A stretch of 64,000 bases of DNA from Deltaproteobacteria bacterium (GTDB lineage: Bacteria; UBA10199; JACPAL01; JAHFST01). Under the pieces are notes generated by a model. It saw nothing but the letters and a program-made list of their open reading frames with translations. It searched no databases and was not told the origin of the DNA. How positions within the stretch are numbered: position 1 is the first letter of the stretch; the number at the start of each line of letters is the position of its first letter. Made by a program: the position numbers and the translations under genes. The DNA lies in the NCBI GenBank assembly GCA_023265625.1, contig JAHFST010000008.1:1-64000 (forward strand). The letters are read 5' to 3'. This document shows positions 1 through 64,000 of the stretch, in pieces.

Positions 1-5
1 GCTAG

Positions 6-72
6 GTTATGTGGCGTTCAGACGGCTCGCACACTTGATAAACCTTCCGTCGCTAGCTGAACGCCACATAAC
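6..72. repeat. Long inverted repeat (hairpin) at the broken end of the yhcG-like gene
   Basis: GTTATGTGGCGTTCA at 6-20 is the exact reverse complement of TGAACGCCACATAAC at 58-72. The stem continues inward with GACGG (21-25) pairing CCGTC (47-51), leaving GCTAGC (52-57) bulged out and a loop of about 21 nt. The gene's in-frame stop lies in the left arm. This is a small palindromic element, possibly non-autonomous and mobile. No transposase is visible beside it. Confidence 0.85.
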
Positions 73-876
73 TATGAACACCACAGAAGACCTGTTATGT
101 GGTGCACCACATAACAACTCCACCGCCACCAAGCATTTCAGATGACGATGGTAAAACAAAAGGTCAATAAAATATTCCTTATTGTTGGCCTTAATCCGGT
201 ATTGGTTGCCAAGAAAGGCAAATCCATACCCTAATTCTAAAAGTACATCCTTGATGGCCACTACCATCCGGTTTTCAATCTCACGCTCTAACACGGGCTT
301 GGTAATGCCCAAAAAATCAAGCATGTAGACATCCTTCATAGCTTTGTCGGCTTGCTCGGCCAAGTGAACGGGGAGGGCCTTTTCGAAGTTGTGTTGTTTA
401 GGAGTTAACTGCTGTCTTTCATAAGCCTTGGCTTTGATCTGGTTTAATAGGGTATTTCGGCTCCAACCCATTTCTATGGTGGCTTGCAAATAATATCGAC
501 GTTCATTTGGATCTTTGACTCTGTTTAGAAGAAGAAGATTTTGTCCCCATGGAATTTCTGCGACAAGTTGTCGCAGTTTTTCATCTTGTTGGTATTCTTC
601 ATAGAAACGACGCATATCCCATAGATTTCTTGCTGAGAAACCTGCGGTTCCCGGAAATTCTCTTTGAAGATCTTTTGACAGCTGCTTAACGACAGCTTCG
701 CCCCATTTGAGTTGTTTTTGTTTTTCGACTATATCTTTACCAATAGACCAATAAAGATCGACCAAACCACGATTCATAACTCGGGATGCTGCAATCCGAG
801 CATCACGGATGCGAGATTTCACAGCATCCAAAAATTCGACATAGCCGGTGGTTCTAGATAGGGTTTTAGATCTCAT
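7..876 (-). pseudogene. YhcG/DUF1016-family PDDEXK nuclease, 3' end disrupted
   Basis: Residues 1 to about 253 look like the YhcG (DUF1016) family: an N-terminal helical region with WSIGKDIVEKQ and FSARNLWDMRRFYEEY, then a C-terminal PDDEXK nuclease core (YFIDLLFYHRHLKCLVAVEL). In the family this core continues VAVELK plus roughly 60 to 80 residues. Here the frame runs straight from VAVEL into repeat DNA, giving LCGAPHN and an unrelated tail, and stops inside an inverted-repeat arm at 7-9. The lysine of the catalytic ExK motif and the end of the fold are therefore missing. The rest of the gene may lie left of the window, beyond the repeats. The nuclease is probably inactive. Family call is firm; the broken state rests on family knowledge of the normal C-terminus. 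Confidence 0.8.
94..115. repeat. 22-bp perfect palindrome at the yhcG-like break point
   Basis: The half-site GTTATGTGGTG is followed by its exact reverse complement. It shares GTTATGTGG with the arms of the inverted repeat at 6-72, so the same word occurs several times within 115 bp. The palindrome starts exactly where the nuclease reading frame departs from its family, which marks it as the insertion junction. Confidence 0.85.
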
Positions 877-994
877 ATCAGTTATTTCGGCAACTGGTTC
901 CCCTCAAGTTGCGTATTTAGGAAATTTTTTCTGAGGAATAAATCGCGAGTGAGATTTTGACGGTTTTGGGGAAATAGGCTTTAAGATACTATTT

Positions 995-1861
995 TTACCA
1001 CACGGCCATGATTGGCTTGCGGGCGTTTTTGACCTGGACCAGGGAGCCGCGGCGGATGGGGTGGGTGAAGTGGGGGCCGTCGATGTAGAGGGAGGCGTCG
1101 TCCATCATTGAGAGGATTTCAATTTTGTCCTTTTCCTTTAACACCTCTCCCAGGAGTTGATAGCACTTGCCGGGCGGCTGGTAGGGTTCGCGCACGACAT
1201 ATTGAAACTTTTTGGAGCCAATGTGAAGCACCTTGCCCCCCGCGGAGTGCGTGGCGGCGGTGGAGCCCGGGGCGGGCGAGATCCAGAGGCCGGATGATTT
1301 TTGTTCTTCTGTGACATCGCCGACTTTTAAGACGTAACGGGTCGTGCCCGCCGGATTGATGTTGGAGAGGAGCATGTCATTTAGCACCAAGGGGAGCACC
1401 GTATCCTCATCAACCGTCACTTGCAGGCGGTGCAAGGGCTGGATCAAGGCCGAGCCCTCCATCAAGGCGGTGAACTTGCGGTGAAAATTCTTGGCATGGG
1501 TGCGGCAGTAGTAGCCGACACTTTCATCCGGCACTGAGTTGACCCCCATCAAGAGACCATTTTCCAAGAGATGTGAGGTTTCTAAAAAAGTCCCATCGCC
1601 GCCAATCGTGATGGCCAGATCGTAATTTCGGATCGGTTTCAAGTGATAGCGCAGGATGACTTCGAAGGAGATGCCTAATTGCTGCAGCTCTTTTTTTACC
1701 GACTCGAGGGTCTCCATGTGTCGCGTGTGCGTCGAACGGGAGCGTCGAATGGCGAAGTTTTTCTCCTTAAGAAGCCGCATGTAATTCGAATCTTGCCGGT
1801 CGATCACATGGGTGGCGTACGAACTCTTCTTATAAACGATAAGAACCTTGCGAATTTTCAT
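995..1861 (-). CDS. nadK: NAD(+) kinase
   Basis: Phosphorylates NAD to NADP in the cytosol. The diagnostic GGDGT motif appears as TIGGDGTFLETSHLL near residue 87, and the C-terminal beta-rich half carries LNDMLLSN (in place of the common NE/D motif) and SSGLWISPAPGSTAATHSAGG, typical of NAD kinases. Length 288 aa is normal. It starts at ATG 1861 and is divergent from nadD; the 48-bp gap between them is mostly a perfect palindrome. The pairing with nadD puts two NAD(P) biosynthesis steps together. Confidence 0.93.
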   Translation of the reverse strand: MKIRKVLIVYKKSSYATHVIDRQDSNYMRLLKEKNFAIRRSRSTHTRHMETLESVKKELQQLGISFEVILRYHLKPIRNYDLAITIGGDGTFLETSHLLENGLLMGVNSVPDESVGYYCRTHAKNFHRKFTALMEGSALIQPLHRLQVTVDEDTVLPLVLNDMLLSNINPAGTTRYVLKVGDVTEEQKSSGLWISPAPGSTAATHSAGGKVLHIGSKKFQYVVREPYQPPGKCYQLLGEVLKEKDKIEILSMMDDASLYIDGPHFTHPIRRGSLVQVKNARKPIMAVW

Positions 1862-1878
1862 GCCGTGCCTTTATAACA

Positions 1879-1908
1879 TGTAGGGGCGTATTGCAATACG
1901 CCCCTACA
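1879..1908. repeat. GTAGGGGC-family palindrome between nadK and nadD
   Basis: TGTAGGGGCGTATTG is followed directly by its exact reverse complement, a 30-bp perfect palindrome. It fills most of the 48-bp gap between divergent nadK (start 1861) and nadD (start 1910). It shares its termini with the elements near 15.8, 16.6, 17.2 and 30.8 kb. As RNA it would form a strong hairpin in the leader of either gene. Confidence 0.9.
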
Positions 1909-1909
1909 C

Positions 1910-2371
1910 ATGACAACAAAATCCAAACATGCCGTCCTATTTGGCGGTTCCTTCAACCCGCCGCATATTGGTCATCGGGCGATTGTGAAGCGGTTAGCGG
2001 CGCGTAAGCGGGTGGATGAGGTTTGGGTGATTCCCGTTTATCAGCATCGGTTTCGTAAACACTTGCCGCCTTTTGCAAAGCGGATGCGTTTATGTAAGTC
2101 GTTTTTTGTGCCCTTGAGCCCGAAGGTGAAGGTGCAGGATTTTGAAAAAAGGGTGAGGGCGGGTGGCAGGACCTTAGACCTGCTCTTGTTTCTGGAAAAG
2201 AAGTTTCCTGACTATCGATTTTCTCTCGCCATGGGGCAGGATGCCTATCGGCAGCGCCATGCCTGGTACCGTTTTGCCGAGATCAAAAAACGGGTCACAG
2301 TGATTGTTTTTCCGCGCGGGCCGCATTCCTACATTCCGAATGTGGCCAGTCGGGACATTCGTAAGGCCTAA
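1910..2371 (+). CDS. nadD: Nicotinate-nucleotide adenylyltransferase, short form
   Basis: Transfers AMP from ATP to nicotinate mononucleotide in NAD synthesis. The N-terminus has the nucleotidyltransferase signature FGGSFNPPHIGH (HxGH), and the C-terminus has ASRDIR, matching the second substrate motif (usually SSTxIR). At 153 aa it is shorter than the usual 190-220 aa and ends two residues after that motif, so the normal C-terminal helices are missing. The stop overlaps the convergent gdhA stop by 4 bp. ATG 1910 begins 2 nt after the palindrome and has no clear Shine-Dalgarno sequence. Probably still a NadD-type enzyme, but activity is uncertain because of the truncation. Confidence 0.82.
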   Translation: MTTKSKHAVLFGGSFNPPHIGHRAIVKRLAARKRVDEVWVIPVYQHRFRKHLPPFAKRMRLCKSFFVPLSPKVKVQDFEKRVRAGGRTLDLLLFLEKKFPDYRFSLAMGQDAYRQRHAWYRFAEIKKRVTVIVFPRGPHSYIPNVASRDIRKA

Positions 2372-3618
2372 TACATCCGATAATTCGTTGTATCCACCAC
2401 CCGCTCCACGGCCAGATCCATCGAGGCCTGCTTGTAGGTGATCTGGTATTTATTGGCGCGTTCGACCACCAAACGATAAGCGGTTAGCAGCGTTCGGTCC
2501 AATTCCTTGTAGACCTGCTCGAGGGTCCATCGATAACTCTGGAGGTTTTGTGTCCATTCAAAATACGAAACAATGACGCCGCCGGCGTTGCACAGGATGT
2601 CCGGCATCACGGGGATTTTTCTTTGTTGCAAGATTTCATAGCCGGTGTGGGTGATGGGGCTATTGGCGGCCTCGATAATCCACTGGGCCTTGATGCGTGG
2701 GGCATTCTCCTCGTGAATGGCGGCTTCTAAGGCCGCTGGAATCAAAATATTGCACGGGAGTTCGAGGAGTTGGGCGTTGGTGAGGGATTCGCCAACCTTG
2801 ATGTCCTTAAGCAGTCCTCCCTCGGCGGCGAGCTTCATCAGCTCTGGTACGGGCAATCCCTTCGGATCGTAACGTCCCCCGGACACATCCGATAGACCGA
2901 CAATCTTGCAACCGGCCTCGTGGAGAAATTGGGCGGCAAAGCTGCCGACATTGCCAAATCCTTGGATGACCACCGAAGTGTCAGCGGGAGTACGACCTTC
3001 TTGTTTGAGCCACTCGAGGGCGATGATGGCCACGCCTTTGCCCGTGGCCTCTTTGCGCCCGAGCGAACCCTCGAGCGTGACCGGCTTGCCCGTCACAATC
3101 GCCGGGGTGTACCCATGAATCTTGCCATAGGCGTCCATCATCCAGGCCATGGTTTTTTCGTTGGTGTTGACATCCGGGGCCAGGATATCGCGTTGCGGTC
3201 CGATGATGAGATGGATTTTTTCGATGTAACCGCGGGCCAAACTTTGCAACTCAGAGGCGGTGAGTTCCTTGGGATCCACCAGAATCCCGCCCTTGGCCCC
3301 GCCAAACGGGACATTCACGAGGGCGGTCTTCCAGGTCATGTTCATGGCCAACATAGTCACTTCATCTTCATTGGCACCGGGATGAAACCGCACGCCCCCC
3401 TTGTAAGGCCCGCGTACGGCGTTGTGTTGCACACGATACCCGTAGAAGACCCGCAGATTGCCATTCTTATCCTTAATCGGGATCTGCACCTTGACCTGAC
3501 GGTAAGGATTGGCGAGCAGTTCCCGCATGTCGTCGCGCACCTTGAGCCGTTCAAAACTTTCATGGCAGAACTGCTTGTGGGTCTTCAGGGGGGATCCATT
3601 GGTTTCGCTAGCGCTCAT
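2368..3618 (-). CDS. gdhA: Glutamate dehydrogenase (Glu/Leu/Phe/Val dehydrogenase family)
   Basis: Interconverts glutamate and 2-oxoglutarate plus ammonium with NAD(P). Seen: the substrate and catalytic region PYKGGVRFHPG, NMTWKTALVNVPFGGAKGG (active-site lysine), and a Rossmann domain with VVIQGFGNVGSFAA near residue 220. Length 416 aa is typical of the hexameric class. Start ATG 3618 is preceded by a GAGG box. It overlaps nadD by 4 bp at its 3' end and is divergent from ilvB, so nitrogen assimilation and amino-acid synthesis share this locus. Substrate could be another amino acid of the family, but glutamate is most likely. Confidence 0.93.
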   Translation of the reverse strand: MSASETNGSPLKTHKQFCHESFERLKVRDDMRELLANPYRQVKVQIPIKDKNGNLRVFYGYRVQHNAVRGPYKGGVRFHPGANEDEVTMLAMNMTWKTALVNVPFGGAKGGILVDPKELTASELQSLARGYIEKIHLIIGPQRDILAPDVNTNEKTMAWMMDAYGKIHGYTPAIVTGKPVTLEGSLGRKEATGKGVAIIALEWLKQEGRTPADTSVVIQGFGNVGSFAAQFLHEAGCKIVGLSDVSGGRYDPKGLPVPELMKLAAEGGLLKDIKVGESLTNAQLLELPCNILIPAALEAAIHEENAPRIKAQWIIEAANSPITHTGYEILQQRKIPVMPDILCNAGGVIVSYFEWTQNLQSYRWTLEQVYKELDRTLLTAYRLVVERANKYQITYKQASMDLAVERVVDTTNYRMY

Positions 3619-3794
3619 GATTACCTCGCATTTTATGATAAATTTTTTAGATCAATAATGTTGAAGTATAATAGATTTAATGGGTTACGGCGACATAAAA
3701 GATTATTTATTTGTAAAATAGGGGCAAGAAAATGGTTGGACATGGCAAAAATTATCATTTATTGTCTAATTTCACTCAACTGAGTTAGGAAGAC
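3619..3794. promoter_or_regulatory. AT-rich divergent promoter region, gdhA / ilvB
   Basis: This 176-bp AT-rich gap separates two divergent genes, so both promoters should lie here. A TATAAT box occurs at 3667-3672 on the + strand, but its -35 partner is weak. The ilvB start is preceded by TTAGGAAGAC, a usable ribosome binding site. I see no T-box, leader peptide or obvious operator. Confidence 0.45.
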
Positions 3795-5519
3795 ATGCAA
3801 AAATCGAAGAAAAAATTGAAAACAGGGGCTGATGCCTTATTGGAGTGTATCCATAAGCATGGTGTTAAGTACATCTTTGGGCATCCGGGGGGGGCGGCCA
3901 TCCCAATTTTTGATGCTTTGGTCGGATCTCCGCTCAAATTCATTTTGACGCGACATGAACAAGGGGCGACCCATATGGCCGATGGCGTGGCGCGCGCCAC
4001 GGGCAGGGCCGGGGTGGTGCTCGTGACTTCGGGGCCGGGGGCGACGAATACAATTACCGGGCTGATTACCTCGCAGATGGATTCAACGCCCATGGTGGTG
4101 ATTACGGGGCAGACGATCACCCCGATGTTGGGGCTCGATGCCTTTCAGGAGGCGGATGTTTCGGGGATTTCCTATCCGGTGGTGAAGCATTCCTACTTGG
4201 TAAAAAATGTTCATGACATCCCCCGGATCGTCAAAGAGGCCTTCTATTTGGCGGAATCGGGTCGGCCCGGGCCGGTCTTGATCGACATCCCCAAGGATAT
4301 TGCCTCGACTCTCTTTGAACCGAATTACGATGTGGCGATGGATTTGCCTGGCTACCACGTGCCGTCTCACGGCGATCCGGTGGCCATTTCCCAGGCGGCG
4401 GACTATTTGAACAAGGCGCGCAAGCCCTTGCTGCTCATCGGTCATGGGACGGTTATTGCCAATGCTGGACCGGCGGTGCGGTATTTGGCGGAGACGATGC
4501 AAATCCCGGTGACCAACACCTTGTTGGGGAAGGGCGGATTTCCGGAAACCCATGCCTTGAGTTTGGGGATGCTCGGCATGCATGGGACCGCTTACGCCAA
4601 CAAGGCCGTGGTGGGTTGTGATCTCATTATGTCGATCGGCTCGCGCTGGGATGATCGGATCGTCGGTCGCCTGAAAGATTTTTGTCCCGACGCGATCAAG
4701 ATCCATGTCGATATTGATCCGGCGGAGATGGGTAAGATGGTGGTGCCACACTGCTCCATCGTTGGGGATGCGAGGCTGGTGATTGAAGAGCTCAATACGC
4801 AGTTAAAAAAAGGCGACACGACGGATTGGATCAAACAGATCAATCGCTGGAAGAAGCAATTTCCCCTCAGTTACAAAAAACATGGCGGGCTCAAGATGCA
4901 ATATATCCTGGATGAGCTTTACCAGATGACCAAGGGAAAGGCGGTCATCACTGCGGATGTGGGCCAGCACCAGATGTGGGCGGCGCAGTTTTGCAAGGTG
5001 GATCATCGCTTTCACTGGATTACCACCGGCGGGGCAGGGACCATGGGATTTGGGATGCCGGCGGCGATTGGGGCTCAGATGGCCCGGCCGGATGCTCTGG
5101 TGGTGGCGGTGGTGGGGGATGGCGGTTTTCAAATGACGCTCTCGGAGTTGGCGACGGCGGCGGTGAATAAAGTTCCGATCAAGGTCCTGATTATGAACAA
5201 TCGTTATCTGGGGATGGTGCGGCAGTGGCAAAATTTGTTTTATGACGATCGACTCTCCGGGGTGGATTTGGAGGGGAATCCTGATTTTGTGAAACTGGCC
5301 GAGTCCTATGGCATCAAGGGGTTTCGGATCAAGCGCAATGCGGAGGTCCACAAGGTCTTGGCGGCGGCCTTGGCGTATCGGGAGGGGCCTTGCGTGATTG
5401 AGGCGGTGGTGGAGAAGGAAGACAATGTCTATCCGATGATTCCGGCGGGGGCGGCGATTTCTGAGATGGTGTTGGGGCCGCCTAAGAAGAAAATGGCTAA
5501 GCCGGTTGGGTCGACATGA
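3795..5519 (+). CDS. ilvB: Acetolactate synthase, large (catalytic) subunit
   Basis: First common enzyme of valine, leucine and isoleucine synthesis; uses thiamine diphosphate, FAD and Mg. Seen: N-terminal TPP domain with FGHPGGAAIPIFDAL and RHEQGATHMADG (catalytic Glu), middle domain, and C-terminal TPP-binding region GDGGFQMTLSELATAA...NNRYLGMVRQWQ (GDG...NN motif). Length 574 aa is normal. It starts at ATG 3795 after an AGGA box and is followed 116 bp later by ilvN; the gap holds a very stable hairpin that could set the ratio of the two subunits. Confidence 0.96.
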   Translation: MQKSKKKLKTGADALLECIHKHGVKYIFGHPGGAAIPIFDALVGSPLKFILTRHEQGATHMADGVARATGRAGVVLVTSGPGATNTITGLITSQMDSTPMVVITGQTITPMLGLDAFQEADVSGISYPVVKHSYLVKNVHDIPRIVKEAFYLAESGRPGPVLIDIPKDIASTLFEPNYDVAMDLPGYHVPSHGDPVAISQAADYLNKARKPLLLIGHGTVIANAGPAVRYLAETMQIPVTNTLLGKGGFPETHALSLGMLGMHGTAYANKAVVGCDLIMSIGSRWDDRIVGRLKDFCPDAIKIHVDIDPAEMGKMVVPHCSIVGDARLVIEELNTQLKKGDTTDWIKQINRWKKQFPLSYKKHGGLKMQYILDELYQMTKGKAVITADVGQHQMWAAQFCKVDHRFHWITTGGAGTMGFGMPAAIGAQMARPDALVVAVVGDGGFQMTLSELATAAVNKVPIKVLIMNNRYLGMVRQWQNLFYDDRLSGVDLEGNPDFVKLAESYGIKGFRIKRNAEVHKVLAAALAYREGPCVIEAVVEKEDNVYPMIPAGAAISEMVLGPPKKKMAKPVGST

Positions 5520-5528
5520 CTTGGGTGG

Positions 5529-5614
5529 TCGTCGGTCTCCCCTGTTTTCCTCCGGTCCTGCGAGGCATCGAGACTGTAGTCCTCGTCCCTCCGGAAAACA
5601 GGGGAGACCGACGA
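5529..5614. repeat. 22-bp-stem hairpin between ilvB and ilvN
   Basis: A perfect 22-bp inverted repeat pairs 5529-5550 (TCGTCGGTCTCCCCTGTT and onward) with 5593-5614. A second smaller stem inside pairs CGAGG (5561-5565) with CCTCG (5581-5585). There is no T-tract, so it is unlikely to be a simple terminator. It could be an inserted palindromic element or an RNA processing or stability structure within the operon. Confidence 0.8.
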
Positions 5615-5635
5615 TGAGAGATTGGGAGTAAAAGT

Positions 5636-6142
5636 ATGGAAAAAATGGAAAAAAATGAATCACATGCGATTAGCCTTTTGGTGAGTAACAAGCCGGGGGT
5701 GTTGATTCGGGTGGCTTTGGTGTTTGGGCGACGTGGTTACAACATCGACAGCTTGGTGGTGTCGCCGACGCATGATCCGCGTTTTTCTCGGATGACCATC
5801 GTTGCCTCGGGAGATCTGCCCACCTTATGGCAGATCATCAAACAGCTCAACAAACTGGTGGATGTGATTCATGCCCACGACCATACGGGCGAAATTGTGG
5901 TCGAGCGTGAGTTGGCGTTGATCAAGGTAAAATGCCCGGCGGATCAACGGACCGAAATTTTACAGATCACCGAACATTTCAAAGGGGACACCGTGGATCT
6001 GACAGAAGACACCATAATGATCCAAGTCACCGGGAGCTCGGAGATGCTCGATTCGATGATGGTCATGTTGGAAAAATTTAGCATCATTGAAACAGTCCGC
6101 AGTGGCAAGCTCATCATGGCTCGTGGGCATGAGAGTACGTAA
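5636..6142 (+). CDS. ilvN: Acetolactate synthase, small (regulatory) subunit
   Basis: Regulatory partner of IlvB that gives feedback inhibition, normally by valine. The N-terminal ACT domain has ISLLVSNKPGVLIRVALVFGRRGYN and the C-terminal half is the usual ALS_ss_C region. Length 168 aa matches the IlvH/IlvN class. GGGAG before ATG 5636 supports this start, with a second in-frame ATG three codons on. Downstream there is no ilvC; a hairpin and two toxin-antitoxin modules follow instead. Confidence 0.94.
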   Translation: MEKMEKNESHAISLLVSNKPGVLIRVALVFGRRGYNIDSLVVSPTHDPRFSRMTIVASGDLPTLWQIIKQLNKLVDVIHAHDHTGEIVVERELALIKVKCPADQRTEILQITEHFKGDTVDLTEDTIMIQVTGSSEMLDSMMVMLEKFSIIETVRSGKLIMARGHEST

Positions 6143-6146
6143 GATT

Positions 6147-6172
6147 AGGGGGGAGATACCGCTCTCCCCCCT
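6147..6172 (+). terminator. GC-rich hairpin after ilvN
   Basis: AGGGGGGAGA and its exact complement TCTCCCCCCT form a 10-bp stem with a 6-nt loop starting 4 nt after the ilvN stop. A T-tract is lacking, so it may stop transcription poorly or act by protecting the mRNA 3' end. Confidence 0.45.
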
Positions 6173-6216
6173 AGACCCCCCATCTGGTAAGTCAGGGTAG
6201 GGATCGTTCGCTCCGC

Positions 6217-6247
6217 TTGACTGGCTGGAGTAAATCCAGCCAGTCAA
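6217..6247. repeat. 13-bp-stem perfect hairpin
   Basis: TTGACTGGCTGGA, a GTAAA loop, then the exact complement TCCAGCCAGTCAA. It lies between ilvN and the first toxin-antitoxin module. It could be an insertion scar, a palindromic repeat or a bidirectional transcription barrier; the sequence alone does not decide. Confidence 0.7.
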
Positions 6248-6318
6248 TGCTCACTCTCTATTTGACGAACATAAGACGGAGGAAGATAACCATTCAAAAT
6301 AATTAAGAAAAATAGAAA

Positions 6319-6358
6319 TTGCTTTAATCAATATAATTGATATAATCATATCAATTAT
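6319..6358 (+). promoter_or_regulatory. Promoter with overlapping operator, first toxin-antitoxin module
   Basis: TTGCTT (6319-6324), a 16-bp spacer and TATAAT (6341-6346) form a sigma-70-type promoter. A perfect inverted repeat, ATAATTGATAT (6333-6343) and ATATCAATTAT (6348-6358), covers the -10 box and runs into the ATG at 6357. This is the layout expected for antitoxin autorepression. The predicted transcript start is only a few nt from the ATG, so the mRNA is probably leaderless. Confidence 0.65.
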
Positions 6359-6635
6359 GGAAACCATATCAGCCATGAAGGTGCGGCAGAATTTGGGAGA
6401 GATTTTGGCGAAGGTGGAATTGCGGGGGGAGGAGTTTGTGATTGAGAAGGGGGGGAGGCCGACTGCGGTCTTGGTGCCCTATAAAAAAATTCAGCGGATT
6501 CGGGAGCGGGCGGCTCAGGGGATTACAAAGTTATTGACGCAGGGGAGTGAGCAGAATCCTAATGCGGATTTATCGGATGAAGAGGTTGAGGCCTTTGTCA
6601 ATCAGGCGATTCATGAGTCGCGGCAAAAGAGGTGA
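6357..6635 (+). CDS. Antitoxin, Phd/YefM family
   Basis: A 92-aa protein with the Phd/YefM N-terminal DNA-binding fold: ISAMKVRQNLGEILAKVELRG and FVIEKGGRPTAVLVPYK. The acidic C-terminal part (LSDEEVEAFVNQAI) would wrap the toxin. It is the first gene of a two-gene module and overlaps the toxin start by 4 nt. It should neutralise the PIN toxin and repress its own promoter at the inverted repeat overlapping its start codon. No Shine-Dalgarno is seen, which fits leaderless translation. Confidence 0.88.
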   Translation: METISAMKVRQNLGEILAKVELRGEEFVIEKGGRPTAVLVPYKKIQRIRERAAQGITKLLTQGSEQNPNADLSDEEVEAFVNQAIHESRQKR

Positions 6636-7066
6636 AATCTAAGAAAGTTATTTGCGTTGTGGTGGATGCCAATATCTACGTGAGTGCCTTATTGAAACCA
6701 CAAGGTGCTGCCTCTCAGCTCATCCAAAAAGGCCTGGCAGGGCAATTTCAAATTGTCTTATCGGAGAGTATCTTTCTCGAAATCTGTCGAGTCTTGAACT
6801 ACGACAAAATTAAGAAACGGTTGCCGTTTGGTCCGCAGCAGATCAAGGAGTATTTGGAACAATTGGTCCAGATTGCGGCATGGACTTCCGATGAGGTGAA
6901 GGTTCAGGCCTGTGAAGATCCTGATGATGATATCTATTTGGCCTGTGCGCAAGAATCCCAGGCTGATTTTCTTGTTTCTGGCGATCATCATTTACTCAAG
7001 ATGAAAGAATTCGGGGAGACGGTCATTATCAACCTACGCCAACTTTCTACCCACCTCTCTCTTTGA
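6632..7066 (+). CDS. PIN-domain ribonuclease toxin
   Basis: A 144-aa PIN domain of the putative toxin component group paired with Phd/YefM-like antitoxins. Acidic metal-binding positions are visible: VVDANIYVSALL, SESIFLEICRV, CEDPDDDIYLACA and VSGDHHLL. It starts with GTG 6632 overlapping the antitoxin stop, so translation is coupled. It probably cleaves RNA when free of the antitoxin; the target cannot be told from sequence. All four acidic positions are intact, so it looks functional. Confidence 0.87.
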   Translation: MKSKKVICVVVDANIYVSALLKPQGAASQLIQKGLAGQFQIVLSESIFLEICRVLNYDKIKKRLPFGPQQIKEYLEQLVQIAAWTSDEVKVQACEDPDDDIYLACAQESQADFLVSGDHHLLKMKEFGETVIINLRQLSTHLSL

Positions 7067-7103
7067 CAAAACATGGCTGGTGAAGGGGGCGACACGAGCC
7101 CCT

Positions 7104-7535
7104 TTAGGTAGGACATCGTTCAAATCCCATATTCACTTGCTCAAAATGGTGATCATTGGTGAGCACTTGTTTGATCTTGAGTTCTCGCATGACCACAAAT
7201 GAGGTGATGTCGGTAAATGAGATACGGGGATGATCGCGATATTTGACGCGCAATTTCCAAGCGGTTTCAAATCGCTCTGGATCAATCTGCTCCAGCAACA
7301 CAAACCCTTTTTGAATAGAGATCTTGAGGCCCCCCAAATACTTTTCCGCCAGCTCGACAGGGGCCTTGGCGTAGAGAAAGGTGATCACCTCATCCAAGAC
7401 AAAATTGGTGGTAACGGGTTTGAGGCCACTTTTGAGCGATTGTTCGTGGAGGGTTTTAACACGGACAAAGGCAGGATCACTTTGATTGGCCAAAACCAGC
7501 CAACCCCAACTATCGACAAACAAGAGGGGAGTCAT
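7104..7535 (-). CDS. PIN-domain toxin (VapC-like)
   Basis: A 143-aa PIN-domain protein with metal-binding acids in LLFVDSWGWLVLAN, FVLDEVITFL, ISFTDITSFVVMRE and VLTNDHHFEQ. It overlaps the upstream ribbon-helix-helix gene by 4 bp. It runs opposite to the neighbouring PIN module and ends 37 bp from it, tail to tail. Likely an RNase toxin. It is only distantly similar to the PIN toxin at 6632-7066, so the two modules do not look like a recent duplication. Confidence 0.87.
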   Translation of the reverse strand: MTPLLFVDSWGWLVLANQSDPAFVRVKTLHEQSLKSGLKPVTTNFVLDEVITFLYAKAPVELAEKYLGGLKISIQKGFVLLEQIDPERFETAWKLRVKYRDHPRISFTDITSFVVMRELKIKQVLTNDHHFEQVNMGFERCPT

Positions 7536-7795
7536 AGGCCGTAGACGATCTGATCAATCTCATCGCCACTGGGTAGGAGCGCCGGTTGTTTCATGAGGCC
7601 GATGACCTTCATAAAAGGATCAAGGGATTTGCTCCGACGTGTTGCCGGAGATGTTTTACGCCCAGCTCCATAATAGTTGACATAAGCCGCAATGAGCCGT
7701 GTCAAAACAGTGTTCTTTTTGTAACCGCCGATTTGGCAGAGTTGGTCAAATTGCCTGCCAAGCCGTTCATCCAGTCGAATTGAAATGGCTCTCAT
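7532..7795 (-). CDS. Ribbon-helix-helix antitoxin (CopG/MetJ-type)
   Basis: An 87-aa protein opening with AISIRLDERLGRQFDQL, a ribbon-helix-helix beta strand and helix, then KKNTVLTRLIAAYV as the second helix. The C-terminal tail (ALLPSGDEIDQIVYGL) would bind the toxin encoded next. ATG 7795 has no Shine-Dalgarno sequence and sits about 10 nt after a predicted -10 box, again suggesting leaderless mRNA. Confidence 0.82.
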   Translation of the reverse strand: MRAISIRLDERLGRQFDQLCQIGGYKKNTVLTRLIAAYVNYYGAGRKTSPATRRSKSLDPFMKVIGLMKQPALLPSGDEIDQIVYGL

Positions 7796-7834
7796 ATGAT
7801 TTAGTATTAAAGCATATGATATTAATTAATTCAA
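7793..7834 (-). promoter_or_regulatory. Promoter and direct-repeat operator, second toxin-antitoxin module
   Basis: On the minus strand, TTGAAT (7829-7834), 17 bp, then TTTAAT (7806-7811). CATATGAT occurs twice on the + strand (7793-7800 and 7813-7820), exactly 20 bp apart or two helical turns, which suits a ribbon-helix-helix repressor. The -10 box ends 10 nt before the ATG, leaving almost no leader. Confidence 0.6.
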
Positions 7835-7941
7835 GGTGAATTATCTCAGAGTTTATTAAGAACACCCTGATGATGAAATCTATTTTCTGGTGACCTCTCC
7901 CCTTGACAAGACTAGCCAAGACCTGAGAAACATTGGGAACT

Positions 7942-8631
7942 ATGGAACAAACCGCCTTGATTATAGATCCAACGCAGGAGTTGCGCCCCTGGTTGGGGAT
8001 TGCTCCGGAGGCTTGGAAGATCTTGATCCCGTTGTGGATGGGCACTTTTCTGCTGATTGGACTGCTCACGCTGACGGTTTTGGGTAAGTGGTTGGTTTTG
8101 CCACTGATTGGTTTGGCACTCTTTTGTTCGTATTTTTTTCGCGATCCCGAACGGACGATTCCGGCAGGGGACGGGTTATTGGTTTCTCCGGCGGATGGGC
8201 GGGTGCTTTCGGTTCAAGAAGTTAAAGACGGCCCTTATGTCTCAACGCCCCATCTGCGCGTGAGCATTTTTATGTCGGTGTTTAATGTGCATGTGAATCG
8301 GACCCCGATTGACGGTAAGGTGAGCAAGGTCATTTATCATCCGGGAAAATTTCATATGGCCATGGTCGACAAGGCCTCGCTGGATAACGAACAGCAGGCG
8401 GTTTATCTGCAGCGGGGGACGAAGCAGATTATTTTTGTGCAGATTGCCGGATGGGTGGCCCGCCGGATCATCAATCACCTCAAGGAAGGCCAGGAGGTCA
8501 TGACTGGTACGCGCTGCGGCTTGATCTGTTTTGGTTCGCGCGTGGATATTTATCTGCCGTTGGATGCCAAGATCCGGGTCAAACCGGGGGAGACAATGGT
8601 CGCGGGTGAGAGTATTATCGGTGAACTATGA
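7942..8631 (+). CDS. psd: Phosphatidylserine decarboxylase, short (archaeal-type) form
   Basis: Converts phosphatidylserine to phosphatidylethanolamine at the membrane. Seen: two N-terminal membrane segments (about residues 25-70), RDPERTIPAGDGLLVSPADGRV, SIFMSVFNVHVNRTP, and the FGSR site where Gly-Ser cleavage makes the pyruvoyl cofactor. ATG 7942 is chosen over the upstream in-frame TTG because GGGA lies 7 nt before it; this gives 229 aa. It overlaps pssA by 4 nt, so the two steps from CDP-diacylglycerol to PE are coupled. Confidence 0.92.
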   Translation: MEQTALIIDPTQELRPWLGIAPEAWKILIPLWMGTFLLIGLLTLTVLGKWLVLPLIGLALFCSYFFRDPERTIPAGDGLLVSPADGRVLSVQEVKDGPYVSTPHLRVSIFMSVFNVHVNRTPIDGKVSKVIYHPGKFHMAMVDKASLDNEQQAVYLQRGTKQIIFVQIAGWVARRIINHLKEGQEVMTGTRCGLICFGSRVDIYLPLDAKIRVKPGETMVAGESIIGEL

Positions 8632-9482
8632 AAAAAATGCCGCTCTCTAAGGGAATTATTTTACTGCCCAACTTGATTACGACGCTCAGCCTTTTTTGTG
8701 GCTTTTATTCCATCATCCATTCCTTGAATGGCGATTTTTATTACGCGGCCTGGGCGATTTATTGCGCCGGTTTTTTTGATCTCTTGGATGGGCGTATCGC
8801 TCGGATGACGCGGACCCAGAGTGATTTTGGCGTGGAGTATGATTCGCTCTCGGACTTGTCGTCGTTTGGATTGGCCCCAAGTATTTTGCTGTATACCTGG
8901 ACCCTGTTTAATTTTGGCCGGTTGGGTTGGTTGGCGGCGTTCTTATATTTTGCCTGTACGGCCCTGCGACTGGCGCGGTTCAACGTGCAGATCAATTCGG
9001 TGGAAAAGAAGTCCTTTCAAGGCCTCCCGACCCCAGCCTCTGCTGGGATTGTGGCAGGTTTGATTCTGCTCTATCAATCCCTGTATGGGACAGTGCGGAT
9101 TGAAAGTCACCTGGCTCTGGCGATCCCTTTTGTGTTGGGGCCGTTGATGGTGAGCAATATCCGTTATCGGAGTTTTAAGGACTTTGACCTGCGCAATCGG
9201 CAGTCCTTCTACCTGCTGGTTTTATTGGTGGCCTCCATTACCGTCGTGGCCTTGCAGCCGGACATCATGCCGTTTTTTGTGTTCGGTTGTTATGTGGTGT
9301 CCGGGCCGGTGGAAGAGTTTATCATGTTGCTGCGGCGCGATGGTTCCCAAGTGGTGGTGGAGGCCGATCCGGAGGTCCTCAAGCGAGGTAAGAAGTTAGG
9401 TCGGATTCGCACGCCAAAAATTTCCCTCATTGGTAGTGATGCGTCCAAGATTGCGGAGCGTGACCATGACGGGGATCGTTAA
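8628..9482 (+). CDS. pssA: CDP-diacylglycerol-serine O-phosphatidyltransferase
   Basis: Makes phosphatidylserine from CDP-diacylglycerol and serine. The CDP-alcohol phosphotransferase motif is complete near residues 52-75: DGRIAR, then G and the paired aspartates in FGVEYDSLSD. Multiple membrane segments follow. The C-terminal ~40 residues are polar and basic. The start overlaps the psd stop (ATGA), and its end overlaps leuA by 17 nt from the chosen leuA start. Confidence 0.93.
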   Translation: MKKMPLSKGIILLPNLITTLSLFCGFYSIIHSLNGDFYYAAWAIYCAGFFDLLDGRIARMTRTQSDFGVEYDSLSDLSSFGLAPSILLYTWTLFNFGRLGWLAAFLYFACTALRLARFNVQINSVEKKSFQGLPTPASAGIVAGLILLYQSLYGTVRIESHLALAIPFVLGPLMVSNIRYRSFKDFDLRNRQSFYLLVLLVASITVVALQPDIMPFFVFGCYVVSGPVEEFIMLLRRDGSQVVVEADPEVLKRGKKLGRIRTPKISLIGSDASKIAERDHDGDR

Positions 9483-10995
9483 AATCTTTGATACATCCTT
9501 GCGCGATGGCGAGCAGTCGCCCGGTTACAGTATGGATACCGGGGAAAAACTGCGTATGGCCCATCAGTTGGCGCGTCTGAACGTAGACATCATTGAAGCC
9601 GGTTTTCCCATTGCCTCGCCGGGTGATTTTGAGGCGGTGCAGCGGATTGCCAACGAGGTGTCTGGACCGATTATTTGCGGGCTGGCACGTGCCAATCAGG
9701 GGGATATTGATACCTGTTGGAAGGCCATCCGTGGGGCCAAAAAGGCTCGTATCCATACCTTCATTGCAACCTCCGATATTCATCTGAAGTACAAGCTGCG
9801 CAAATCACGAGAACAAGTTTTGGAAGAGGCCGTACAGGCCGTGCAGCACGCCAAGCAGTATACCGATGATGTGGAGTTTTCCGCGGAAGATGCGACTCGC
9901 AGCGAACCGGAATATCTGGCCCAAGTGTTTCAGGCGGTGATCGATGCGGGGGCGCAAACGATCAATGTGCCGGACACGGTGGGTTATACGATTCCCTCCG
10001 AGTTTGGGAAATTGATCGCCTTTCTCCGGGAACGCGTTGGCAATATCCATCTCGCGACGATCAGCGTGCATTGTCACAATGACCTGGGCCTGGCCGTGGC
10101 GAATTCTTTGACCGCCATTGAGCATGGGGCCCGCCAGGTGGAGTGCACCATCAACGGGATCGGGGAACGGGCCGGGAATGCCTCCTTGGAAGAAATTGTC
10201 ATGACCTTGAAGGTGCGTCAGGAGCAGTTGGGCCTGGGCACCAACATCATTTCGGAGCAGATCTATCCGACCAGCAAACTCTTGACCCACATCACCGGGA
10301 TCTCCGTCCAGCCGAATAAGGCCATTGTGGGGGCCAATGCTTTTGCCCACGAATCGGGGATCCATCAGGATGGCTTGTTGAAGGAAGAGAAGACTTATTC
10401 GATCATGACCCCGGTGGAGATCGGCCTGACAGAACATAAATATATTTTGGGCAAACATTCCGGTCGTCACGCCTTTCGCGCGCGGCTCAAGGGCATGGGC
10501 TTTGACCTCTCGGAAGAAGAGGTGGATCAGGCCTTCAAGCGCTTTAAGGAATTGGCCGATAAGAAGAAGAGTATTTTTGAGGAAGATTTGGAGGCGATTG
10601 TCACAGGTTTGATCCGAGGGATCCCGGAAAAATTTTCTCTGGAATCGGTCGAGGTTGTTTGCGGCACCAAGAAGAAGCCCAAGGCCGTGGTCGTGGCGCG
10701 CAGCGAAGGTAAAAAAATCAAGGCGGCCGAATTTGGCGCCGGTCCGGTGGATGCGGTTTTTAAGGCCCTGCAGCGGATTTCAAAGTTTAAGGGTAATTTG
10801 GAAAAGTATATTGTGACGGCCGTGACCGGTGGGACCGATGCCCAAGGGGAGGTGATGGTCGAGTTGCATGAGAATGGTCGTACCGTGCGCGGGGTTGGAT
10901 CTCATACGGATATCTTAGTGGCGTCTGCTCAGGCCTATGTGGCGGCTCTGAATCGGTTGGCGTTTGTTCCTAAGAAGATCTCGGCCCAACTTTAA
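9466..10995 (+). CDS. leuA: 2-isopropylmalate synthase
   Basis: Condenses acetyl-CoA with 2-oxoisovalerate, the first committed step to leucine. Seen: catalytic TIM barrel with FDTSLRDGEQSPG at the N-terminus, HCHNDLGLAVANS (metal-binding HxH) and GIGERAGNASLEE, then the C-terminal LeuA allosteric domain for leucine feedback. I start at ATG 9466 (GGAG 7 nt upstream; 509 aa) although the frame is open from TTG 9430. It lies within the pssA end. leuC and leuD, often next to it, are not in this window. Confidence 0.95.
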   Translation: MTGIVKIFDTSLRDGEQSPGYSMDTGEKLRMAHQLARLNVDIIEAGFPIASPGDFEAVQRIANEVSGPIICGLARANQGDIDTCWKAIRGAKKARIHTFIATSDIHLKYKLRKSREQVLEEAVQAVQHAKQYTDDVEFSAEDATRSEPEYLAQVFQAVIDAGAQTINVPDTVGYTIPSEFGKLIAFLRERVGNIHLATISVHCHNDLGLAVANSLTAIEHGARQVECTINGIGERAGNASLEEIVMTLKVRQEQLGLGTNIISEQIYPTSKLLTHITGISVQPNKAIVGANAFAHESGIHQDGLLKEEKTYSIMTPVEIGLTEHKYILGKHSGRHAFRARLKGMGFDLSEEEVDQAFKRFKELADKKKSIFEEDLEAIVTGLIRGIPEKFSLESVEVVCGTKKKPKAVVVARSEGKKIKAAEFGAGPVDAVFKALQRISKFKGNLEKYIVTAVTGGTDAQGEVMVELHENGRTVRGVGSHTDILVASAQAYVAALNRLAFVPKKISAQL

Positions 10996-11114
10996 GGTTT
11001 TTTGTCCTTGTGGGTGGGGGTGCGGGTGATAAACCACATGACAACGACTCCTATGACTCCCACCAACGCAAGAACTTTAAAGAGTGCTTCGGCGTTTTCA
11101 TGATTTATGTACAT
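10992..11114 (-). CDS. Small single-span membrane protein (40 aa)
   Basis: The minus strand from ATG 11114 encodes 40 residues: MYINHENAEALFK, a hydrophobic span VLALVGVIGVVVMWFI, then a basic tail ending KDKKP. GGAGGG lies directly upstream. Its start overlaps the end of the 2-TM protein gene upstream by 17 nt in another frame, suggesting coupled translation, and its stop overlaps the leuA stop convergently. I do not recognise a family. The strong ribosome binding site and clean membrane topology argue that it is real. Confidence 0.55.
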   Translation of the reverse strand: MYINHENAEALFKVLALVGVIGVVVMWFITRTPTHKDKKP

Positions 11115-11457
11115 CTGCCCTCCGATCAGCCATTATGCCTACCAAGAGAAATAATACCCCCGTTGTTGCCCCCAATGCAATCTCATTCCAATCGATGTGT
11201 TCTTTGGTGACAAGTTGCATGATGACTGCCGTGCCCATGATTAACTTGCTCATGTCAAAAAAATACTTTGCAATATTCTCCCAACGTCTGGGTGTCATCC
11301 CTAGAGAGTAAAGCAATTTTTGTGCCAGTCTATTTCCCTCCACAAACACGTTGACTCTCCCAGGCAAATCGACCGAAAACCGGACGGTACCGTCCGAAAT
11401 TCGGACGCAACTTTTAATTGCCTTTTCATGATCTTCCGCTAAAGTCCGCCCCGCCAT
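11098..11457 (-). CDS. Small predicted two-span membrane protein
   Basis: The open frame is 119 aa, but the start is uncertain. An internal ATG near 11295 gives a 66-aa protein, MTPRRWENIAKYFFDMSKL..., with two hydrophobic spans (IMGTAVIMQLV and ALGATTGVLFLLVGIMA) and an AKYFFDMSKL opening. This resembles small two-TM proteins of the DUF6722 type, a low-confidence match. The upstream codons overlap a palindrome cluster at 11381-11406 and are probably regulatory DNA. It is followed by the 40-aa membrane protein gene. Function unknown. Confidence 0.5.
   Translation of the reverse strand: MAGRTLAEDHEKAIKSCVRISDGTVRFSVDLPGRVNVFVEGNRLAQKLLYSLGMTPRRWENIAKYFFDMSKLIMGTAVIMQLVTKEHIDWNEIALGATTGVLFLLVGIMADRRADVHKS
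11381..11406. promoter_or_regulatory. Interleaved palindromes, candidate operator
   Basis: CGGACGGTACCGTCCG (11381-11396) is a perfect 16-bp palindrome. It overlaps GTCCGAAATTCGGAC (11392-11406), a perfect odd-centred palindrome, giving repeated CGGAC half-sites. It lies upstream of the 66-aa version of the two-span membrane protein and about 50 bp from the divergent zinc-ribbon gene. The arrangement looks like tandem binding sites for a dimeric regulator; which one is unknown. Confidence 0.5.
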
Positions 11458-11773
11458 GGCGAGCGAAAAACCAGAGCCGAACTGCCATGCTTGCGGTCAA
11501 GCCTACGTAGTGAGCGATCGGGTGGGGCGGGGTGAGACGTGTCGTCGTTGTGGGGCGGATCTGCGGTGTTGTCGGAACTGTGCCTTTTACGACCCAGGGG
11601 CTTATAACGAATGCCATGAGTCGATGGCTGATCGGGTGGTGGAGAAGGCGCAGGCTAATTTTTGTGATTATTTTGAGCCGGCGCAGCCGGTGGTTCGGGG
11701 GACGGTTAAGGTTGAGGATAAGGCGGTCGAGGCCAAGAGAAGGTTAGAGGAATTGTTTAAAAAAACGAAATAA
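11456..11773 (+). CDS. Cys-rich zinc-ribbon protein of unknown function
   Basis: A 105-aa protein with an N-terminal CHACG, then [26 protein letters not shown] and a later FCDYF. The paired cysteines suggest one or two zinc sites. The middle and C-terminal motif ([17 protein letters not shown]...ANFCDYF) recurs in small conserved bacterial proteins of unknown role. The last ~30 residues are charged and helical. It sits just ahead of leuB (11-bp gap) and may be cotranscribed with it. The start codon is divergent with, and overlaps, the longest version of the minus-strand membrane gene. No clear ribosome binding site. Confidence 0.7.
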
Positions 11774-11783
11774 CGGAGCGGTC

Positions 11784-12887
11784 ATGAAACGAGCGAAGAT
11801 CTTAGTCTTGCCGGGAGATGGGATTGGTCCTGAGGTGGTGCGGGCGACGTTGCCGATCTTGGAAAAGGTCGCCAGTGCCGGTGGGATTCGTTGCGATGTT
11901 ACCGAAGCCTTGGCGGGAGGATGTTCCATCGATCAACATGGCATCCCGTTGACCGATGAGGTGTTGCGCCAGGCCAAGAAGGTGGATGCGGTGATGTTGG
12001 GGGCGGTGGGTGGTCCGGCCTGGGATCAACTGCCACATGAGACACGTCCAGAAAGGGCCCTGCTTGGACTACGGAGTGGTCTCAAACTATTTGCCAATCT
12101 ACGTCCCGCACAAATTATTCCGGCCCTGCTGGCGGCCTCTACCTTGAAGGCGGAGGTGGTCGAAGGAATTGATCTGTTGGTGGTGCGTGAGTTGACCGGT
12201 GGAATTTATTTTGGCAAACCGCGCGGGGTCAAGACGATTGGTTCCGGGGATAAGATGGAGAAAAAAGGCTACAACACCGAGGTTTACCAGACTTCGGAGA
12301 TTGTGCGGATCGCTCGGGTGGCCTTTGAGGCGGCCCGGTTGCGTAAGAAGAAGGTCACTTCGGTGGATAAGGCCAATATCTTGGAGAGTTCCATCCTGTG
12401 GCGCGAAGTGGTGGCGGGGGTGGCCAAGGACTATCCCGATGTTCAATTGGAAAATATGTATGTTGATAATTGTGCCATGCAATTGGTGAGAAATCCCAGA
12501 CAGTTTGATGTGATTGTGACCACCAATCTTTTTGGCGATATCCTCTCCGACGAGGCGGCGATGCTGACGGGATCCATTGGGATGTTGCCGTCGGCCTCCT
12601 TGGGGATCAAGAAGAACCGTTTTGGATGCGCGCAAGGGATGTATGAACCCGTCCATGGGAGTGCCCCCGATATTACGGGCAAGGGCCTGGCCAACCCCTT
12701 GGCGACGATCCTGTCGGCCGCGATGTTGCTGCGTTACTCGCTAGGGTTGGAGGCGGGGGCTCAGCGGATTGAGGCGGTGGTTTCACAGGTCTTGGCTCAG
12801 GGCTATCGCACGGCTGATTTGGGTGGGGCTGAAGGGCAACGTCTTTCGACGGATGAAATGGCTAAACGAGTTTTGGAGGCGGTATGA
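11784..12887 (+). CDS. leuB: 3-isopropylmalate dehydrogenase
   Basis: Oxidises and decarboxylates 3-isopropylmalate in leucine synthesis using NAD. Seen: [12 protein letters not shown] at the N-terminus, the substrate loop [34 protein letters not shown], the [10 protein letters not shown] equivalent [14 protein letters not shown], and [14 protein letters not shown]. Length 367 aa is normal. It overlaps asd by 4 nt (ATGA). Confidence 0.95.
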
Positions 12888-13915
12888 AAAAAGTAAATGT
12901 GGCTGTCGTGGGAGCGACCGGGGCCGTGGGTCGCGAGATTTTAAAAATCTTGGAAGAGAGAAAATTTCCCATCAAAGAATTGCGCCTCTTGGCCTCGCAG
13001 AAGAGTGTCGGAACTAAGCTGTCATTTGCCGGCAAGGAAGTCGCCGTGCAGGAATTAGGTGATAATTCCTTTCAGGGAATCGAAGTGGCCTTTTTCTCGG
13101 CTGGGGGTTCCATTAGTGAACGGTTTGCACCGATTGCGGCGAAGGCTGGCGCTGTCGTGGTCGATAATACCAGTGCCTTTCGGATGGTTCCGGAAATTCC
13201 CCTGGTTGTTCCGGAGGTGAACCCGCATGCGATCGCCCAATACAAAAATAGGGGGATTATTGCGAATCCGAATTGTTCCACGATCCAGATGGTGGTCGCC
13301 CTGAAACCGATTCACGACAAGGTCAAGATCAAGCGCATTGTGGTGTCCACGTATCAGGCCACCTCGGGCGCGGGACAGAAGGCGATGGATGAGTTGTCCG
13401 GGCAGGTAGCCGCCGTATTTAATCACAAGACGATTGTAAAGAAGGTATTCCCTCATCAAATTGCCTTCAACTGTTTGCCCCATATCGATGTCTTCTTGGA
13501 CAACGGCTATACCAAGGAAGAGATGAAGATGATCTTGGAGACGCAGAAGATCATGGAGGATAAGTCGATTCGCGTGACGGCCACCACGGTGCGTGTGCCG
13601 GTCTTTTGCAGTCATTCAGAGTCGGTCAATATCGAGACGGAACAGAAGCTGCGCGCTACAGAGGCGCGTGAATTGTTGCGCAAGGCCCCGGGCGTCGTGG
13701 TGTGCGATACCCCGGCCAAAAACGAATACCCAATGGCGCTGGATGCCACCGGCAAAGATGAGGTCTTTGTCGGCCGGATTCGCGAGGATGAAAGTATCGC
13801 AAATGGCTTGAATCTTTGGATCGTTGCCGATAACCTCCGCAAGGGGGCCGCGCTCAATGCTATTCAGATCGGTGAGATACTGGTTGAGAAATATCTTTTT
13901 TCAGGGACATCCTGA
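12884..13915 (+). CDS. asd: Aspartate-semialdehyde dehydrogenase
   Basis: Reduces aspartyl phosphate to the semialdehyde, leading to lysine, threonine and methionine. Seen: NADP-binding [19 protein letters not shown] at the N-terminus, the active-site cysteine in [10 protein letters not shown], and [15 protein letters not shown]. Length 343 aa is normal. The last residues (FSGTS) and the stop codon come from a dispersed repeat, TCCTGAGCTTGTCGAAGGA, that overlaps the gene end, so the natural C-terminus was probably slightly different. Confidence 0.94.
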
Positions 13916-13929
13916 GCTTGTCGAAGGAT
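13909..13929. repeat. Dispersed repeat TCCTGAGCTTGTCGAAGGA at the asd stop
   Basis: An imperfect palindrome with ATCCT...AGGAT ends. The same word is common as a dispersed repeat in unrelated proteobacterial genomes (from memory, not searched here). It supplies the TGA stop of asd at 13913-13915. In the frame of the next gene it would read GHPELVEGS, a peptide often seen where this repeat lies in open frames. Confidence 0.7.
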
Positions 13930-13952
13930 CAATTGGCGGCCATGTCCATATT

Positions 13953-16574
13953 ATGTTGGTCTTGCTTCTTGCCTCTTGCCTCTGCATTTTCCCCTCTCTC
14001 CTCCACGCCTTTCCCAATAGTCATCGGGCTCCCACCAGTCTTTCCGTTCCTCCCCTGAATCTCCTGGGGACGACGGCGCAGGCGGACGCGATGATTGTGG
14101 AGAGTGATCGGTATCTTTGGGTGGCGACCGACAACTCCTTGAAGCGGATTGATCTGCAGACATGGAGTCTCACCTCGGATCAGGTGCCAGCCCTGTCAGG
14201 TAACGTTACGGGACTAGCCATTCAAGGGACTACTCTTTTTGCCTCGCAAGATGACGGGGATGTCCTAAAAATTGATCTTACGAATATTACCGCGTCCCCC
14301 ACGAGTTTGACCATTAAGTCCCAGACGAATATTGGTCCGCTTGTGGCGGATACGGAGGGTGGAACGGATGATGATAAGCTCTACATCCTCGACAAAACGA
14401 ATCATAACTTACTGGTGTATGATGTCAGTGCGGCGCAAACGACGACGATAACTTTGTTAGATTCCGCCGGACAGACCGTGACTCCAACTTCGTTGGTATG
14501 GGTCCCGTTTCCCAATTCGACCCTTACAACCACCGTTGATAAAATTTATGTCGCCACGAATGACGGGATTGTCTTTCTGCTCAACGAAGGGGCGGCCTCT
14601 GCCACATCGATTGTGCTCAATAGTACCGACAAAAATTTCCCGTCCATTGCCCGAACCCCGGATAGTTCTTTTGTCTTGGTCCTGGATAGTTCGGGTACGA
14701 CGGTGCATGTCATCAATACGGCCGTTGATACCGAGGTGGATACCGACACACTAACCGCTGGGACCGATCCGATCAGCCTTGCTGAAAATGCCAATCTCAC
14801 CAATCTTCTGATCACCGACGTCTTGATCCCGGATGATGTCTATGCCTATGTGACGGGTGACGACGGGGTTTCAGCGATTGACCTTAATTCGGGTCCATTT
14901 GGTTTTTCTGCGATTGATTTTAGTGACGGTGGTTCTTCCGATACGACGGATGATCCCCTTAATTTAAGCAAGACTCCCGAGCTTTTGTCTGCCACGAGCG
15001 ATACGCTTGGGGATGTTTTTTCCTCCAACAGCGATGGCACCATCTCCGTCATTTCTGATCATCCCTTTGTCACGATTGAGTCCACATCGCTCTCCGGAAA
15101 ACTCAGTACCGGTGGGACATTCACCCTGACCTTTCAGTCCGATGAGGCGGGGACTTATCGGGTTCGGGCGAATGGCGCGCTGACAGAATCAGGGACGGAG
15201 CTTACCTCCGGTACGGTGAGCAGTGCGAATCAAGACGTCACAACTTCCGCGATGAGTTACAGCTCCAGTACTTTTACGGAAGGGACGAATCGAATTTTTG
15301 TGTTTGTCGAGGATAGTGCCGGGAATGTGGGCCATGATGCCATTGATATTACCGTGGATGCCCCGCCTGAGGAGGTTTCGATCTCGGATGTCAATTTCGG
15401 CAATCAGAGGGTTTATGTCACGTTTGTGCCCCTCACGGCCTCTGACATTGATCATTACAATATCTATGTGGATACCAATGCCGTCACGGTTTTGAACAAA
15501 AGTTCGGCCTCCGGCACAATCGATCAATCTGCCGGAGGTAGCCTCTCCATTCAAATCAGTAATCTCACGAATGGGGTGACCTATTTTGTGGCCATCGAAG
15601 GGGTGGATACGAGTGGTAACATCGGGACGCGGAATGGGACCTTGACCAGTGGGGCGGCAGTGAGTGCGACGCCGGAAGAGACGGTGGGACCGGCCCAGGC
15701 GGCTGGTGAGAAGGGGTGTAATTTGGTTCCTGAGAGTCGGGGTGGTTTTGGGGCAGGGTGTTTTATTTTTCTCTCGTGCTTTTTGTTGTTAGCCTTTCGA
15801 TTGTGTCCATGGCGTCCCTGTAGGGGCGTGATTCATCACGCCCAGCATCGTGTGGCACGGGGCCACGCCTGGGGCGCAATAAATTGCGCCCCTACAATAG
15901 CGGGTGATGCCGGGGTCCTGGGCGACCCACCGGGTCGCCCCTACAGGTCCCTGATATTGGCATTAATCATTTTAATTTTCTCAGGTCAGATCCTTCTGGC
16001 CGAAGAAAAAAGCCCGCAGCATTTCTCCATGGAATTCAAAGGCGGGGTTTGGATCCCGACGGATAAGACGCTGAAGGGGTTTCTCAGTTGTTGTCAGCCT
16101 ACTGGCAGTGTAGATTTTGGGTATCTTTATCATTCCAAGTTTGGTGGCGAGGTGGAGGTTGGTTTTAGTGATAGCGCTGGGAGCGCGGTGGGCCTGACCT
16201 CGGGGGCGGCCTCTGGTGATAGATTTCATTTGATGCTGATCCCGATTCAGGGACATGTTACCTTCCGCGGCGATTTTCACGAAAATCAACTTTTTGTACC
16301 CTACGTTAAGGCTGGTCCAGACTTGGTTTATTTTCGCGAGCGCAGTCAGGCCGGCGGGGTGCATGGTTTGAAATATGGATTTCATGGAGTGGTAGGGATA
16401 CAATTTTTGTTAGAGTGGTTTGATGATCTCTCCTTGTACATGGAGAAAGATCTGGGGATTAACGATGTCTACTTGGTGGTGGAGGGGCGGTATGGCTGGA
16501 TCAATAGTTTTGGGGCAAGCGGTTTTGATTTGTCGGGTTTGATGACGACGGCGGGACTTTTATTTGAATTCTAA
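13953..16574 (+). CDS. Secreted beta-propeller/FN3 protein joined in frame to an outer-membrane beta-barrel protein
   Basis: From ATG 13953 (873 aa). A signal peptide (LVLLLASCLCIFPSLLHA) is followed by a repeat region like a beta-propeller (about 36-370: YLWVATDNSLKRIDL, KLYILDKTNHNLLVYDV), an Ig-like region (371-469), a fibronectin III-like domain (473-569), and a C-terminal sorting-type tail with GC, a hydrophobic run (GAGCFIFLSCFLLLAFRL) and arginine. The frame then passes without a stop through palindromic repeat DNA (residues ~623-665) into a second signal peptide (LALIILIFSGQILLAEE) and a ~190-aa barrel-like protein rich in alternating beta strands ending in LLFEF. Two genes probably became one frame, or are still read separately from TTG 15957. 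Confidence 0.65.
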   Translation: MLVLLLASCLCIFPSLLHAFPNSHRAPTSLSVPPLNLLGTTAQADAMIVESDRYLWVATDNSLKRIDLQTWSLTSDQVPALSGNVTGLAIQGTTLFASQDDGDVLKIDLTNITASPTSLTIKSQTNIGPLVADTEGGTDDDKLYILDKTNHNLLVYDVSAAQTTTITLLDSAGQTVTPTSLVWVPFPNSTLTTTVDKIYVATNDGIVFLLNEGAASATSIVLNSTDKNFPSIARTPDSSFVLVLDSSGTTVHVINTAVDTEVDTDTLTAGTDPISLAENANLTNLLITDVLIPDDVYAYVTGDDGVSAIDLNSGPFGFSAIDFSDGGSSDTTDDPLNLSKTPELLSATSDTLGDVFSSNSDGTISVISDHPFVTIESTSLSGKLSTGGTFTLTFQSDEAGTYRVRANGALTESGTELTSGTVSSANQDVTTSAMSYSSSTFTEGTNRIFVFVEDSAGNVGHDAIDITVDAPPEEVSISDVNFGNQRVYVTFVPLTASDIDHYNIYVDTNAVTVLNKSSASGTIDQSAGGSLSIQISNLTNGVTYFVAIEGVDTSGNIGTRNGTLTSGAAVSATPEETVGPAQAAGEKGCNLVPESRGGFGAGCFIFLSCFLLLAFRLCPWRPCRGVIHHAQHRVARGHAWGAINCAPTIAGDAGVLGDPPGRPYRSLILALIILIFSGQILLAEEKSPQHFSMEFKGGVWIPTDKTLKGFLSCCQPTGSVDFGYLYHSKFGGEVEVGFSDSAGSAVGLTSGAASGDRFHLMLIPIQGHVTFRGDFHENQLFVPYVKAGPDLVYFRERSQAGGVHGLKYGFHGVVGIQFLLEWFDDLSLYMEKDLGINDVYLVVEGRYGWINSFGASGFDLSGLMTTAGLLFEF
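15819..15946. repeat. GTAGGGGC-family composite element inside a surface-protein frame
   Basis: The ends are CTGTAGGGGCG (15819 onward) and CGCCCCTACAG (to 15946). Inside are three hairpins with different stem words: GGGCGTGA/TCACGCCC, GGGGCGCAAT/ATTGCGCCCC and GGGCGACCC/GGGTCGCCC, the second and third each closing with CCCTACA. This looks like one two-hairpin element plus an extra half, read through in frame by the surrounding protein. Confidence 0.85.
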
Positions 16575-16583
16575 TCCTATTGC

Positions 16584-16657
16584 CTGTAGGGGCAGACCCA
16601 TGTGTCTGCCCCATGTGGTTGCCGTGGATAGGGCGAACACATGGGTTCGCCCCTACA
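16584..16657. repeat. GTAGGGGC-family two-hairpin element before truA
   Basis: CTGTAGGGGC starts the element. A first hairpin has GGGGCAGAC/GTCTGCCCC, then a spacer of about 20 nt, then a second hairpin with GGGCGAAC/GTTCGCCC closing with CTACA. It ends 1 nt before the truA ATG at 16659 and begins 9 nt after the preceding stop, so it is the whole intergenic region. Confidence 0.88.
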
Positions 16658-16658
16658 T

Positions 16659-17465
16659 ATGCCGCGAAACATCAAATTAACCATCGCCTACGACGGCACC
16701 CGTTACGCCGGTTGGCAGATCCAGCCGGGCAAGGAGACCATCCAAGGGATCCTGACCCGTATCCTGGAAAAAATTTTACAACACAAAGTGACCCTAATCG
16801 GCGCCTCGCGAACGGATGCCGGGGTCCATGCCCTGGGCCAGGTGGCCCATTTTCACACCGAGAGTTCTATCACGGGTTTCAAGTTACTCGGTGCCCTAAA
16901 CGGCCTCTTACCCGAGGATATTGCAGTTCAAGCTGTGCAAGAAGTTGCGCCACAGTTCCATGCACGAAAGTTGGCTAAGAAGAAGACCTATCGTTATCTG
17001 ATTTTGAATAGCGCCATTCGAAACCCCCTGTGGATAACCCGTGCCAGGCACGCGGGTAACCCTCTGAAAATTAAGGAAATGAGACAGGGGGCGCGGTGTT
17101 TGGTGGGGCGGCATGATTTTCGGGCCTTTCAGGGCCGCAAGGCGGCGACGAAGACCTCGGTGCGGACGATTGAATCCATCGTCATCGGATCCTGTAGGGG
17201 CGATCCTTGTGATCGCCCAGGTGCGGACCGAATGGGGCGAATACAAGATTCGCCCCTACGGACATCAAAAATGATCGGTATCACCATTACCGGTAACGGA
17301 TTTTTGAAACAGATGGTCAGAAATATCGTGGGGTTATTGCTGGAAGTAGGAGAGGGAAGACGTTCCCCATCCGATGTGAAAAAAGTCCTGGCCTCACGCG
17401 ATAGAACACAGGCCGGGGCCTGCGCCCCAGCCTGTGGATTGTATCTGATTCAGGTTGATTATTGA
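16659..17465 (+). CDS. truA: tRNA pseudouridine(38-40) synthase with a 23-residue repeat insertion
   Basis: Isomerises uridines 38-40 in tRNA anticodon arms. Seen: LTIAYDGTRYAGWQIQPG at the N-terminus, GASRTDAGVHALGQ with the catalytic aspartate, RHDFRAFQG and GNGFLKQMVRNIVG. Between VRTIESIVIGS and MIGITITGNGF, where family members have a short loop, there are 23 extra codons from a palindromic repeat (17192-17260). The frame is kept. ATG 16659 gives 268 aa; an in-frame ATG at 16641 lies in the upstream repeat. No clear Shine-Dalgarno. It overlaps the convergent Cys-rich gene by 7 bp. Its place after asd is the usual deltaproteobacterial order. Confidence 0.93.
   Translation: MPRNIKLTIAYDGTRYAGWQIQPGKETIQGILTRILEKILQHKVTLIGASRTDAGVHALGQVAHFHTESSITGFKLLGALNGLLPEDIAVQAVQEVAPQFHARKLAKKKTYRYLILNSAIRNPLWITRARHAGNPLKIKEMRQGARCLVGRHDFRAFQGRKAATKTSVRTIESIVIGSCRGDPCDRPGADRMGRIQDSPLRTSKMIGITITGNGFLKQMVRNIVGLLLEVGEGRRSPSDVKKVLASRDRTQAGACAPACGLYLIQVDY
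17192..17260. repeat. GTAGGGGC-family element inserted in frame in truA
   Basis: 69 bp or 23 codons. The 5' hairpin GGGGCGATC/GATCGCCC and the 3' hairpin GGGGCGAAT/ATTCGCCCC are separated by about 15 nt, with outer ends CTGTAGGGG and CCCCTACG. It encodes CRGDPCDRPGADR and onward, a peptide with no similarity to TruA. Confidence 0.9.
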
Positions 17466-19783
17466 CCGCACGTTGGCATGCCGTAGAGTATCTGTTCGTC
17501 GCTGGTTCCGTCGTAGTAGGTGGCCGCTAAGACACAGAAAGAGGTTTGCTTTTTTGGATCTTTGATGGATCCATTAAACTGGATCGTCGTGTCTGCTGCG
17601 CTATAGGGCGTAGAGGCGGCTGATACAGGTGTGAATTTTCCAGTCGTGACGGGTATGGGTTTTTTGCCGTAATCTGAATAACAATATGGGGCAACCTTTT
17701 TGACATGTTTGGTGGCAAATTTGAGGGTATAGTCGAGGCCATCAAAGACGGTTGTGTCCGAGTCATCCGTGCAGTGGTTTTTACACCAAGCGTAGGATAT
17801 ACCAAGTGAAAATACGCACCCCACCCCGCAACTGCACTCATCACAAGTTCCATCAAAGTGATCCACATGGGTCTTGCATTGATGATTGTCCACCACAGCG
17901 GTAAATTTCCCCTGATAGCTTAGATCTTGATCCACGGTTACGGTTGATAAGGCTTTTCCATCCAAGCCATGCCCTGATAGGGTGTAATCGTAGCAATTGT
18001 AATTCCGTGGCACGACCACAAGTCCCCCAAAGGGTATTCCATCTGACGTAACACTCGCCTCTTGCCCCGACAGTGTCTTGGTAGAGGGACAGCTAGAGTC
18101 AGCGGCGACCACCAGATCTTTCACCCAAGGGACCGAGATATTTTTATTTTTATAGGTAATGGAACTATCGGAGTCCTCGCCCCATTGGCCCTGGTTGTTG
18201 ACCTCCAATTGGCGCTCCACGGAGTACTTGAGTGTGATATCGCCTTGTAAGTCCTTGATCGTGTTAAATGGCTGTGGGTCCTTCACTCCGGCAACGGAGC
18301 CTCCCACAAAATTGAGTTTGAACGCCGGCGCGGTGAGTTTAAGTTCGTCCTTTTTTTCCACCCAATCCAGGATGTTGACCCCATTGGCGTGGCAGCCTAT
18401 GGTTTGAGTCTCCTGCATCGGGCAAAAATAAGATTCCTTGAGCTGCGTTCCGCTCACAGAGCTGCTGGTCTTGGCGCAGCCGTTAGCTCCCGCGCTATAA
18501 ATTGAATAATCACCGACCGTGGCCGTCAGATTGAACCCCATTTTTTCGGTATCAATAGTTACATCACAATGAATCTCAGGGGGACTGGGATCGATAATCT
18601 TTTCGACCACCCTCCAGCCGTCTTTTTGGAGCACGGCGAGATGCAGCTTGGGGTAATTTTTTGGATCATTGGGCAAAGGTAGAAAGGGAAAGAATTGGGT
18701 GTAGACCGACTGGGTGCTACCGGTCTTCTTGCCGGCCGACGCCGGGACATCCACACGCCAATTATTTTCTCCATCATAGGTTTCACCCGCGACGTAATCC
18801 ACATAGACGAAACCAGAGAAGTCAAAGGGGTCCTTCTTTTTTAAGTTGTAACTCGATTGATAGCAGTTGCTCTTTTGGTCATCACAAGGGGCCACTTTTT
18901 GATCGGCAATGGGCTGCCATTTTGTGCTTTCCTGATCAGGATCCTTGTCCCATTGGGGCTTAATCAGGAGGGCATTCGCTTTATTCCAAGGGAGCAAGGG
19001 CCCCCAGAGATGGGCCTTGGTGGCGCAAGGGGCCTGGTAGGTGATTTTGAGGTAGTGAAAAGTGTTGACGCTGTGCACTTCGACCTCGAGGGTGGGATCG
19101 CAAGATTGATCGAGACGCGCGAGGTTGATCGTATCGATGCCACGCTTGTTACTGATTTCAGTCATCGATGGATTACGGTTCGGGTCAAAGGCCCTATTGT
19201 TGGAATAGCCGGATTGGACACATTTCCAATCAAAGGGATTGCGGCACTGGGTATTTTTAGCCACGCACTGCCAATTTTTGCACACCATCCCCGAGGCGCA
19301 TAAGGGATCGTTCATGTCGCAATAGGCTGGGGAGTTGTCTTCGGTGGCCGGTGGCGTGGTATTGACCGGCACACATTGACCAGCCTGGCACTGCTCATTG
19401 GATTTACAGGTGGATGAGCCGCATTTATTTGGGGTGGGGGTAGCGACGCATTGGTTGTTGGCGCAAATCTTGCCACTGGACTGACAATCGTTATCTTGGA
19501 TGCAAATGACACACTGTCCTAGGTAGCATTTGTTGGTTCCACATTCACTGTCTTTCGTACACCCCCCGCTGGCCTCAGGGCATTTTTTGATACAGACCCC
19601 CGTACCAGTACCCTTTGGTGTTTTACAGGTCGACTCGGACTGGCAACTTAGACTCGCATTGTTAGTGCAGCAGAGATCAGTGCCCGGGCAACTTCCCTTA
19701 CAGGCATTGGGATCGGCATGGAGGGGCCTGAAAAGCACTAGGCTGATCAACAGAAAAAAAGCTAGGGCAAGTGTGTTTTTCAT
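17459..19783 (-). CDS. Cys-rich secreted protein, paralogue 1 (Dickkopf-like N-terminus)
   Basis: 774 aa from ATG 19783; AGGAG upstream. A signal peptide (MKNTLALAFFLLISLVLFR, then PLHA) precedes about 165 residues of closely spaced cysteines with repeated short units such as DSECGTNKCYLGQCV and CKSNEQCQAGQCV, resembling Dickkopf N-terminal or EB-type disulfide modules. The rest is beta-rich with a core shared by all three paralogues (LEVEVHS...LKITYQAPCATKAHLWGP, then DGWRVVEKIIDPSPPEIHC) and a C-terminal cysteine cluster (CDECSCGVGC). It is shorter than paralogues 2 and 3, with fewer Cys repeats. Likely exported and disulfide-bonded; function unknown. Confidence 0.72.
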   Translation of the reverse strand: MKNTLALAFFLLISLVLFRPLHADPNACKGSCPGTDLCCTNNASLSCQSESTCKTPKGTGTGVCIKKCPEASGGCTKDSECGTNKCYLGQCVICIQDNDCQSSGKICANNQCVATPTPNKCGSSTCKSNEQCQAGQCVPVNTTPPATEDNSPAYCDMNDPLCASGMVCKNWQCVAKNTQCRNPFDWKCVQSGYSNNRAFDPNRNPSMTEISNKRGIDTINLARLDQSCDPTLEVEVHSVNTFHYLKITYQAPCATKAHLWGPLLPWNKANALLIKPQWDKDPDQESTKWQPIADQKVAPCDDQKSNCYQSSYNLKKKDPFDFSGFVYVDYVAGETYDGENNWRVDVPASAGKKTGSTQSVYTQFFPFLPLPNDPKNYPKLHLAVLQKDGWRVVEKIIDPSPPEIHCDVTIDTEKMGFNLTATVGDYSIYSAGANGCAKTSSSVSGTQLKESYFCPMQETQTIGCHANGVNILDWVEKKDELKLTAPAFKLNFVGGSVAGVKDPQPFNTIKDLQGDITLKYSVERQLEVNNQGQWGEDSDSSITYKNKNISVPWVKDLVVAADSSCPSTKTLSGQEASVTSDGIPFGGLVVVPRNYNCYDYTLSGHGLDGKALSTVTVDQDLSYQGKFTAVVDNHQCKTHVDHFDGTCDECSCGVGCVFSLGISYAWCKNHCTDDSDTTVFDGLDYTLKFATKHVKKVAPYCYSDYGKKPIPVTTGKFTPVSAASTPYSAADTTIQFNGSIKDPKKQTSFCVLAATYYDGTSDEQILYGMPTCGQ
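19556..19672. repeat. 117-bp tract identical to 25522-25638
   Basis: This part of the paralogue 1 Cys-rich coding region is base-for-base identical to the same region of paralogue 3, while flanking DNA and paralogue 2 differ at many sites. That pattern fits recent gene conversion or recombination. Confidence 0.85.
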
Positions 19784-20065
19784 AAGGTTAATAGCTCCTG
19801 GTAATGTTGTTACCTGGCTATGAATAAGCAAGACTGATGCCAGAAATGAGATTTGTAACCTACTGTATTTATTTATATTATTTGATAGTTACGTTGCGGT
19901 GTGGGGTCTAAACTCATCAAAATGGCAACCACTAAATAGGTGGTCTGGTGAAAGTGATGGATCATGTCAAATTTCACGTCCACAGCGGTTCGGTTCGATC
20001 GAGGCAATCCCCTGGTGGGAGATAACGGAACGGCTGAAAGATTTATTTTAGAATGGGTTCTGCTT
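19784..20065. other. 282-bp gap with remnants of duplication
   Basis: No plausible gene. AACTCATCAAAATGGC at 19911-19926 matches ACTCATCAAAATGGC just upstream of paralogue 2 (22921-22935), so the spacer retains DNA from the tandem duplication. The part near 19860-19890 is AT-rich and may hold a promoter for paralogue 1. The remainder shows nothing clear. Confidence 0.5.
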
Positions 20066-22903
20066 TTAAGGGCATGTTGGTGGCAGGTACTCACTAGGTA
20101 GTGTACCAGAACAACTGTCAGAGTAGGTTACGTTAGGCAATACCAGGCAATCACTCGTGGTTGTGCCATCCTGATAGGTGACTTGTAAGGTACATTTTCG
20201 ATTTCCATCAGCGCCGATGCCATTAAACGTGACAAGCTGTTTCGTCTTGTATGCGGAGAGGGGCATGGGGGGCTCCGAGCTTCCTTTCGAGTTGTAACAG
20301 AAGACCTTTATTTCTTTGGCATGTTGGGAGGTTGAGTTGAGTTGGTAAGTTGGTTTTTGCAGTTCGGTGAAAGTTTTATGAGACCAATGGCACCATCCAC
20401 CAATATCACACATCCAATCTCCCACACAGTTACAAGTGGCTTTCCCCTCATAGGTTGTGCAGCCTATGACCGGAGCAGGTATCGGTTCCTCTACCTTAAA
20501 AGAGAACGGATAATCCATCATCAGAATTGGAGACTCATAGAGCGCCGAATCAGTTGGTGGTGGTGACATCGCTGTGATGCTTTTTCCCAGCTTTTCTTGG
20601 AGCTGTTGTGGCGTGCTGTCCTGTAGTCCCGACAGGGAAAATCCCCAGGCCCTTATCTGGTAGCGGTAGGACTGATAGTTTCTCGGCACTTTAGCAAAGC
20701 CTGGACTGGTGGGGCTAGCGGCCTTGATTTGCTCGAAGGGGATCGGAAAACTCCCGCCGCTCAGGATGGTTTCAGGATACTCACTGCAATTACCAGTTAA
20801 ACAGTGCCTCCGACCGGTATTAATTCTGACTTGTTGAAGATAAGGGAGAACGATGTCGGCATTGGGAATATTGAAAAATGGACTTGTGAACTGGACCTGG
20901 TTTCCTCCCAAAGTGATTTTTGTCTCATCCCCCCAAACCCCCAGATTATTGACCTGCAGATTACGTTTGATGCCATATTTGAGGGCCACTTCGGTGCAGG
21001 CATTGAGGATGGTGTCTTTATTATTCGTACTGCTTTGGTCGATGTTGCCGTCTTTAAATTGGGTGCAGGTCCCATCGCTGGAGGGAATGGCGGCCTTGTA
21101 AAACTCCAAGTCTAGTTTTGGTTTGGTGAGTTTGAGTTCCCTTTTAATGTTGGCAATGTCTTCCTGATTGAACCCAACGGACCCACAGCCGATGGTCTGG
21201 GCCTCTTGCAGGAGAAGATAAGGGCATTGATAGGTCTCCTCCCAATGAGTCCCCACGATGTTAGATGGGTCGAGTGCCTTGGTGCACCAAGTGTTGACCG
21301 GAAGATCGACATACGTGGCGATATTTTTCATGGTTTGTAGGGTGAGGTAATGAGCCGAGGCATTCTGGGAGGCGAGCCTGATCTGATAACCCTGTATCGC
21401 CGGGTCTAATGTGACCTGACAGGCGATGGAGGGGGGCGGAGGGATGACCGCTTTTTCGATCAACTTCCAGCCATCCTTCTGGAGCAGGGCCAGACGGATG
21501 CGTGGTGTTAGGCCTGGGTTGTTTGGGGCAGAGCTCTCGGGGCTAAAGGGGGCAAAGAGGGCATAGACGGTTTTTTCCTGGCTGGAGTTCTTTTCTCCCT
21601 CATCCGCCGTGGCCTCCACGCGCCAGTTGGCTAAAATTTGATCCTTAGTCAAGAGGTTGGCAGGGTTATGGTTTTTTGTTGGATCTAAGCTTTGATAGGC
21701 TTGGCTCAAGTCGTATCCGAAGGCATCCGGTTGAGCCGTTTTGTATCCGTAACAGTTGTTCGCTTTAGGCGAGCATTGTTGGGAGGGGACTTTTTGATCG
21801 GCTTGCCATTTGGTGCCTGATTTTTCCGGGTCGATGTTTTCTTTTTGGGTTTTTATGAGGATATTTTTTTGGGCATCAAACAAAATAAACGGGCCCCAGA
21901 GGTGGGCGAGTGAGGCACAAGGGGCCTGATAGGTGATCTTGAGCCAGGGCACGTCCCTGTTATTGTAAGAGAGTGGGGTCTTGCCGATCGTGACCTCCAA
22001 TTCCGGATCGCATGGCTGGTCACCCCTGCCATTATCGCGCTCACGATAAACACGTAAATCTTGTAGGATCAGCTTGTCCCTATCGGACGATTCGTAGCGC
22101 GAGTCTTGTTTCGGGGCCATTTTTATTTCCTTGCCCAATAGGTCTTTCAAGTTGCCAAGGCCTCCAGGTTTTGGAGAACTTTTAGGGTTGATACACTTCC
22201 AATCTTGACAGACCTTTCCTCCCGGGCAGGTGTTTTGGCCCATGTCGCAGAAAGTGGAAGTGTTACCGGGTGTATTTGGGTTGGTCGCCACACATTGTCC
22301 CCCCTGACATGACTCGCCGGCTTTGCAGCCCGAAGGATCGCAGCTATTGGGGTCATCGACACACTGTCCTGCCTGGCAGAGCAGGCCTGCGGCACAAGGG
22401 TATTGATCAGAGCAGTGCAGGCACTGGTTGCCGATACAGTGGAGACCCTTGACAGGGCAATCAGATTCTTGGGAGCATTCCTTTTGTGCGACACAGCCAT
22501 TGTTGATGCAGAGGTAATTCGGGGCACAACCTGGGGTGCAGGTGTTTGGATCATCGATGCATTGGTTGTTGACACAGACGGTACCAGCCGCCTGGCAATC
22601 GCTGTTAGCGGTACAGATGACGCATTCTCCTTGGTAGCATTTATTGGTGCCATTACATTCACTGTCTTGCGTACAACCTCCACTGGCATCAGGGCATTTT
22701 TTGAGACAGACCCCTGTATTCAAACCCTTTGGTGTTTTGCAGGTTTCTTCGGTCTGGCAACTCAGACCCGTATTGTTAGTGCAGCAGAGATCAGTCCCTG
22801 GACAACTGCCCTTACAGGCATTGGGATCAATATCGGCATGGAGGGGCCTGAAAAGTAGTAAGCTGATCAACAGAAAAAAGGCTAGGACAAGTGTGTTTTT
22901 CAT
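20066..22903 (-). CDS. Cys-rich secreted protein, paralogue 2 (Dickkopf-like N-terminus)
   Basis: 945 aa from ATG 22903 with AGGAG upstream. The signal peptide (MKNTLVLAFFLLISLLLFR, PLHA) is nearly the same as in paralogue 1. The Cys-rich region runs to about residue 238 with repeats such as DSECNGTNKCYQGECV, NYLCINNGCV and ESDCPVKGLHCIGNQC. The beta-rich body has the shared blocks LEVTIGKTPLSYNNRD, APCASLAHLWGPFILFD and DGWKLIEKAVIPPPPSIAC, then a C-terminal block CNCVGDWMCDIGGWC and a final C-rich end. It starts 42 nt after the paralogue 3 stop. No enzymatic motif is recognised; probably a surface or secreted structural/binding protein. Confidence 0.72.
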   Translation of the reverse strand: MKNTLVLAFFLLISLLLFRPLHADIDPNACKGSCPGTDLCCTNNTGLSCQTEETCKTPKGLNTGVCLKKCPDASGGCTQDSECNGTNKCYQGECVICTANSDCQAAGTVCVNNQCIDDPNTCTPGCAPNYLCINNGCVAQKECSQESDCPVKGLHCIGNQCLHCSDQYPCAAGLLCQAGQCVDDPNSCDPSGCKAGESCQGGQCVATNPNTPGNTSTFCDMGQNTCPGGKVCQDWKCINPKSSPKPGGLGNLKDLLGKEIKMAPKQDSRYESSDRDKLILQDLRVYRERDNGRGDQPCDPELEVTIGKTPLSYNNRDVPWLKITYQAPCASLAHLWGPFILFDAQKNILIKTQKENIDPEKSGTKWQADQKVPSQQCSPKANNCYGYKTAQPDAFGYDLSQAYQSLDPTKNHNPANLLTKDQILANWRVEATADEGEKNSSQEKTVYALFAPFSPESSAPNNPGLTPRIRLALLQKDGWKLIEKAVIPPPPSIACQVTLDPAIQGYQIRLASQNASAHYLTLQTMKNIATYVDLPVNTWCTKALDPSNIVGTHWEETYQCPYLLLQEAQTIGCGSVGFNQEDIANIKRELKLTKPKLDLEFYKAAIPSSDGTCTQFKDGNIDQSSTNNKDTILNACTEVALKYGIKRNLQVNNLGVWGDETKITLGGNQVQFTSPFFNIPNADIVLPYLQQVRINTGRRHCLTGNCSEYPETILSGGSFPIPFEQIKAASPTSPGFAKVPRNYQSYRYQIRAWGFSLSGLQDSTPQQLQEKLGKSITAMSPPPTDSALYESPILMMDYPFSFKVEEPIPAPVIGCTTYEGKATCNCVGDWMCDIGGWCHWSHKTFTELQKPTYQLNSTSQHAKEIKVFCYNSKGSSEPPMPLSAYKTKQLVTFNGIGADGNRKCTLQVTYQDGTTTSDCLVLPNVTYSDSCSGTLPSEYLPPTCP

Positions 22904-22944
22904 AAGGCGAATAGCTCCTGACTCATCAAAATGGCGACCATGTT

Positions 22945-25773
22945 TTAAGGACAAGTCGGTGGTTGGCTCCCACTAGGAATTGGAATACCAGAACAACTGG
23001 CAGAGTAGGTTGCGTTAGGCAATATCAGACAATCACTCATGGTTGAGTCATCCTGATAGGTGACTTGTAAGGTACATTTTTGATTTCCATCAGCGCCGGT
23101 GCCGTTAAACGTGACAATCTGTTCCGTCTTGTATGCGGAGAGAGGCATGGGGGGCGCTGAGGTTCCTTTCGAGTTGTAACAGAAGGCTTTTATTTCTTTG
23201 GCATGTTTGGAGGTTGTCTTGAGTTGGTAAGTTGGATTTTGTTGTTCGATGATTTTCGGGTGAGTCCAACCACCGCACCCTCCAGCGTCACATATCCAAT
23301 CCCAACAGGTACAAAAAGCAGCCCCCTCAGACGTTTTACAGTCAACTACCGGAGGACTTGTTACCTCTGCCTTGAAAGAGAACGGATAATCCATCGTTTT
23401 GATCCCCGATAGATAATGATATCCAGTAACGGTCTCAGCGAATTTGGGATTGGATTGGGATATCTGTCCCCATAGTTTTGCGGGGTCTTGTTCCACTAAC
23501 AGTGAGGGGGTGAGGGGAAAGTCCCAAGCCTGGAGCTGGTAACGATAGGCCTGGTAACTGTGCGGGACAATGACTAGTCCCGGATTGGTCGAGCCAGTCT
23601 TGGACAACTGTTCCAGGGTCAAGGAGATTTTTGGTCCACCAAAGTAAGTATTGGTTGTGTCGTAATGACGTTTTCCGGTTCGGATAGCAGCCGCCAGGAC
23701 ATAGGGGAGTGAGACACCGTTTGTTTGAATGTTCAAGTAAGGGTTCTTGAATTCTTTGTCCTGCAGATTAATTTTGAGACTCTCGTCTCCCCAAGCCCCA
23801 AGATTCTTGACCTCGAGTCCTCGTTTGACGGTGTAGTTGAAGGCCACCTCAGTACAGGCATCGAGGGTGGTGGATTCGATACCCGTGCTGTTCTGTTCAA
23901 TGTTGCCGTCTTTAAATTGGGTACAGGTTCCATCAGAGGAGGGGTTGGCGGCCTTATAAAACTCCAGGCTCAACTCTGGCTTGGTGAGCTTGAGCTCTCT
24001 TTTGATATTGGCGAAGTTTTCTAGGTTCAATCCGGTGGCCCCGCAACCGATGGTTTGGGCGGCCTGGAGCAGGAGGTTTGGGCAGGTGTAGGTTTCTTCC
24101 CAGTGGGTCCCTGAGATGTGCCCCTTATCGAGCTCCTTGGTACACCATGTGCTGACTGGGAGATCGACATACGTGACGACATTTTTTGTGGTTTGGAGGG
24201 TGAGGTAATGACTGGAAGAATCTTGGGCGGCGAAGTGCACCACATAACCACGGCTGGCCAGATCAGGAATTACCTCACAGGCGACGGCTGGCGGTGGGGG
24301 GACAATGGATTTTTCCACCATCTTCCAGCCGTCATTTTGCAGGACGGCCAAGCGAATCCTGGGGGTCCTGCCTGGGTCATTGATGTCGGGGGTCTTGGGG
24401 CTAAAAGGGGCAAAGAGGGCATAGACGGTTTTTGTTTGGTTAGGGGTCTTGTCCCCTGCATCTGCCGGAACATCAACACGCCGATTGGCAAAGATGTCAT
24501 CTTTAGTGAAGGCCTTGCCCTGTTCCGCGGTTTCCGCGTAGTGATAGACACTGGAAAAATCATAGCCGAAGGCATCCGGTTTGGCGGTTTTGTAGCCGTA
24601 GCAGTTGTCGCCTTTGAGGCTGCAGGGTTGGGACGACGGGTTGGTTTGATCGGCCTGCCATTTGGTGCCTATGGTGCCTAATTTTTCAGGATCGGGGTTT
24701 TGTTGAGGTTTCATCAGGATATTTTTTTGTTCATCGAACAGGATGAACGGACCCCAGAGATGGGCACGAGAGGCACAGGGGGCCTGGTAGCTGATCTTGA
24801 GCCAGAGGAGATTTTTATTGTCGTAGGAGAGTGGGGTTTCACCGATGGAAATAGTTAGCTCAGGATCACACGAGGATTGGTGGCCCGTCCTGGCATTGAC
24901 CCTGACATTGCGAAGGTCCTCTCGCTGAAAACGCTTGCCCAGGGTATCGGTCCATTGCCGCTGAAACATTGGATCTTTTCCAAACCCAAACCGCTTCCAA
25001 TCTCCTGGCCCAGGGTTGCCATTTTTCTTGGCGACGCATTGCCAATTGTCACAGACCATCCCAGCCGGGCATTGGTTGTTACCCATGTCGCAGAAGGTGG
25101 TTGTGCCACCAGGAGTCGTTGGAGTGGTGGTACTGATTGGGACACACTGGCCAGATTGACACTGTTCGTTAGATGTGCAGATTGGTGGATTACAACTGTT
25201 GGGGTCGTCGACGCACTGTCCTCCCTGGCAGAGAAACCCTGAGGCACAGGGGTATTGATCGGAGCAAAGCAGGCATTTGCTACCGATGCAATGGAGGCCC
25301 TTGGAGCTGCAATCAGACTCTTGGGAGCATTCTTTTTGTTCGACACAGGCATTGTTGATGCAGAGATAATTCGCGGGGCAACTTGGGGTGCAAGTGTTCG
25401 GGTCATCGACGCATTGGTTGTTGGAACAAATGGTACCTGCTACTTGGCAGTCGCTGGTTTGGACACAAATGACACACTGTCCTTGGTAGCATTTGTTGGT
25501 TCCATTACATTCACTGTCTTGCGTACACCCCCCGCTGGCCTCAGGGCATTTTTTGATACAGACCCCCGTACCAGTACCCTTTGGTGTTTTACAGGTCGAC
25601 TCGGACTGGCAACTTAGACTCGCATTGTTAGTGCAGCAAAGATCCGTGCCCGGGCAACTGCCCTTGCAGGCATTGGGATCAATGGTGGCATGGAGGTCAC
25701 CCTGAGAGAGGATCAGACTGAACAGGATAAAAAAGTGAAAATACCAGTGACGTTTGGCCACGCAACTCTCCAT
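22945..25773 (-). CDS. Cys-rich secreted protein, paralogue 3 (Dickkopf-like N-terminus)
   Basis: 942 aa if started at ATG 25773; an ATG six codons upstream (25791) is also possible. The N-terminus is basic then hydrophobic (WYFHFFILFSLILSQGDLHA), a signal peptide unlike the other two. Cys-rich repeats extend to about residue 251. The rest aligns by eye throughout with paralogue 2 (SIGETPLSYDNKN, APCASRAHLWGPFILFD, DGWKMVEKSIVPPPPAVAC, ending SQPPTCP). It follows the RTX gene by 44 bp and so is probably in the same operon. Function unknown; the family may be taxonomically restricted. Confidence 0.72.
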   Translation of the reverse strand: MESCVAKRHWYFHFFILFSLILSQGDLHATIDPNACKGSCPGTDLCCTNNASLSCQSESTCKTPKGTGTGVCIKKCPEASGGCTQDSECNGTNKCYQGQCVICVQTSDCQVAGTICSNNQCVDDPNTCTPSCPANYLCINNACVEQKECSQESDCSSKGLHCIGSKCLLCSDQYPCASGFLCQGGQCVDDPNSCNPPICTSNEQCQSGQCVPISTTTPTTPGGTTTFCDMGNNQCPAGMVCDNWQCVAKKNGNPGPGDWKRFGFGKDPMFQRQWTDTLGKRFQREDLRNVRVNARTGHQSSCDPELTISIGETPLSYDNKNLLWLKISYQAPCASRAHLWGPFILFDEQKNILMKPQQNPDPEKLGTIGTKWQADQTNPSSQPCSLKGDNCYGYKTAKPDAFGYDFSSVYHYAETAEQGKAFTKDDIFANRRVDVPADAGDKTPNQTKTVYALFAPFSPKTPDINDPGRTPRIRLAVLQNDGWKMVEKSIVPPPPAVACEVIPDLASRGYVVHFAAQDSSSHYLTLQTTKNVVTYVDLPVSTWCTKELDKGHISGTHWEETYTCPNLLLQAAQTIGCGATGLNLENFANIKRELKLTKPELSLEFYKAANPSSDGTCTQFKDGNIEQNSTGIESTTLDACTEVAFNYTVKRGLEVKNLGAWGDESLKINLQDKEFKNPYLNIQTNGVSLPYVLAAAIRTGKRHYDTTNTYFGGPKISLTLEQLSKTGSTNPGLVIVPHSYQAYRYQLQAWDFPLTPSLLVEQDPAKLWGQISQSNPKFAETVTGYHYLSGIKTMDYPFSFKAEVTSPPVVDCKTSEGAAFCTCWDWICDAGGCGGWTHPKIIEQQNPTYQLKTTSKHAKEIKAFCYNSKGTSAPPMPLSAYKTEQIVTFNGTGADGNQKCTLQVTYQDDSTMSDCLILPNATYSASCSGIPIPSGSQPPTCP
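25522..25638. repeat. 117-bp tract identical to 19556-19672
   Basis: Partner of the tract in paralogue 1. It codes for the second group of cysteines after the signal peptide. The neighbouring bases diverge on both sides, so identity is local. Confidence 0.85.
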
Positions 25774-25817
25774 TCCTGGTAAGTTTAGCATAGAAAATTT
25801 AACTCTCAAATGGTGAT

Positions 25818-28388
25818 TTACTTTGGCTTGGTGTCGCCCGTATCCTGTTTAGGTTTCAGGCCGGTGTCTTCATGAGGTTTGCCAAACTTTCCTTCCATCT
25901 GGGACACCTTGTTGTTCAGGATGGACATGGCAAGGGTGTAGAGTTCACCCGAGGCCATGGCCGCATATTGCCCAGTGGTTTGAAGGCTCTTCAGATATTC
26001 ACCAAGTGCCGTTCCCTTTTCCTCAACGATCTTGTCTGTGAGGTATTTTGTCCAATTGGCCAACTGGTTCAATCCCATCTCGATACTCTTCTTGCCATTC
26101 CCTGCATCTCCCTTGGCTTCGTAGACATTCGAGAAATCGGTCTCATCTCCCCCATCGACAATATAATTACCCGAGGCCGCATAAGTCGTGATGACATCAT
26201 TGCCGGCGCCTCCATGCATTTCATCGTCTGTACTCCCGCCATCGCTGCCACCACTGGTGATGAAATCCCAGCCATCGCCCCCGTCAATAATATCTTTTGC
26301 ATTACCGCCGAGCAGGACATCGTCGCCCTCGTCTCCTGACATCGTCACACCGCCATCTCCGGCCACGATCATATCATTGCCGGTGCCACCAGTGGCCTTA
26401 CCCTTATAAAGTTTAATTAAGTCGTCACCCGCGCCGCCATCGATCGTGATGCCAGCTTTGAGGGCCATGGCGTCGATGTATTGGCCATTGTCCCCGGCAA
26501 TGAAACTAAGCGACCCATTGCCCATTTCGGTGGCTGCATCAACCCCCTTGGGGAGATTGTTCAAATTAAGTTTGATCCGTCCAATGATCTTATCCTTATC
26601 GCCCAAGATGTCGCAGATAACCTCATTGGAACCGGCTTTTACCTCTTGAAATTTGAATTTATTGATCGATTGCCCCTCGAATTTTTCTGGAAAGGTAAAG
26701 CTGGCGCCTTTTTCCACATTGACGTCATAAACAAAGGTCTTGAAATCGTCCGTGCCCACCTTGTCTGAGGAGGTGAGGGTCGCGATACCCTCTTCAAACG
26801 GGTTTGCCGGGGGTTCCGTGCCGCCGCCGACATCATCAATAGTGGCATCATTATTAAATTGTCCCCACCCTTCCACCGAGGTGTTTCCTTCAGAACCATT
26901 GGAAAGATAGAGCCCACCATTGACATTGCCCCATTCATCAACATCCGCCACATCTTCTGGCTTCAACCCTTTGTATTCGATGATTTCATTGCCGCCCTTA
27001 TCAATGATATATAATTTATTTTTCATCTTTCCGGTGACGGAATCAAATTCGTTCTGACAGGTCACTTTATAGGATGTCTGTTTGCCGGTCTTTGGATCGG
27101 TGATGGTCGTTGTGATCACTAGATCGTTGTTTGACTTCTCTAGGGTTAGTTTTTCGTCCTTGTCGGAGAGACGGAAGACAATATTTTCTGCAGAATAGGG
27201 TTTGACGAGATCGTTGCCGTTATCATCCTTATCATCATACTTGATGTTATAAAAATCATCCCCCGGCCCCGTCCAATTAGCCGGGGTCTTCTGGTCCGAG
27301 GCTCCACCAACACCGGGACCACTTGGCAGGTCTCCCGACCCGCCACTGGAACTGCCACTCGTTTTGCCAAAATCCTTGGTAAAGATCATATTGGCGTACT
27401 TGGCTGGATAATTTGCCTTGACCTCGAGCTTGTCGATGAAGCCATCGCCATCGGAGTCGGCGTTGAGGGGATTGAATTTCCATTTTTTAGCCGCATTGTA
27501 AACGAGTTCCCCCTTGGTGTTGTATTCCCATCCATCAAAGGGATTTTTCCCGGCATCCAGAACCTTTTTTAGTGCGGCCGAATCAAAAGACTTTCCTTCC
27601 AGGGATAAAATGATCTCGCCAATATCACTCACCCCGTCATGGTCGCTGTCGATGTTGTTCTTGTCCAGACCCAACATATCTTCAATATCGTCAGTCAGTC
27701 CATCGCCATCACTGTCCGGATCATCCTGATTGCTAATGCCATCCCCATCCAGGTCAGCGCCTGGGGCAAAATCTTGCAGGGCGTCGAGGATGGCGGTTTT
27801 GTCCTCCACGTCAGATTCTTGCTGATCAATTTCTTGTTGCTTGCCCTTGAGGGTTGCATTTTGGGATTGTCCGTCTTGGCCTTGAATCGTGACCTGAATC
27901 TCATCCTGTTTGGCGATATCCTTGTTGAGTTGGGCGATTTGAATATTGAGTTGATCTTCTGTGGCCAGTAGCTTGTCCAACAATATCTGTGCATCGGCAT
28001 CCCCTGCATCCGCTTTTTCCTGTAGGGGATCACGGAGTGATTCCAGCGTGTCGAGCTGGGCCTCCAGTTTTTCAATCTGGGCTTCTTTGCCGGCGACGAT
28101 GTCGTCGACCTGCTGCTGGACCTTTTCCAGCTCAATTTCCAAATCCGCCAGTGTCTTTTTAGCGGTGTCTAAATTTGTCTGAGCGGTCTTGATATCCTGC
28201 GTTTTGTCCGTAATCGTGGGGATATCAGAAGAAGCCGCCGAGAGCAGGCCCGATTGGCCCTTTATCAGGGGGAGAGGTTTGCCGGAGGGTCGGGCAGACC
28301 CCGTACTGTCTGTCTCGGAATTATTATTAACCCCGGGACTGGAGGTGGTGATTGGGTACCCATTACTTTGAACGCCACGAATCGACAT
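25818..28388 (-). CDS. Large acidic calcium-binding protein: coiled coil, TSP3-like and RTX-like repeats
   Basis: 856 aa from ATG 28388, with GGAGGATC 7 nt upstream. In order: a disordered Ser/Gly/Pro N-terminus without signal peptide (1-50), a coiled coil (about 60-200, ADLEIELEKVQQQVDDIV), thrombospondin-type-3-like Asp repeats (about 210-265 and near 325: DLDGDGISNQDDPDSDGDG), beta-rich regions, and RTX-type nonapeptides (about 650-745: DGGAGDD, GGTGNDMI, GDEGDDVLLGG). RTX repeats bind Ca and usually mean export by a type I system, with the signal at the C-terminus. No such transporter is visible nearby. It is first in a run with the three Cys-rich paralogues. Confidence 0.75.
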   Translation of the reverse strand: MSIRGVQSNGYPITTSSPGVNNNSETDSTGSARPSGKPLPLIKGQSGLLSAASSDIPTITDKTQDIKTAQTNLDTAKKTLADLEIELEKVQQQVDDIVAGKEAQIEKLEAQLDTLESLRDPLQEKADAGDADAQILLDKLLATEDQLNIQIAQLNKDIAKQDEIQVTIQGQDGQSQNATLKGKQQEIDQQESDVEDKTAILDALQDFAPGADLDGDGISNQDDPDSDGDGLTDDIEDMLGLDKNNIDSDHDGVSDIGEIILSLEGKSFDSAALKKVLDAGKNPFDGWEYNTKGELVYNAAKKWKFNPLNADSDGDGFIDKLEVKANYPAKYANMIFTKDFGKTSGSSSGGSGDLPSGPGVGGASDQKTPANWTGPGDDFYNIKYDDKDDNGNDLVKPYSAENIVFRLSDKDEKLTLEKSNNDLVITTTITDPKTGKQTSYKVTCQNEFDSVTGKMKNKLYIIDKGGNEIIEYKGLKPEDVADVDEWGNVNGGLYLSNGSEGNTSVEGWGQFNNDATIDDVGGGTEPPANPFEEGIATLTSSDKVGTDDFKTFVYDVNVEKGASFTFPEKFEGQSINKFKFQEVKAGSNEVICDILGDKDKIIGRIKLNLNNLPKGVDAATEMGNGSLSFIAGDNGQYIDAMALKAGITIDGGAGDDLIKLYKGKATGGTGNDMIVAGDGGVTMSGDEGDDVLLGGNAKDIIDGGDGWDFITSGGSDGGSTDDEMHGGAGNDVITTYAASGNYIVDGGDETDFSNVYEAKGDAGNGKKSIEMGLNQLANWTKYLTDKIVEEKGTALGEYLKSLQTTGQYAAMASGELYTLAMSILNNKVSQMEGKFGKPHEDTGLKPKQDTGDTKPK

Positions 28389-28646
28389 GTGAGATCCTCC
28401 CTCTAAAGACATTATCGCCACAGGCACCGTCTCGAGTTGCCTCGCAGGTAATAAAAGCAATCTTTGTGCCAGGTAGGCGGTTAAAATTAATTATTAAGTA
28501 TATGTTATTACTACATATTTTTTAATGGCGGAGTTGAAAAAAAGTGGGACATGCGGTTTTTAGGCCAGAAAATGGGGTCTATCCACCCCTAGGACTTGAC
28601 AAGCAGAAGAAAAGCCCTCAAACAGGGAGGCGAGGTTTTGTCAGAT
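28389..28646. promoter_or_regulatory. Divergent promoter region, RTX gene / TPR gene
   Basis: 258 bp between divergent starts. It is strongly AT-rich around 28480-28535, as expected for promoters in both directions. I could not settle on exact -35/-10 boxes and see no operator-like palindrome. Confidence 0.4.
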
Positions 28647-29537
28647 ATGGGCTTACATTTTCCCAAATTTTGTTGTTGGATCCTGGTGTTATTCCTCCTT
28701 GTCATCGGGCCTGGACCGGTCCAGGCGCGCGGTCGCAGGGCCGCTGGGAGGATGTCGCCCCTTATTCAACAATTTCAAACCGATCTCGAGCATGATTTCA
28801 TCAATAATGATTATAAAGGGGTCATTGTTCGGTATCGCAAGTACACTCAGGAAAATCCCAACTTCTATGTGCCGTTGGTCACGAAGGCCTACTACAGTGA
28901 AGCCCTGGCCTATACGGGTGATTTGGATGAGGCCATTGAGGCGTTGCGCTCCATGATTGAGGAGGTCCCGGCGCAATTTGATTTGGTACGGATGCAGTAC
29001 AACCTGGCCAATCTACTCTCGATGGAAAATCGTCAGTCGGAGGCGCGAGTGGCGTATCAAAAGGTCCTGTTATTGGCCTCGGACCAAGGCGATTATGTGC
29101 AAAAGGCCAAAGATCGATTGAATAAGATGAAAGAGAAAGAGGTGGGGCGCAAGGATAAGGTTTCCCTGGAGCTTTATGATTTGGAGACCTTGTTGGAGGC
29201 CGGGGCCATGCCCGACGGGGCGGAAGGGTATTTAAAGGCGATTATGGAAAATGACGGTGCCGCCCAAAACCGCGACAAGGCAAAGGCCTTGCTGGAAAGA
29301 GTGAGGGGCATCAGGGAGCAAAAGGTTCGCGCGATGTTGAACGAGGCGCGGCGGCTTTATGATGAACAGAAAAAATACGCGGCCGTCAAAGGCTTGCTGG
29401 AAGAACTGCTCCGCGAATTTCCTGAGACCAACGAACGCCACTCCGTCGAAATACTCCTAAGCGAGGTTAAGCGCCACCTCCCGGCAGGGGCCGCCGAAAC
29501 CGTTCCAGCCGAGACTTTTCCCTCAAGCTCGGAGTGA
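28647..29537 (+). CDS. Exported TPR-like protein
   Basis: From ATG 28647 (296 aa; TTG 28638 with GGGAGG before it is an alternative). A signal peptide ([20 protein letters not shown]) is followed by helical repeats of TPR type (about 50-130: [48 protein letters not shown]) and a charged helical region with a second set near 215-265. It overlaps metK convergently by 15 bp. Likely a periplasmic scaffold; no partner is known. Divergent from the RTX gene, with which it could share regulation. Confidence 0.7.
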
Positions 29538-30725
29538 AGTGACGTTGCTAACGTCGATTTTGATCCCAGACAGGGCCTGTAGTTCCTGAACCTTGTCGGT
29601 CTTTTCCCAGACAAACTCCGGTTCTTCCCGGCCAAAATGTCCGTAGGAGGCGGTCTTCTTGTAAATGGGGCGTAGCAGATCAAGGGTCTTAATGATGGCC
29701 ACCGGCTTACAACTCCAGATTTGTTTGGCCAGCTCTGTCAAACGATCATCATCTAACTTTCCGGTCCCAAAGGTATCCAACATGAAAGAGACCGGTTCCG
29801 GATAACCAATCGCATAGGCGATCTGAACCTCGCAACGGTCTGCCAATCCTGACGCCACGATATTTTTAGCGATATAACGTGCCATATAACACGCCGAACG
29901 ATCCACCTTGGAGGGATCCTTGCCCGAGAAGGCACCGCCACCATGACGTCCCCAGCCGCCGTAGGTATCGACAATGATCTTACGTCCGGTTAATCCGCAA
30001 TCGCCATGGGGGCCGCCAATCACAAAACGCCCGGTGGGATTGACTAGGTAATGGGTCTTGGCATCCAAAAGTTTGGCGGGGATGACCTTCTTAATGACCT
30101 CTTCGACGATGGCTTCTTTCAACTGTTCATGAGGGACGTCCGCATCATGTTGCGAAGAAACCACCACGGCGGCCACACGCTTGGGCTTGCCATCCACATA
30201 TTCGATCGTCACTTGGGATTTTCCGTCGGGGCGCAGGAATTTGATGGCCCTGGATTTACGGACATCGGCCAGGCGCTTGGTAAGTTTATGGGCATAGCTA
30301 ATGGGGGCCGGCATCAATTCCGGGGTTTCATTGATTGCATAACCAAACATGAGTCCCTGATCTCCCGCACCCTGCTCCTTGTGGAGGCCTTCTCCCTCAG
30401 TCACTCCCACTGAAATATCAGCGGATTGTCGATCGAGCGAGGTGAGGATGGCGCACGATTTGAAATCAAATCCATAGTTGGAATCGGTGTAACCGATTTC
30501 TTCGATGGTCTTTCGGGCAATCCCTTGCAGGTCTACGGAGGCCTGGGTGGTCACTTCACCGGCGATGACGACGAGCCCGGTATTGACCAGAGTTTCACAA
30601 GCCACGCGACTTTTGGGGTCCTGGGCGATCATGGCATCTAAGATGCTATCGGAAATTTGATCGGCGACCTTGTCGGGATGTCCTTCGGTCACTGATTCGG
30701 AACTAAATAGAAAACTTCGTGCCAT
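29523..30725 (-). CDS. metK: S-adenosylmethionine synthase
   Basis: Makes S-adenosylmethionine from methionine and ATP. Seen: [18 protein letters not shown] at the N-terminus, [12 protein letters not shown], and [19 protein letters not shown] with the P-loop-like glycine stretch. Length 400 aa is normal. The 97-nt leader contains only a palindromic element and no recognisable SAM riboswitch. It lies downstream of HPr on the same strand but is separated by that element. Confidence 0.96.
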
Positions 30726-30798
30726 ATGGCCTCCTTAGGCTATTCCTGTGAAATTTAAAATAAGGGTTGCCAATAATGGAATTGGACGGGGATGTCAA

Positions 30799-30826
30799 GT
30801 AGGGGCGACCGGCCGGTCACCCCTAC
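30799..30826. repeat. GTAGGGGC-family palindrome supplying the HPr stop codon
   Basis: GTAGGGGCGACCGG and CCGGTCACCCCTAC form a 28-bp palindrome with one mismatch. On the minus strand the HPr gene reads GAACGG then TAG, the TAG (30823-30825) being part of the element's GTAGGGG end. The hairpin could also act between the HPr and metK transcripts. Confidence 0.88.
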
Positions 30827-31146
30827 CGTTCCCCAAATTTATTCTTTACCAGTTCACTCGTGGCTCGCAGGGCCTCCGCGGCATCCGGGCCTTGGGCAAT
30901 GATCTTTATCTGAGAACCCTTGGCGGCGGCTAGCATCAGCAAACCCATGATACTTTTACCGTTGATCTGATCGGTTCCCTTCTCAACGGTCACCTCGGCC
31001 TCATACTCGTTGGCCACTTTGGCAAATAGGGCGGCGGAACGGGCATGAATGCCCAGCTCGTTGTCGACCCGAACCGTTGTGGAATATTCGGAAGTCTTCT
31101 TATTTTTTGAGGACTTCGCCCGCGAGGGTAATATTTTTTTGGCCAT
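30823..31146 (-). CDS. ptsH: HPr phosphocarrier protein with N-terminal extension
   Basis: 107 aa from ATG 31146. After a Lys/Ser-rich extension of about 20 residues comes the HPr fold: LGIHARSAALFAKVA with the phosphorylatable histidine (usual motif HARPA; here Pro is Ser) and GKSIMGLLMLAA with the regulatory serine that HprK phosphorylates. Its start overlaps the EIIA(Man) gene by 47 nt. The stop codon comes from a palindromic element. EI (ptsI) is not seen after it, nor any sugar permease, so the role is probably regulatory. Confidence 0.88.
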   Translation of the reverse strand: MAKKILPSRAKSSKNKKTSEYSTTVRVDNELGIHARSAALFAKVANEYEAEVTVEKGTDQINGKSIMGLLMLAAAKGSQIKIIAQGPDAAEALRATSELVKNKFGER

Positions 31147-31498
31147 AATTTTTAATGAAGGTTGCAATTTCTGTGAGAGGTTTTGTTTCTCGAAAGCTCG
31201 CCAACTTGATGACCATGGGTAAATTAAACCCTGTGATGACTTCAACACGGTCTTGTTCCAAAAAAGATAGGCAGAGATTAGAGGGGGTGCCTCCAAACAA
31301 ATCTGAGAGCAACAATATCCCTCCGTCTTGTTGAACGGACTGGATTGCTTCGCGAATACGACCACTCATGAGTTCCAGATTTTCATCATGTTCGAGGGCC
31401 ACCCCGACCATGGGTTGAGGGTCGCGGACAATGGATCGCGCCACTTTGACCATCTCGATCCCAATGATTCCGTGTGTTACGATGACGGTGCCAATCAT
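31100..31498 (-). CDS. PTS EIIA component, mannose (Man) family
   Basis: 132 aa. MIGTVIVTHGIIG carries the phosphorylated histidine (His9), and LLLSDLFGGTPSN is the Man-family signature. No EIIB, EIIC or EIID gene accompanies it here. In deltaproteobacteria this stand-alone EIIA is typically found with hprK, rapZ and HPr and is assumed to be regulatory. It overlaps rapZ by 4 nt and HPr by 47 nt. Confidence 0.9.
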   Translation of the reverse strand: MIGTVIVTHGIIGIEMVKVARSIVRDPQPMVGVALEHDENLELMSGRIREAIQSVQQDGGILLLSDLFGGTPSNLCLSFLEQDRVEVITGFNLPMVIKLASFRETKPLTEIATFIKNYGQKNITLAGEVLKK

Positions 31499-32361
31499 AT
31501 GCCCTTATCCAGATCTCGGTGGCGGATGTTAACCGCGAACCCCCAGCTTTTCAAGTGTTTCGCCATAATTTCTCCCATCGCAACCGATCGATGGTGTCCC
31601 GCTGTACAGCCAAAGGCCAGGGTGAGGTAGGTCTTACCTTCCTTTTGATAATAGGCCAGGGTCGTTTTTAGCAGTTTTCTAAAGAGGCTCAGAAAACTTT
31701 TTGTTTCAGAATGCTTGAGTAAAAAATCCCGGACCAATTTGTGGCGTCCGGACAACTTTTTTAAATGGGTCTGAAAGAAGGGGTTGGGCAAAAAACGCAC
31801 ATCCATCATCAAATCGGCGTCGAGGGGGATGCCATGGCGATAGCCAAAGGTGATGATATTGATCGGGAGCGCGTGACGGGTCCCGCGTCTTTTGATATGC
31901 TGCAAGATGACTTCCCTCAGGTCATGCACCGTCAGGTGAGATGTGTCGATAAGATGATCGGCTTTTTTCTTAAAAACCTGCAGCAACTGTCGCTCGTTGC
32001 GAATCCCTTTCTGAATGTGGCCGTAAGGGGAGAGGGGATGGCGGCGACGCGTCTCGGAAAAACGCCTCAAGAGGATACTGTCTTGGGTCTCCAGATAAAA
32101 AAGTCTTAGGTAAAAGCCGCGTTTTTTAGCGAGTTGCTTATAGCGGTCAAAATGCAGCAAAAACTCAGGATTTCTGGCATCCATGACCAGGGCCAATGAC
32201 TTTTTTTGACGGGCGGATTGGTACAGTGTGAGCAAATTAGGGAAGAGCTCGCCCGGAAGGTTATCGATGACCGAAAACCCCTGATCCTCCAGGATTTTTA
32301 GGGCGGAAAACTTCCCCGAACCCGAAGGACCGGAGATCACAATGACTTCTTGGGTCTTCAT
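31495..32361 (-). CDS. rapZ: RapZ/YvcJ-family nucleotide-binding protein with altered Walker A
   Basis: 288 aa. The N-terminal P-loop reads GPSGSGKFSALKILED, then VIDNLPGELFPNLL; the C-terminal half has FGYRHGIPLDADLMMDVRFLPNP and FGCTAGHHRSV, all typical. RapZ in E. coli guides RNase E decay of a small RNA controlling GlmS; other family members bind nucleotides. The P-loop residue after the conserved lysine is Phe rather than Ser/Thr, which normally contacts Mg. The codon is TTT in a clear context. It overlaps hprK and EIIA(Man) by 4 nt each. Confidence 0.93.
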   Translation of the reverse strand: MKTQEVIVISGPSGSGKFSALKILEDQGFSVIDNLPGELFPNLLTLYQSARQKKSLALVMDARNPEFLLHFDRYKQLAKKRGFYLRLFYLETQDSILLRRFSETRRRHPLSPYGHIQKGIRNERQLLQVFKKKADHLIDTSHLTVHDLREVILQHIKRRGTRHALPINIITFGYRHGIPLDADLMMDVRFLPNPFFQTHLKKLSGRHKLVRDFLLKHSETKSFLSLFRKLLKTTLAYYQKEGKTYLTLAFGCTAGHHRSVAMGEIMAKHLKSWGFAVNIRHRDLDKGI

Positions 32362-33323
32362 TCTACCGCGGGCAATTTCCGGCCCTTTTTTTCTCCAAAG
32401 ATCAATTGTCGTGTTAATTTTTCCTGAAACTCCTGGGCGGAGTAGAATCCCTTAAATTTTAACAGTTGGTTACGAGCGGCCACTTCAATGATGGCCGTTA
32501 AATTTCGTCCGGGACGGACGGGAATTTTTAAATAGGGGATCGTGACGCCGAGAATGGGATGGGTCTGTTCATCGATGCCGAGACGTTCATATTCCTGTTT
32601 TGCCTTCCAATCGACCAACTCAATCACCAGTTCGATGAGTTTTTGATCACGTACAGAAGCGACGCCAAATAAATCCTTGATATTGATGATGCCCAACCCC
32701 CTGATCTCCATGTGGTACTTGATGAGCTCAGGCCCCATGCCGTAGATGGAGCGGGGCGGTTGTTTGCGCACATAGATAATGTCGTCTGCGATGAGCCGAT
32801 GTCCCTTCATGACAAGCTCCAACGCACATTCGCTTTTGCCAATGCCACTTTTCCCGATGAGCATGATACCGATGCCAAAAACATCGACCAGGACCCCATG
32901 AATATTGGTTGTTTCCATTAACTTTAGCTCCAGGAAACGCGTGAGTCGATTGACGAATGTGGCGGTGGGCAACTCTGTCTTAAGCAGGGGGGTATGATGA
33001 TGATTGATTCGAGAAATAAGATAGGGTGACAAGTCATTGCCATGGGTGATGACGAAACAGGTGATGTCGGAACGGCAAATTTTTGAGATGACCTTGTCCC
33101 CATTCTTTGGGGGGAGTTTTTTAAGATAGCGTAACTCTGAGCTTCCCATCACTTGAACGCGTCCAGGATGGAGGTGAGACGTATCCCCGGTTAAAGCCAA
33201 CCCGGGCTTTTGAATTTGTGGAATATTAACTTTTCGGGAGAGACCTTTTTTACCGGTGATTAATTTGAGTTGGAGATCAAAATCTTTATCTTCGAGCAGC
33301 GCGCTGACGGGAATGCTATTCAT
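32358..33323 (-). CDS. hprK: HPr kinase/phosphorylase
   Basis: 321 aa. Phosphorylates and dephosphorylates HPr on its regulatory serine. Seen: an N-terminal HprK domain, MLIGKSGIGKSECALELVMKGHRLIADD (Walker A and the following Asp), MEIRGLGIINIKDLFG and the C-terminal contact region. Its substrate, HPr with an intact GKSIMG serine, is encoded three genes downstream. It follows ptsN by 11 bp. Confidence 0.95.
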   Translation of the reverse strand: MNSIPVSALLEDKDFDLQLKLITGKKGLSRKVNIPQIQKPGLALTGDTSHLHPGRVQVMGSSELRYLKKLPPKNGDKVISKICRSDITCFVITHGNDLSPYLISRINHHHTPLLKTELPTATFVNRLTRFLELKLMETTNIHGVLVDVFGIGIMLIGKSGIGKSECALELVMKGHRLIADDIIYVRKQPPRSIYGMGPELIKYHMEIRGLGIINIKDLFGVASVRDQKLIELVIELVDWKAKQEYERLGIDEQTHPILGVTIPYLKIPVRPGRNLTAIIEVAARNQLLKFKGFYSAQEFQEKLTRQLIFGEKKGRKLPAVE

Positions 33324-33334
33324 ACCCCTCTATT

Positions 33335-33793
33335 TTAAAATTTATCATCTTCGGTGATGATCTCGTGATAAATTTCATCTTCGGTTTTGGCTTCAATCAA
33401 CCGGTTCCTAAAATTGACATCCTTCAGGAGTCTGGAGAGCCTGGCCAGGGCTTTGAGATGGATGCTGGCGGCATTTTCGGGTGCTAGCAGCACAAAAAAT
33501 AAATGTGCCGGCTTGCCGTCTTGAGAATCGAAGGCAATGCCGTCTAAACTGCGGCCAAAACAGGTGATGATTTGATGGATATCGGATAGTTTCCCGTGCG
33601 GAATCGCAACGCCATTTCCAATACCCGTGCTGCCAAGCTTCTCACGTTCCGTCAGGACTTGAACCACAACCTCATCGGACAGTTCGTGACCTCGACACAG
33701 CAACGTTGCGAGTTCTTTCAGCACATCGTCCTTGGATTGAGATTGCAGGTTGGCGACAATGCACTCTCGGGTGAGGATTTCTTTAATTTTCAT
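33335..33793 (-). CDS. ptsN: PTS EIIA-Ntr type protein
   Basis: 152 aa. The EIIA fructose/nitrogen fold with TGIGNGVAIPHGKL, which contains the phosphorylated histidine, and DGIAFDSQDGKPAHLFFVLLAP. A regulatory phosphoacceptor in the nitrogen PTS. Placed between hpf and hprK as in other proteobacterial rpoN clusters. Confidence 0.93.
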   Translation of the reverse strand: MKIKEILTRECIVANLQSQSKDDVLKELATLLCRGHELSDEVVVQVLTEREKLGSTGIGNGVAIPHGKLSDIHQIITCFGRSLDGIAFDSQDGKPAHLFFVLLAPENAASIHLKALARLSRLLKDVNFRNRLIEAKTEDEIYHEIITEDDKF

Positions 33794-33838
33794 GACAGGC
33801 GCAACTATAATGTGATCGAAAAAAAGTAAAGTAACATT

Positions 33839-34147
33839 TTATGTCTTGAGCCCTTTCCCGTGATGATTCTTCACTTTTTCCTTGTGCTTCCTGAGCTGGA
33901 CTTCCATTTTGTCAATGGCCCTATCCAAGCAGTGGTACATGTCGTGGCCGTCATCTTTGGAGGTAAAGGCATTATGGTCTTCGGAGAGGGTAATTTCCGC
34001 GACGTGCCGTGAGTTTTCGACATTAAAAATGACATGGATCTTGATAGGTCGGATAAAAAACTTTTTGAGCTTCTCCAACTTGGTCTCAACGTGAGTTTGC
34101 AGGCCCGGCGAACTTTCGATATGCCGATAAGTAATAATCACTTCCAT
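33839..34147 (-). CDS. hpf: Ribosome hibernation-promoting factor, short form
   Basis: 102 aa, the HPF/RaiA S30AE fold: ITYRHIESSPGLQTHVETKLEKLKKFF at the N-terminus and AEITLSEDHNAFTSKDDGHDMYHCLDRAIDKMEVQLRKHKEK at the end, given here only as its shape: a basic C-terminal helix. Binds the 30S A/P-site region in stationary phase. It lacks the long-HPF dimerisation domain. Located directly after rpoN. Confidence 0.92.
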   Translation of the reverse strand: MEVIITYRHIESSPGLQTHVETKLEKLKKFFIRPIKIHVIFNVENSRHVAEITLSEDHNAFTSKDDGHDMYHCLDRAIDKMEVQLRKHKEKVKNHHGKGLKT

Positions 34148-34190
34148 GATATTATCCCTTTCCTATTTTTGATAGATCTTTAACCTGAAT

Positions 34191-35666
34191 TTAGAGGAGT
34201 TGTCTACGTCTTGATGAAGGCAAGATCCCCATCGTCTCCCTATACTTCGCAACCGTTCGCCGTGCAACCTGGATTTGACTCTTGGTTAATATCTCCGCAA
34301 TGGCTTGGTCAGACAAGGGATTTTTGACATCTTCTGCGCTGATCATTTTTCGGATCTCATTTTTGACCGTCTCAGATGTGGTCCCATCAACGGAACTGGA
34401 AGGTAGTTTGGTATTAAAAAAGAATTTTAGTTCGAAGAGCCCCCGCGGTGTCTGGACATATTTGTTGGTGGTGACCCGTGAGACGGTGGATTCATGCATC
34501 TGAATATCGTCGGCGACATCCCGCAGGATCATGGGCTTGAGAAAGGCAATGCCGTCTTCCAAAAAACCTTTTTGAAACTTTACGATCGAGGAGGTGACCT
34601 TATAGAGTGTCCTCTGGCGTTGGTGTATGCTCCGAATCAGCCACATCGCGGAACGGAGCTTGTCTTGGATATACTCCTTCGTGTTCGATGGCATCTCTTT
34701 TTTAAATAGGGCATTGCGGTAAAAATTGCTAATTTGCAGTTTGGGCAGACCGTCATCGTTGAGCATGACGACATAGTCACTGCCCACTTTGCGCACGAAG
34801 ACATCGGGAACGATATAATTGGGGTTTTCTCCCCCGAACGGCCGACCAGGCTTTGGCTCCAAAGTGGAAATGACATGGGCCAATTCCTTTAATTTTTCCG
34901 TGGAAATATTTAAATCCCGCAGGATGGGGGGGTATTTTTTTAGTTCCAGATTGGTCAGGTGGTGTTCCACCAATTTTTGCAATAGTTCCCGATCTTTGAC
35001 AAAAGGTCGAATCTGTATGGAGAGACACTCCTTGAGATCGCGCGAGGCAACACCCGCCGGGTCAAACTCTTGCAATGATTCCAGTACGTCTTGAATAAAC
35101 TCAATATCGGTCTCGGTTTTTTGCGCCAGTTCTTCCAAATTGGAAATGAGATAACCATCCTCATTGATATTCCCGATCAGCTCCTCAGCGATCTTCATTT
35201 CATTGGGGGAGAGACTGCTCATATGCAATTGCCAGAGTAGGTGCTCGTGCAAGGTTGCATGGGTCGGGGCATTGTTTTCATAGCTGGGCAATTCATCGGA
35301 TAGGTCCGTGGCATTGCCTCCACCCACGTGGGTCTCGGCGGCATTGTAGGTGCCCAGGTAATTTTCCCAATCAAAATTGGTGGGTTCCTTCATGTCCCCG
35401 TCTTTATTCCCCACCTCCTCAACCTTTTGCTCTTTGTCGTGTTGGTCGTGGAGTAAATTGAGGGGCTCGGTTTCGGAGACCTCTTCCTCTTTTTCAATGG
35501 TATCTTCCGCCTGTTCCTCGAGAATTGGATTTTCCACCAACTCATGTTGGACCAAGGCCTGTAATTCAATGCGAGTGAGCTGCAGTAATTTGATCGCCTG
35601 CTGGAGTTGCGGCGTGATGACGAGTTGCTGAGACAGCTTTAATGATTGCCTAATCTCAAGGGCCAT
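34191..35666 (-). CDS. rpoN: RNA polymerase sigma-54 factor
   Basis: 491 aa. Region I is Gln/Leu-rich (LKLSQQLVITPQLQQAIKLL), then a long acidic region II (about 60-130), the core-binding domain, a helix-turn-helix (LRDVADDIQMHESTVSRVT) and the RpoN box ARRTVAKYRE near the C-terminus. Directs transcription from -24/-12 promoters with enhancer-binding ATPases. It heads the regulatory PTS cluster. I see no sigma-54 promoter I would defend in this window. Confidence 0.95.
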   Translation of the reverse strand: MALEIRQSLKLSQQLVITPQLQQAIKLLQLTRIELQALVQHELVENPILEEQAEDTIEKEEEVSETEPLNLLHDQHDKEQKVEEVGNKDGDMKEPTNFDWENYLGTYNAAETHVGGGNATDLSDELPSYENNAPTHATLHEHLLWQLHMSSLSPNEMKIAEELIGNINEDGYLISNLEELAQKTETDIEFIQDVLESLQEFDPAGVASRDLKECLSIQIRPFVKDRELLQKLVEHHLTNLELKKYPPILRDLNISTEKLKELAHVISTLEPKPGRPFGGENPNYIVPDVFVRKVGSDYVVMLNDDGLPKLQISNFYRNALFKKEMPSNTKEYIQDKLRSAMWLIRSIHQRQRTLYKVTSSIVKFQKGFLEDGIAFLKPMILRDVADDIQMHESTVSRVTTNKYVQTPRGLFELKFFFNTKLPSSSVDGTTSETVKNEIRKMISAEDVKNPLSDQAIAEILTKSQIQVARRTVAKYRETMGILPSSRRRQLL

Positions 35667-35724
35667 AATGTCCCTGCAATAATAGTTCCATGTGGCCTTA
35701 CTGTCAAGAAACTAGCTCGGAGAT

Positions 35725-37592
<1,868 letters not shown>

Positions 37593-37919
37593 ATGACCCA
37601 ATCCAAACGTTTTGAACAAGTGTCAGTGGAAACAAAGGCGAATATTTATTTTGACGGCAAGGTGGTGAGCCATAGTGTTTGGTTTGGGGATGGAAAGAAG
37701 AAGACGCTTGGGTTGATCTATCCGGGGACCTTTAACTTCAAGACGGGTGCCGGCGAGAGGATGGAGATTGTTGCCGGGCGTTGCCGTGTTTGTATTGCGG
37801 GGGCTTCGGATTGGTTGGTGATCGCGGCGGGTGAGAGCTTTGATGTCCCGACCAATTCGTTCTTCGATATCGAGGTTAAGGATGGAATCGCCGAATATAT
37901 CTGTTCGTTCCTGGCATGA
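37593..37919 (+). CDS. ppnP: Pyrimidine/purine nucleoside phosphorylase (PpnP, DUF1255)
   Basis: 108 aa, a small cupin-like protein: ANIYFDGKVVSHSVWFGDG, KKTLGLIYPGTFNF, IVAGRCRVCIAG and IAAGESFDVPTNSFFDIEV are family hallmarks. Family members cleave several nucleosides with phosphate to release free bases and ribose-1-phosphate. A strong Shine-Dalgarno precedes ATG. It faces away from pyrG, giving a nucleotide-metabolism context. Confidence 0.9.
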   Translation: MTQSKRFEQVSVETKANIYFDGKVVSHSVWFGDGKKKTLGLIYPGTFNFKTGAGERMEIVAGRCRVCIAGASDWLVIAAGESFDVPTNSFFDIEVKDGIAEYICSFLA

Positions 37920-37953
37920 TGACGATCATGTTGACAGCAACGGTACGTGTATG

Positions 37954-37977
37954 AAAACCATGAACTCTCATGGTTTT
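37954..37977 (+). promoter_or_regulatory. Hairpin over the start codon of the SEC59/DGK-like gene
   Basis: AAAACCATGA, loop ACTC, then TCATGGTTTT: a perfect 10-bp stem whose 3' arm contains the ATG at 37970. In mRNA it would hide the start codon, or act as a weak terminator after ppnP. Confidence 0.5.
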
Positions 37978-38977
37978 ACAAACTTCCCTTGTTGGTGACG
38001 ATCAACTGCTCCTGTTGCAGCAAACACTTCAGTCCCTGGTTGACTCGTTGGACTTCCATCATTCATCCGTGCTCCGCTTTCGGTATTCCCTGGAACGCCG
38101 CTTAACGAGGTGTCAGAAACGGTTGAGCCGTTTTGGGACCCAGCTTGCGGGCTTGCCACAAGAGCTAAAGCAGAGCGATGCGGTACTCAATTTGAACAAG
38201 GCGATCGAGAATTGCGAAATGGCACTTAGGTCGCGTTACGAATCCGATTGGTTGCCGCAGTTTCAGAGGTTGCGAGAGGAGGCCCTGGCCTTTGGGGCGC
38301 AGCTTTATGAGTTGCACCAGAGTTTGGTTCGGCCCCGGCTTGGTCAGCTTGGCAACCGGCATCGGTTACAATGGGGCCGCAAGCTCTTTCATGTGGGCAA
38401 TGGTTTTTTTGGGCTTTGGCTTTATGGCTACTCGGGGGTGGGGCCAACTCAGGCGACCTTCGTGTTGGGGTTCTTTTTGGGGTTAGCCCTCTGTATCGAG
38501 GCGGCCCGTCGCTGGTCCTCCGGGTTTAATGACTGGGTCTGCAAGCGGATGGGCGGGATAATGCGGGAGCGCGAAAGAAAAAGCGTCACCTCCGCCACTT
38601 GGTTCATGTTCTCGGTCATGGTGATCTTTCTCCTGTTTCCCCGTGAGACGGCGATCCTGAGCCTGCTTTACGTGACCTTGGGAGACGCCGTGGCGGGTAT
38701 TGTGGGCACCCTTTGGGGCAGGCATCGGTTGAACATCCACACCTCTTGGGAAGGTTTTTTGGCCGCGTTGCTGGTTTGTGCCGTCGGGACCGCCTTGTTT
38801 GCCCGGTTTTGGCTCGCTCCATTTCAATTGCATGGGATGCGGCTGATGTTATTTTCCTTGCTGGGCGGCGTGATCGCCGCTTTGGCAGAAAGCTGTTTTA
38901 AAAAGTTTGATGACAACCTGGTCATCCCCTTTTTTTCTGCACCGCTATTATGTCTGATGGTGTTTTTCTTCCGGTAA
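37970..38977 (+). CDS. SEC59/DGK1-like membrane CTP-dependent kinase with helical N-terminus
   Basis: 335 aa. The first ~125 residues are soluble and helical, rich in Leu/Arg/Gln. From GRKLFHVGNGFFGLWLYGY onward there are several membrane spans with LGDAVAGIVGTLWGRHRL and a C-terminal DDNLVIPFFSAPLLC block, the pattern of dolichol kinase, diacylglycerol kinase (DGK1) and phytol kinase (VTE5) proteins, which use CTP. Neighbouring pyrG makes CTP but is on the other strand. The lipid substrate is unknown. Convergent with efp, 2 bp apart. Confidence 0.72.
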   Translation: MVLQTSLVGDDQLLLLQQTLQSLVDSLDFHHSSVLRFRYSLERRLTRCQKRLSRFGTQLAGLPQELKQSDAVLNLNKAIENCEMALRSRYESDWLPQFQRLREEALAFGAQLYELHQSLVRPRLGQLGNRHRLQWGRKLFHVGNGFFGLWLYGYSGVGPTQATFVLGFFLGLALCIEAARRWSSGFNDWVCKRMGGIMRERERKSVTSATWFMFSVMVIFLLFPRETAILSLLYVTLGDAVAGIVGTLWGRHRLNIHTSWEGFLAALLVCAVGTALFARFWLAPFQLHGMRLMLFSLLGGVIAALAESCFKKFDDNLVIPFFSAPLLCLMVFFFR

Positions 38978-38979
38978 TT

Positions 38980-39531
38980 CTAACCCTTTTCCAGATAATC
39001 GCCGGTCTCCGTGTCGATGAGGACGGCGTCTCCGGGCCGGATGAACATGGGTACCTTAAACATCGTCCCGTTGTCCACCTTGGCGTCCTTGAGGGCGCCG
39101 GCGATGCCTTTTGAGGCGGGATCGCATTCCACGACCGTGAAGCTCATCTTTTGCGGCAGGGTGATGCTCACGGGCTGGCCTTCGCAGCTTAGCACGGTGA
39201 TCAGGGCCTCCGGTTTCAAATAGGGGAGGGCCTCTTCTAGCAGGGCGGCGGAGAGTTCGACCTGCTCGTAGGTCTTGGGATCCATGAAGTGATAGATTGA
39301 ACCCTCTTGGTAGAGGAAGCTCATGGTCCGCTCGTCGGCATCGATTTTTTCCACGGATTCGACCGAACGAAACCGGACGTTATTTTTGATCCCGGTCTTG
39401 AGGTTGCGGATATCGGCCTGCACCTGGGCGTTGCCCTTGCCCGGGGTGATGTGCTGGACCTTCAAGACGCGATACAGGACATTGTCCAGCTTTAGAATAT
39501 ATCCCACGCGAACCTGTGTGGCGGTGATCAT
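38980..39531 (-). CDS. efp: Elongation factor P
   Basis: 183 aa from ATG 39531. Relieves ribosome stalling at polyproline. Seen: three beta-barrel domains, with the modification loop ITPGKGNAQVQ carrying Lys32, and the C-terminal signature ECDPASKGIAGALKDAKVDNG. The frame extends upstream but the start is fixed by family length. No epmA/epmB-type modification gene is seen here. It follows a glycosyltransferase gene by 13 bp on the same strand. Confidence 0.95.
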   Translation of the reverse strand: MITATQVRVGYILKLDNVLYRVLKVQHITPGKGNAQVQADIRNLKTGIKNNVRFRSVESVEKIDADERTMSFLYQEGSIYHFMDPKTYEQVELSAALLEEALPYLKPEALITVLSCEGQPVSITLPQKMSFTVVECDPASKGIAGALKDAKVDNGTMFKVPMFIRPGDAVLIDTETGDYLEKG

Positions 39532-39544
39532 GGACGTCTCCTCA

Positions 39545-40651
39545 TCATAATTTTTTGTAAAGGTCGAGGGTTTTTTGCGCGGTCTGTTGCCATTGAAAAA
39601 GCTGGGCACGTTCTCGGCCTTGCTGCGCTAGTTTTTGGCGTACATTGGGGTTGTCGATCAATTCTTCCAGGCCGGTGGCGATGGAGCTCACATCGGTGGG
39701 ATCCACCAGCAGGGCGGCGTTGCCGGCAATCTCGGCCAGCGAGGAGCGATTGGAGGTCAGGACGGGGCAACCGCCCGCCATGGCCTCGACGACCGGAAAA
39801 CCAAAGCCCTCGACCAGGGAGGGAAAGGCCAAGAAGAGGGCCTTTTGAAAGCAGGCGCAAATCTCCAGATCGGTGAAACCGGTGGCGAAGATGATGCGAT
39901 GGCTGAGCGCGAGTTGTGTCGTCAGGTCGCGGAGCGAGGTATAGGCGTCGCCTCGGCCGGCAATCACGAGTTTGACATCGGGATACCGAGCGGCAATCTT
40001 GGCAAAGGCCTGGATCAGCCTGGGGATGTTTTTATAAGGCTTGGTGTGGCCGAGCGAGAGGATGAAGCGGCCCTCGGGACACACGGGGGGGAGGGTTAGC
40101 GAGACGTTGTTCATGGAAAAAACGGGATCGATGCCATGATGGACCACCGTCATTTTTTCGCGCGGGAGGTGGTAGTGATCGACGGCCTCGGACATGGCAT
40201 CGGCGGAGATGGCAATGATGTGATCGGCCCGTTGCAAGGCCTTGCCAATGAACGGGCCCACCAGGTGTTGGGCCAGTTGTTGGCGGATCGTTGATTCAAA
40301 GGCCAGTGCGGCATGCCTGACCCAAATGAGGTCATGCAAGGTGACCACGACACGCTTGGCCTCTACCCCAAGGGGCAGAAAATGAAACAGGGCGTGGTAG
40401 ATGTCGGCCTCGATGGGATTGATCAGGGCGGAGCCCAGCAGGATATTTTTCAGGGTGGAGATATGATAGGGGACGATAATTTCTTGAAAATTCGCCTGGG
40501 TGACCAGGGGCGAGGGATAATCGTCGTAGCGCAAGACGATGTATTCGTTGTCTTGATCAAGCTTGGCGAGTTCGCGCACCAAATTGAGCGCGTAGCGACC
40601 CAGTCCCGTCATGACCTCGCGCGCTTGCCGGGCATCGAGACAGATTCTCAT
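39545..40651 (-). CDS. Glycosyltransferase, GT4-type
   Basis: 368 aa, GT-B fold. The N-terminus has an arginine-rich start (RICLDARQAREVMTGLGRYALNL) and the C-terminal Rossmann domain contains LSLGHTKPYKNIPRLIQAF, LVIAGRG, and the donor-binding EGFGFPVVEAMAGGCPV (E-x7-E). It transfers a sugar from a nucleotide sugar, probably to a cell-surface glycan. It overlaps the upstream flippase gene by 4 nt, so they work together. Confidence 0.88.
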   Translation of the reverse strand: MRICLDARQAREVMTGLGRYALNLVRELAKLDQDNEYIVLRYDDYPSPLVTQANFQEIIVPYHISTLKNILLGSALINPIEADIYHALFHFLPLGVEAKRVVVTLHDLIWVRHAALAFESTIRQQLAQHLVGPFIGKALQRADHIIAISADAMSEAVDHYHLPREKMTVVHHGIDPVFSMNNVSLTLPPVCPEGRFILSLGHTKPYKNIPRLIQAFAKIAARYPDVKLVIAGRGDAYTSLRDLTTQLALSHRIIFATGFTDLEICACFQKALFLAFPSLVEGFGFPVVEAMAGGCPVLTSNRSSLAEIAGNAALLVDPTDVSSIATGLEELIDNPNVRQKLAQQGRERAQLFQWQQTAQKTLDLYKKL

Positions 40652-42153
40652 GGTCCCCAGCCCATTTTTTTACATAGGCTTATTCCCAAGCGTCGTTCTT
40701 CGGGTTCTAACCCCAGGCCAATCAGGGTTGCACCGTAGAGAATAAAGACCAAGGGAACATGCACCAGTAAATTTCCCAGGGGTGTGGTGATGCGGAAGGA
40801 ATGAATGGTTATCAGCACACCGGCGGTGATGAGGCCGGAAAGCAGGGGTTTCCAGAGATTTATCTGAAATGGGTGAATTTTGAGGCGTCGCGAGACCGCC
40901 CTGACATAAAGAGTTTGGGTGACAATGAACACGAGAGACACACCGAGAGCCGCCCCTTGGGGGCCGAGGATTTTGGCCAACAGGTACGTAACGACGGCAT
41001 TGATGATCAACGAGATCAGGTTGATGGAGAGCAGGGTATCGGGATGTCCGGTCATGGCCAGGAGATAACCGGCCAGGCCAAAAAAATTAACGGCGGTGGT
41101 GCCCAGGAGCAGGGCCAGGAGCCAAGGATAACCCATTTGATAGGCCGACCCGGCCATGGCGGCGATATCACGTCCGTAGAGGGCCACCAACACAATGAGG
41201 GGAATGCTGGCCAGCATGATCCATCGAGTCGTGAGCTGATAGGTGTGACTGAGCCGCGGGGTTTCTTCTTGGGTGTGGAGCTCGGTAAAGATCGGGTTGA
41301 CGATGCCATCAAACGCCATGCGGATGGTGGGCAGGACGTTGGCGATTTGGACCATGATGCCATAAACGCCGATGACCTCAGAAGAGACCAAAGTTCCCAG
41401 GAGGATGACATCGAGCCGCCCGTTAAAGTTGAAGATACAATCCGCCAGAAACATCGAGCCGGAAAAACGCAAGATTTCAGGATGAAACTTGATGGGCCAG
41501 TGAAACCAGGAGCGCAGCGGAAAATATTTAAAGCTGGGGAAAATGGACGCAAGCAAGACAATGGCCATGGTGATGAAATGAGCGGCACAAAGCCCCTTGA
41601 TTCCCAAATCGGTGTAGGAAAATAGCAGGGCGAGGCCCGTCAATAAGAAGGGTTCGAGTAAACCTTTGATGTAAAATTGATACTTCATCACTTTGCGCGC
41701 CATGGGGGCCTGGATCAGGAGGCGGCTGACGGTTTGGAAAAAGATGATCAGGGACATCCAGCGCAACGGGAGGGCGATGGCCTCGTGATGGAGCAGGGGG
41801 GCGATGTGATCGGCGAGGAAGAAGAGTGCGAGGCTGAGGATTAGGCCTAAACCGCTCCCGATGAGGATGGCCATGCGAAAACAATCCGCGGCCTCTTGTT
41901 CCTCTTGGCGCGAGGTGTGATACACGATAAATCGTATCAGGCCTTTTTCCAGTCCGAGGGTGGCGATGCCCGCTAAGATTTCAATGTAGGTCCAGGCTAA
42001 AAAATAAAGCCCGAAGATGGAGGGGCCGTAGCAGCGCGCGGCGACAAGGTAAAAAAGCGGGCGGCCCAATTTGGCGACCAGGGTGAGAAAATTAACCGCC
42101 GCGCCGCGCGCGATCGTGGCGGATTCTCGAGAGAAAACTTTATGTTCGGACAT
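40648..42153 (-). CDS. Polysaccharide flippase (Wzx/MATE-MVF superfamily)
   Basis: 501 aa with about 12-14 hydrophobic spans through its length, e.g. LFYLVAARCYGPSIFGLYFLAW at the start and LGATTAVNFFGLAGYLLA-like later stretches. The opening matches oligosaccharide-lipid flippases that move lipid-linked glycan units across the inner membrane. It sits between a lipoprotein gene (18 bp from its start) and a glycosyltransferase. A small surface-glycan export unit is likely, though no Wzy polymerase or Wzz is visible. Confidence 0.85.
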   Translation of the reverse strand: MSEHKVFSRESATIARGAAVNFLTLVAKLGRPLFYLVAARCYGPSIFGLYFLAWTYIEILAGIATLGLEKGLIRFIVYHTSRQEEQEAADCFRMAILIGSGLGLILSLALFFLADHIAPLLHHEAIALPLRWMSLIIFFQTVSRLLIQAPMARKVMKYQFYIKGLLEPFLLTGLALLFSYTDLGIKGLCAAHFITMAIVLLASIFPSFKYFPLRSWFHWPIKFHPEILRFSGSMFLADCIFNFNGRLDVILLGTLVSSEVIGVYGIMVQIANVLPTIRMAFDGIVNPIFTELHTQEETPRLSHTYQLTTRWIMLASIPLIVLVALYGRDIAAMAGSAYQMGYPWLLALLLGTTAVNFFGLAGYLLAMTGHPDTLLSINLISLIINAVVTYLLAKILGPQGAALGVSLVFIVTQTLYVRAVSRRLKIHPFQINLWKPLLSGLITAGVLITIHSFRITTPLGNLLVHVPLVFILYGATLIGLGLEPEERRLGISLCKKMGWGP

Positions 42154-42171
42154 GATGCAGGGTATATTGCG

Positions 42172-43200
42172 TCACTTCGGCATCAAACTCAAGGAGAGAT
42201 CGGAAATCGCCAGGTCCGGGCAGACACCCGGGGTGTTGGAGGTGGAGCGTTTAAAAAATCCCACCTGAAGCGGGCCATAGTTCATCTTGAGATAGTTTCC
42301 CGTCTTGCCGTTGAGCGTCAAGGGGGCTGTCGCGCCCATCTTGAGTGCGGTGGTTTGGGTGTCACTCATGAGCCCAATCTGGGCCATTTTACCGGTTTCA
42401 TCGAAGGAGGCATTAACCGTCGTGAGGGTCAGCGGTTTCGTGGCATCCTTCACAGTGTTTTGATAAAAATACGCCGCATGGAGCGACGTGGTTGAGTCTG
42501 ACACGATGAAACCCAGGTAGTAAGGGAGGCCCGCGTAGTAACACCAAGTCCCCGCCAAGGCATTGACGGAGCCGCTTTGGTCCGGGAGGATGATTGGTGT
42601 TTCAGGGATCTCAGGGCTGACGGCGGTGAGCGGAAAGAAAAATAAACTATTGCTGGCATCAGGGCCAAAGCCCGGGATCCCGGTGGGGACGACGCTGGTG
42701 CTCGTACTGACAATGGGGGAGCAGTTGAGCTCGCGGTTTTCCATATTGACACCGAGGTGGAGGGCGTCACCATTGGGCTCCACATCCACGCGACGGGTTT
42801 CATCGGTGAGCTGCCCGTCTGACGAGATCTGAAATGACATATCAATGGTGTTGCTATCGACCACCTGCCAAGTCCCACTGGCAATGGCGGTGAGCGGCGG
42901 CACCCCTTGGGTGATCGTGATTTGAAAGGTGTTGCCTTGAAACGTCATGGACGCGCTGGTTTGATCATAAAATTTTGGGAGTGATTCGCTGGAGTCTAAC
43001 TGGTTGGTGGCGCACAAGGCGTTCGACTGTTGCACCATGTCATTGAAGTCAGTCAATTGCAGCTCAAAACTGCCATGACTGGTCAGCACGGCCGACAGTT
43101 CTTCACTGCTCTTGGGCCCGTTCGAACCGCCCCCGCAATGGGTCGTGACCAGTGCCAGTGCCAAACATAGGGTATTTAACGCCATTTTTTTAATCATCAT
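42172..43200 (-). CDS. Predicted lipoprotein of unknown function
   Basis: 342 aa from ATG 43200, preceded by GAGG. The signal ends in a lipobox, LALVTTHC, followed by GGGSNG. The mature part is beta-rich, with no domain I recognise (blocks SASMTFQGNTFQITITQG and GSVNALAGTWCYYAGLPYYL). It is upstream of the flippase and glycosyltransferase on the same strand and could be an outer-membrane partner of surface-glycan export. That link is inferred only from position. Confidence 0.7.
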   Translation of the reverse strand: MMIKKMALNTLCLALALVTTHCGGGSNGPKSSEELSAVLTSHGSFELQLTDFNDMVQQSNALCATNQLDSSESLPKFYDQTSASMTFQGNTFQITITQGVPPLTAIASGTWQVVDSNTIDMSFQISSDGQLTDETRRVDVEPNGDALHLGVNMENRELNCSPIVSTSTSVVPTGIPGFGPDASNSLFFFPLTAVSPEIPETPIILPDQSGSVNALAGTWCYYAGLPYYLGFIVSDSTTSLHAAYFYQNTVKDATKPLTLTTVNASFDETGKMAQIGLMSDTQTTALKMGATAPLTLNGKTGNYLKMNYGPLQVGFFKRSTSNTPGVCPDLAISDLSLSLMPK

Positions 43201-43373
43201 AATAGTGTTTCCTCTAATCACATTATCGGCACTTGAGTGGAAGAGTTGCGTCTTATTTTGCGAATTTTTACAGGCGATATTTCCTTATCATTTCATAGCA
43301 CTTGACGATTGAGCTGGTATTTGATTGGATGGCGTCGCTTCAACTACAAAATCGCAAAAAGGAGAAAAACGAT
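43201..43373. promoter_or_regulatory. Divergent promoter region, lipoprotein / cupredoxin gene
   Basis: 173 bp between divergent starts. AAAAAGGAG before ATG 43374 is the cupredoxin ribosome binding site. A TTGACG near 43301 could be a -35 box but the -10 match is poor. Nothing else clear. Confidence 0.35.
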
Positions 43374-44183
43374 ATGGTTTCAAAAAAGCAGTTTGCAGTG
43401 TTGGCCGTCACGCTGATGGCCCTGGTATCAATCAATTGTAAGGCCCAAACACCTGCGGCAGCCCCCGCTGCGGCTCCAGCGCCTGCTCCGGCCGTCGCCC
43501 CAGCCGCTCCGGCACCCGCACCTACTGCGGCTCCAGCGGCAGCAGCTCCAGCAGCCGGCGGTGCAGGTTCCATTACCGGCAAGGTTACTTTTACAGGCAC
43601 CCCTCCGGCAATGGCCCCTTTAAAGCGTGAGGCCGATCCCTTTTGCGGCAAGACCAAGATGACCGATCAGGAAGTTTTGGTGAATGCCAATGGGACCTTG
43701 AAAAATGTTTATGTGCGCATCTCACAGGGAGCCCAGCCAGCGGCTGCTCCGGCTACACCGGCGATTGTGGATCAGTCAAACTGCATGTATATTCCCCGCG
43801 TGGTGGCGGTGATGAAGGGTCAAAAAGTCCTGGTGCGTAACAGTGATCCTGTGTTGCACAATGTTCATACCTACGTCGGCACTGCGACGGGGTTTAACCA
43901 GGCGATGTTTAAGGGGATGAAGGATATAGAGAAGACCTTTGATCAGGTGGGTGTCACAAAATTCAAGTGTGATGTGCATCCCTGGATGACGGGTTGGGTG
44001 GGGGTCAGTGACAATCCGTATTTCGCCGTGACGGGCGATGATGGCAGTTTCACCCTCGCCAATGTTCCGGCCGGTGCCTACACGGTTGAAGCCTGGCACG
44101 AAAAGTATGGCAGCAAGACAGTCCAAGTGACGGTCGCGGCGGGGCAACCTGCGGCGGCGGCCTTCGCTTACGCAGCTCAGTAG
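43374..44183 (+). CDS. Cupredoxin-like exported protein with Ala/Pro linker
   Basis: 269 aa from ATG 43374. An N-terminal export signal ends near a cysteine (LMALVSINC; possible but non-standard lipobox), then a low-complexity Ala/Pro stretch of about 40 residues. The cupredoxin fold follows: VLVRNSDPVLHNVH (His ligand), then FKCDVHPWMTGWV (Cys, His and Met spacing of type 1 copper sites), and a final beta-sandwich part (GSFTLANVPAGAYTVEAWH) like carboxypeptidase regulatory domains. Its place before heme a and SCO assembly genes suggests an electron-transfer or copper role in respiration. A strong terminator follows. Confidence 0.8.
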   Translation: MVSKKQFAVLAVTLMALVSINCKAQTPAAAPAAAPAPAPAVAPAAPAPAPTAAPAAAAPAAGGAGSITGKVTFTGTPPAMAPLKREADPFCGKTKMTDQEVLVNANGTLKNVYVRISQGAQPAAAPATPAIVDQSNCMYIPRVVAVMKGQKVLVRNSDPVLHNVHTYVGTATGFNQAMFKGMKDIEKTFDQVGVTKFKCDVHPWMTGWVGVSDNPYFAVTGDDGSFTLANVPAGAYTVEAWHEKYGSKTVQVTVAAGQPAAAAFAYAAQ

Positions 44184-44208
44184 ATTTCGGATTAATATTT
44201 GAGAATTT

Positions 44209-44247
44209 CTAAGGGGTACGGTATGGACCGTGCCCCTTAGTTTTTTT
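44209..44247 (+). terminator. Intrinsic terminator after the cupredoxin gene
   Basis: CTAAGGGGTACGGT pairs with ACCGTGCCCCTTAG (14-bp stem, one G-U), loop ATGG, then seven T. It ends 15 bp before ctaA, so ctaA transcription must come from read-through or a promoter overlapping the terminator. Confidence 0.88.
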
Positions 44248-44261
44248 ATAATGGAGATGAT

Positions 44262-45128
44262 ATGGCAGAATACCGCTTAGCCCGTTTGCTATCCTTCCTG
44301 ACCCTTTTTCTGATTATGCTTGGCGGCTTTGTGCATAATACCGGTTCGAGCCTGGCCTGTCCGGATTGGCCGCTCTGCTATGGGACCCTGTTTCCGGCCA
44401 TGACGGGCGGGGTTCAGTATGAGCATTCGCACCGGGTCTTGGCGGCGGCCATTGGTTTACTCATCATCGCGTTGACTGTTCTGATCTTCCGACGGCGTCC
44501 TGATCCAGCCTCCAAGATCCTGTCGAGTGTGGCGCTGTTTTTAGTGGTCTTCCAGGGAATTTTAGGGGGACTCACGGTGATTTACCGGCTGCCGATGTTG
44601 GTCTCGGTGGCTCATTTGGCCACCTCGATGATTTTTTTCCTGCTCATGGTGACTTTGACCCATCGACTGTCTCCTGCTTATCAACCACCGGTCCAACGAC
44701 GTTGCCGGGTAACAGCCTTAGTTGCCTTGGCGGTTTATTTACAAATGTTGCTGGGGGCCTTGGTTCGTCATACCGGCTCAGGGCTGGCTTGTTTGGAGAT
44801 CCCCCTGTGTCAAGGAAGCCTGTGGCCCGCGGGGGCATCGGGGGTATTGCAACTTCACATGGCCCATCGGATTGGCGCACTCATTGTGGCGACTCTGGTG
44901 TTGCTTTGGAGCGTGGTGGCTTGGTGTCGGGTCAAGCGGGTGAGGGAGGACATCCCGGCGTTGTTTGCACTGCCATTTTTATTGGTTCTTCTAGAAGTGA
45001 CATTGGGATTGCTCTCTGTGGCGACCCAGTTGGGAATCTGGTCGGTGACCTTTCATTTGGGAGTTGGCGCGGCGCTGCTTGCAAGCCTCTGGTGGTTATT
45101 CCTTAATTCAGGAAAGAGTAACTCATGA
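44262..45128 (+). CDS. ctaA: Heme A synthase (CtaA/COX15)
   Basis: 288 aa, eight predicted spans in two similar halves. Each half has the paired motifs: GGFVHNTGSSLACPDWPLCYG with EHSHR, then VRHTGSGLACLEIPLCQG with HMAHRIG, holding heme-ligand histidines and the loop cysteines. Oxidises heme O to heme A for the aa3-type oxidase. GGAG precedes the ATG. It overlaps the ctaB-SCO gene by 4 nt. Confidence 0.94.
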   Translation: MAEYRLARLLSFLTLFLIMLGGFVHNTGSSLACPDWPLCYGTLFPAMTGGVQYEHSHRVLAAAIGLLIIALTVLIFRRRPDPASKILSSVALFLVVFQGILGGLTVIYRLPMLVSVAHLATSMIFFLLMVTLTHRLSPAYQPPVQRRCRVTALVALAVYLQMLLGALVRHTGSGLACLEIPLCQGSLWPAGASGVLQLHMAHRIGALIVATLVLLWSVVAWCRVKRVREDIPALFALPFLLVLLEVTLGLLSVATQLGIWSVTFHLGVGAALLASLWWLFLNSGKSNS

Positions 45129-46489
45129 TTCGTGATCTCATTGAATTGGCCAAACCGCGCATCACCGCCCTGGTGATTGCGACCACGGGTGTGGGGCTGT
45201 ATCTTGCTCCGGGCCCTGTGAGCGCTGGCCGGGTCTTGATGACCTTGGTGGGTACGGTGCTTATGGTGGCAGGTGCCAATGTCTTAAACATGTATCTGGA
45301 GCGAGACAGCGATCGCCTCATGGAGCGCACGCGTGATCGACCTCTCCCCGCCGGACGCATGAATCCGCGCATTGCACTTTGGTATGGTATCCTCATGGCG
45401 GTCGTTTCTGTGCTCATCCTCTCTTTGGGCGTGAATCTTATTTCCGGGACCTTGGCCCTGTTTTCCTTTGTGGTCTACGTCTTGGCCTATACCCCGCTCA
45501 AAAAGCACACCGATGCCGCCTTGCAGATTGGCGGGGTTTCGGGGGCGATGCCCCCGGTGATTGGTTGGGCGGCGGTGACGGGCCGGGTGGAGTTGCCGGC
45601 CTTGGTTTTATTTGCCATCATGTTTCTCTGGCAAGTGCCGCATTTTCTGGCGATCGCGTTGTTTCGCAAGGGGGATTATGCCCGGGCGGGGATCAAGATT
45701 TATCCCCTGGAACGCGGTGAACCCGCCGCGCGCCTGGCGATTATTCGCTACACGTTGGCGTTGGTGCTCGTGAGTTTGTTTCTCTATCCGCTGCATATTG
45801 CCGGGACGAATTATCTTTTGAGTACGTTGCTTTTGGGGGGCTTGTTTTTGGGCTGGGGTTTGTTGGGCATTAAAAAGTCGACCCTCGCTTGGGCGCGGGG
45901 TTTGTTTCTCATCTCGTTGTTTTATCTGACGGCCCTGTTTGGCGTGTTGGTGTTGGATGCCCAAACCCCGCTTCCGGTACTCGCGACATTGCCCCCATTT
46001 CAACTCGTCGATCAGACGAATCATCCCCTGGGGCGCGCGGATTTGAAAAACAGGGTTTGGGTGGCCGATTTTATTTTTACCTCATGTGCCGAGGTGTGTC
46101 CCTTGCTGACGCAGCGCATGAAAGGCTTGCAGGATTGGATCACGAGTGAAAAGTTATCGGAGGTTTCCCTTGTTTCCTTCAGTGTCGATCCGGAAACTGA
46201 TACCCCGAAACGCTTGGCGGATTATGCGGATAAAATTCAGGCCCGATCCGATCTTTGGCATTTTGTGACCGGCCCCTATGAGCAAATCGAGGCCGCGGTG
46301 ATGCAGGGGTTTAAGATCAGCATGGGACGTGTCCCAGTCACCGGGGCGCGAGGCTTCGATGTGGTGCATGGGGATCGGTTTGTCTTGGTCGATCGTCAGG
46401 GACAGATCCGGGGTTACTATGAATCTAATGAGCAGGGATTGGCGTTGCTGAAAAAAAATATCATGCAGTTGCTTCATGGGGGCCTCTAA
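45125..46489 (+). CDS. ctaB: Fusion: heme O synthase (CtaB) plus SCO copper chaperone
   Basis: 454 aa. Residues 1 to about 285 are protoheme IX farnesyltransferase: ANVLNMYLERDSDRLMERTR and RPLPAGRM (prenyl-diphosphate site) and YTPLKKHTDAALQIGG. From about 295 a SCO1/SenC thioredoxin-like domain follows, with TSCAEVCPLLTQRM (CxxxC copper site) and FDVVHGDRFVLVD (third ligand His). The last span of the farnesyltransferase acts as the anchor placing SCO in the periplasm. One protein thus combines heme modification and CuA-site assembly. The frame is continuous, with no sign of a stop or restart between domains. Confidence 0.93.
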   Translation: MIRDLIELAKPRITALVIATTGVGLYLAPGPVSAGRVLMTLVGTVLMVAGANVLNMYLERDSDRLMERTRDRPLPAGRMNPRIALWYGILMAVVSVLILSLGVNLISGTLALFSFVVYVLAYTPLKKHTDAALQIGGVSGAMPPVIGWAAVTGRVELPALVLFAIMFLWQVPHFLAIALFRKGDYARAGIKIYPLERGEPAARLAIIRYTLALVLVSLFLYPLHIAGTNYLLSTLLLGGLFLGWGLLGIKKSTLAWARGLFLISLFYLTALFGVLVLDAQTPLPVLATLPPFQLVDQTNHPLGRADLKNRVWVADFIFTSCAEVCPLLTQRMKGLQDWITSEKLSEVSLVSFSVDPETDTPKRLADYADKIQARSDLWHFVTGPYEQIEAAVMQGFKISMGRVPVTGARGFDVVHGDRFVLVDRQGQIRGYYESNEQGLALLKKNIMQLLHGGL

Positions 46490-46899
46490 TGGGAGATTAT
46501 CTAGCCAGGCTCAACGCGATTTTAAATGGGAGTAGCGCCGTGCTGCTCTTCTTGGGCTGGTGCGCCATCCGGCGCCATCACAAGGAGTGGCATCGCCGTT
46601 TTATGGTGAGTGCCTTTGGTGTTTCAGTGGTTTTTTTGATTTCCTACCTGACCCGTTTCTATCTCACCGGCCCGCATCGCTTTCCCCATGAGGGCTGGAT
46701 TCGCATCGTATATTTTTCCATCCTGTTGAGTCACACCCTCCTGGCTGTTTGCGTGCCTTTCCTGTCCATCCGTACCCTCTATCTGGCCCTCAAACAAAGA
46801 TGGGAAGCCCATCGCCGCCTCGCACGCGTGACCTTTCCGGTATGGATGTATGTGTCGGTGACGGGGGTGGTTGTGTATCTGATGCTCTACCGCTATTAA
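46489..46899 (+). CDS. DUF420 membrane protein
   Basis: 136 aa, four spans. AILNGSSAVLLFLGWCAIRR, HKEWHRRFMVSAFGVSVVFL and YFSILLSHTLLAV match DUF420 proteins, found with cytochrome-oxidase assembly genes; the related CtaM is needed for oxidase maturation in Gram-positives. The ATG overlaps the ctaB-SCO stop by 1 nt, so it belongs to this operon. No oxidase subunit genes are in the window. Convergent with the MFS gene, 5 bp apart. Confidence 0.85.
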   Translation: MGDYLARLNAILNGSSAVLLFLGWCAIRRHHKEWHRRFMVSAFGVSVVFLISYLTRFYLTGPHRFPHEGWIRIVYFSILLSHTLLAVCVPFLSIRTLYLALKQRWEAHRRLARVTFPVWMYVSVTGVVVYLMLYRY

Positions 46900-46904
46900 A
46901 ATAG

Positions 46905-48095
46905 TTAAAGCCCTTCCTCTTCAATCAATGCCCCCATCGCCGGCGTGCATGATATTCCCGGCAAGGCTGGGATCCCGAAGGCTAGGATAAAAATCACCGA
47001 CATCAGGCCGGCGGCTAGGACGAACGGGAGTGGGTGTTGCCAATCGTAGAGGAGGCCGGCGGCGAAGGGGCCGACGACTCGGGCTAGGCTGGCGCTGGCT
47101 TGGAAGGTGCCCATGACTTCGCCTTGCCGAGTCTTGGGCCCTCCTTTGGAGACTAGGCTGAGGAGTGAGGGTTGACTGATGCCACGACCCACCGCCGAGA
47201 CGAGGAGAGGAATCAGGAGCAGGCCTAAGGCGTGGGTGAGGGGGATGGCTGCAAAAGAGGCCGCTAGGATTAGGACTCCGATGATGAGCAGGCGGTGTTC
47301 GCCATAGCGTTTGGCGAGACGACGAATTAAGCCGCCTTGTATTCCAACCATCACCAAGGCCATCCCGACCAAGATAGAGGCGACATGGCGGGCATCGTAA
47401 TGGTAGCGATCCATCATCAAGAAGGCAAAAACGGCCTCGAGTTGGGACATCGCCGCGGTGAATAAAAAGTAGATCAGGCACATTTTCCGCACGAAGGGAT
47501 TGGATAGCATCGCGGTCTTGATGACGGTGGTGTCTTTGTGATGGCGCTTGGGCTCTTGGAGGACGAAGAAGGCGTAAATGGTATTGATGGCGGTCAGGGC
47601 GGAGGCCACGTGAATGGGGACGTGATACCCGTAGTGTTCCAAGCCTCCACCTAAGGCTGGGCCTAGGATGAAACCGATGCCAAAGGCGGCGCCGATCATG
47701 CCCATTCCCTTGGTGCGATTTTCCTCCGTGGTGACATCGGTGACATAGGCGCTGGCGACGCTGATATTGGCGGCAAAGATGCCGCCTAACGTGCGTCCGA
47801 CAAAGATCATCGCCATGGAATGGGAGCTCCCCAATAACCACAAGGAGAGGCAGGAGCCGATCATGGTCACGATCATGACTTTTTTGCGCCCGATGCGATC
47901 GGAGAGTTTTCCCCAGAGAGGGGAACAAATAAATTGCATCGCGGAATAGGTGGCCAACAAAATTCCCAACAGACTGGCGCTGGCTCCGTATTTTTCGGCG
48001 TAGAAAGGGAGGATGGGGATGACGACGCCGAAGCCAATCAGGTCAAGGACCACCACGCTAAACAGGGTCAGCAGGCTTTTATTTTCTGTTGTCAT
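46905..48095 (-). CDS. MFS exporter (TetA/drug-efflux type)
   Basis: 396 aa with 12 spans. DLIGFGVVIPILPFYAEKYG, WGKLSDRIGRKK (MFS motif A) and GAAFGIGFILGPALGG (motif C of drug antiporters) are clear. Likely a proton-coupled exporter of small molecules; the substrate is unknown and the similarity to tetracycline pumps does not prove resistance. It is divergent from the RND gene with only 34 bp between starts. Confidence 0.88.
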   Translation of the reverse strand: MTTENKSLLTLFSVVVLDLIGFGVVIPILPFYAEKYGASASLLGILLATYSAMQFICSPLWGKLSDRIGRKKVMIVTMIGSCLSLWLLGSSHSMAMIFVGRTLGGIFAANISVASAYVTDVTTEENRTKGMGMIGAAFGIGFILGPALGGGLEHYGYHVPIHVASALTAINTIYAFFVLQEPKRHHKDTTVIKTAMLSNPFVRKMCLIYFLFTAAMSQLEAVFAFLMMDRYHYDARHVASILVGMALVMVGIQGGLIRRLAKRYGEHRLLIIGVLILAASFAAIPLTHALGLLLIPLLVSAVGRGISQPSLLSLVSKGGPKTRQGEVMGTFQASASLARVVGPFAAGLLYDWQHPLPFVLAAGLMSVIFILAFGIPALPGISCTPAMGALIEEEGL

Positions 48096-48129
48096 ATGGA
48101 GGCAACTTCTCTAAGGTACGCAACCGTTT

Positions 48130-50658
48130 ATGGTCAAGAAACTTTTTAAAATGAGCCCGGGAAGTTGGTCGTCCGCGTGGGTTGATTTTCTGCAAAAACG
48201 GGCCGGCTGGGTCTGTCTGTTGCTGGTGGGTCTAACTCTCTGGAGCTTTTCTTACGCCCGTCGGGTGCAGATTGACGGCAACATCATCGCCTTTCTTCCT
48301 CAACACATGCAGAGTGTGGAAGACTTCAAGATCGTGTTGAATAAGATCGGCGGTTACGGCAATTTTATTGTCATCTTGGAGGGGAAGAGCGCGGAGGAGA
48401 ATGTCAAGTTTGCCCGCGCCCTTGTGCCCAAACTGCGTGAACTTCCTTGGGTTTCTTTTGTGGATTTTGAGGCGAATAGTCCGGTATTTGAAAAAAACAA
48501 GCTCTTGTTCGCGAGCCCGGATGATCTCAAGGATGTGTTGGGCAAGATTGATAATTACGTCATCCAGTACGAAAAAATTAAAATTGCCAAGAAGATTGGA
48601 TTTTTGACCCAGGAGGAGGCTGAGGGGGATATGCCTCCGTTTCCCTTTGAGGAGTTGGACGCCAAAAATCAACAGCGGGCCATTCCCCAGCAGCACTATC
48701 ATGATGCCGCCCACAAGACCTTGATGATCCCTGTGTGGCCGCGGGGTATCACCAGCGATATGGGGATGGCCAATCAGGCCTTGCAGGATTTGAACCAGTT
48801 GTTGGAGATAACCAAGAAGACGACTGGCTTGGATGTCTCGGGCGAGGTGGGGGGGGAGTTTCGGAACAAGATCGATGAAATTGGCGCCATTGTGGCGGAT
48901 CTGAAGTCGACGAGTATTTGGTCGACGATTGCCATCCTGGTCCTGATCACGGTGAGTTACCTCAGCCCGTCGGCGTTGTTTTTCATCATCCTGCCGCTCT
49001 CCGTGGGGCTGATCTGGAACACGGGATTGATTTATTTGATGTTTGGCAAGATCAATCTCATGACCATCTTCCTGTTTGGCATCCTGTTTGGGTTGGGGAT
49101 TGAGTATGGGATCCATTTTTATGGCCGCTACCGGGAAGAGAAGGAAGATCCCTCCAAGACCATGCCGGATATCCTAAAGACGATCTTGTGTGAGACGGGT
49201 CGTTCTTGTTGGATCTCGGCACTGGCCACCAGCGGGGCTTTTTTTTCGCTGACCCTGACTAAATTTACGGGCATTCGTGCCTTTGGTTTGATTGTCGGCG
49301 TGGGTATCTTGTGCGTTTATGTTGCGATGGTGACGGTCTTCCCGACGATTTTTATCCTGTACGACCGTTATCAGGGGGTCTTACAGAGGTTGTCTTGGAA
49401 GCGGCTGGTTCATTTTGAAAAGATCGCCGGCATACGCTTGGAAGCCTGGCATGATCGAATTTTAGAGCGACAAGGATTGATTCGGGGGATGACCTGGGGC
49501 GTGCTCCTCGTGGGTCTTAGCTTCACAATATTTTCTTTTGTGGCCATTCCAAGTTTACAGTTTGAAAATGATTTTAACAAGATAGATGTGCATCAAAGTA
49601 CGTTTCAACGTCTGGAGAAGAAGATTGAGAAGGTGTTTAAGGATTCGCGTACGCCAGCGCTGGTGTTGGTCAACTCGCTAGAGGAGGTGAAACAGGTGGA
49701 GGCTTCTCTTCGAGAAAAAATGGCACAGCCGCATTCGACCATTGAAAATGTGAAATCGATCCTCGATTTTTTGCCGCAAGATCAGGAGAAAAAACTGGCC
49801 ATTATTGCCCAGATCAAACAGAAGTTGGAACCGTATCGGGAATTTTTGAAAAAGCGCGGGGGCGATAAATTTCGTGAGATGTATCAGCTTTTGGAGGTCC
49901 AAAAGACCGATTTTCAGATCGATGACCTGCCTCCCAGTTTGAAACGTGTGTTCATCGGGAATCCCGATATCCCGGGTTATTTGGTCCATATCTATGAGGG
50001 CATTAGTTTGAGAAATGCCAAAGACGCGATCCGCTATGCGGATGAGATCCGCGATGTGCGTGTCGGTGACCGAGTTTGGCACCCGGCGTCTGAGACGCTG
50101 GTTTATACCGATGTCTTGAAGTTGATGAAGCCGGAGACGGTGCGCATGTTGTTGCTGGTCACCGCTGGCGTGGTCCTGATGTTGATCCTGCAGTTTCGCA
50201 ACGTCAAGGATTGTATCCTGGTTTTTACCCCGATGTTGATGGTCATGATTTGGATCCTGGGATGGATGCGGCTCTATGACATCAAGTTTAACGCCTTTAA
50301 TTTGGTGATTTTCCCGATTATCCTCGGGGTCAATATTGACAATTTTGTGTACATCTATTGTCGTTACCAGGTGGAAAAGCATAAGGGAGTGGGCTGGGCG
50401 GTGCGTGTCTCGGCGCGCTCCATCATGGTGTCCCTCTTGACCACGATGTTGAGCTTTGCCTCATTGGCCGCGGCGAATCATACGGGACTTCACTCGATTG
50501 GTATCATTGCGATCTGCGGTTTTGGCAGTTGCCTCTTGGCCAGCCTGATATTTTTCCCCGCCCTGTTGCAGTTTTTTCATGCGGGTGAAGATTCGTCGTT
50601 GAGTGATGATTCTACTGAGGTTGCAAAAGTATCTCCCCCTGCGTTGTCTTCAAGATAA
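48130..50658 (+). CDS. RND/MMPL-family lipid transporter (HpnN-like)
   Basis: 842 aa. Two repeats, each a span, a large extracytoplasmic loop and five more spans: first LLVGLTLWSFSYARRVQ then FGILFGLGIEYGIHFYGRYR; second VLLVGLSFTIFSFVAIPSLQFENDFNKID then VIFPIILGVNIDNFVYIYCRYQ, with charged residues in the fourth-span motif. Resembles HpnN hopanoid transporters and other MMPL lipid exporters. An ATG at 48151 is an alternative start. The following lipid-type synthase and radical SAM genes suggest it moves their product; the substrate is not known. Confidence 0.85.
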   Translation: MVKKLFKMSPGSWSSAWVDFLQKRAGWVCLLLVGLTLWSFSYARRVQIDGNIIAFLPQHMQSVEDFKIVLNKIGGYGNFIVILEGKSAEENVKFARALVPKLRELPWVSFVDFEANSPVFEKNKLLFASPDDLKDVLGKIDNYVIQYEKIKIAKKIGFLTQEEAEGDMPPFPFEELDAKNQQRAIPQQHYHDAAHKTLMIPVWPRGITSDMGMANQALQDLNQLLEITKKTTGLDVSGEVGGEFRNKIDEIGAIVADLKSTSIWSTIAILVLITVSYLSPSALFFIILPLSVGLIWNTGLIYLMFGKINLMTIFLFGILFGLGIEYGIHFYGRYREEKEDPSKTMPDILKTILCETGRSCWISALATSGAFFSLTLTKFTGIRAFGLIVGVGILCVYVAMVTVFPTIFILYDRYQGVLQRLSWKRLVHFEKIAGIRLEAWHDRILERQGLIRGMTWGVLLVGLSFTIFSFVAIPSLQFENDFNKIDVHQSTFQRLEKKIEKVFKDSRTPALVLVNSLEEVKQVEASLREKMAQPHSTIENVKSILDFLPQDQEKKLAIIAQIKQKLEPYREFLKKRGGDKFREMYQLLEVQKTDFQIDDLPPSLKRVFIGNPDIPGYLVHIYEGISLRNAKDAIRYADEIRDVRVGDRVWHPASETLVYTDVLKLMKPETVRMLLLVTAGVVLMLILQFRNVKDCILVFTPMLMVMIWILGWMRLYDIKFNAFNLVIFPIILGVNIDNFVYIYCRYQVEKHKGVGWAVRVSARSIMVSLLTTMLSFASLAAANHTGLHSIGIIAICGFGSCLLASLIFFPALLQFFHAGEDSSLSDDSTEVAKVSPPALSSR

Positions 50659-50714
50659 ATTGTGACGAATTAAGAATTGACCATCCTGCCAGACTATATT
50701 AAGAGGGCCAAACT

Positions 50715-52142
50715 ATGCGAAAAGGTTTAATAATTGCCGCGGGTAACGGGAGTCGTCTGCGCACCGATGAAGATGATCTGCCCAAACCCTTGATCAAGGT
50801 GGCGGGTGTTCCGTTGATTGAACGCGTGATTCTGACGGCAAAAAAGGCCGGTCTGAGTCACTTTGTGGTGGTGTTGGGTTTCCGCGGCGAGGCCATTGAA
50901 AAATATCTTCAGACTCATCAGAAGCGTCTGGGTGTGTCCGTGGAGTTTGTCTGGAACGAGGATTGGAAAAAGCCCAATGGTTTTTCAGTGCTCAAGGCGG
51001 AACCTCTCATCGAAGATGAATTTGTCCTGATGATGTCGGATCACATCGTGGAAGTGAAGATGTTGGAGGAATTTCTGCAACGCGGGGTGGTGCCGGGCGA
51101 GGTGACGCTCGGGACGGATGCGCGCATTGGCGAAATTTTTGATTTGGACGATGCGACGCGGGTTTTGGCGACTGACGGCCGGATTGTGGAGATCGGTAAA
51201 AATATTGAAAATTACAATTGCATTGATACCGGGCTGTTTCTTTGTTCGTCCGGTTTGTTTGAGGCCTTGCGGGAAGTGACCCAGACCGGGACGGGCAGTC
51301 TCAGTGAGGCGATTCGCTGGTTGGCGCAGCGGGGCAGGGCGCGCGCCATGCCGATGGGCGACTATTTTTGGCAGGATGTCGATAGTCCCGAGACCTTGGT
51401 GTATGCCGAACAGCGGCTTTTTCAACTCTTGACCAAGCCGACGGACGGATTTGTGTCACGATTTTTCAATCGCAAGGTTTCCGGATGGATTTCCCGTCGT
51501 TTGATTAAGCTGCCGATAAGCGCCAATCAAGTGACGTATTCGGCGCTGTTCTTCGGTTTGTTATCCGCCTATTTGGTGGCGCGCGGCGATCATCTCAGCG
51601 TGGCCTTGGGGGGCATTCTTTTCCAATTTTGTTCCATCTACGATGGGTGTGATGGGGAGATTGCCAAACTGCGCATGACCTCCTCCCGTTTTGGGGAATG
51701 GCTGGATACCGTTTGTGACAATATCACATACATCGCTTTTTTTATCGGAATCGTGGTGGGTCTGCATCGGCAAGAGGCGGCGCCCTTCTTGCTTTATCTT
51801 GGCGTGGTGAGTCTGGGGGGAGTGATTTTTACCCTGATTTTAATGTATAGTTACCTGCGTCGTTATAGCCAATCCGGCAGTCTGGTGACCTTGCAAACGG
51901 ATTATTCCAATGAGGTAAAAACTTCTAGTTCGATATTTTCCCGCGTCATTGATCGTTTAAAGCCCTTGGGCAAACGCGATTTTTTCGCCTTGTTGTTTAT
52001 GATGTTTGCCCTCTTTAACCGACTCGATTTGATCTTGATCGCTACGTTCATCGGATCCCAGCTGATGTGGATTGTGTTGCTCGGGATGAAGAAGGGAGTG
52101 TCGGATGCTCTCGCGCCAGTTCACGACTTCCAAGAAGATTGA
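50715..52142 (+). CDS. Bifunctional nucleotidyltransferase / CDP-alcohol phosphatidyltransferase
   Basis: 475 aa. The first ~240 residues are a sugar-phosphate-type nucleotidyltransferase (LIIAAGNGSRLRTDEDDLPKPLIKVAG). The last ~210 form a membrane CDP-alcohol phosphotransferase with YDGCDGEIAKLR and FGEWLDTVCDN (DG..A...G...D...D). The same fusion, inositol-1-phosphate cytidylyltransferase plus DIPP synthase, makes di-myo-inositol phosphate precursors in thermophiles. In this setting the product may be a phosphoinositol-type or other headgroup lipid. It overlaps the radical SAM gene by 38 nt and is 56 bp after the RND gene. Confidence 0.85.
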   Translation: MRKGLIIAAGNGSRLRTDEDDLPKPLIKVAGVPLIERVILTAKKAGLSHFVVVLGFRGEAIEKYLQTHQKRLGVSVEFVWNEDWKKPNGFSVLKAEPLIEDEFVLMMSDHIVEVKMLEEFLQRGVVPGEVTLGTDARIGEIFDLDDATRVLATDGRIVEIGKNIENYNCIDTGLFLCSSGLFEALREVTQTGTGSLSEAIRWLAQRGRARAMPMGDYFWQDVDSPETLVYAEQRLFQLLTKPTDGFVSRFFNRKVSGWISRRLIKLPISANQVTYSALFFGLLSAYLVARGDHLSVALGGILFQFCSIYDGCDGEIAKLRMTSSRFGEWLDTVCDNITYIAFFIGIVVGLHRQEAAPFLLYLGVVSLGGVIFTLILMYSYLRRYSQSGSLVTLQTDYSNEVKTSSSIFSRVIDRLKPLGKRDFFALLFMMFALFNRLDLILIATFIGSQLMWIVLLGMKKGVSDALAPVHDFQED

Positions 52143-53067
52143 AGGTTTAGTCAAATTCGCCCGCATCAAGATGACCGGTTGGCCTCGACTCATCAATCTT
52201 GAGGTCACCAAACTGTGCAACGCCCAGTGTGATTTTTGCCCATGTTGGGAGATCAAGGACCATCCGCAGTTGTTGGATTACACCGAGATCATGCGAAAAT
52301 TTCGCCCGATAGTCTTGTCCTTAAATGGCGGGGAGCCCTTGCTGCGCAAGGATATTATGGACATTATCGATCAGGTCCGTCCTTATGTGACGTATCTGAC
52401 GATGATCACGCATGGGCAACTCTTGACGGAAGAGAAATATAAGGAGTTGATGGATCACGGCCTGGATCAGCTCTCTATCTCGCTCAATTATTTGGGCAAG
52501 CAGCATGACGACGAGCGGAAGTTGCCCGGCCTGTATCAGCATTTCTCCGAGCTTGTGCCCAAATTGACCCGGCAGGGATATGACAACATCACCTTCAACA
52601 CCGTCATCATGGATCGCAACATTGATCACATCATCCCGTTGGCGAAACAGGCCAAGGAGTGGGGCGCCAAGATCTCGTTTAGTTCCTACACCACCCTGAA
52701 GAATCACAAGGAAGAGTACCGGGTGCGCGAGGCCCAGCTGCGCAAGCTCCGCGAGGTGCTTGATGAGCTGTTGGAGTTGCGCAAGACCCAGGGGAATATT
52801 GTGACCTCCGAATTTTACCTGCGTCGCGTCCCGCAATTTTTTGAACAAGGTCACATGGACGATTGCCGAGCGGGATTAAATTTCATCCAAATGACTCCCG
52901 ATGGCTACATCAAACGCTGCTCCGAGATGCCCGTGATGTTCCACTGGTCAGAGTATCACCCCGACAAAGTCCCCGAAAACGACTGCAACGTCTGCTGGCT
53001 CTCCTGCCGAGGCGAGACCGAGACGCCCATTGATCCCAAGCGATTGTGGGAATTTATTAAACATTGA
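52105..53067 (+). CDS. Radical SAM enzyme with extra C-terminal cysteines
   Basis: 320 aa. The CxxxCxxC cluster motif is CNAQCDFC (Cys38, 42, 45), then LSLNGGEPLLRKDI (SAM-binding GGEP). C-terminal cysteines (DDCRAGL, YIKRCSEM, DCNVCWLSC) suggest an auxiliary SPASM/twitch-like Fe-S cluster. ATG 52105 has GGGAG upstream and lies within the previous gene, so translation is coupled. HpnH-like hopanoid enzymes are distant relatives by motif. The substrate is unknown; gene order suggests a lipid or its headgroup. Confidence 0.85.
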   Translation: MLSRQFTTSKKIEGLVKFARIKMTGWPRLINLEVTKLCNAQCDFCPCWEIKDHPQLLDYTEIMRKFRPIVLSLNGGEPLLRKDIMDIIDQVRPYVTYLTMITHGQLLTEEKYKELMDHGLDQLSISLNYLGKQHDDERKLPGLYQHFSELVPKLTRQGYDNITFNTVIMDRNIDHIIPLAKQAKEWGAKISFSSYTTLKNHKEEYRVREAQLRKLREVLDELLELRKTQGNIVTSEFYLRRVPQFFEQGHMDDCRAGLNFIQMTPDGYIKRCSEMPVMFHWSEYHPDKVPENDCNVCWLSCRGETETPIDPKRLWEFIKH

Positions 53068-53086
53068 TGATTATCAATCACTTTTC

Positions 53087-53116
53087 TTGACTTTAAAATA
53101 CAGTTCCCGCTATGCA
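53087..53116 (+). promoter_or_regulatory. Probable tRNA-Leu promoter
   Basis: TTGACT (53087-53092), an 18-bp spacer and TATGCA (53111-53116), ending 12 bp before the mature tRNA. The -35 is good and the -10 is only fair. Confidence 0.45.
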
Positions 53117-53128
53117 CATTACCGCGTT

Positions 53129-53212
53129 GCCGCCTTGGCGGAACTGGCAGACGCGCCAGACTCAAAATCTGGTAGGGGCAACCCTGTCCCGGTTCGACCC
53201 CGGGAGGCGGCA
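53129..53212 (+). tRNA. tRNA-Leu (anticodon CAA)
   Basis: 84 nt. The acceptor stem GCCGCCT pairs with AGGCGGC (53205-53211). The anticodon arm CAGA-CTCAAAA-TCTG gives anticodon CAA. A variable arm typical of class II tRNA follows, and the T arm has GGTTCGACCCC. CCA is not encoded. It decodes UUG. Confidence 0.93.
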
Positions 53213-53397
53213 CAAAAATTTGGCGCAGACAAATTTTTGCCCGAAGAACGAAAAACGTAAACGAATTACGAGGTAAGTGGCGCCAAATTTCGTTCATGTT
53301 CTTCGTAATTCGTTCTTCGGGAAATGGGTGTACTTTTCTTATTGCAATTCCAAGTAAGATTCGATATTTAGCCGCTACATTTTCGGGTGGTACCGAG
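53213..53397. repeat. Nested inverted repeats between tRNA-Leu and rimP
   Basis: Three inverted pairs: AAATTTGGCGC (53216-53226) with 53280-53290; CCCGAAGAACGAA (53240-53252) with 53309-53321; and AACGAATTACGA (53260-53271) with 53303-53314. The pairs interleave rather than nest perfectly, as would layered insertions of small palindromic repeats. No gene is present. Confidence 0.75.
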
Positions 53398-53424
53398 AGT
53401 GGGCTTGGAGCCCACTTTTTTTTT
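53398..53424 (+). terminator. Intrinsic terminator / attenuator before rimP
   Basis: AGTGGGCT, loop TGG, AGCCCACT, then eight T. It ends 12 bp before the rimP ATG. It would end the tRNA transcript and could attenuate the rimP-nusA operon if transcription starts upstream. Confidence 0.85.
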
Positions 53425-53436
53425 GGGAAATGCTTT

Positions 53437-53886
53437 ATGCAGGTTGATTTGCGAAAGATTGAAAGCTTGGTCGGGCCGGTGGCGGCGAGTTTGGGGTATG
53501 AGCTGGTGCAGGCCCAGTTGGCTGGGGATCAGGGTGGTTCGATCCTGCGGATCTTGATTGATCGGGCGGGGGGAGTTCAGGTGGCGGATTGTGAGCAGCT
53601 CTCCCGGGAAATCAGCACCTTGTTGGATGTGGAGGGCGCGGTGCCCGGGCGGTATCGGTTGGAGGTCTCTTCGCCGGGTTTGAATCGTCCGCTGGTTAAG
53701 GAAGCTGATTTTGTCCGGTATGTCGGGAGTCGGGCCCAGGTGAAGACTTCGGTACCGATTGAGGGACGGCGCAATTATGCCGGGGAGTTACGAGCGGTAG
53801 AGTCAGGTAGTGTGGTGATGAAGATTGATGGAATCGAATATCGAGTCCCGATCGGACTCATTGAAAAAGCGAACTTAGTATTTTAA
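53437..53886 (+). CDS. rimP: Ribosome maturation factor RimP
   Basis: 149 aa from ATG 53437. Assists 30S assembly. Seen: VGPVAASLGYELVQAQLAG, a first domain with VADCEQLSREISTLLDVEGAV and YRLEVSSPGLNRPL (family signature), then an SH3-like C-terminal part. The frame is open upstream, but length and GGGA support this start. First gene of the rimP-nusA-infB operon. Confidence 0.93.
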   Translation: MQVDLRKIESLVGPVAASLGYELVQAQLAGDQGGSILRILIDRAGGVQVADCEQLSREISTLLDVEGAVPGRYRLEVSSPGLNRPLVKEADFVRYVGSRAQVKTSVPIEGRRNYAGELRAVESGSVVMKIDGIEYRVPIGLIEKANLVF

Positions 53887-53895
53887 GGAGGCTGT

Positions 53896-55386
53896 ATGTT
53901 GCCGGATCTAGGAAAAGTCATTGAACAGGTCAGTAAGGATAAATCGATACCCAAACAGATCATTGTGGAGGCCCTCGAGGCCGCTATGTTGACGGCCGCG
54001 CGCAAAAAGTACGGGCATGAGCGTGAGATTGAGGCACGGTTTAATGAAGAGGTGGGCGAGGTGGAGCTCTTTCAATTTCGCACCGTGGTCGAGCAAGTCG
54101 CCAACGAATTGACGGAAATCAGCAAGGAAGATGCCCAGCCGCTCGATCCTGATGCCGTAGTTGGGGATAGCATCGGGGAAAAATTGGACAATCGGTTTTT
54201 GGGCCGGATTGCGGCCCAGACGGCCAAACAGGTCATTATCCAAAAAGTGCGCGATGCCGAACGCGATATTATTTATACCGAGTACAAGGATCGCGTCGGC
54301 GAGTCGATGACCGGGATTGTCAGGCGCGTGGAGGCGGGCAATGTGATTGTGGATGTGGGGCGTACGGATGCCGTGTTGCCACCTCGCGAGCAGGTGAAGA
54401 CAGAGAGCTATGCGCCGAATGATCGTGTTCAGGCCTATTTTTTGACGATTCAGCAGACCCAGCGCGGCCCCCAGTTGATTCTGTCGCGTAAGGATAAACG
54501 ATTTTTGACAAAATTATTTGAACAAGAGGTTCCGGAGATCGCGGAAGGGATTGTTGAAATCAAGGCGACGGCTCGCGAGCCGGGATTCCGTTCCAAGATT
54601 GCGGTTTATTCCCGGGATAGTGACGTGGATTCCGTCGGGGCCTGCGTCGGGATGAAGGGATCGCGCGTGCAGAGTGTGGTTCAGGAATTGCGCGGGGAGA
54701 AGATTGATATCGTGTTTTGGGATATCGATCCGGCCAAGTTTGTTTGCAATGCTATTTCGCCCGCGGAAGTGGCGAAGGTGATTATTAATGAAAAAGATCA
54801 TAGCATGGAGATCATTGTTCCCGATGATCAGCTGTCGCTTGCGATTGGCAAACGAGGACAGAATGTGCGCTTGGCTGCGGAATTGACCGGTTGGAATATT
54901 GATATCTACAGTGAAAGTAAGTTGGAAGAAATGGCGAAAAAGGCCAAGAAGGTATTGGTCGATGCCTTGGGGATTGAAGATAGTACGGCTACGATCCTGT
55001 ATAGTCAGGCCTTTCGGAGTCCCGAAGAAATTGCGGCGGCGACCATGGATGAGATGCGCCAGATTCCGGGGATTGCGGATGCGCGCATTGAGACTTTGAA
55101 ACAAGCGGCCGCGGTCTATATCGAGCAAAAGCGTGCTGGTGAAGGCGAGTCAGGTGCGCCGCGCATCGATAAGGAAAATGATATCTCCCTGAAGGAAGTC
55201 CGTGGGGTTGGGTCTAAGACGTTGGAGTTGTTGGCGGCTGCAGGGATCACGAATGTTTCAGAAATTCTTTTGCTCCCTCCGCAAAATTTGTCGGAGAAGA
55301 CGGGTATTCCCTTGGCGAAGGCCACTCAGTTGTTGGAGAGTTGCCGTTTGATTGCCAAGGCCCCGGGGGCCGCCAAAACAGCATAA
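53896..55386 (+). CDS. nusA: Transcription termination/antitermination protein NusA
   Basis: 496 aa. An N-terminal RNA-polymerase-binding domain, an S1 domain (ESMTGIVRRVEAGNVIVDVG), KH domains (CVGMKGSRVQSVVQELRGEKID; IGKRGQNVRLAAELTGW) and C-terminal helix-hairpin-helix repeats (IPGIADARIETLKQAA; VRGVGSKTLELLAAAG). Preceded by AAGGAGG. Its 3' end is 7 nt from infB. Confidence 0.95.
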   Translation: MLPDLGKVIEQVSKDKSIPKQIIVEALEAAMLTAARKKYGHEREIEARFNEEVGEVELFQFRTVVEQVANELTEISKEDAQPLDPDAVVGDSIGEKLDNRFLGRIAAQTAKQVIIQKVRDAERDIIYTEYKDRVGESMTGIVRRVEAGNVIVDVGRTDAVLPPREQVKTESYAPNDRVQAYFLTIQQTQRGPQLILSRKDKRFLTKLFEQEVPEIAEGIVEIKATAREPGFRSKIAVYSRDSDVDSVGACVGMKGSRVQSVVQELRGEKIDIVFWDIDPAKFVCNAISPAEVAKVIINEKDHSMEIIVPDDQLSLAIGKRGQNVRLAAELTGWNIDIYSESKLEEMAKKAKKVLVDALGIEDSTATILYSQAFRSPEEIAAATMDEMRQIPGIADARIETLKQAAAVYIEQKRAGEGESGAPRIDKENDISLKEVRGVGSKTLELLAAAGITNVSEILLLPPQNLSEKTGIPLAKATQLLESCRLIAKAPGAAKTA

Positions 55387-55393
55387 GGGGTTT

Positions 55394-57652
55394 ATGGGCA
55401 TGGAAGCGAAATCAAATGTGGAAGAGAAGCGGGTTAAATCAACGATCATTCGGCGTCGCGCCAAGGTCGATGAGGTTCCTGCGGCTCCAGTCATCTCCAC
55501 GGACCTTGAAGCCTCGGTAACAACAGCGATTTCCGCTGCTCCCAAGGTCATGACGGTAGCCGCTGTGGAAGGATCTTCCGTTGAGGCGAAGCCTCCTGTG
55601 CCAAAGGGTGCCGAACCGGCTTCGGGTCTGCCTGCGGCATTGCCAACCGAGGTAAAGGCCCCGGGTGCTGAAGAGGCCAAACCTAAGAAGGCCGCCAGAA
55701 AATTATCTCGCGAAGAACTTGAAATGGAAATGATTGAACGGGCCGGCGGCATCAAGCGGGTCGCCATGATTGCCGATATGATTCCAGAGCGCTTGGAGCG
55801 AGTGTTTCGCCCTCCCAAACCGACCAAGAAGAAACGGATGATGTCGCGGCGCGATGTCACTCGGGGCGGGAAGAAGACGGAGATTACGGTCCCAAAGGCG
55901 ATCAAGAAGATCGTTCGTATTGAAGGTACGATTGTTGTCTCTGATCTGGCGCATCGCATGGGGATCAAGATGGCCCAGGTCATCAGGAAGTTGATGGACT
56001 TGGGTGTCATGGCCACCGCGAATGAACGGATTGACCTCGATACCACGACGTTGATTGCGCAAGAGTTCGGTTTTGAAGTGGAGAATGTGGCCTTCACCGA
56101 ACATTCCGTCTTGAAGGAAGAGGTCTCCAATCAAGAAGACATGGTGCCGCGTCCCCCGGTTGTTACCGTGATGGGGCATGTGGATCATGGCAAGACCTCG
56201 CTGCTCGATATGATTCGTAAGGCCAAGGTGGCGGCGGGTGAGGCCGGTGGCATTACGCAACACATCGGTGGTTATAAAGTCCAGTTGCCCAAGGGGACGA
56301 TTACCTTTGTGGATACTCCCGGTCACGAGGCCTTTACTGCCATGCGGGCCCGGGGCGCCCAGGTGACGGATTTGGTGATCTTGGTGGTGGCCGCCGATGA
56401 CGGGGTGATGCCACAGACGATCGAGGCGATCAATCATGCCAAGGCGGCGAAGGTTCCTATCATTGTCGCTATTAATAAAATTGATAAGCCAAATGCCAGT
56501 ACCGATCGTGTTGAACGCGAGTTGATGACTCATGGATTGGTTTCGGAAAAACTGGGCGGTGATACGATGTTCGCGCCCGTTTCCGCGAAGACGGGTCAGG
56601 GCTTGGAAGAATTGTTGGAAATGATCCTGCTTCAGGCGGAAATTTTGGACCTGCACGTCAATATCAAGAAACGGGCCCGAGGCACGATTATTGAGGCTAA
56701 ATTAGACAAGGGGCGCGGTCCCGTGGCCACCCTGATTGTGCAGGAGGGGATTATTCGCCTGGGACAATCGATTGTGGCGGGTCAGGCCTATGGCAAGGTT
56801 AAGGCGCTGGTGGATGATCAGGGGCGAAGCGTGAAGGAAGCTGGGCCTTCTGATCCGGTGGAGGTGCTCGGTTTATCCAAAATACCCATGGCGAGCGATA
56901 TTCTGTATGTGGCCAGTTCCGATGACGATGCGCGTGTGTTGGCGGAACATCGCGAGCAAAAGGAGCGGTTGGAGAAATCGGCCAAGCCGGTCCGGGCGAG
57001 TCTGGAAGACGTGCTGCAGGGTAAAGAAGAAGGCAAGATTTCCGAGCTTCGTCTTATCATGAAGGGTGATGTTCAGGGGTCGATTGAGGCGTTGCGTGAG
57101 TCGTTGCAGAAACTTTCTACCGATCAGGTGAAGGTCAGTGTGTTGCACACCGGGGTTGGGGCCATCACGGAGTCCGATGTTATTTTGGCGGTGGCCTCCA
57201 AGGCCGTTGTGGTTGGGTTTAATGTGCGGCCAGACAATCAGGCGAGACAGCAGGCGGATACCCAAGGGATCCAGATTAAGACCTACAGTATTATTTATGA
57301 GCTCTTGGATGAGGTGAAGAAGGCGATGGAGGGGTTGTTGAAACCTACCTTCGAAGAGCGCTACCTCGGGCGTGTCGAGATCCGCAAAATATTTGTTGTT
57401 TCCAAGGTGGGAACGATCGCCGGGTGTTTTGTCTCGGATGGCAAGATCAACCGCCAGGCCCAGATACGAATCTTGCGCGACGGTGTCATTGTGCACCAAG
57501 GGAAACTGGCTTCTCTGAAACGCTTTAAGGATGATGTGCGCGATGTTGCCAATAACATGGAATGCGGCTTGAGCATTGAGAATTTTAACGACATCAAGGT
57601 GGGCGATATGGTGGAAGCCTTCATCATCGAATCCGTCGCGGGTCGTCTGTAG
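55394..57652 (+). CDS. infB: Translation initiation factor IF-2
   Basis: 752 aa. The N-terminal ~170 residues are charged and Ala/Pro/Lys-rich. The G domain has [12 protein letters not shown] (G1), DTPGHEAFT (G3) and NKIDKPNA (G4), then domains II to IV with [14 protein letters not shown]. It delivers initiator tRNA to the 30S subunit. ATG 55394 follows AAGGGG closely; ATG 55400 has better spacing and is equally possible. Confidence 0.95.
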
Positions 57653-57672
57653 TTTTAACGCTAAAGTTTTCT

Positions 57673-58008
57673 ATGGGCACCCATCGCATCGACAAATTAC
57701 AAGGCGAGATTTTAAAAGAAGTTCGGATGATTCTGTTGTTTGTGTTGGATATTCCCGCCTTGCAGCAGATTGCCTTGACCCGAGTGTTGCTCACCAAGGA
57801 TCTTAGTTTGGCCCGTGTTTACTACGAGACGATCTTGCCCGATCAACGTCGCGACGGGTTGCAAGAAGAGTTGGACCGGCAGGGCAAGCGTATTCGAAAA
57901 GAATTGGCGCAGCGCATGAGATTGCGCGCCGTCCCCGAGGTTAGATTTTTTTATGACGAAACGAACGAAACCATCTCGAAGGTCGAAAAGCTCATCGACT
58001 CCCTGTAG
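57673..58008 (+). CDS. rbfA: Ribosome-binding factor A
   Basis: 111 aa, a KH-type fold that helps 16S rRNA 5'-end maturation. HRIDKLQGEILKEVRMILL and the C-terminal RAVPEVRFFYDETNE are family marks. Its end overlaps the start of the DHH-family gene by 56 nt, in the usual operon order. Confidence 0.92.
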   Translation: MGTHRIDKLQGEILKEVRMILLFVLDIPALQQIALTRVLLTKDLSLARVYYETILPDQRRDGLQEELDRQGKRIRKELAQRMRLRAVPEVRFFYDETNETISKVEKLIDSL

Positions 58009-58972
58009 TCGAGTGTTACAAGCCATCCGCCAAGGGAAGTCGTTCTTGGTGACGACGCATCGGAGCCCCGATGGGGATGCCCTGGGATCGGCCCTGGCCC
58101 TGGGCTACGGGTTATTAAAGTTTAAGAAAAAGGTTAAAATCTATAATTTTGATCCGGTTCCGGGGAATTTAAAATTCCTCCCTGGAGTGGATCGGGTCAC
58201 GCAAGAGTTGCACCCTGAGGAACGTTTTGACGCCTCATTTATTGTGGATTGCGCTGAACGAAAAAGGGTGGGGGATACCTTCTTAAACCACGCGGGCATC
58301 GGCAAGCTGATTATCCTGGACCATCATGTCATCCATGGTCAGGCCGGAGACATCGATATGATTGAGACCCAGGCGGCCTCTTCCGGTGTGGTGGTGCTCA
58401 AGGTGTTGCAGGCCCTGAAGGTCCCAATCACTCGCGAGATTGCGACCCATATTTATTGCACCTTGGTGACGGATACCGGTAATTTTCGCTATTCCAACAC
58501 CGATGCGGGGGTGTTGCAGTTGGCCTCTGATTTGGTGAAAAAGGGGGTTAACTCCTCGGAGATTGCCCGGCACATCTATGAAAGTTTCCCGATCGAGCGG
58601 CTGCGCTTGATGGGCCGTGTCTTGCCGACCTTGGAGGTTTCTTCCGATGCCCGTTATGCCTCGCTCACCTTGACCCAAGCGATGTTACAAGAGACCGGTG
58701 CGACCTCGGATTTGGCCGATGAATTTATCAATTTTCCCCGGTCGGTGGATAGTGTGGAGGTGGCGGTTTTTTTCAAGGAGTCGAGTGAAGAGGCGAACAC
58801 CTACAAGATCAGCCTGCGCTCTAAGCAGGTGGTGGACGTGGCGGCCATCGCCGGCTTGTTCGATGGTGGCGGGCATCGACGGGCGGCGGGGTGCAAAATT
58901 ACCGGGGACTTCGCGTTGATCAGAAAACAAGTTTATCAGGCGGTTGAAACAGCTTTATGCAAGACGTCTTAA
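57953..58972 (+). CDS. nrnA: DHH-family oligoribonuclease / pAp phosphatase (NrnA-like)
   Basis: 339 aa. DHH domain with THRSPDGDALGSALAL, IVDCAERKRVG and ILDHHVIHG (DHH), then TDTGNFRYSN and the C-terminal DHHA1 domain with GGGHRRAAGC. Degrades nanoRNA and dephosphorylates pAp. The first ~20 residues overlap rbfA and are basic; a shorter start cannot be excluded. It overlaps truB by 16 nt. Confidence 0.9.
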   Translation: MTKRTKPSRRSKSSSTPCSRVLQAIRQGKSFLVTTHRSPDGDALGSALALGYGLLKFKKKVKIYNFDPVPGNLKFLPGVDRVTQELHPEERFDASFIVDCAERKRVGDTFLNHAGIGKLIILDHHVIHGQAGDIDMIETQAASSGVVVLKVLQALKVPITREIATHIYCTLVTDTGNFRYSNTDAGVLQLASDLVKKGVNSSEIARHIYESFPIERLRLMGRVLPTLEVSSDARYASLTLTQAMLQETGATSDLADEFINFPRSVDSVEVAVFFKESSEEANTYKISLRSKQVVDVAAIAGLFDGGGHRRAAGCKITGDFALIRKQVYQAVETALCKTS

Positions 58973-59604
58973 TCATCGACAAGCCGAGCGGGATGACCTC
59001 CCATACCGTCGTTCAACAAGTCAAACGGATCACGGGGGCTGCGAAGGCCGGCCATGCGGGCACTCTGGATCCGATGGCGACGGGTGTATTGATTGTCTGC
59101 CTCAATAAGGCCACGAAACGTCAAAATGATTTTATGACCTTGGATAAGGAATATCGCGCGACGTTGCGGCTCGGGATTCAGACGGATACGGCCGATCTCG
59201 AGGGTAAGACGGTTCAAGAACAAGCGGTTCCGCCGCTTAGTGAGTCACAAGTTCTGGCCGTGTTCCAAGGATTAACCGGGGCTCAAGAACAGCTCCCGCC
59301 CATGTACAGCGCCATTAAATTTCAGGGACGATGCCTGTATCGGTACGCACGCGAAGGCAAGGAAGTGGCGCGGATCCCTCGGTCCATTGTGGTGCATCAA
59401 TTGTTACTGGAGCGTTTGCAAGCCGGCGAGATCGATTTTTTTGTCAATTGCTCGAAGGGAACTTATGTGCGGACCTTGGGAGAGGAAATAGCGGCCCGAT
59501 TGGGGACCCTGGGACACCTCAGCAAGCTACAGCGGGTGGCCTGTGGCCCGTACCGCGTTGATCAGGCCCACAGCCTGGAGCATCTGAAAGGGCTTTACAA
59601 ATAA
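58957..59604 (+). CDS. truB: tRNA pseudouridine(55) synthase
   Basis: 215 aa. [15 protein letters not shown], the catalytic aspartate in [34 protein letters not shown] and [16 protein letters not shown]. It modifies U55 in the T loop of tRNAs. It is at the short end for the family, lacking an extended C-terminal PUA region. Confidence 0.93.
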
Positions 59605-59632
59605 AAAAGGCTATGTTAGCCATGGGAGACTT

Positions 59633-59890
59633 ATGGAAGCGAAACAAGAAGTTATCGGAAAATTTGCGATCCACCAGGGGGACACAGGTTCTCCCGAAGT
59701 TCAGATCGCGCTTATCTCGCAGCGTATTGAGAAACTGACGGAACATTTTAAGAGCTACGTAAAAGATCATCAGTCGCGTCGTGGACTCTTGAAACTCGTG
59801 GGTCAGAGACGCAGACTTTTGGAATATCTCAAAGATAAAGATTCGGATCGTTACCGTAAATTAACGAAGGAATTAGGATTAAGGAAATAG
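59633..59890 (+). CDS. rpsO: 30S ribosomal protein S15
   Basis: 85 aa, slightly shorter than the usual 88-89. [22 protein letters not shown] and [19 protein letters not shown] are diagnostic. It binds 16S rRNA. The order truB-rpsO-pnp is classical. Confidence 0.95.
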
Positions 59891-60040
59891 GAGGCCTGGC
59901 GCTGATAATTTAGAAGGGATCCTTTCCGGGGTCTGTTTTAAGTTATCGGCGGTTTCAACCCTCCCGCAGTCAGTCAGATAAGAATCATCTTGTAACCATA
60001 AAAATGTCAAATCGGGGTGTTTCCCCCAATAAGGAGTCCT
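59891..60040. other. rpsO-pnp intergenic leader
   Basis: 150 bp. It contains a small GGGG/CCCC hairpin near 60015-60030 and ATAAGGAGTCCT before the pnp ATG. In other bacteria this region carries RNase III processing and pnp autoregulation; I see no comparable long stem here. Confidence 0.35.
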
Positions 60041-62239
60041 ATGATACAGCGCGAAGAAGTGGAAATTGGTGGCCGAATTGTTTCTCTCGAAACTGGAAAA
60101 ATGGCCAAACAGGCCGGTGGGGCCGTCTTGGTTCGGAGTGGTGACTCCATGGTCCTTGTGACCGCGGTCATTTCCAAAGAGCCCAAGAAAGGGATTAGTT
60201 TTCTTCCCCTGACCGTAGACTATGTGGAAAAAACTTTTGCGGCCGGCAAGATCCCCGGTGGTTTTTTTAAACGCGAGGGACGTCCTTCCGAAATGGCCAC
60301 CCTGACGAGCCGATTTATCGACCGTCCGATTCGCCCTCTTTTCCCGGAAGGTTATGCCCACGAGACCCAGATTATTGCGACTGTGCTGTCGGTGGATCCC
60401 GAAGTCGAGACCGATATCTTGGCGACAGTTGGTGCCTCAGCCGCTTTGATGATTTCAGAGGCCCCATTTTTGGGACCGATCGCGAGTGTGCGTGTGGGCC
60501 GATTGAATGGGGAGCTTGTCTGCAATCCCACCGATGAGCAGATGGAAACAAGTGACATTGACCTCATTGTGACGAGCAGTAAAGAAGCGATCGTGATGGT
60601 GGAGGGTGGTGCCGATGAGGTGCAGGAGAGCGATATTGTGGCCGCCCTGACTTTTGCGCATAAATCGGTTCAGCCGCTGTTAGTCATACAAGAAAAATTG
60701 CGGGAAAAGGCTGGCAAACCGAAGTTAGTCATTCCAGCCCCAGAGGCTGAGGAGACCCTCACCGCTGAGATTAAAGAGATGGTTTGGACCCGACTCGATA
60801 AGGCATTTCGCATTCCCAATAAGCAGGAACGGACTCAGCAAATAAAGTTGATTAAGGGAGAGGTGGTTGCCGCCAAGGTTCCGGCGGATGATACGGGAGC
60901 TGTGCTGCAGAAGATCGGTAAAATTTTTGAAAATATCGAATATGATTTGGTGCGAGGGATTATTATTAAGGAGCGTCGTCGTATTGATGGTCGTGGTTTT
61001 GAAGATATTCGAAATATTTCCAGTGAATCGGGTTTGTTGCCCAGGGCCCATGGGTCGGCACTGTTTACTCGGGGTGAGACTCAGGCCTTGGTGGTCACGA
61101 CTTTGGGATCGGGAGATGATGAACAAATTATTGATGCACTCAAGGGTGAGTATGTCAAAAAGTTCACACTCCATTACAACTTTCCGCCATTTTCGACAGG
61201 GGAAACCAAACCCATGCGTTCTCCTGGGCGTCGAGAGGTAGGACATGGGGCCTTGGCGGAACGCGCCTTGAAGCGGGTGCTCCCCACTGAAGAGGCTTTT
61301 CCGTATACCATTCGGTTGGTTTCAGAAGTGTTGGAATCCAATGGTTCTTCCTCGATGGCCTCGGTGTGTGGTGGTTCTTTGGCCTTGATGGATGCGGGTG
61401 TGCCGATGCGTGCTCCAGTCGCGGGTATTGCCATGGGCTTGGTCAAAGAGGGCGATCAGATTGCCGTCCTCTCGGATATCTTGGGAGACGAAGACCATCT
61501 GGGCGATATGGATTTCAAAGTCGCCGGCACCGAGCGCGGTGTGACGGCCTTGCAAATGGATATTAAAATTACTGGGGTGAGCGGGGCGGTTTTGAGCCAG
61601 GCCTTGGACCAGGCGCGTCGTGGTCGTTTGCATATTTTAGGGGAGATGAGCAAGACGTTGACACAAGGACGTTCGGAGCTGTCGCCTTATGCCCCGAGGA
61701 TTCGCGCCCTGACGATTCCAAAGGATATGATCGGGGCCCTGATTGGCCCGGGTGGAAAAAATATTCGCGGGATTGTCGATGAAACGGGTGCGAAGGTGGA
61801 AGTGAATGATGATGGGGTTGTGCGCATTTACAGTACGGATGGTCTGGCCATGGATGAAGCAGTTCGGCGCGTCGAGATGCTTACGGCGGTGCCAGAAGTT
61901 GGAAAGATTTATCATGGCCGTGTCGCCAAGATTGCGGAATTCGGCGCCTTCGTGAGTATCTTGCCCAATACGGATGGGTTGGTGCATATTTCAGAACTTG
62001 ATTATCAACGGGTGGCGAATGTGTCTGACATCCTCCATGAAGGCGATGAGATTGACGTGAAGGTGATTCGTATCGAACCCAATGGCAAGATTGCCCTGTC
62101 ACGTCGGCAGACGATGCCAGCCCCCGAAGGCTGGACTCCTCCGACGGAATCGGATCGTCCCCGCAGCGGATTTGGCGGTGGTGGTGGTCGAGACCGTGAT
62201 CGCGGCAGAGATCGTGGTCGCGAGCCCCGTAGGCGTTAG
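60041..62239 (+). CDS. pnp: Polyribonucleotide nucleotidyltransferase (PNPase)
   Basis: 732 aa from ATG 60041 (AAGGAG at ideal spacing). Two RNase PH domains (RPSEMATLTSRFIDRPIRPLF; SPGRREVGHGALAERAL), then KH (IGPGGKNIRGIVDETGA) and S1 (GRVAKIAEFGAFVSILP). The tail after S1 is Gly/Arg/Asp-rich (FGGGGGRDRDRGRDRG), an RGG-like extension likely to bind RNA. Phosphorolytic 3'-5' RNA decay. Convergent with coaE, 4-bp overlap. Confidence 0.96.
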   Translation: MIQREEVEIGGRIVSLETGKMAKQAGGAVLVRSGDSMVLVTAVISKEPKKGISFLPLTVDYVEKTFAAGKIPGGFFKREGRPSEMATLTSRFIDRPIRPLFPEGYAHETQIIATVLSVDPEVETDILATVGASAALMISEAPFLGPIASVRVGRLNGELVCNPTDEQMETSDIDLIVTSSKEAIVMVEGGADEVQESDIVAALTFAHKSVQPLLVIQEKLREKAGKPKLVIPAPEAEETLTAEIKEMVWTRLDKAFRIPNKQERTQQIKLIKGEVVAAKVPADDTGAVLQKIGKIFENIEYDLVRGIIIKERRRIDGRGFEDIRNISSESGLLPRAHGSALFTRGETQALVVTTLGSGDDEQIIDALKGEYVKKFTLHYNFPPFSTGETKPMRSPGRREVGHGALAERALKRVLPTEEAFPYTIRLVSEVLESNGSSSMASVCGGSLALMDAGVPMRAPVAGIAMGLVKEGDQIAVLSDILGDEDHLGDMDFKVAGTERGVTALQMDIKITGVSGAVLSQALDQARRGRLHILGEMSKTLTQGRSELSPYAPRIRALTIPKDMIGALIGPGGKNIRGIVDETGAKVEVNDDGVVRIYSTDGLAMDEAVRRVEMLTAVPEVGKIYHGRVAKIAEFGAFVSILPNTDGLVHISELDYQRVANVSDILHEGDEIDVKVIRIEPNGKIALSRRQTMPAPEGWTPPTESDRPRSGFGGGGGRDRDRGRDRGREPRRR

Positions 62240-62961
62240 ACTAGTTTGTTCAGAATTTCCGTCAGCTGTTGCTCGGTAGCCGCTTGGCTCCCTGAGTTAT
62301 CCAGCACAAAATCCGCTCGCTTGAGTTTTTCCTCCGTGGGCATCTGGGCTAAGATGCGTTGCCAGGCCTCCACGTCGGAGAGCTGATCGCGCTCCTTGAG
62401 ACGCTGCAATTGAATCTCCGGGGCACAGGTGATCAGCAGGGTCTTGTCCACCATCTGGTGCAGGTCAGATTCAAAGAGGAGGGCGGCATCAATGACAACG
62501 AGCCGCTTTTTCTTTTTTTCATAGCCTTGCACTTCTTTGCCGATTTCTTCCAGCACCAGGGGATGGGTGATCCCTTCTAAGATCTGCCTCTTTTCCGGGT
62601 TGGAGAAGACTATTTTCCCCAAGGTGGGACGATGGATCGTCTTATCGGCACTTAAAATTTCCACGCCAAAGACATCGAGGATCTGATGATAGGCCGGTTG
62701 TTTGGGGACGATGATCTGGTGGGCGATCTGATCGGCATCAATGACCGGGATCTTCTTTTGCCGCAGCAGGGAACTGACAAAACTCTTTCCGCTGGCAATC
62801 CCACCGGTCAATCCCAGCAGTTGGGTAGTGGGGTTTCCCAAACGTCGGTGGAGGAGGGCGATGGCTGGATTCTCCTTCTCCTGCGTCTTCATGGTCTTCC
62901 AGACAGTTTTAATGAAATCGACTTCGGTAAAAGGCTTCTTTTTTCTTGTCTTGATTTTCAT
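62236..62961 (-). CDS. coaE: Dephospho-CoA kinase with N-terminal extension
   Basis: 241 aa. The last step of CoA synthesis. The P-loop LGLTGGIASGKSFVSSLL begins near residue 49, followed by VIDADQIAHQIIVP. Residues 1-47 are a basic, charged extension absent from most CoaE. ATG 62961 overlaps the upstream CCA-enzyme stop (ATGA), favouring the long form; ATG 62892 would give a shorter protein. Confidence 0.92.
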   Translation of the reverse strand: MKIKTRKKKPFTEVDFIKTVWKTMKTQEKENPAIALLHRRLGNPTTQLLGLTGGIASGKSFVSSLLRQKKIPVIDADQIAHQIIVPKQPAYHQILDVFGVEILSADKTIHRPTLGKIVFSNPEKRQILEGITHPLVLEEIGKEVQGYEKKKKRLVVIDAALLFESDLHQMVDKTLLITCAPEIQLQRLKERDQLSDVEAWQRILAQMPTEEKLKRADFVLDNSGSQAATEQQLTEILNKLV

Positions 62962-64000
62962 GGAATGTCTTGGGGGGTTGATAATTTGGTACGAGCAATC
63001 TCTAACAAAATTTCCGGGGTGTTCTTTTCAGGCTCATCCAATACGACTTCCACTAATTCTTTCAGCATCAGGCCCATTTGCGGACCTTCCCGTAATCCGA
63101 TGCTCATGAGGTCCGTTCCCCGAATCGCCAGGTCTTTCACCGAGAAAGGCGACTTGTTGTTGATTTCATGTTCGATTTTTTCCCGCAGCCTAAGCACCCC
63201 GCGAATACCTTCGGGATAACGGCCTCCCCGGTTGTCCGCCAATCTTAGATCGACCAATTTTAAGATGAGATCCGGGCCGATTTTATTGATGAAGCGGCGA
63301 ATCGCACGATCTGAAAAAAAAGATTTGGCCTGAAACATGTGCTCTTCGACCAGTTTTTCCACGCGATCAGAATCAATCCCCAAAGTTGTCATTTTTAAGG
63401 CCTGGATGCGTTTCCGCACCATTCGTTTGGAAAGGATCTGGTGGCCATAAAAGGTCAGCCGGTTTTTTTCCGGATCAAAGCGCTTGGTTTTTGGTTTGCC
63501 CACATCGTGATAAAGTGCGGCCAGCATGAGTTCCATGTCTCCCGCATTGGGAATCGCATTATCCTTGCGGGAGGCGTCCAACACGCGCATGGTGTGCATA
63601 AAGACATCATCGTTGCGGAACTTATTGCCCTGCTCAACCCCGACCGTGGCCTGCAGCTCCGGAAAGACGTAGCCCAGCAATCCGGCTTTTTCCATCAGGA
63701 TGAAGCCCTGGGAGGGTTGTTCCGCCGAAAGGAGTTTTTTAATCTCTTCGGTAATGCGTTCGGAAGAGACCGTTTTGATTTTTTCGGCATGTTCTTTCAT
63801 GGAGGCAAAGGTGTCCGGTTCGATCTCCAAGTGAAACCGCGCCGCGAATTGAATACCGCGAAGCATTCGTAATGGATCCTCTAAAAAGGCCTGTTGTGAG
63901 ACCATGCGTAGCTTTTTATCTCGGAGGTCGGTTTGGCCGCCAAAGGGGTCGATCATCCTGCCGGTTGAGAGTTCCTGGGCCATGGCATTGACGGTGAAAT
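62958..64000 (-). CDS. CCA-adding enzyme / polyA polymerase family with HD domain (partial)
   Basis: The 5' end lies beyond the window. The visible part continues through FTVNAMAQELSTGRMIDPFGG, typical of class II tRNA nucleotidyltransferases, then DPLRMLRGIQFAARF (the RRD-type region), and an HD domain (ALYHDVGKPKTKR). The C-terminal ~100 residues are helical. It probably adds or repairs CCA on tRNA 3' ends; here tRNA-Leu lacks encoded CCA. The HD domain suggests added phosphatase/phosphodiesterase activity. Translationally coupled to coaE. Confidence 0.88.
   Translation of the reverse strand, partial: FTVNAMAQELSTGRMIDPFGGQTDLRDKKLRMVSQQAFLEDPLRMLRGIQFAARFHLEIEPDTFASMKEHAEKIKTVSSERITEEIKKLLSAEQPSQGFILMEKAGLLGYVFPELQATVGVEQGNKFRNDDVFMHTMRVLDASRKDNAIPNAGDMELMLAALYHDVGKPKTKRFDPEKNRLTFYGHQILSKRMVRKRIQALKMTTLGIDSDRVEKLVEEHMFQAKSFFSDRAIRRFINKIGPDLILKLVDLRLADNRGGRYPEGIRGVLRLREKIEHEINNKSPFSVKDLAIRGTDLMSIGLREGPQMGLMLKELVEVVLDEPEKNTPEILLEIARTKLSTPQDIP

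Follow-up and report, generated by a model that had tools for sequence, protein, structure and literature searches.

The window, that is, the whole stretch of 64,000 nucleotides analyzed here, contains truA (16659–17465, plus strand), which encodes a tRNA pseudouridine synthase A of 268 amino acids and was assigned on the basis of Pfam PF01416, the alignment, and the fold match to 1dj0. The start codon (ATG at 16659) was picked from the alignment, and the stop codon ends at 17465. The gene carries in frame a REPIN of 66 bp at positions 17194–17259 of the plus strand, corresponding to residues 179–201. A REPIN is a non-autonomous inverted pair of REP hairpins, which would be moved by a RAYT, a Y1 HuH transposase. 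The insert in truA consists of an inverted pair of GTAGGGGC hairpins. Arm 1 (GTAGGGGCGATCCTTGTGATCGCCC; 17194–17218, plus strand) recurs genome-wide, and arm 2 (GTAGGGGCGAATCTTGTATTCGCCC; 17235–17259, minus strand) is inverted, reading GGGCGAATACAAGATTCGCCCCTAC on the strand of the window; the two arms are separated by a 16-nt spacer. As in other REPINs, a GTAG-type tetranucleotide was found at the 5′ foot of the imperfect palindrome, and the two inverted REPs make one hairpin. The fold z-score against shuffled sequences was −5.8 for the element as single-stranded DNA and −6.9 as RNA (−46 kcal/mol), and none of the 200 shuffles was as good. The earlier note had placed a two-hairpin element of 69 bp at 17192–17260; its hairpins are real, but the REPIN proper is 66 bp long and the remaining 3 bp are flanking sequence. 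On the other hand, the 23 codons that the note considered to be added in frame were confirmed, since the turn between VRTI and QM comprises 52 residues here versus 29 in the nearest relative (G001) and in most sequences from outside the class, a difference of 69 nt.

Further elements were observed in the window. A second REPIN of another subtype (16586–16656, plus strand) lies directly upstream of the truA start codon. It occupies nearly the entire gap between the stop of the upstream ORF (16574) and the start of truA, and leaves no obvious Shine-Dalgarno sequence ahead of truA. A cluster of three REPs at 15820–15944 lies in frame between two apparent genes, resulting in one ORF of 916 codons (13824–16574). 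In addition, lone GTAGGGGC palindromes were found at 1880–1907 (perfect) and 30799–30826 (nearly perfect).

Structure of TruA with the insert

The product of truA has the PseudoU_synth_1 domains, the RTDAGVHA motif with the catalytic Asp, and the TruA fold. All the residues that are invariant in the alignment of 20 sequences of the class are retained, including RTD.GVHA with D53, so that the TruA motifs on both sides of the insert are intact as stated in the note. An AlphaFold2 model based on an alignment of 42 sequences had a mean pLDDT of 92.9. In this model, residues 181–203 (17199–17267, plus strand) form a disordered loop without regular structure that links the strands 168–179 and 204–212, and the pLDDT falls below 50 at residues 191–197. 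Foldseek matched the model to E. coli TruA (1dj0) with a TM-score of 0.88, and the alignment of the two sequences breaks at the insert site. The structural check proposed with the note thus gave the expected picture: in the model, the TruA fold is kept and the insert is a disordered loop between two strands. The enzyme is probably active despite the insert. In the mRNA, the very stable hairpin could slow the translation of truA.

Two interpretations of the insert were ruled out. It is not an ordinary divergent loop, because it is multi-copy repeat DNA, and it is not a truncating insertion, because the frame and the invariant residues are retained. An assembly error or a broken gene also has to be considered; the source genome (G000) is a draft of 2.93 Mb in 37 contigs, and repeats can be misassembled. 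However, in addition to the retained frame and the full set of invariant residues, a normal sequencing read is longer than the 66-bp repeat, and palindromes occupy the same TruA loop in relatives from other assemblies, which makes an artifact highly improbable.

The repeat family and a matching RAYT in the source genome

The exact hairpin GTAGGGGCGA-N9-TCGCCC occurred 51 times in the genome and was absent from the reversed control, and the looser hairpin GTAGGGGC-N8..22-GCCC occurred 307 times versus 16 in the reversed control. The family of the truA REPIN is therefore dispersed in many copies in its host genome, and the proposal of the note that the insert is repeat DNA is borne out. Several subtypes of REP arms can be distinguished, and those found in truA recur jointly as inverted pairs.

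Ten Y1_Tnp frames were found in the genome. One of them, on contig C36, is a RAYT ORF (L177) with the HuH motif NHIHGI and the Tyr motif NYYERIIRN. This RAYT matches the truA REPIN: its coding sequence contains, in frame, both truA-type REP arms, identical in sequence, in the stretch that separates the HuH motif from the Tyr motif. A REP in frame at this location is the feature described for TnpAREP subclass 2.4, and most homologues of the C36 RAYT found in the class likewise hold their own arms in frame. Together, these findings identify the insert in truA as a REPIN, with the C36 protein as its likely transposase.

Regarding the position of these internal elements, the RAYT genes of the class (L177:957–1601; L182–L200) have their own REPIN in frame just past the HuH motif. 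Both REPIN ends were present in all but one of those inspected, and L191 had one end. Another REPIN copy in the source genome (L204; contig C10, 107011–107154) is flanked on both sides by sequence resembling RAYT coding sequence, and looks as if it had been copied, or left over, from within a RAYT gene.

In-frame REPs elsewhere in the source genome

The 57 places matching the REP pattern that were taken as loci represent 40 distinct elements, sampled in the order of the contigs rather than at random. Of these 40, 14 are located in frame within conserved proteins. Their hosts are folC (three elements), mutY (two), and, with one element each, metG, mutL, ksgA, dus, truA, and the genes of an LD-carboxypeptidase, an acetyl-CoA synthetase-like enzyme, a glycosyltransferase, and a phosphodiesterase. 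By our own count, eleven of the 14 fall within Pfam-matched parts of the ORF or in between such parts. Most of the other sampled elements are located at gene borders, and seven of the sampled elements provide the TAG stop codon of the upstream ORF. No conserved gene clearly broken by an element was seen among the 40.

The same TruA loop in relatives

The TruA sequences of the class were gathered by whole-genome search. Palindromic elements of three unrelated families were found in the TruA loop of 10 out of 31 class members, namely the window and 9 of 30 relatives. The GTAGGGGC type is present in the window, L041, L043, and L051; the GTCATTGCGAG type in L040, L042, L044, L048, and L052; and the AATCCCCCTT type in L050. 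The elements of L051 and L052 are eroded, and their type was assigned by eye. L048 and L052 were missed by the z-score scan but included on the basis of their motif, and L056, which has a strong hairpin in the loop belonging to no recognizable repeat family, was not counted. Within the class, family f15 alone contains three different fillings of the loop. A second GTAGGGGC palindrome was observed in L041, in frame near codon 69 and outside the loop. According to the earlier note, relatives have a short loop here. The nearest relative indeed lacks the 23 residues, and it and most sequences from outside the class have the short loop, whereas other palindromes occupy this site in roughly one third of the class.

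Two of the repeat types that fill the loop were also searched for genome-wide. The GTCATTGCGAG-type palindromes occur in 40–268 copies in the five hosts with one in truA (G033, G007, G018, G020, and G009), and none was found in G000 or G001. A RAYT of the C36 type was not found when looked for in G033, G007, G018, and G009. The GTAGGGGCGA form was found in G017, G037, G027, and G032. G001 has no insert in its 29-residue turn, yet its genome contains 47 exact REPs of the GTAGGGGCGA form.

A fold z-score scan was chosen for the comparison of regions; a strict count of perfect stems misses bulged REPINs, including that of the window. In the TruAs of the class, a z-score below −5 was obtained for 16 of 353 scan windows in the loop versus 4 of 1601 elsewhere, and in 76 TruAs from outside the class for 1 of 630 in the loop. 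No internal element was detected in two control genes, KsgA (29 relatives) and LeuA (21 relatives), the former of which was picked because the source genome carries an insert in it; in one LeuA relative, a REP motif lies at the N-terminal edge. The exact motif was present in 6 of 30 TruA relatives versus 0 of 50 controls (Fisher p = 0.002), and with the visually assigned eroded and third-family elements included the count was 9 of 30 (p = 6e-5), both values ignoring the relatedness of the genomes, in which the element counts are not fully independent. A TruA tree from which the loop had been excluded, and in which some nodes are weak, required eight changes for the presence of an element and nine for the element family.

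These data bear on whether the landings were independent. A single insertion in an ancestor of the class, with arms swapped later by conversion or by re-insertion into a resident repeat, would be in line with the identical position of the elements and with the right arm that L042 and L044, which belong to the same genus, have in common. The closest members of family f6 could also descend from one event, and a single ancestral insertion may account for part of the filled set. As an account of the whole set, however, it is unlikely, given the three unrelated families, the approximately eight changes on the tree, and the short or non-palindromic loops of G001 and many other class members; moreover, re-insertion into a resident repeat is still repeated insertion. 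The elements might also have been retained by selection, either through a peptide that alters tRNA binding or through an mRNA hairpin that regulates truA. Their recurrence in one loop and the great stability of the RNA hairpin are in agreement with such a function, but the elements of the relatives belong to unrelated families encoding unrelated peptides, the insert is disordered in the model, and many unrelated proteins encoded in the genome contain similar inserts. A function of this kind thus appears very unlikely.

Discussion

The insert in truA is very probably the product of a RAYT-driven, nearly neutral REPIN insertion, kept as the loop tolerates it, at a site that is a recurrent landing site. 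A copy of the REPIN would have landed in the turn between two β strands of TruA with a length and phase that avoid the TAG stop codon within GTAG, and because of this the insert would be read through as a disordered surface loop of 23 residues. The fold of the enzyme appears to survive the insertion, which probably had little or no effect on fitness. We infer that this loop is a recurrent landing site in the class because extra residues are tolerated there; different hosts would therefore have filled it with the palindromes abundant in their own genomes.

GTAG REPs inside genes have already been described, including one in truA of S. maltophilia and others within truB in several species (Di Nocera et al. 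2013, PMC3733652). Since in-frame GTAG REPs, one of them in truA, are on record, the truA REPIN belongs to a known kind. Those intragenic REPs are often inverted dimers and encode 20–30 residues, and GTAG supplies stop codons to flanking ORFs (PMC3733652). The truA REPIN resembles them in its GTAG foot, its palindromic structure, and its arrangement as an inverted dimer inside a gene, and the sampled elements that end an upstream ORF with TAG are also similar. On the other hand, the host lineage differs, and the published REPs occupy different sites in genes that share a functional category, except for recB in two Xanthomonas species, whereas here three families share one TruA loop. The inverted doublet, the hairpin, the many copies, and the RAYT with matching arms are also features of the REPIN/RAYT systems (Bertels and Rainey 2011, PMC3116915). 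Overlap with genes was reported for 14 of 1,067 repeats in P. fluorescens SBW25 (PMC3116915), in contrast to the 14 of 40 elements in frame in conserved genes in our non-random sample. TnpAREP subclass 2.4 is described as having a REP in frame within the transposase gene, placed after the HuH motif and before the Tyr motif (Quentin et al. 2018, PMC6006769), and the C36 RAYT shares this feature. That description concerns neither truA nor the present class.

The earlier note had suggested an independent process similar to that of the Rickettsia palindromic elements (RPEs). The outcome, an in-frame palindromic insertion in a protein gene, is indeed alike. However, RPEs are about 150 bp long (reviewed in PMC10969869), whereas the element in truA is a GTAG REPIN of 66 bp with a RAYT and in another host group, and the process already has a name, that of GTAG-type REPINs and RAYTs. 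No description of unrelated palindromic families repeatedly occupying a single TruA loop was found in the main texts of the open-access papers searched.

More tentatively, the REPINs of this class may be protein-compatible mobile elements. With the source copy in frame in the RAYT gene, coding constraint would keep it free of stop codons, and conserved proteins might repeatedly gain short disordered loops from its dispersed copies, the TruA turn being a preferred landing site of REPINs and of unrelated palindromic families. In-frame REPs seem to be far commoner in this bacterial group than in the well-studied pseudomonads. With empty loops and loops filled by at least three unrelated repeat families available for comparison at one site of a widespread tRNA-modification enzyme, the way in which mobile DNA lengthens proteins can be tested directly.
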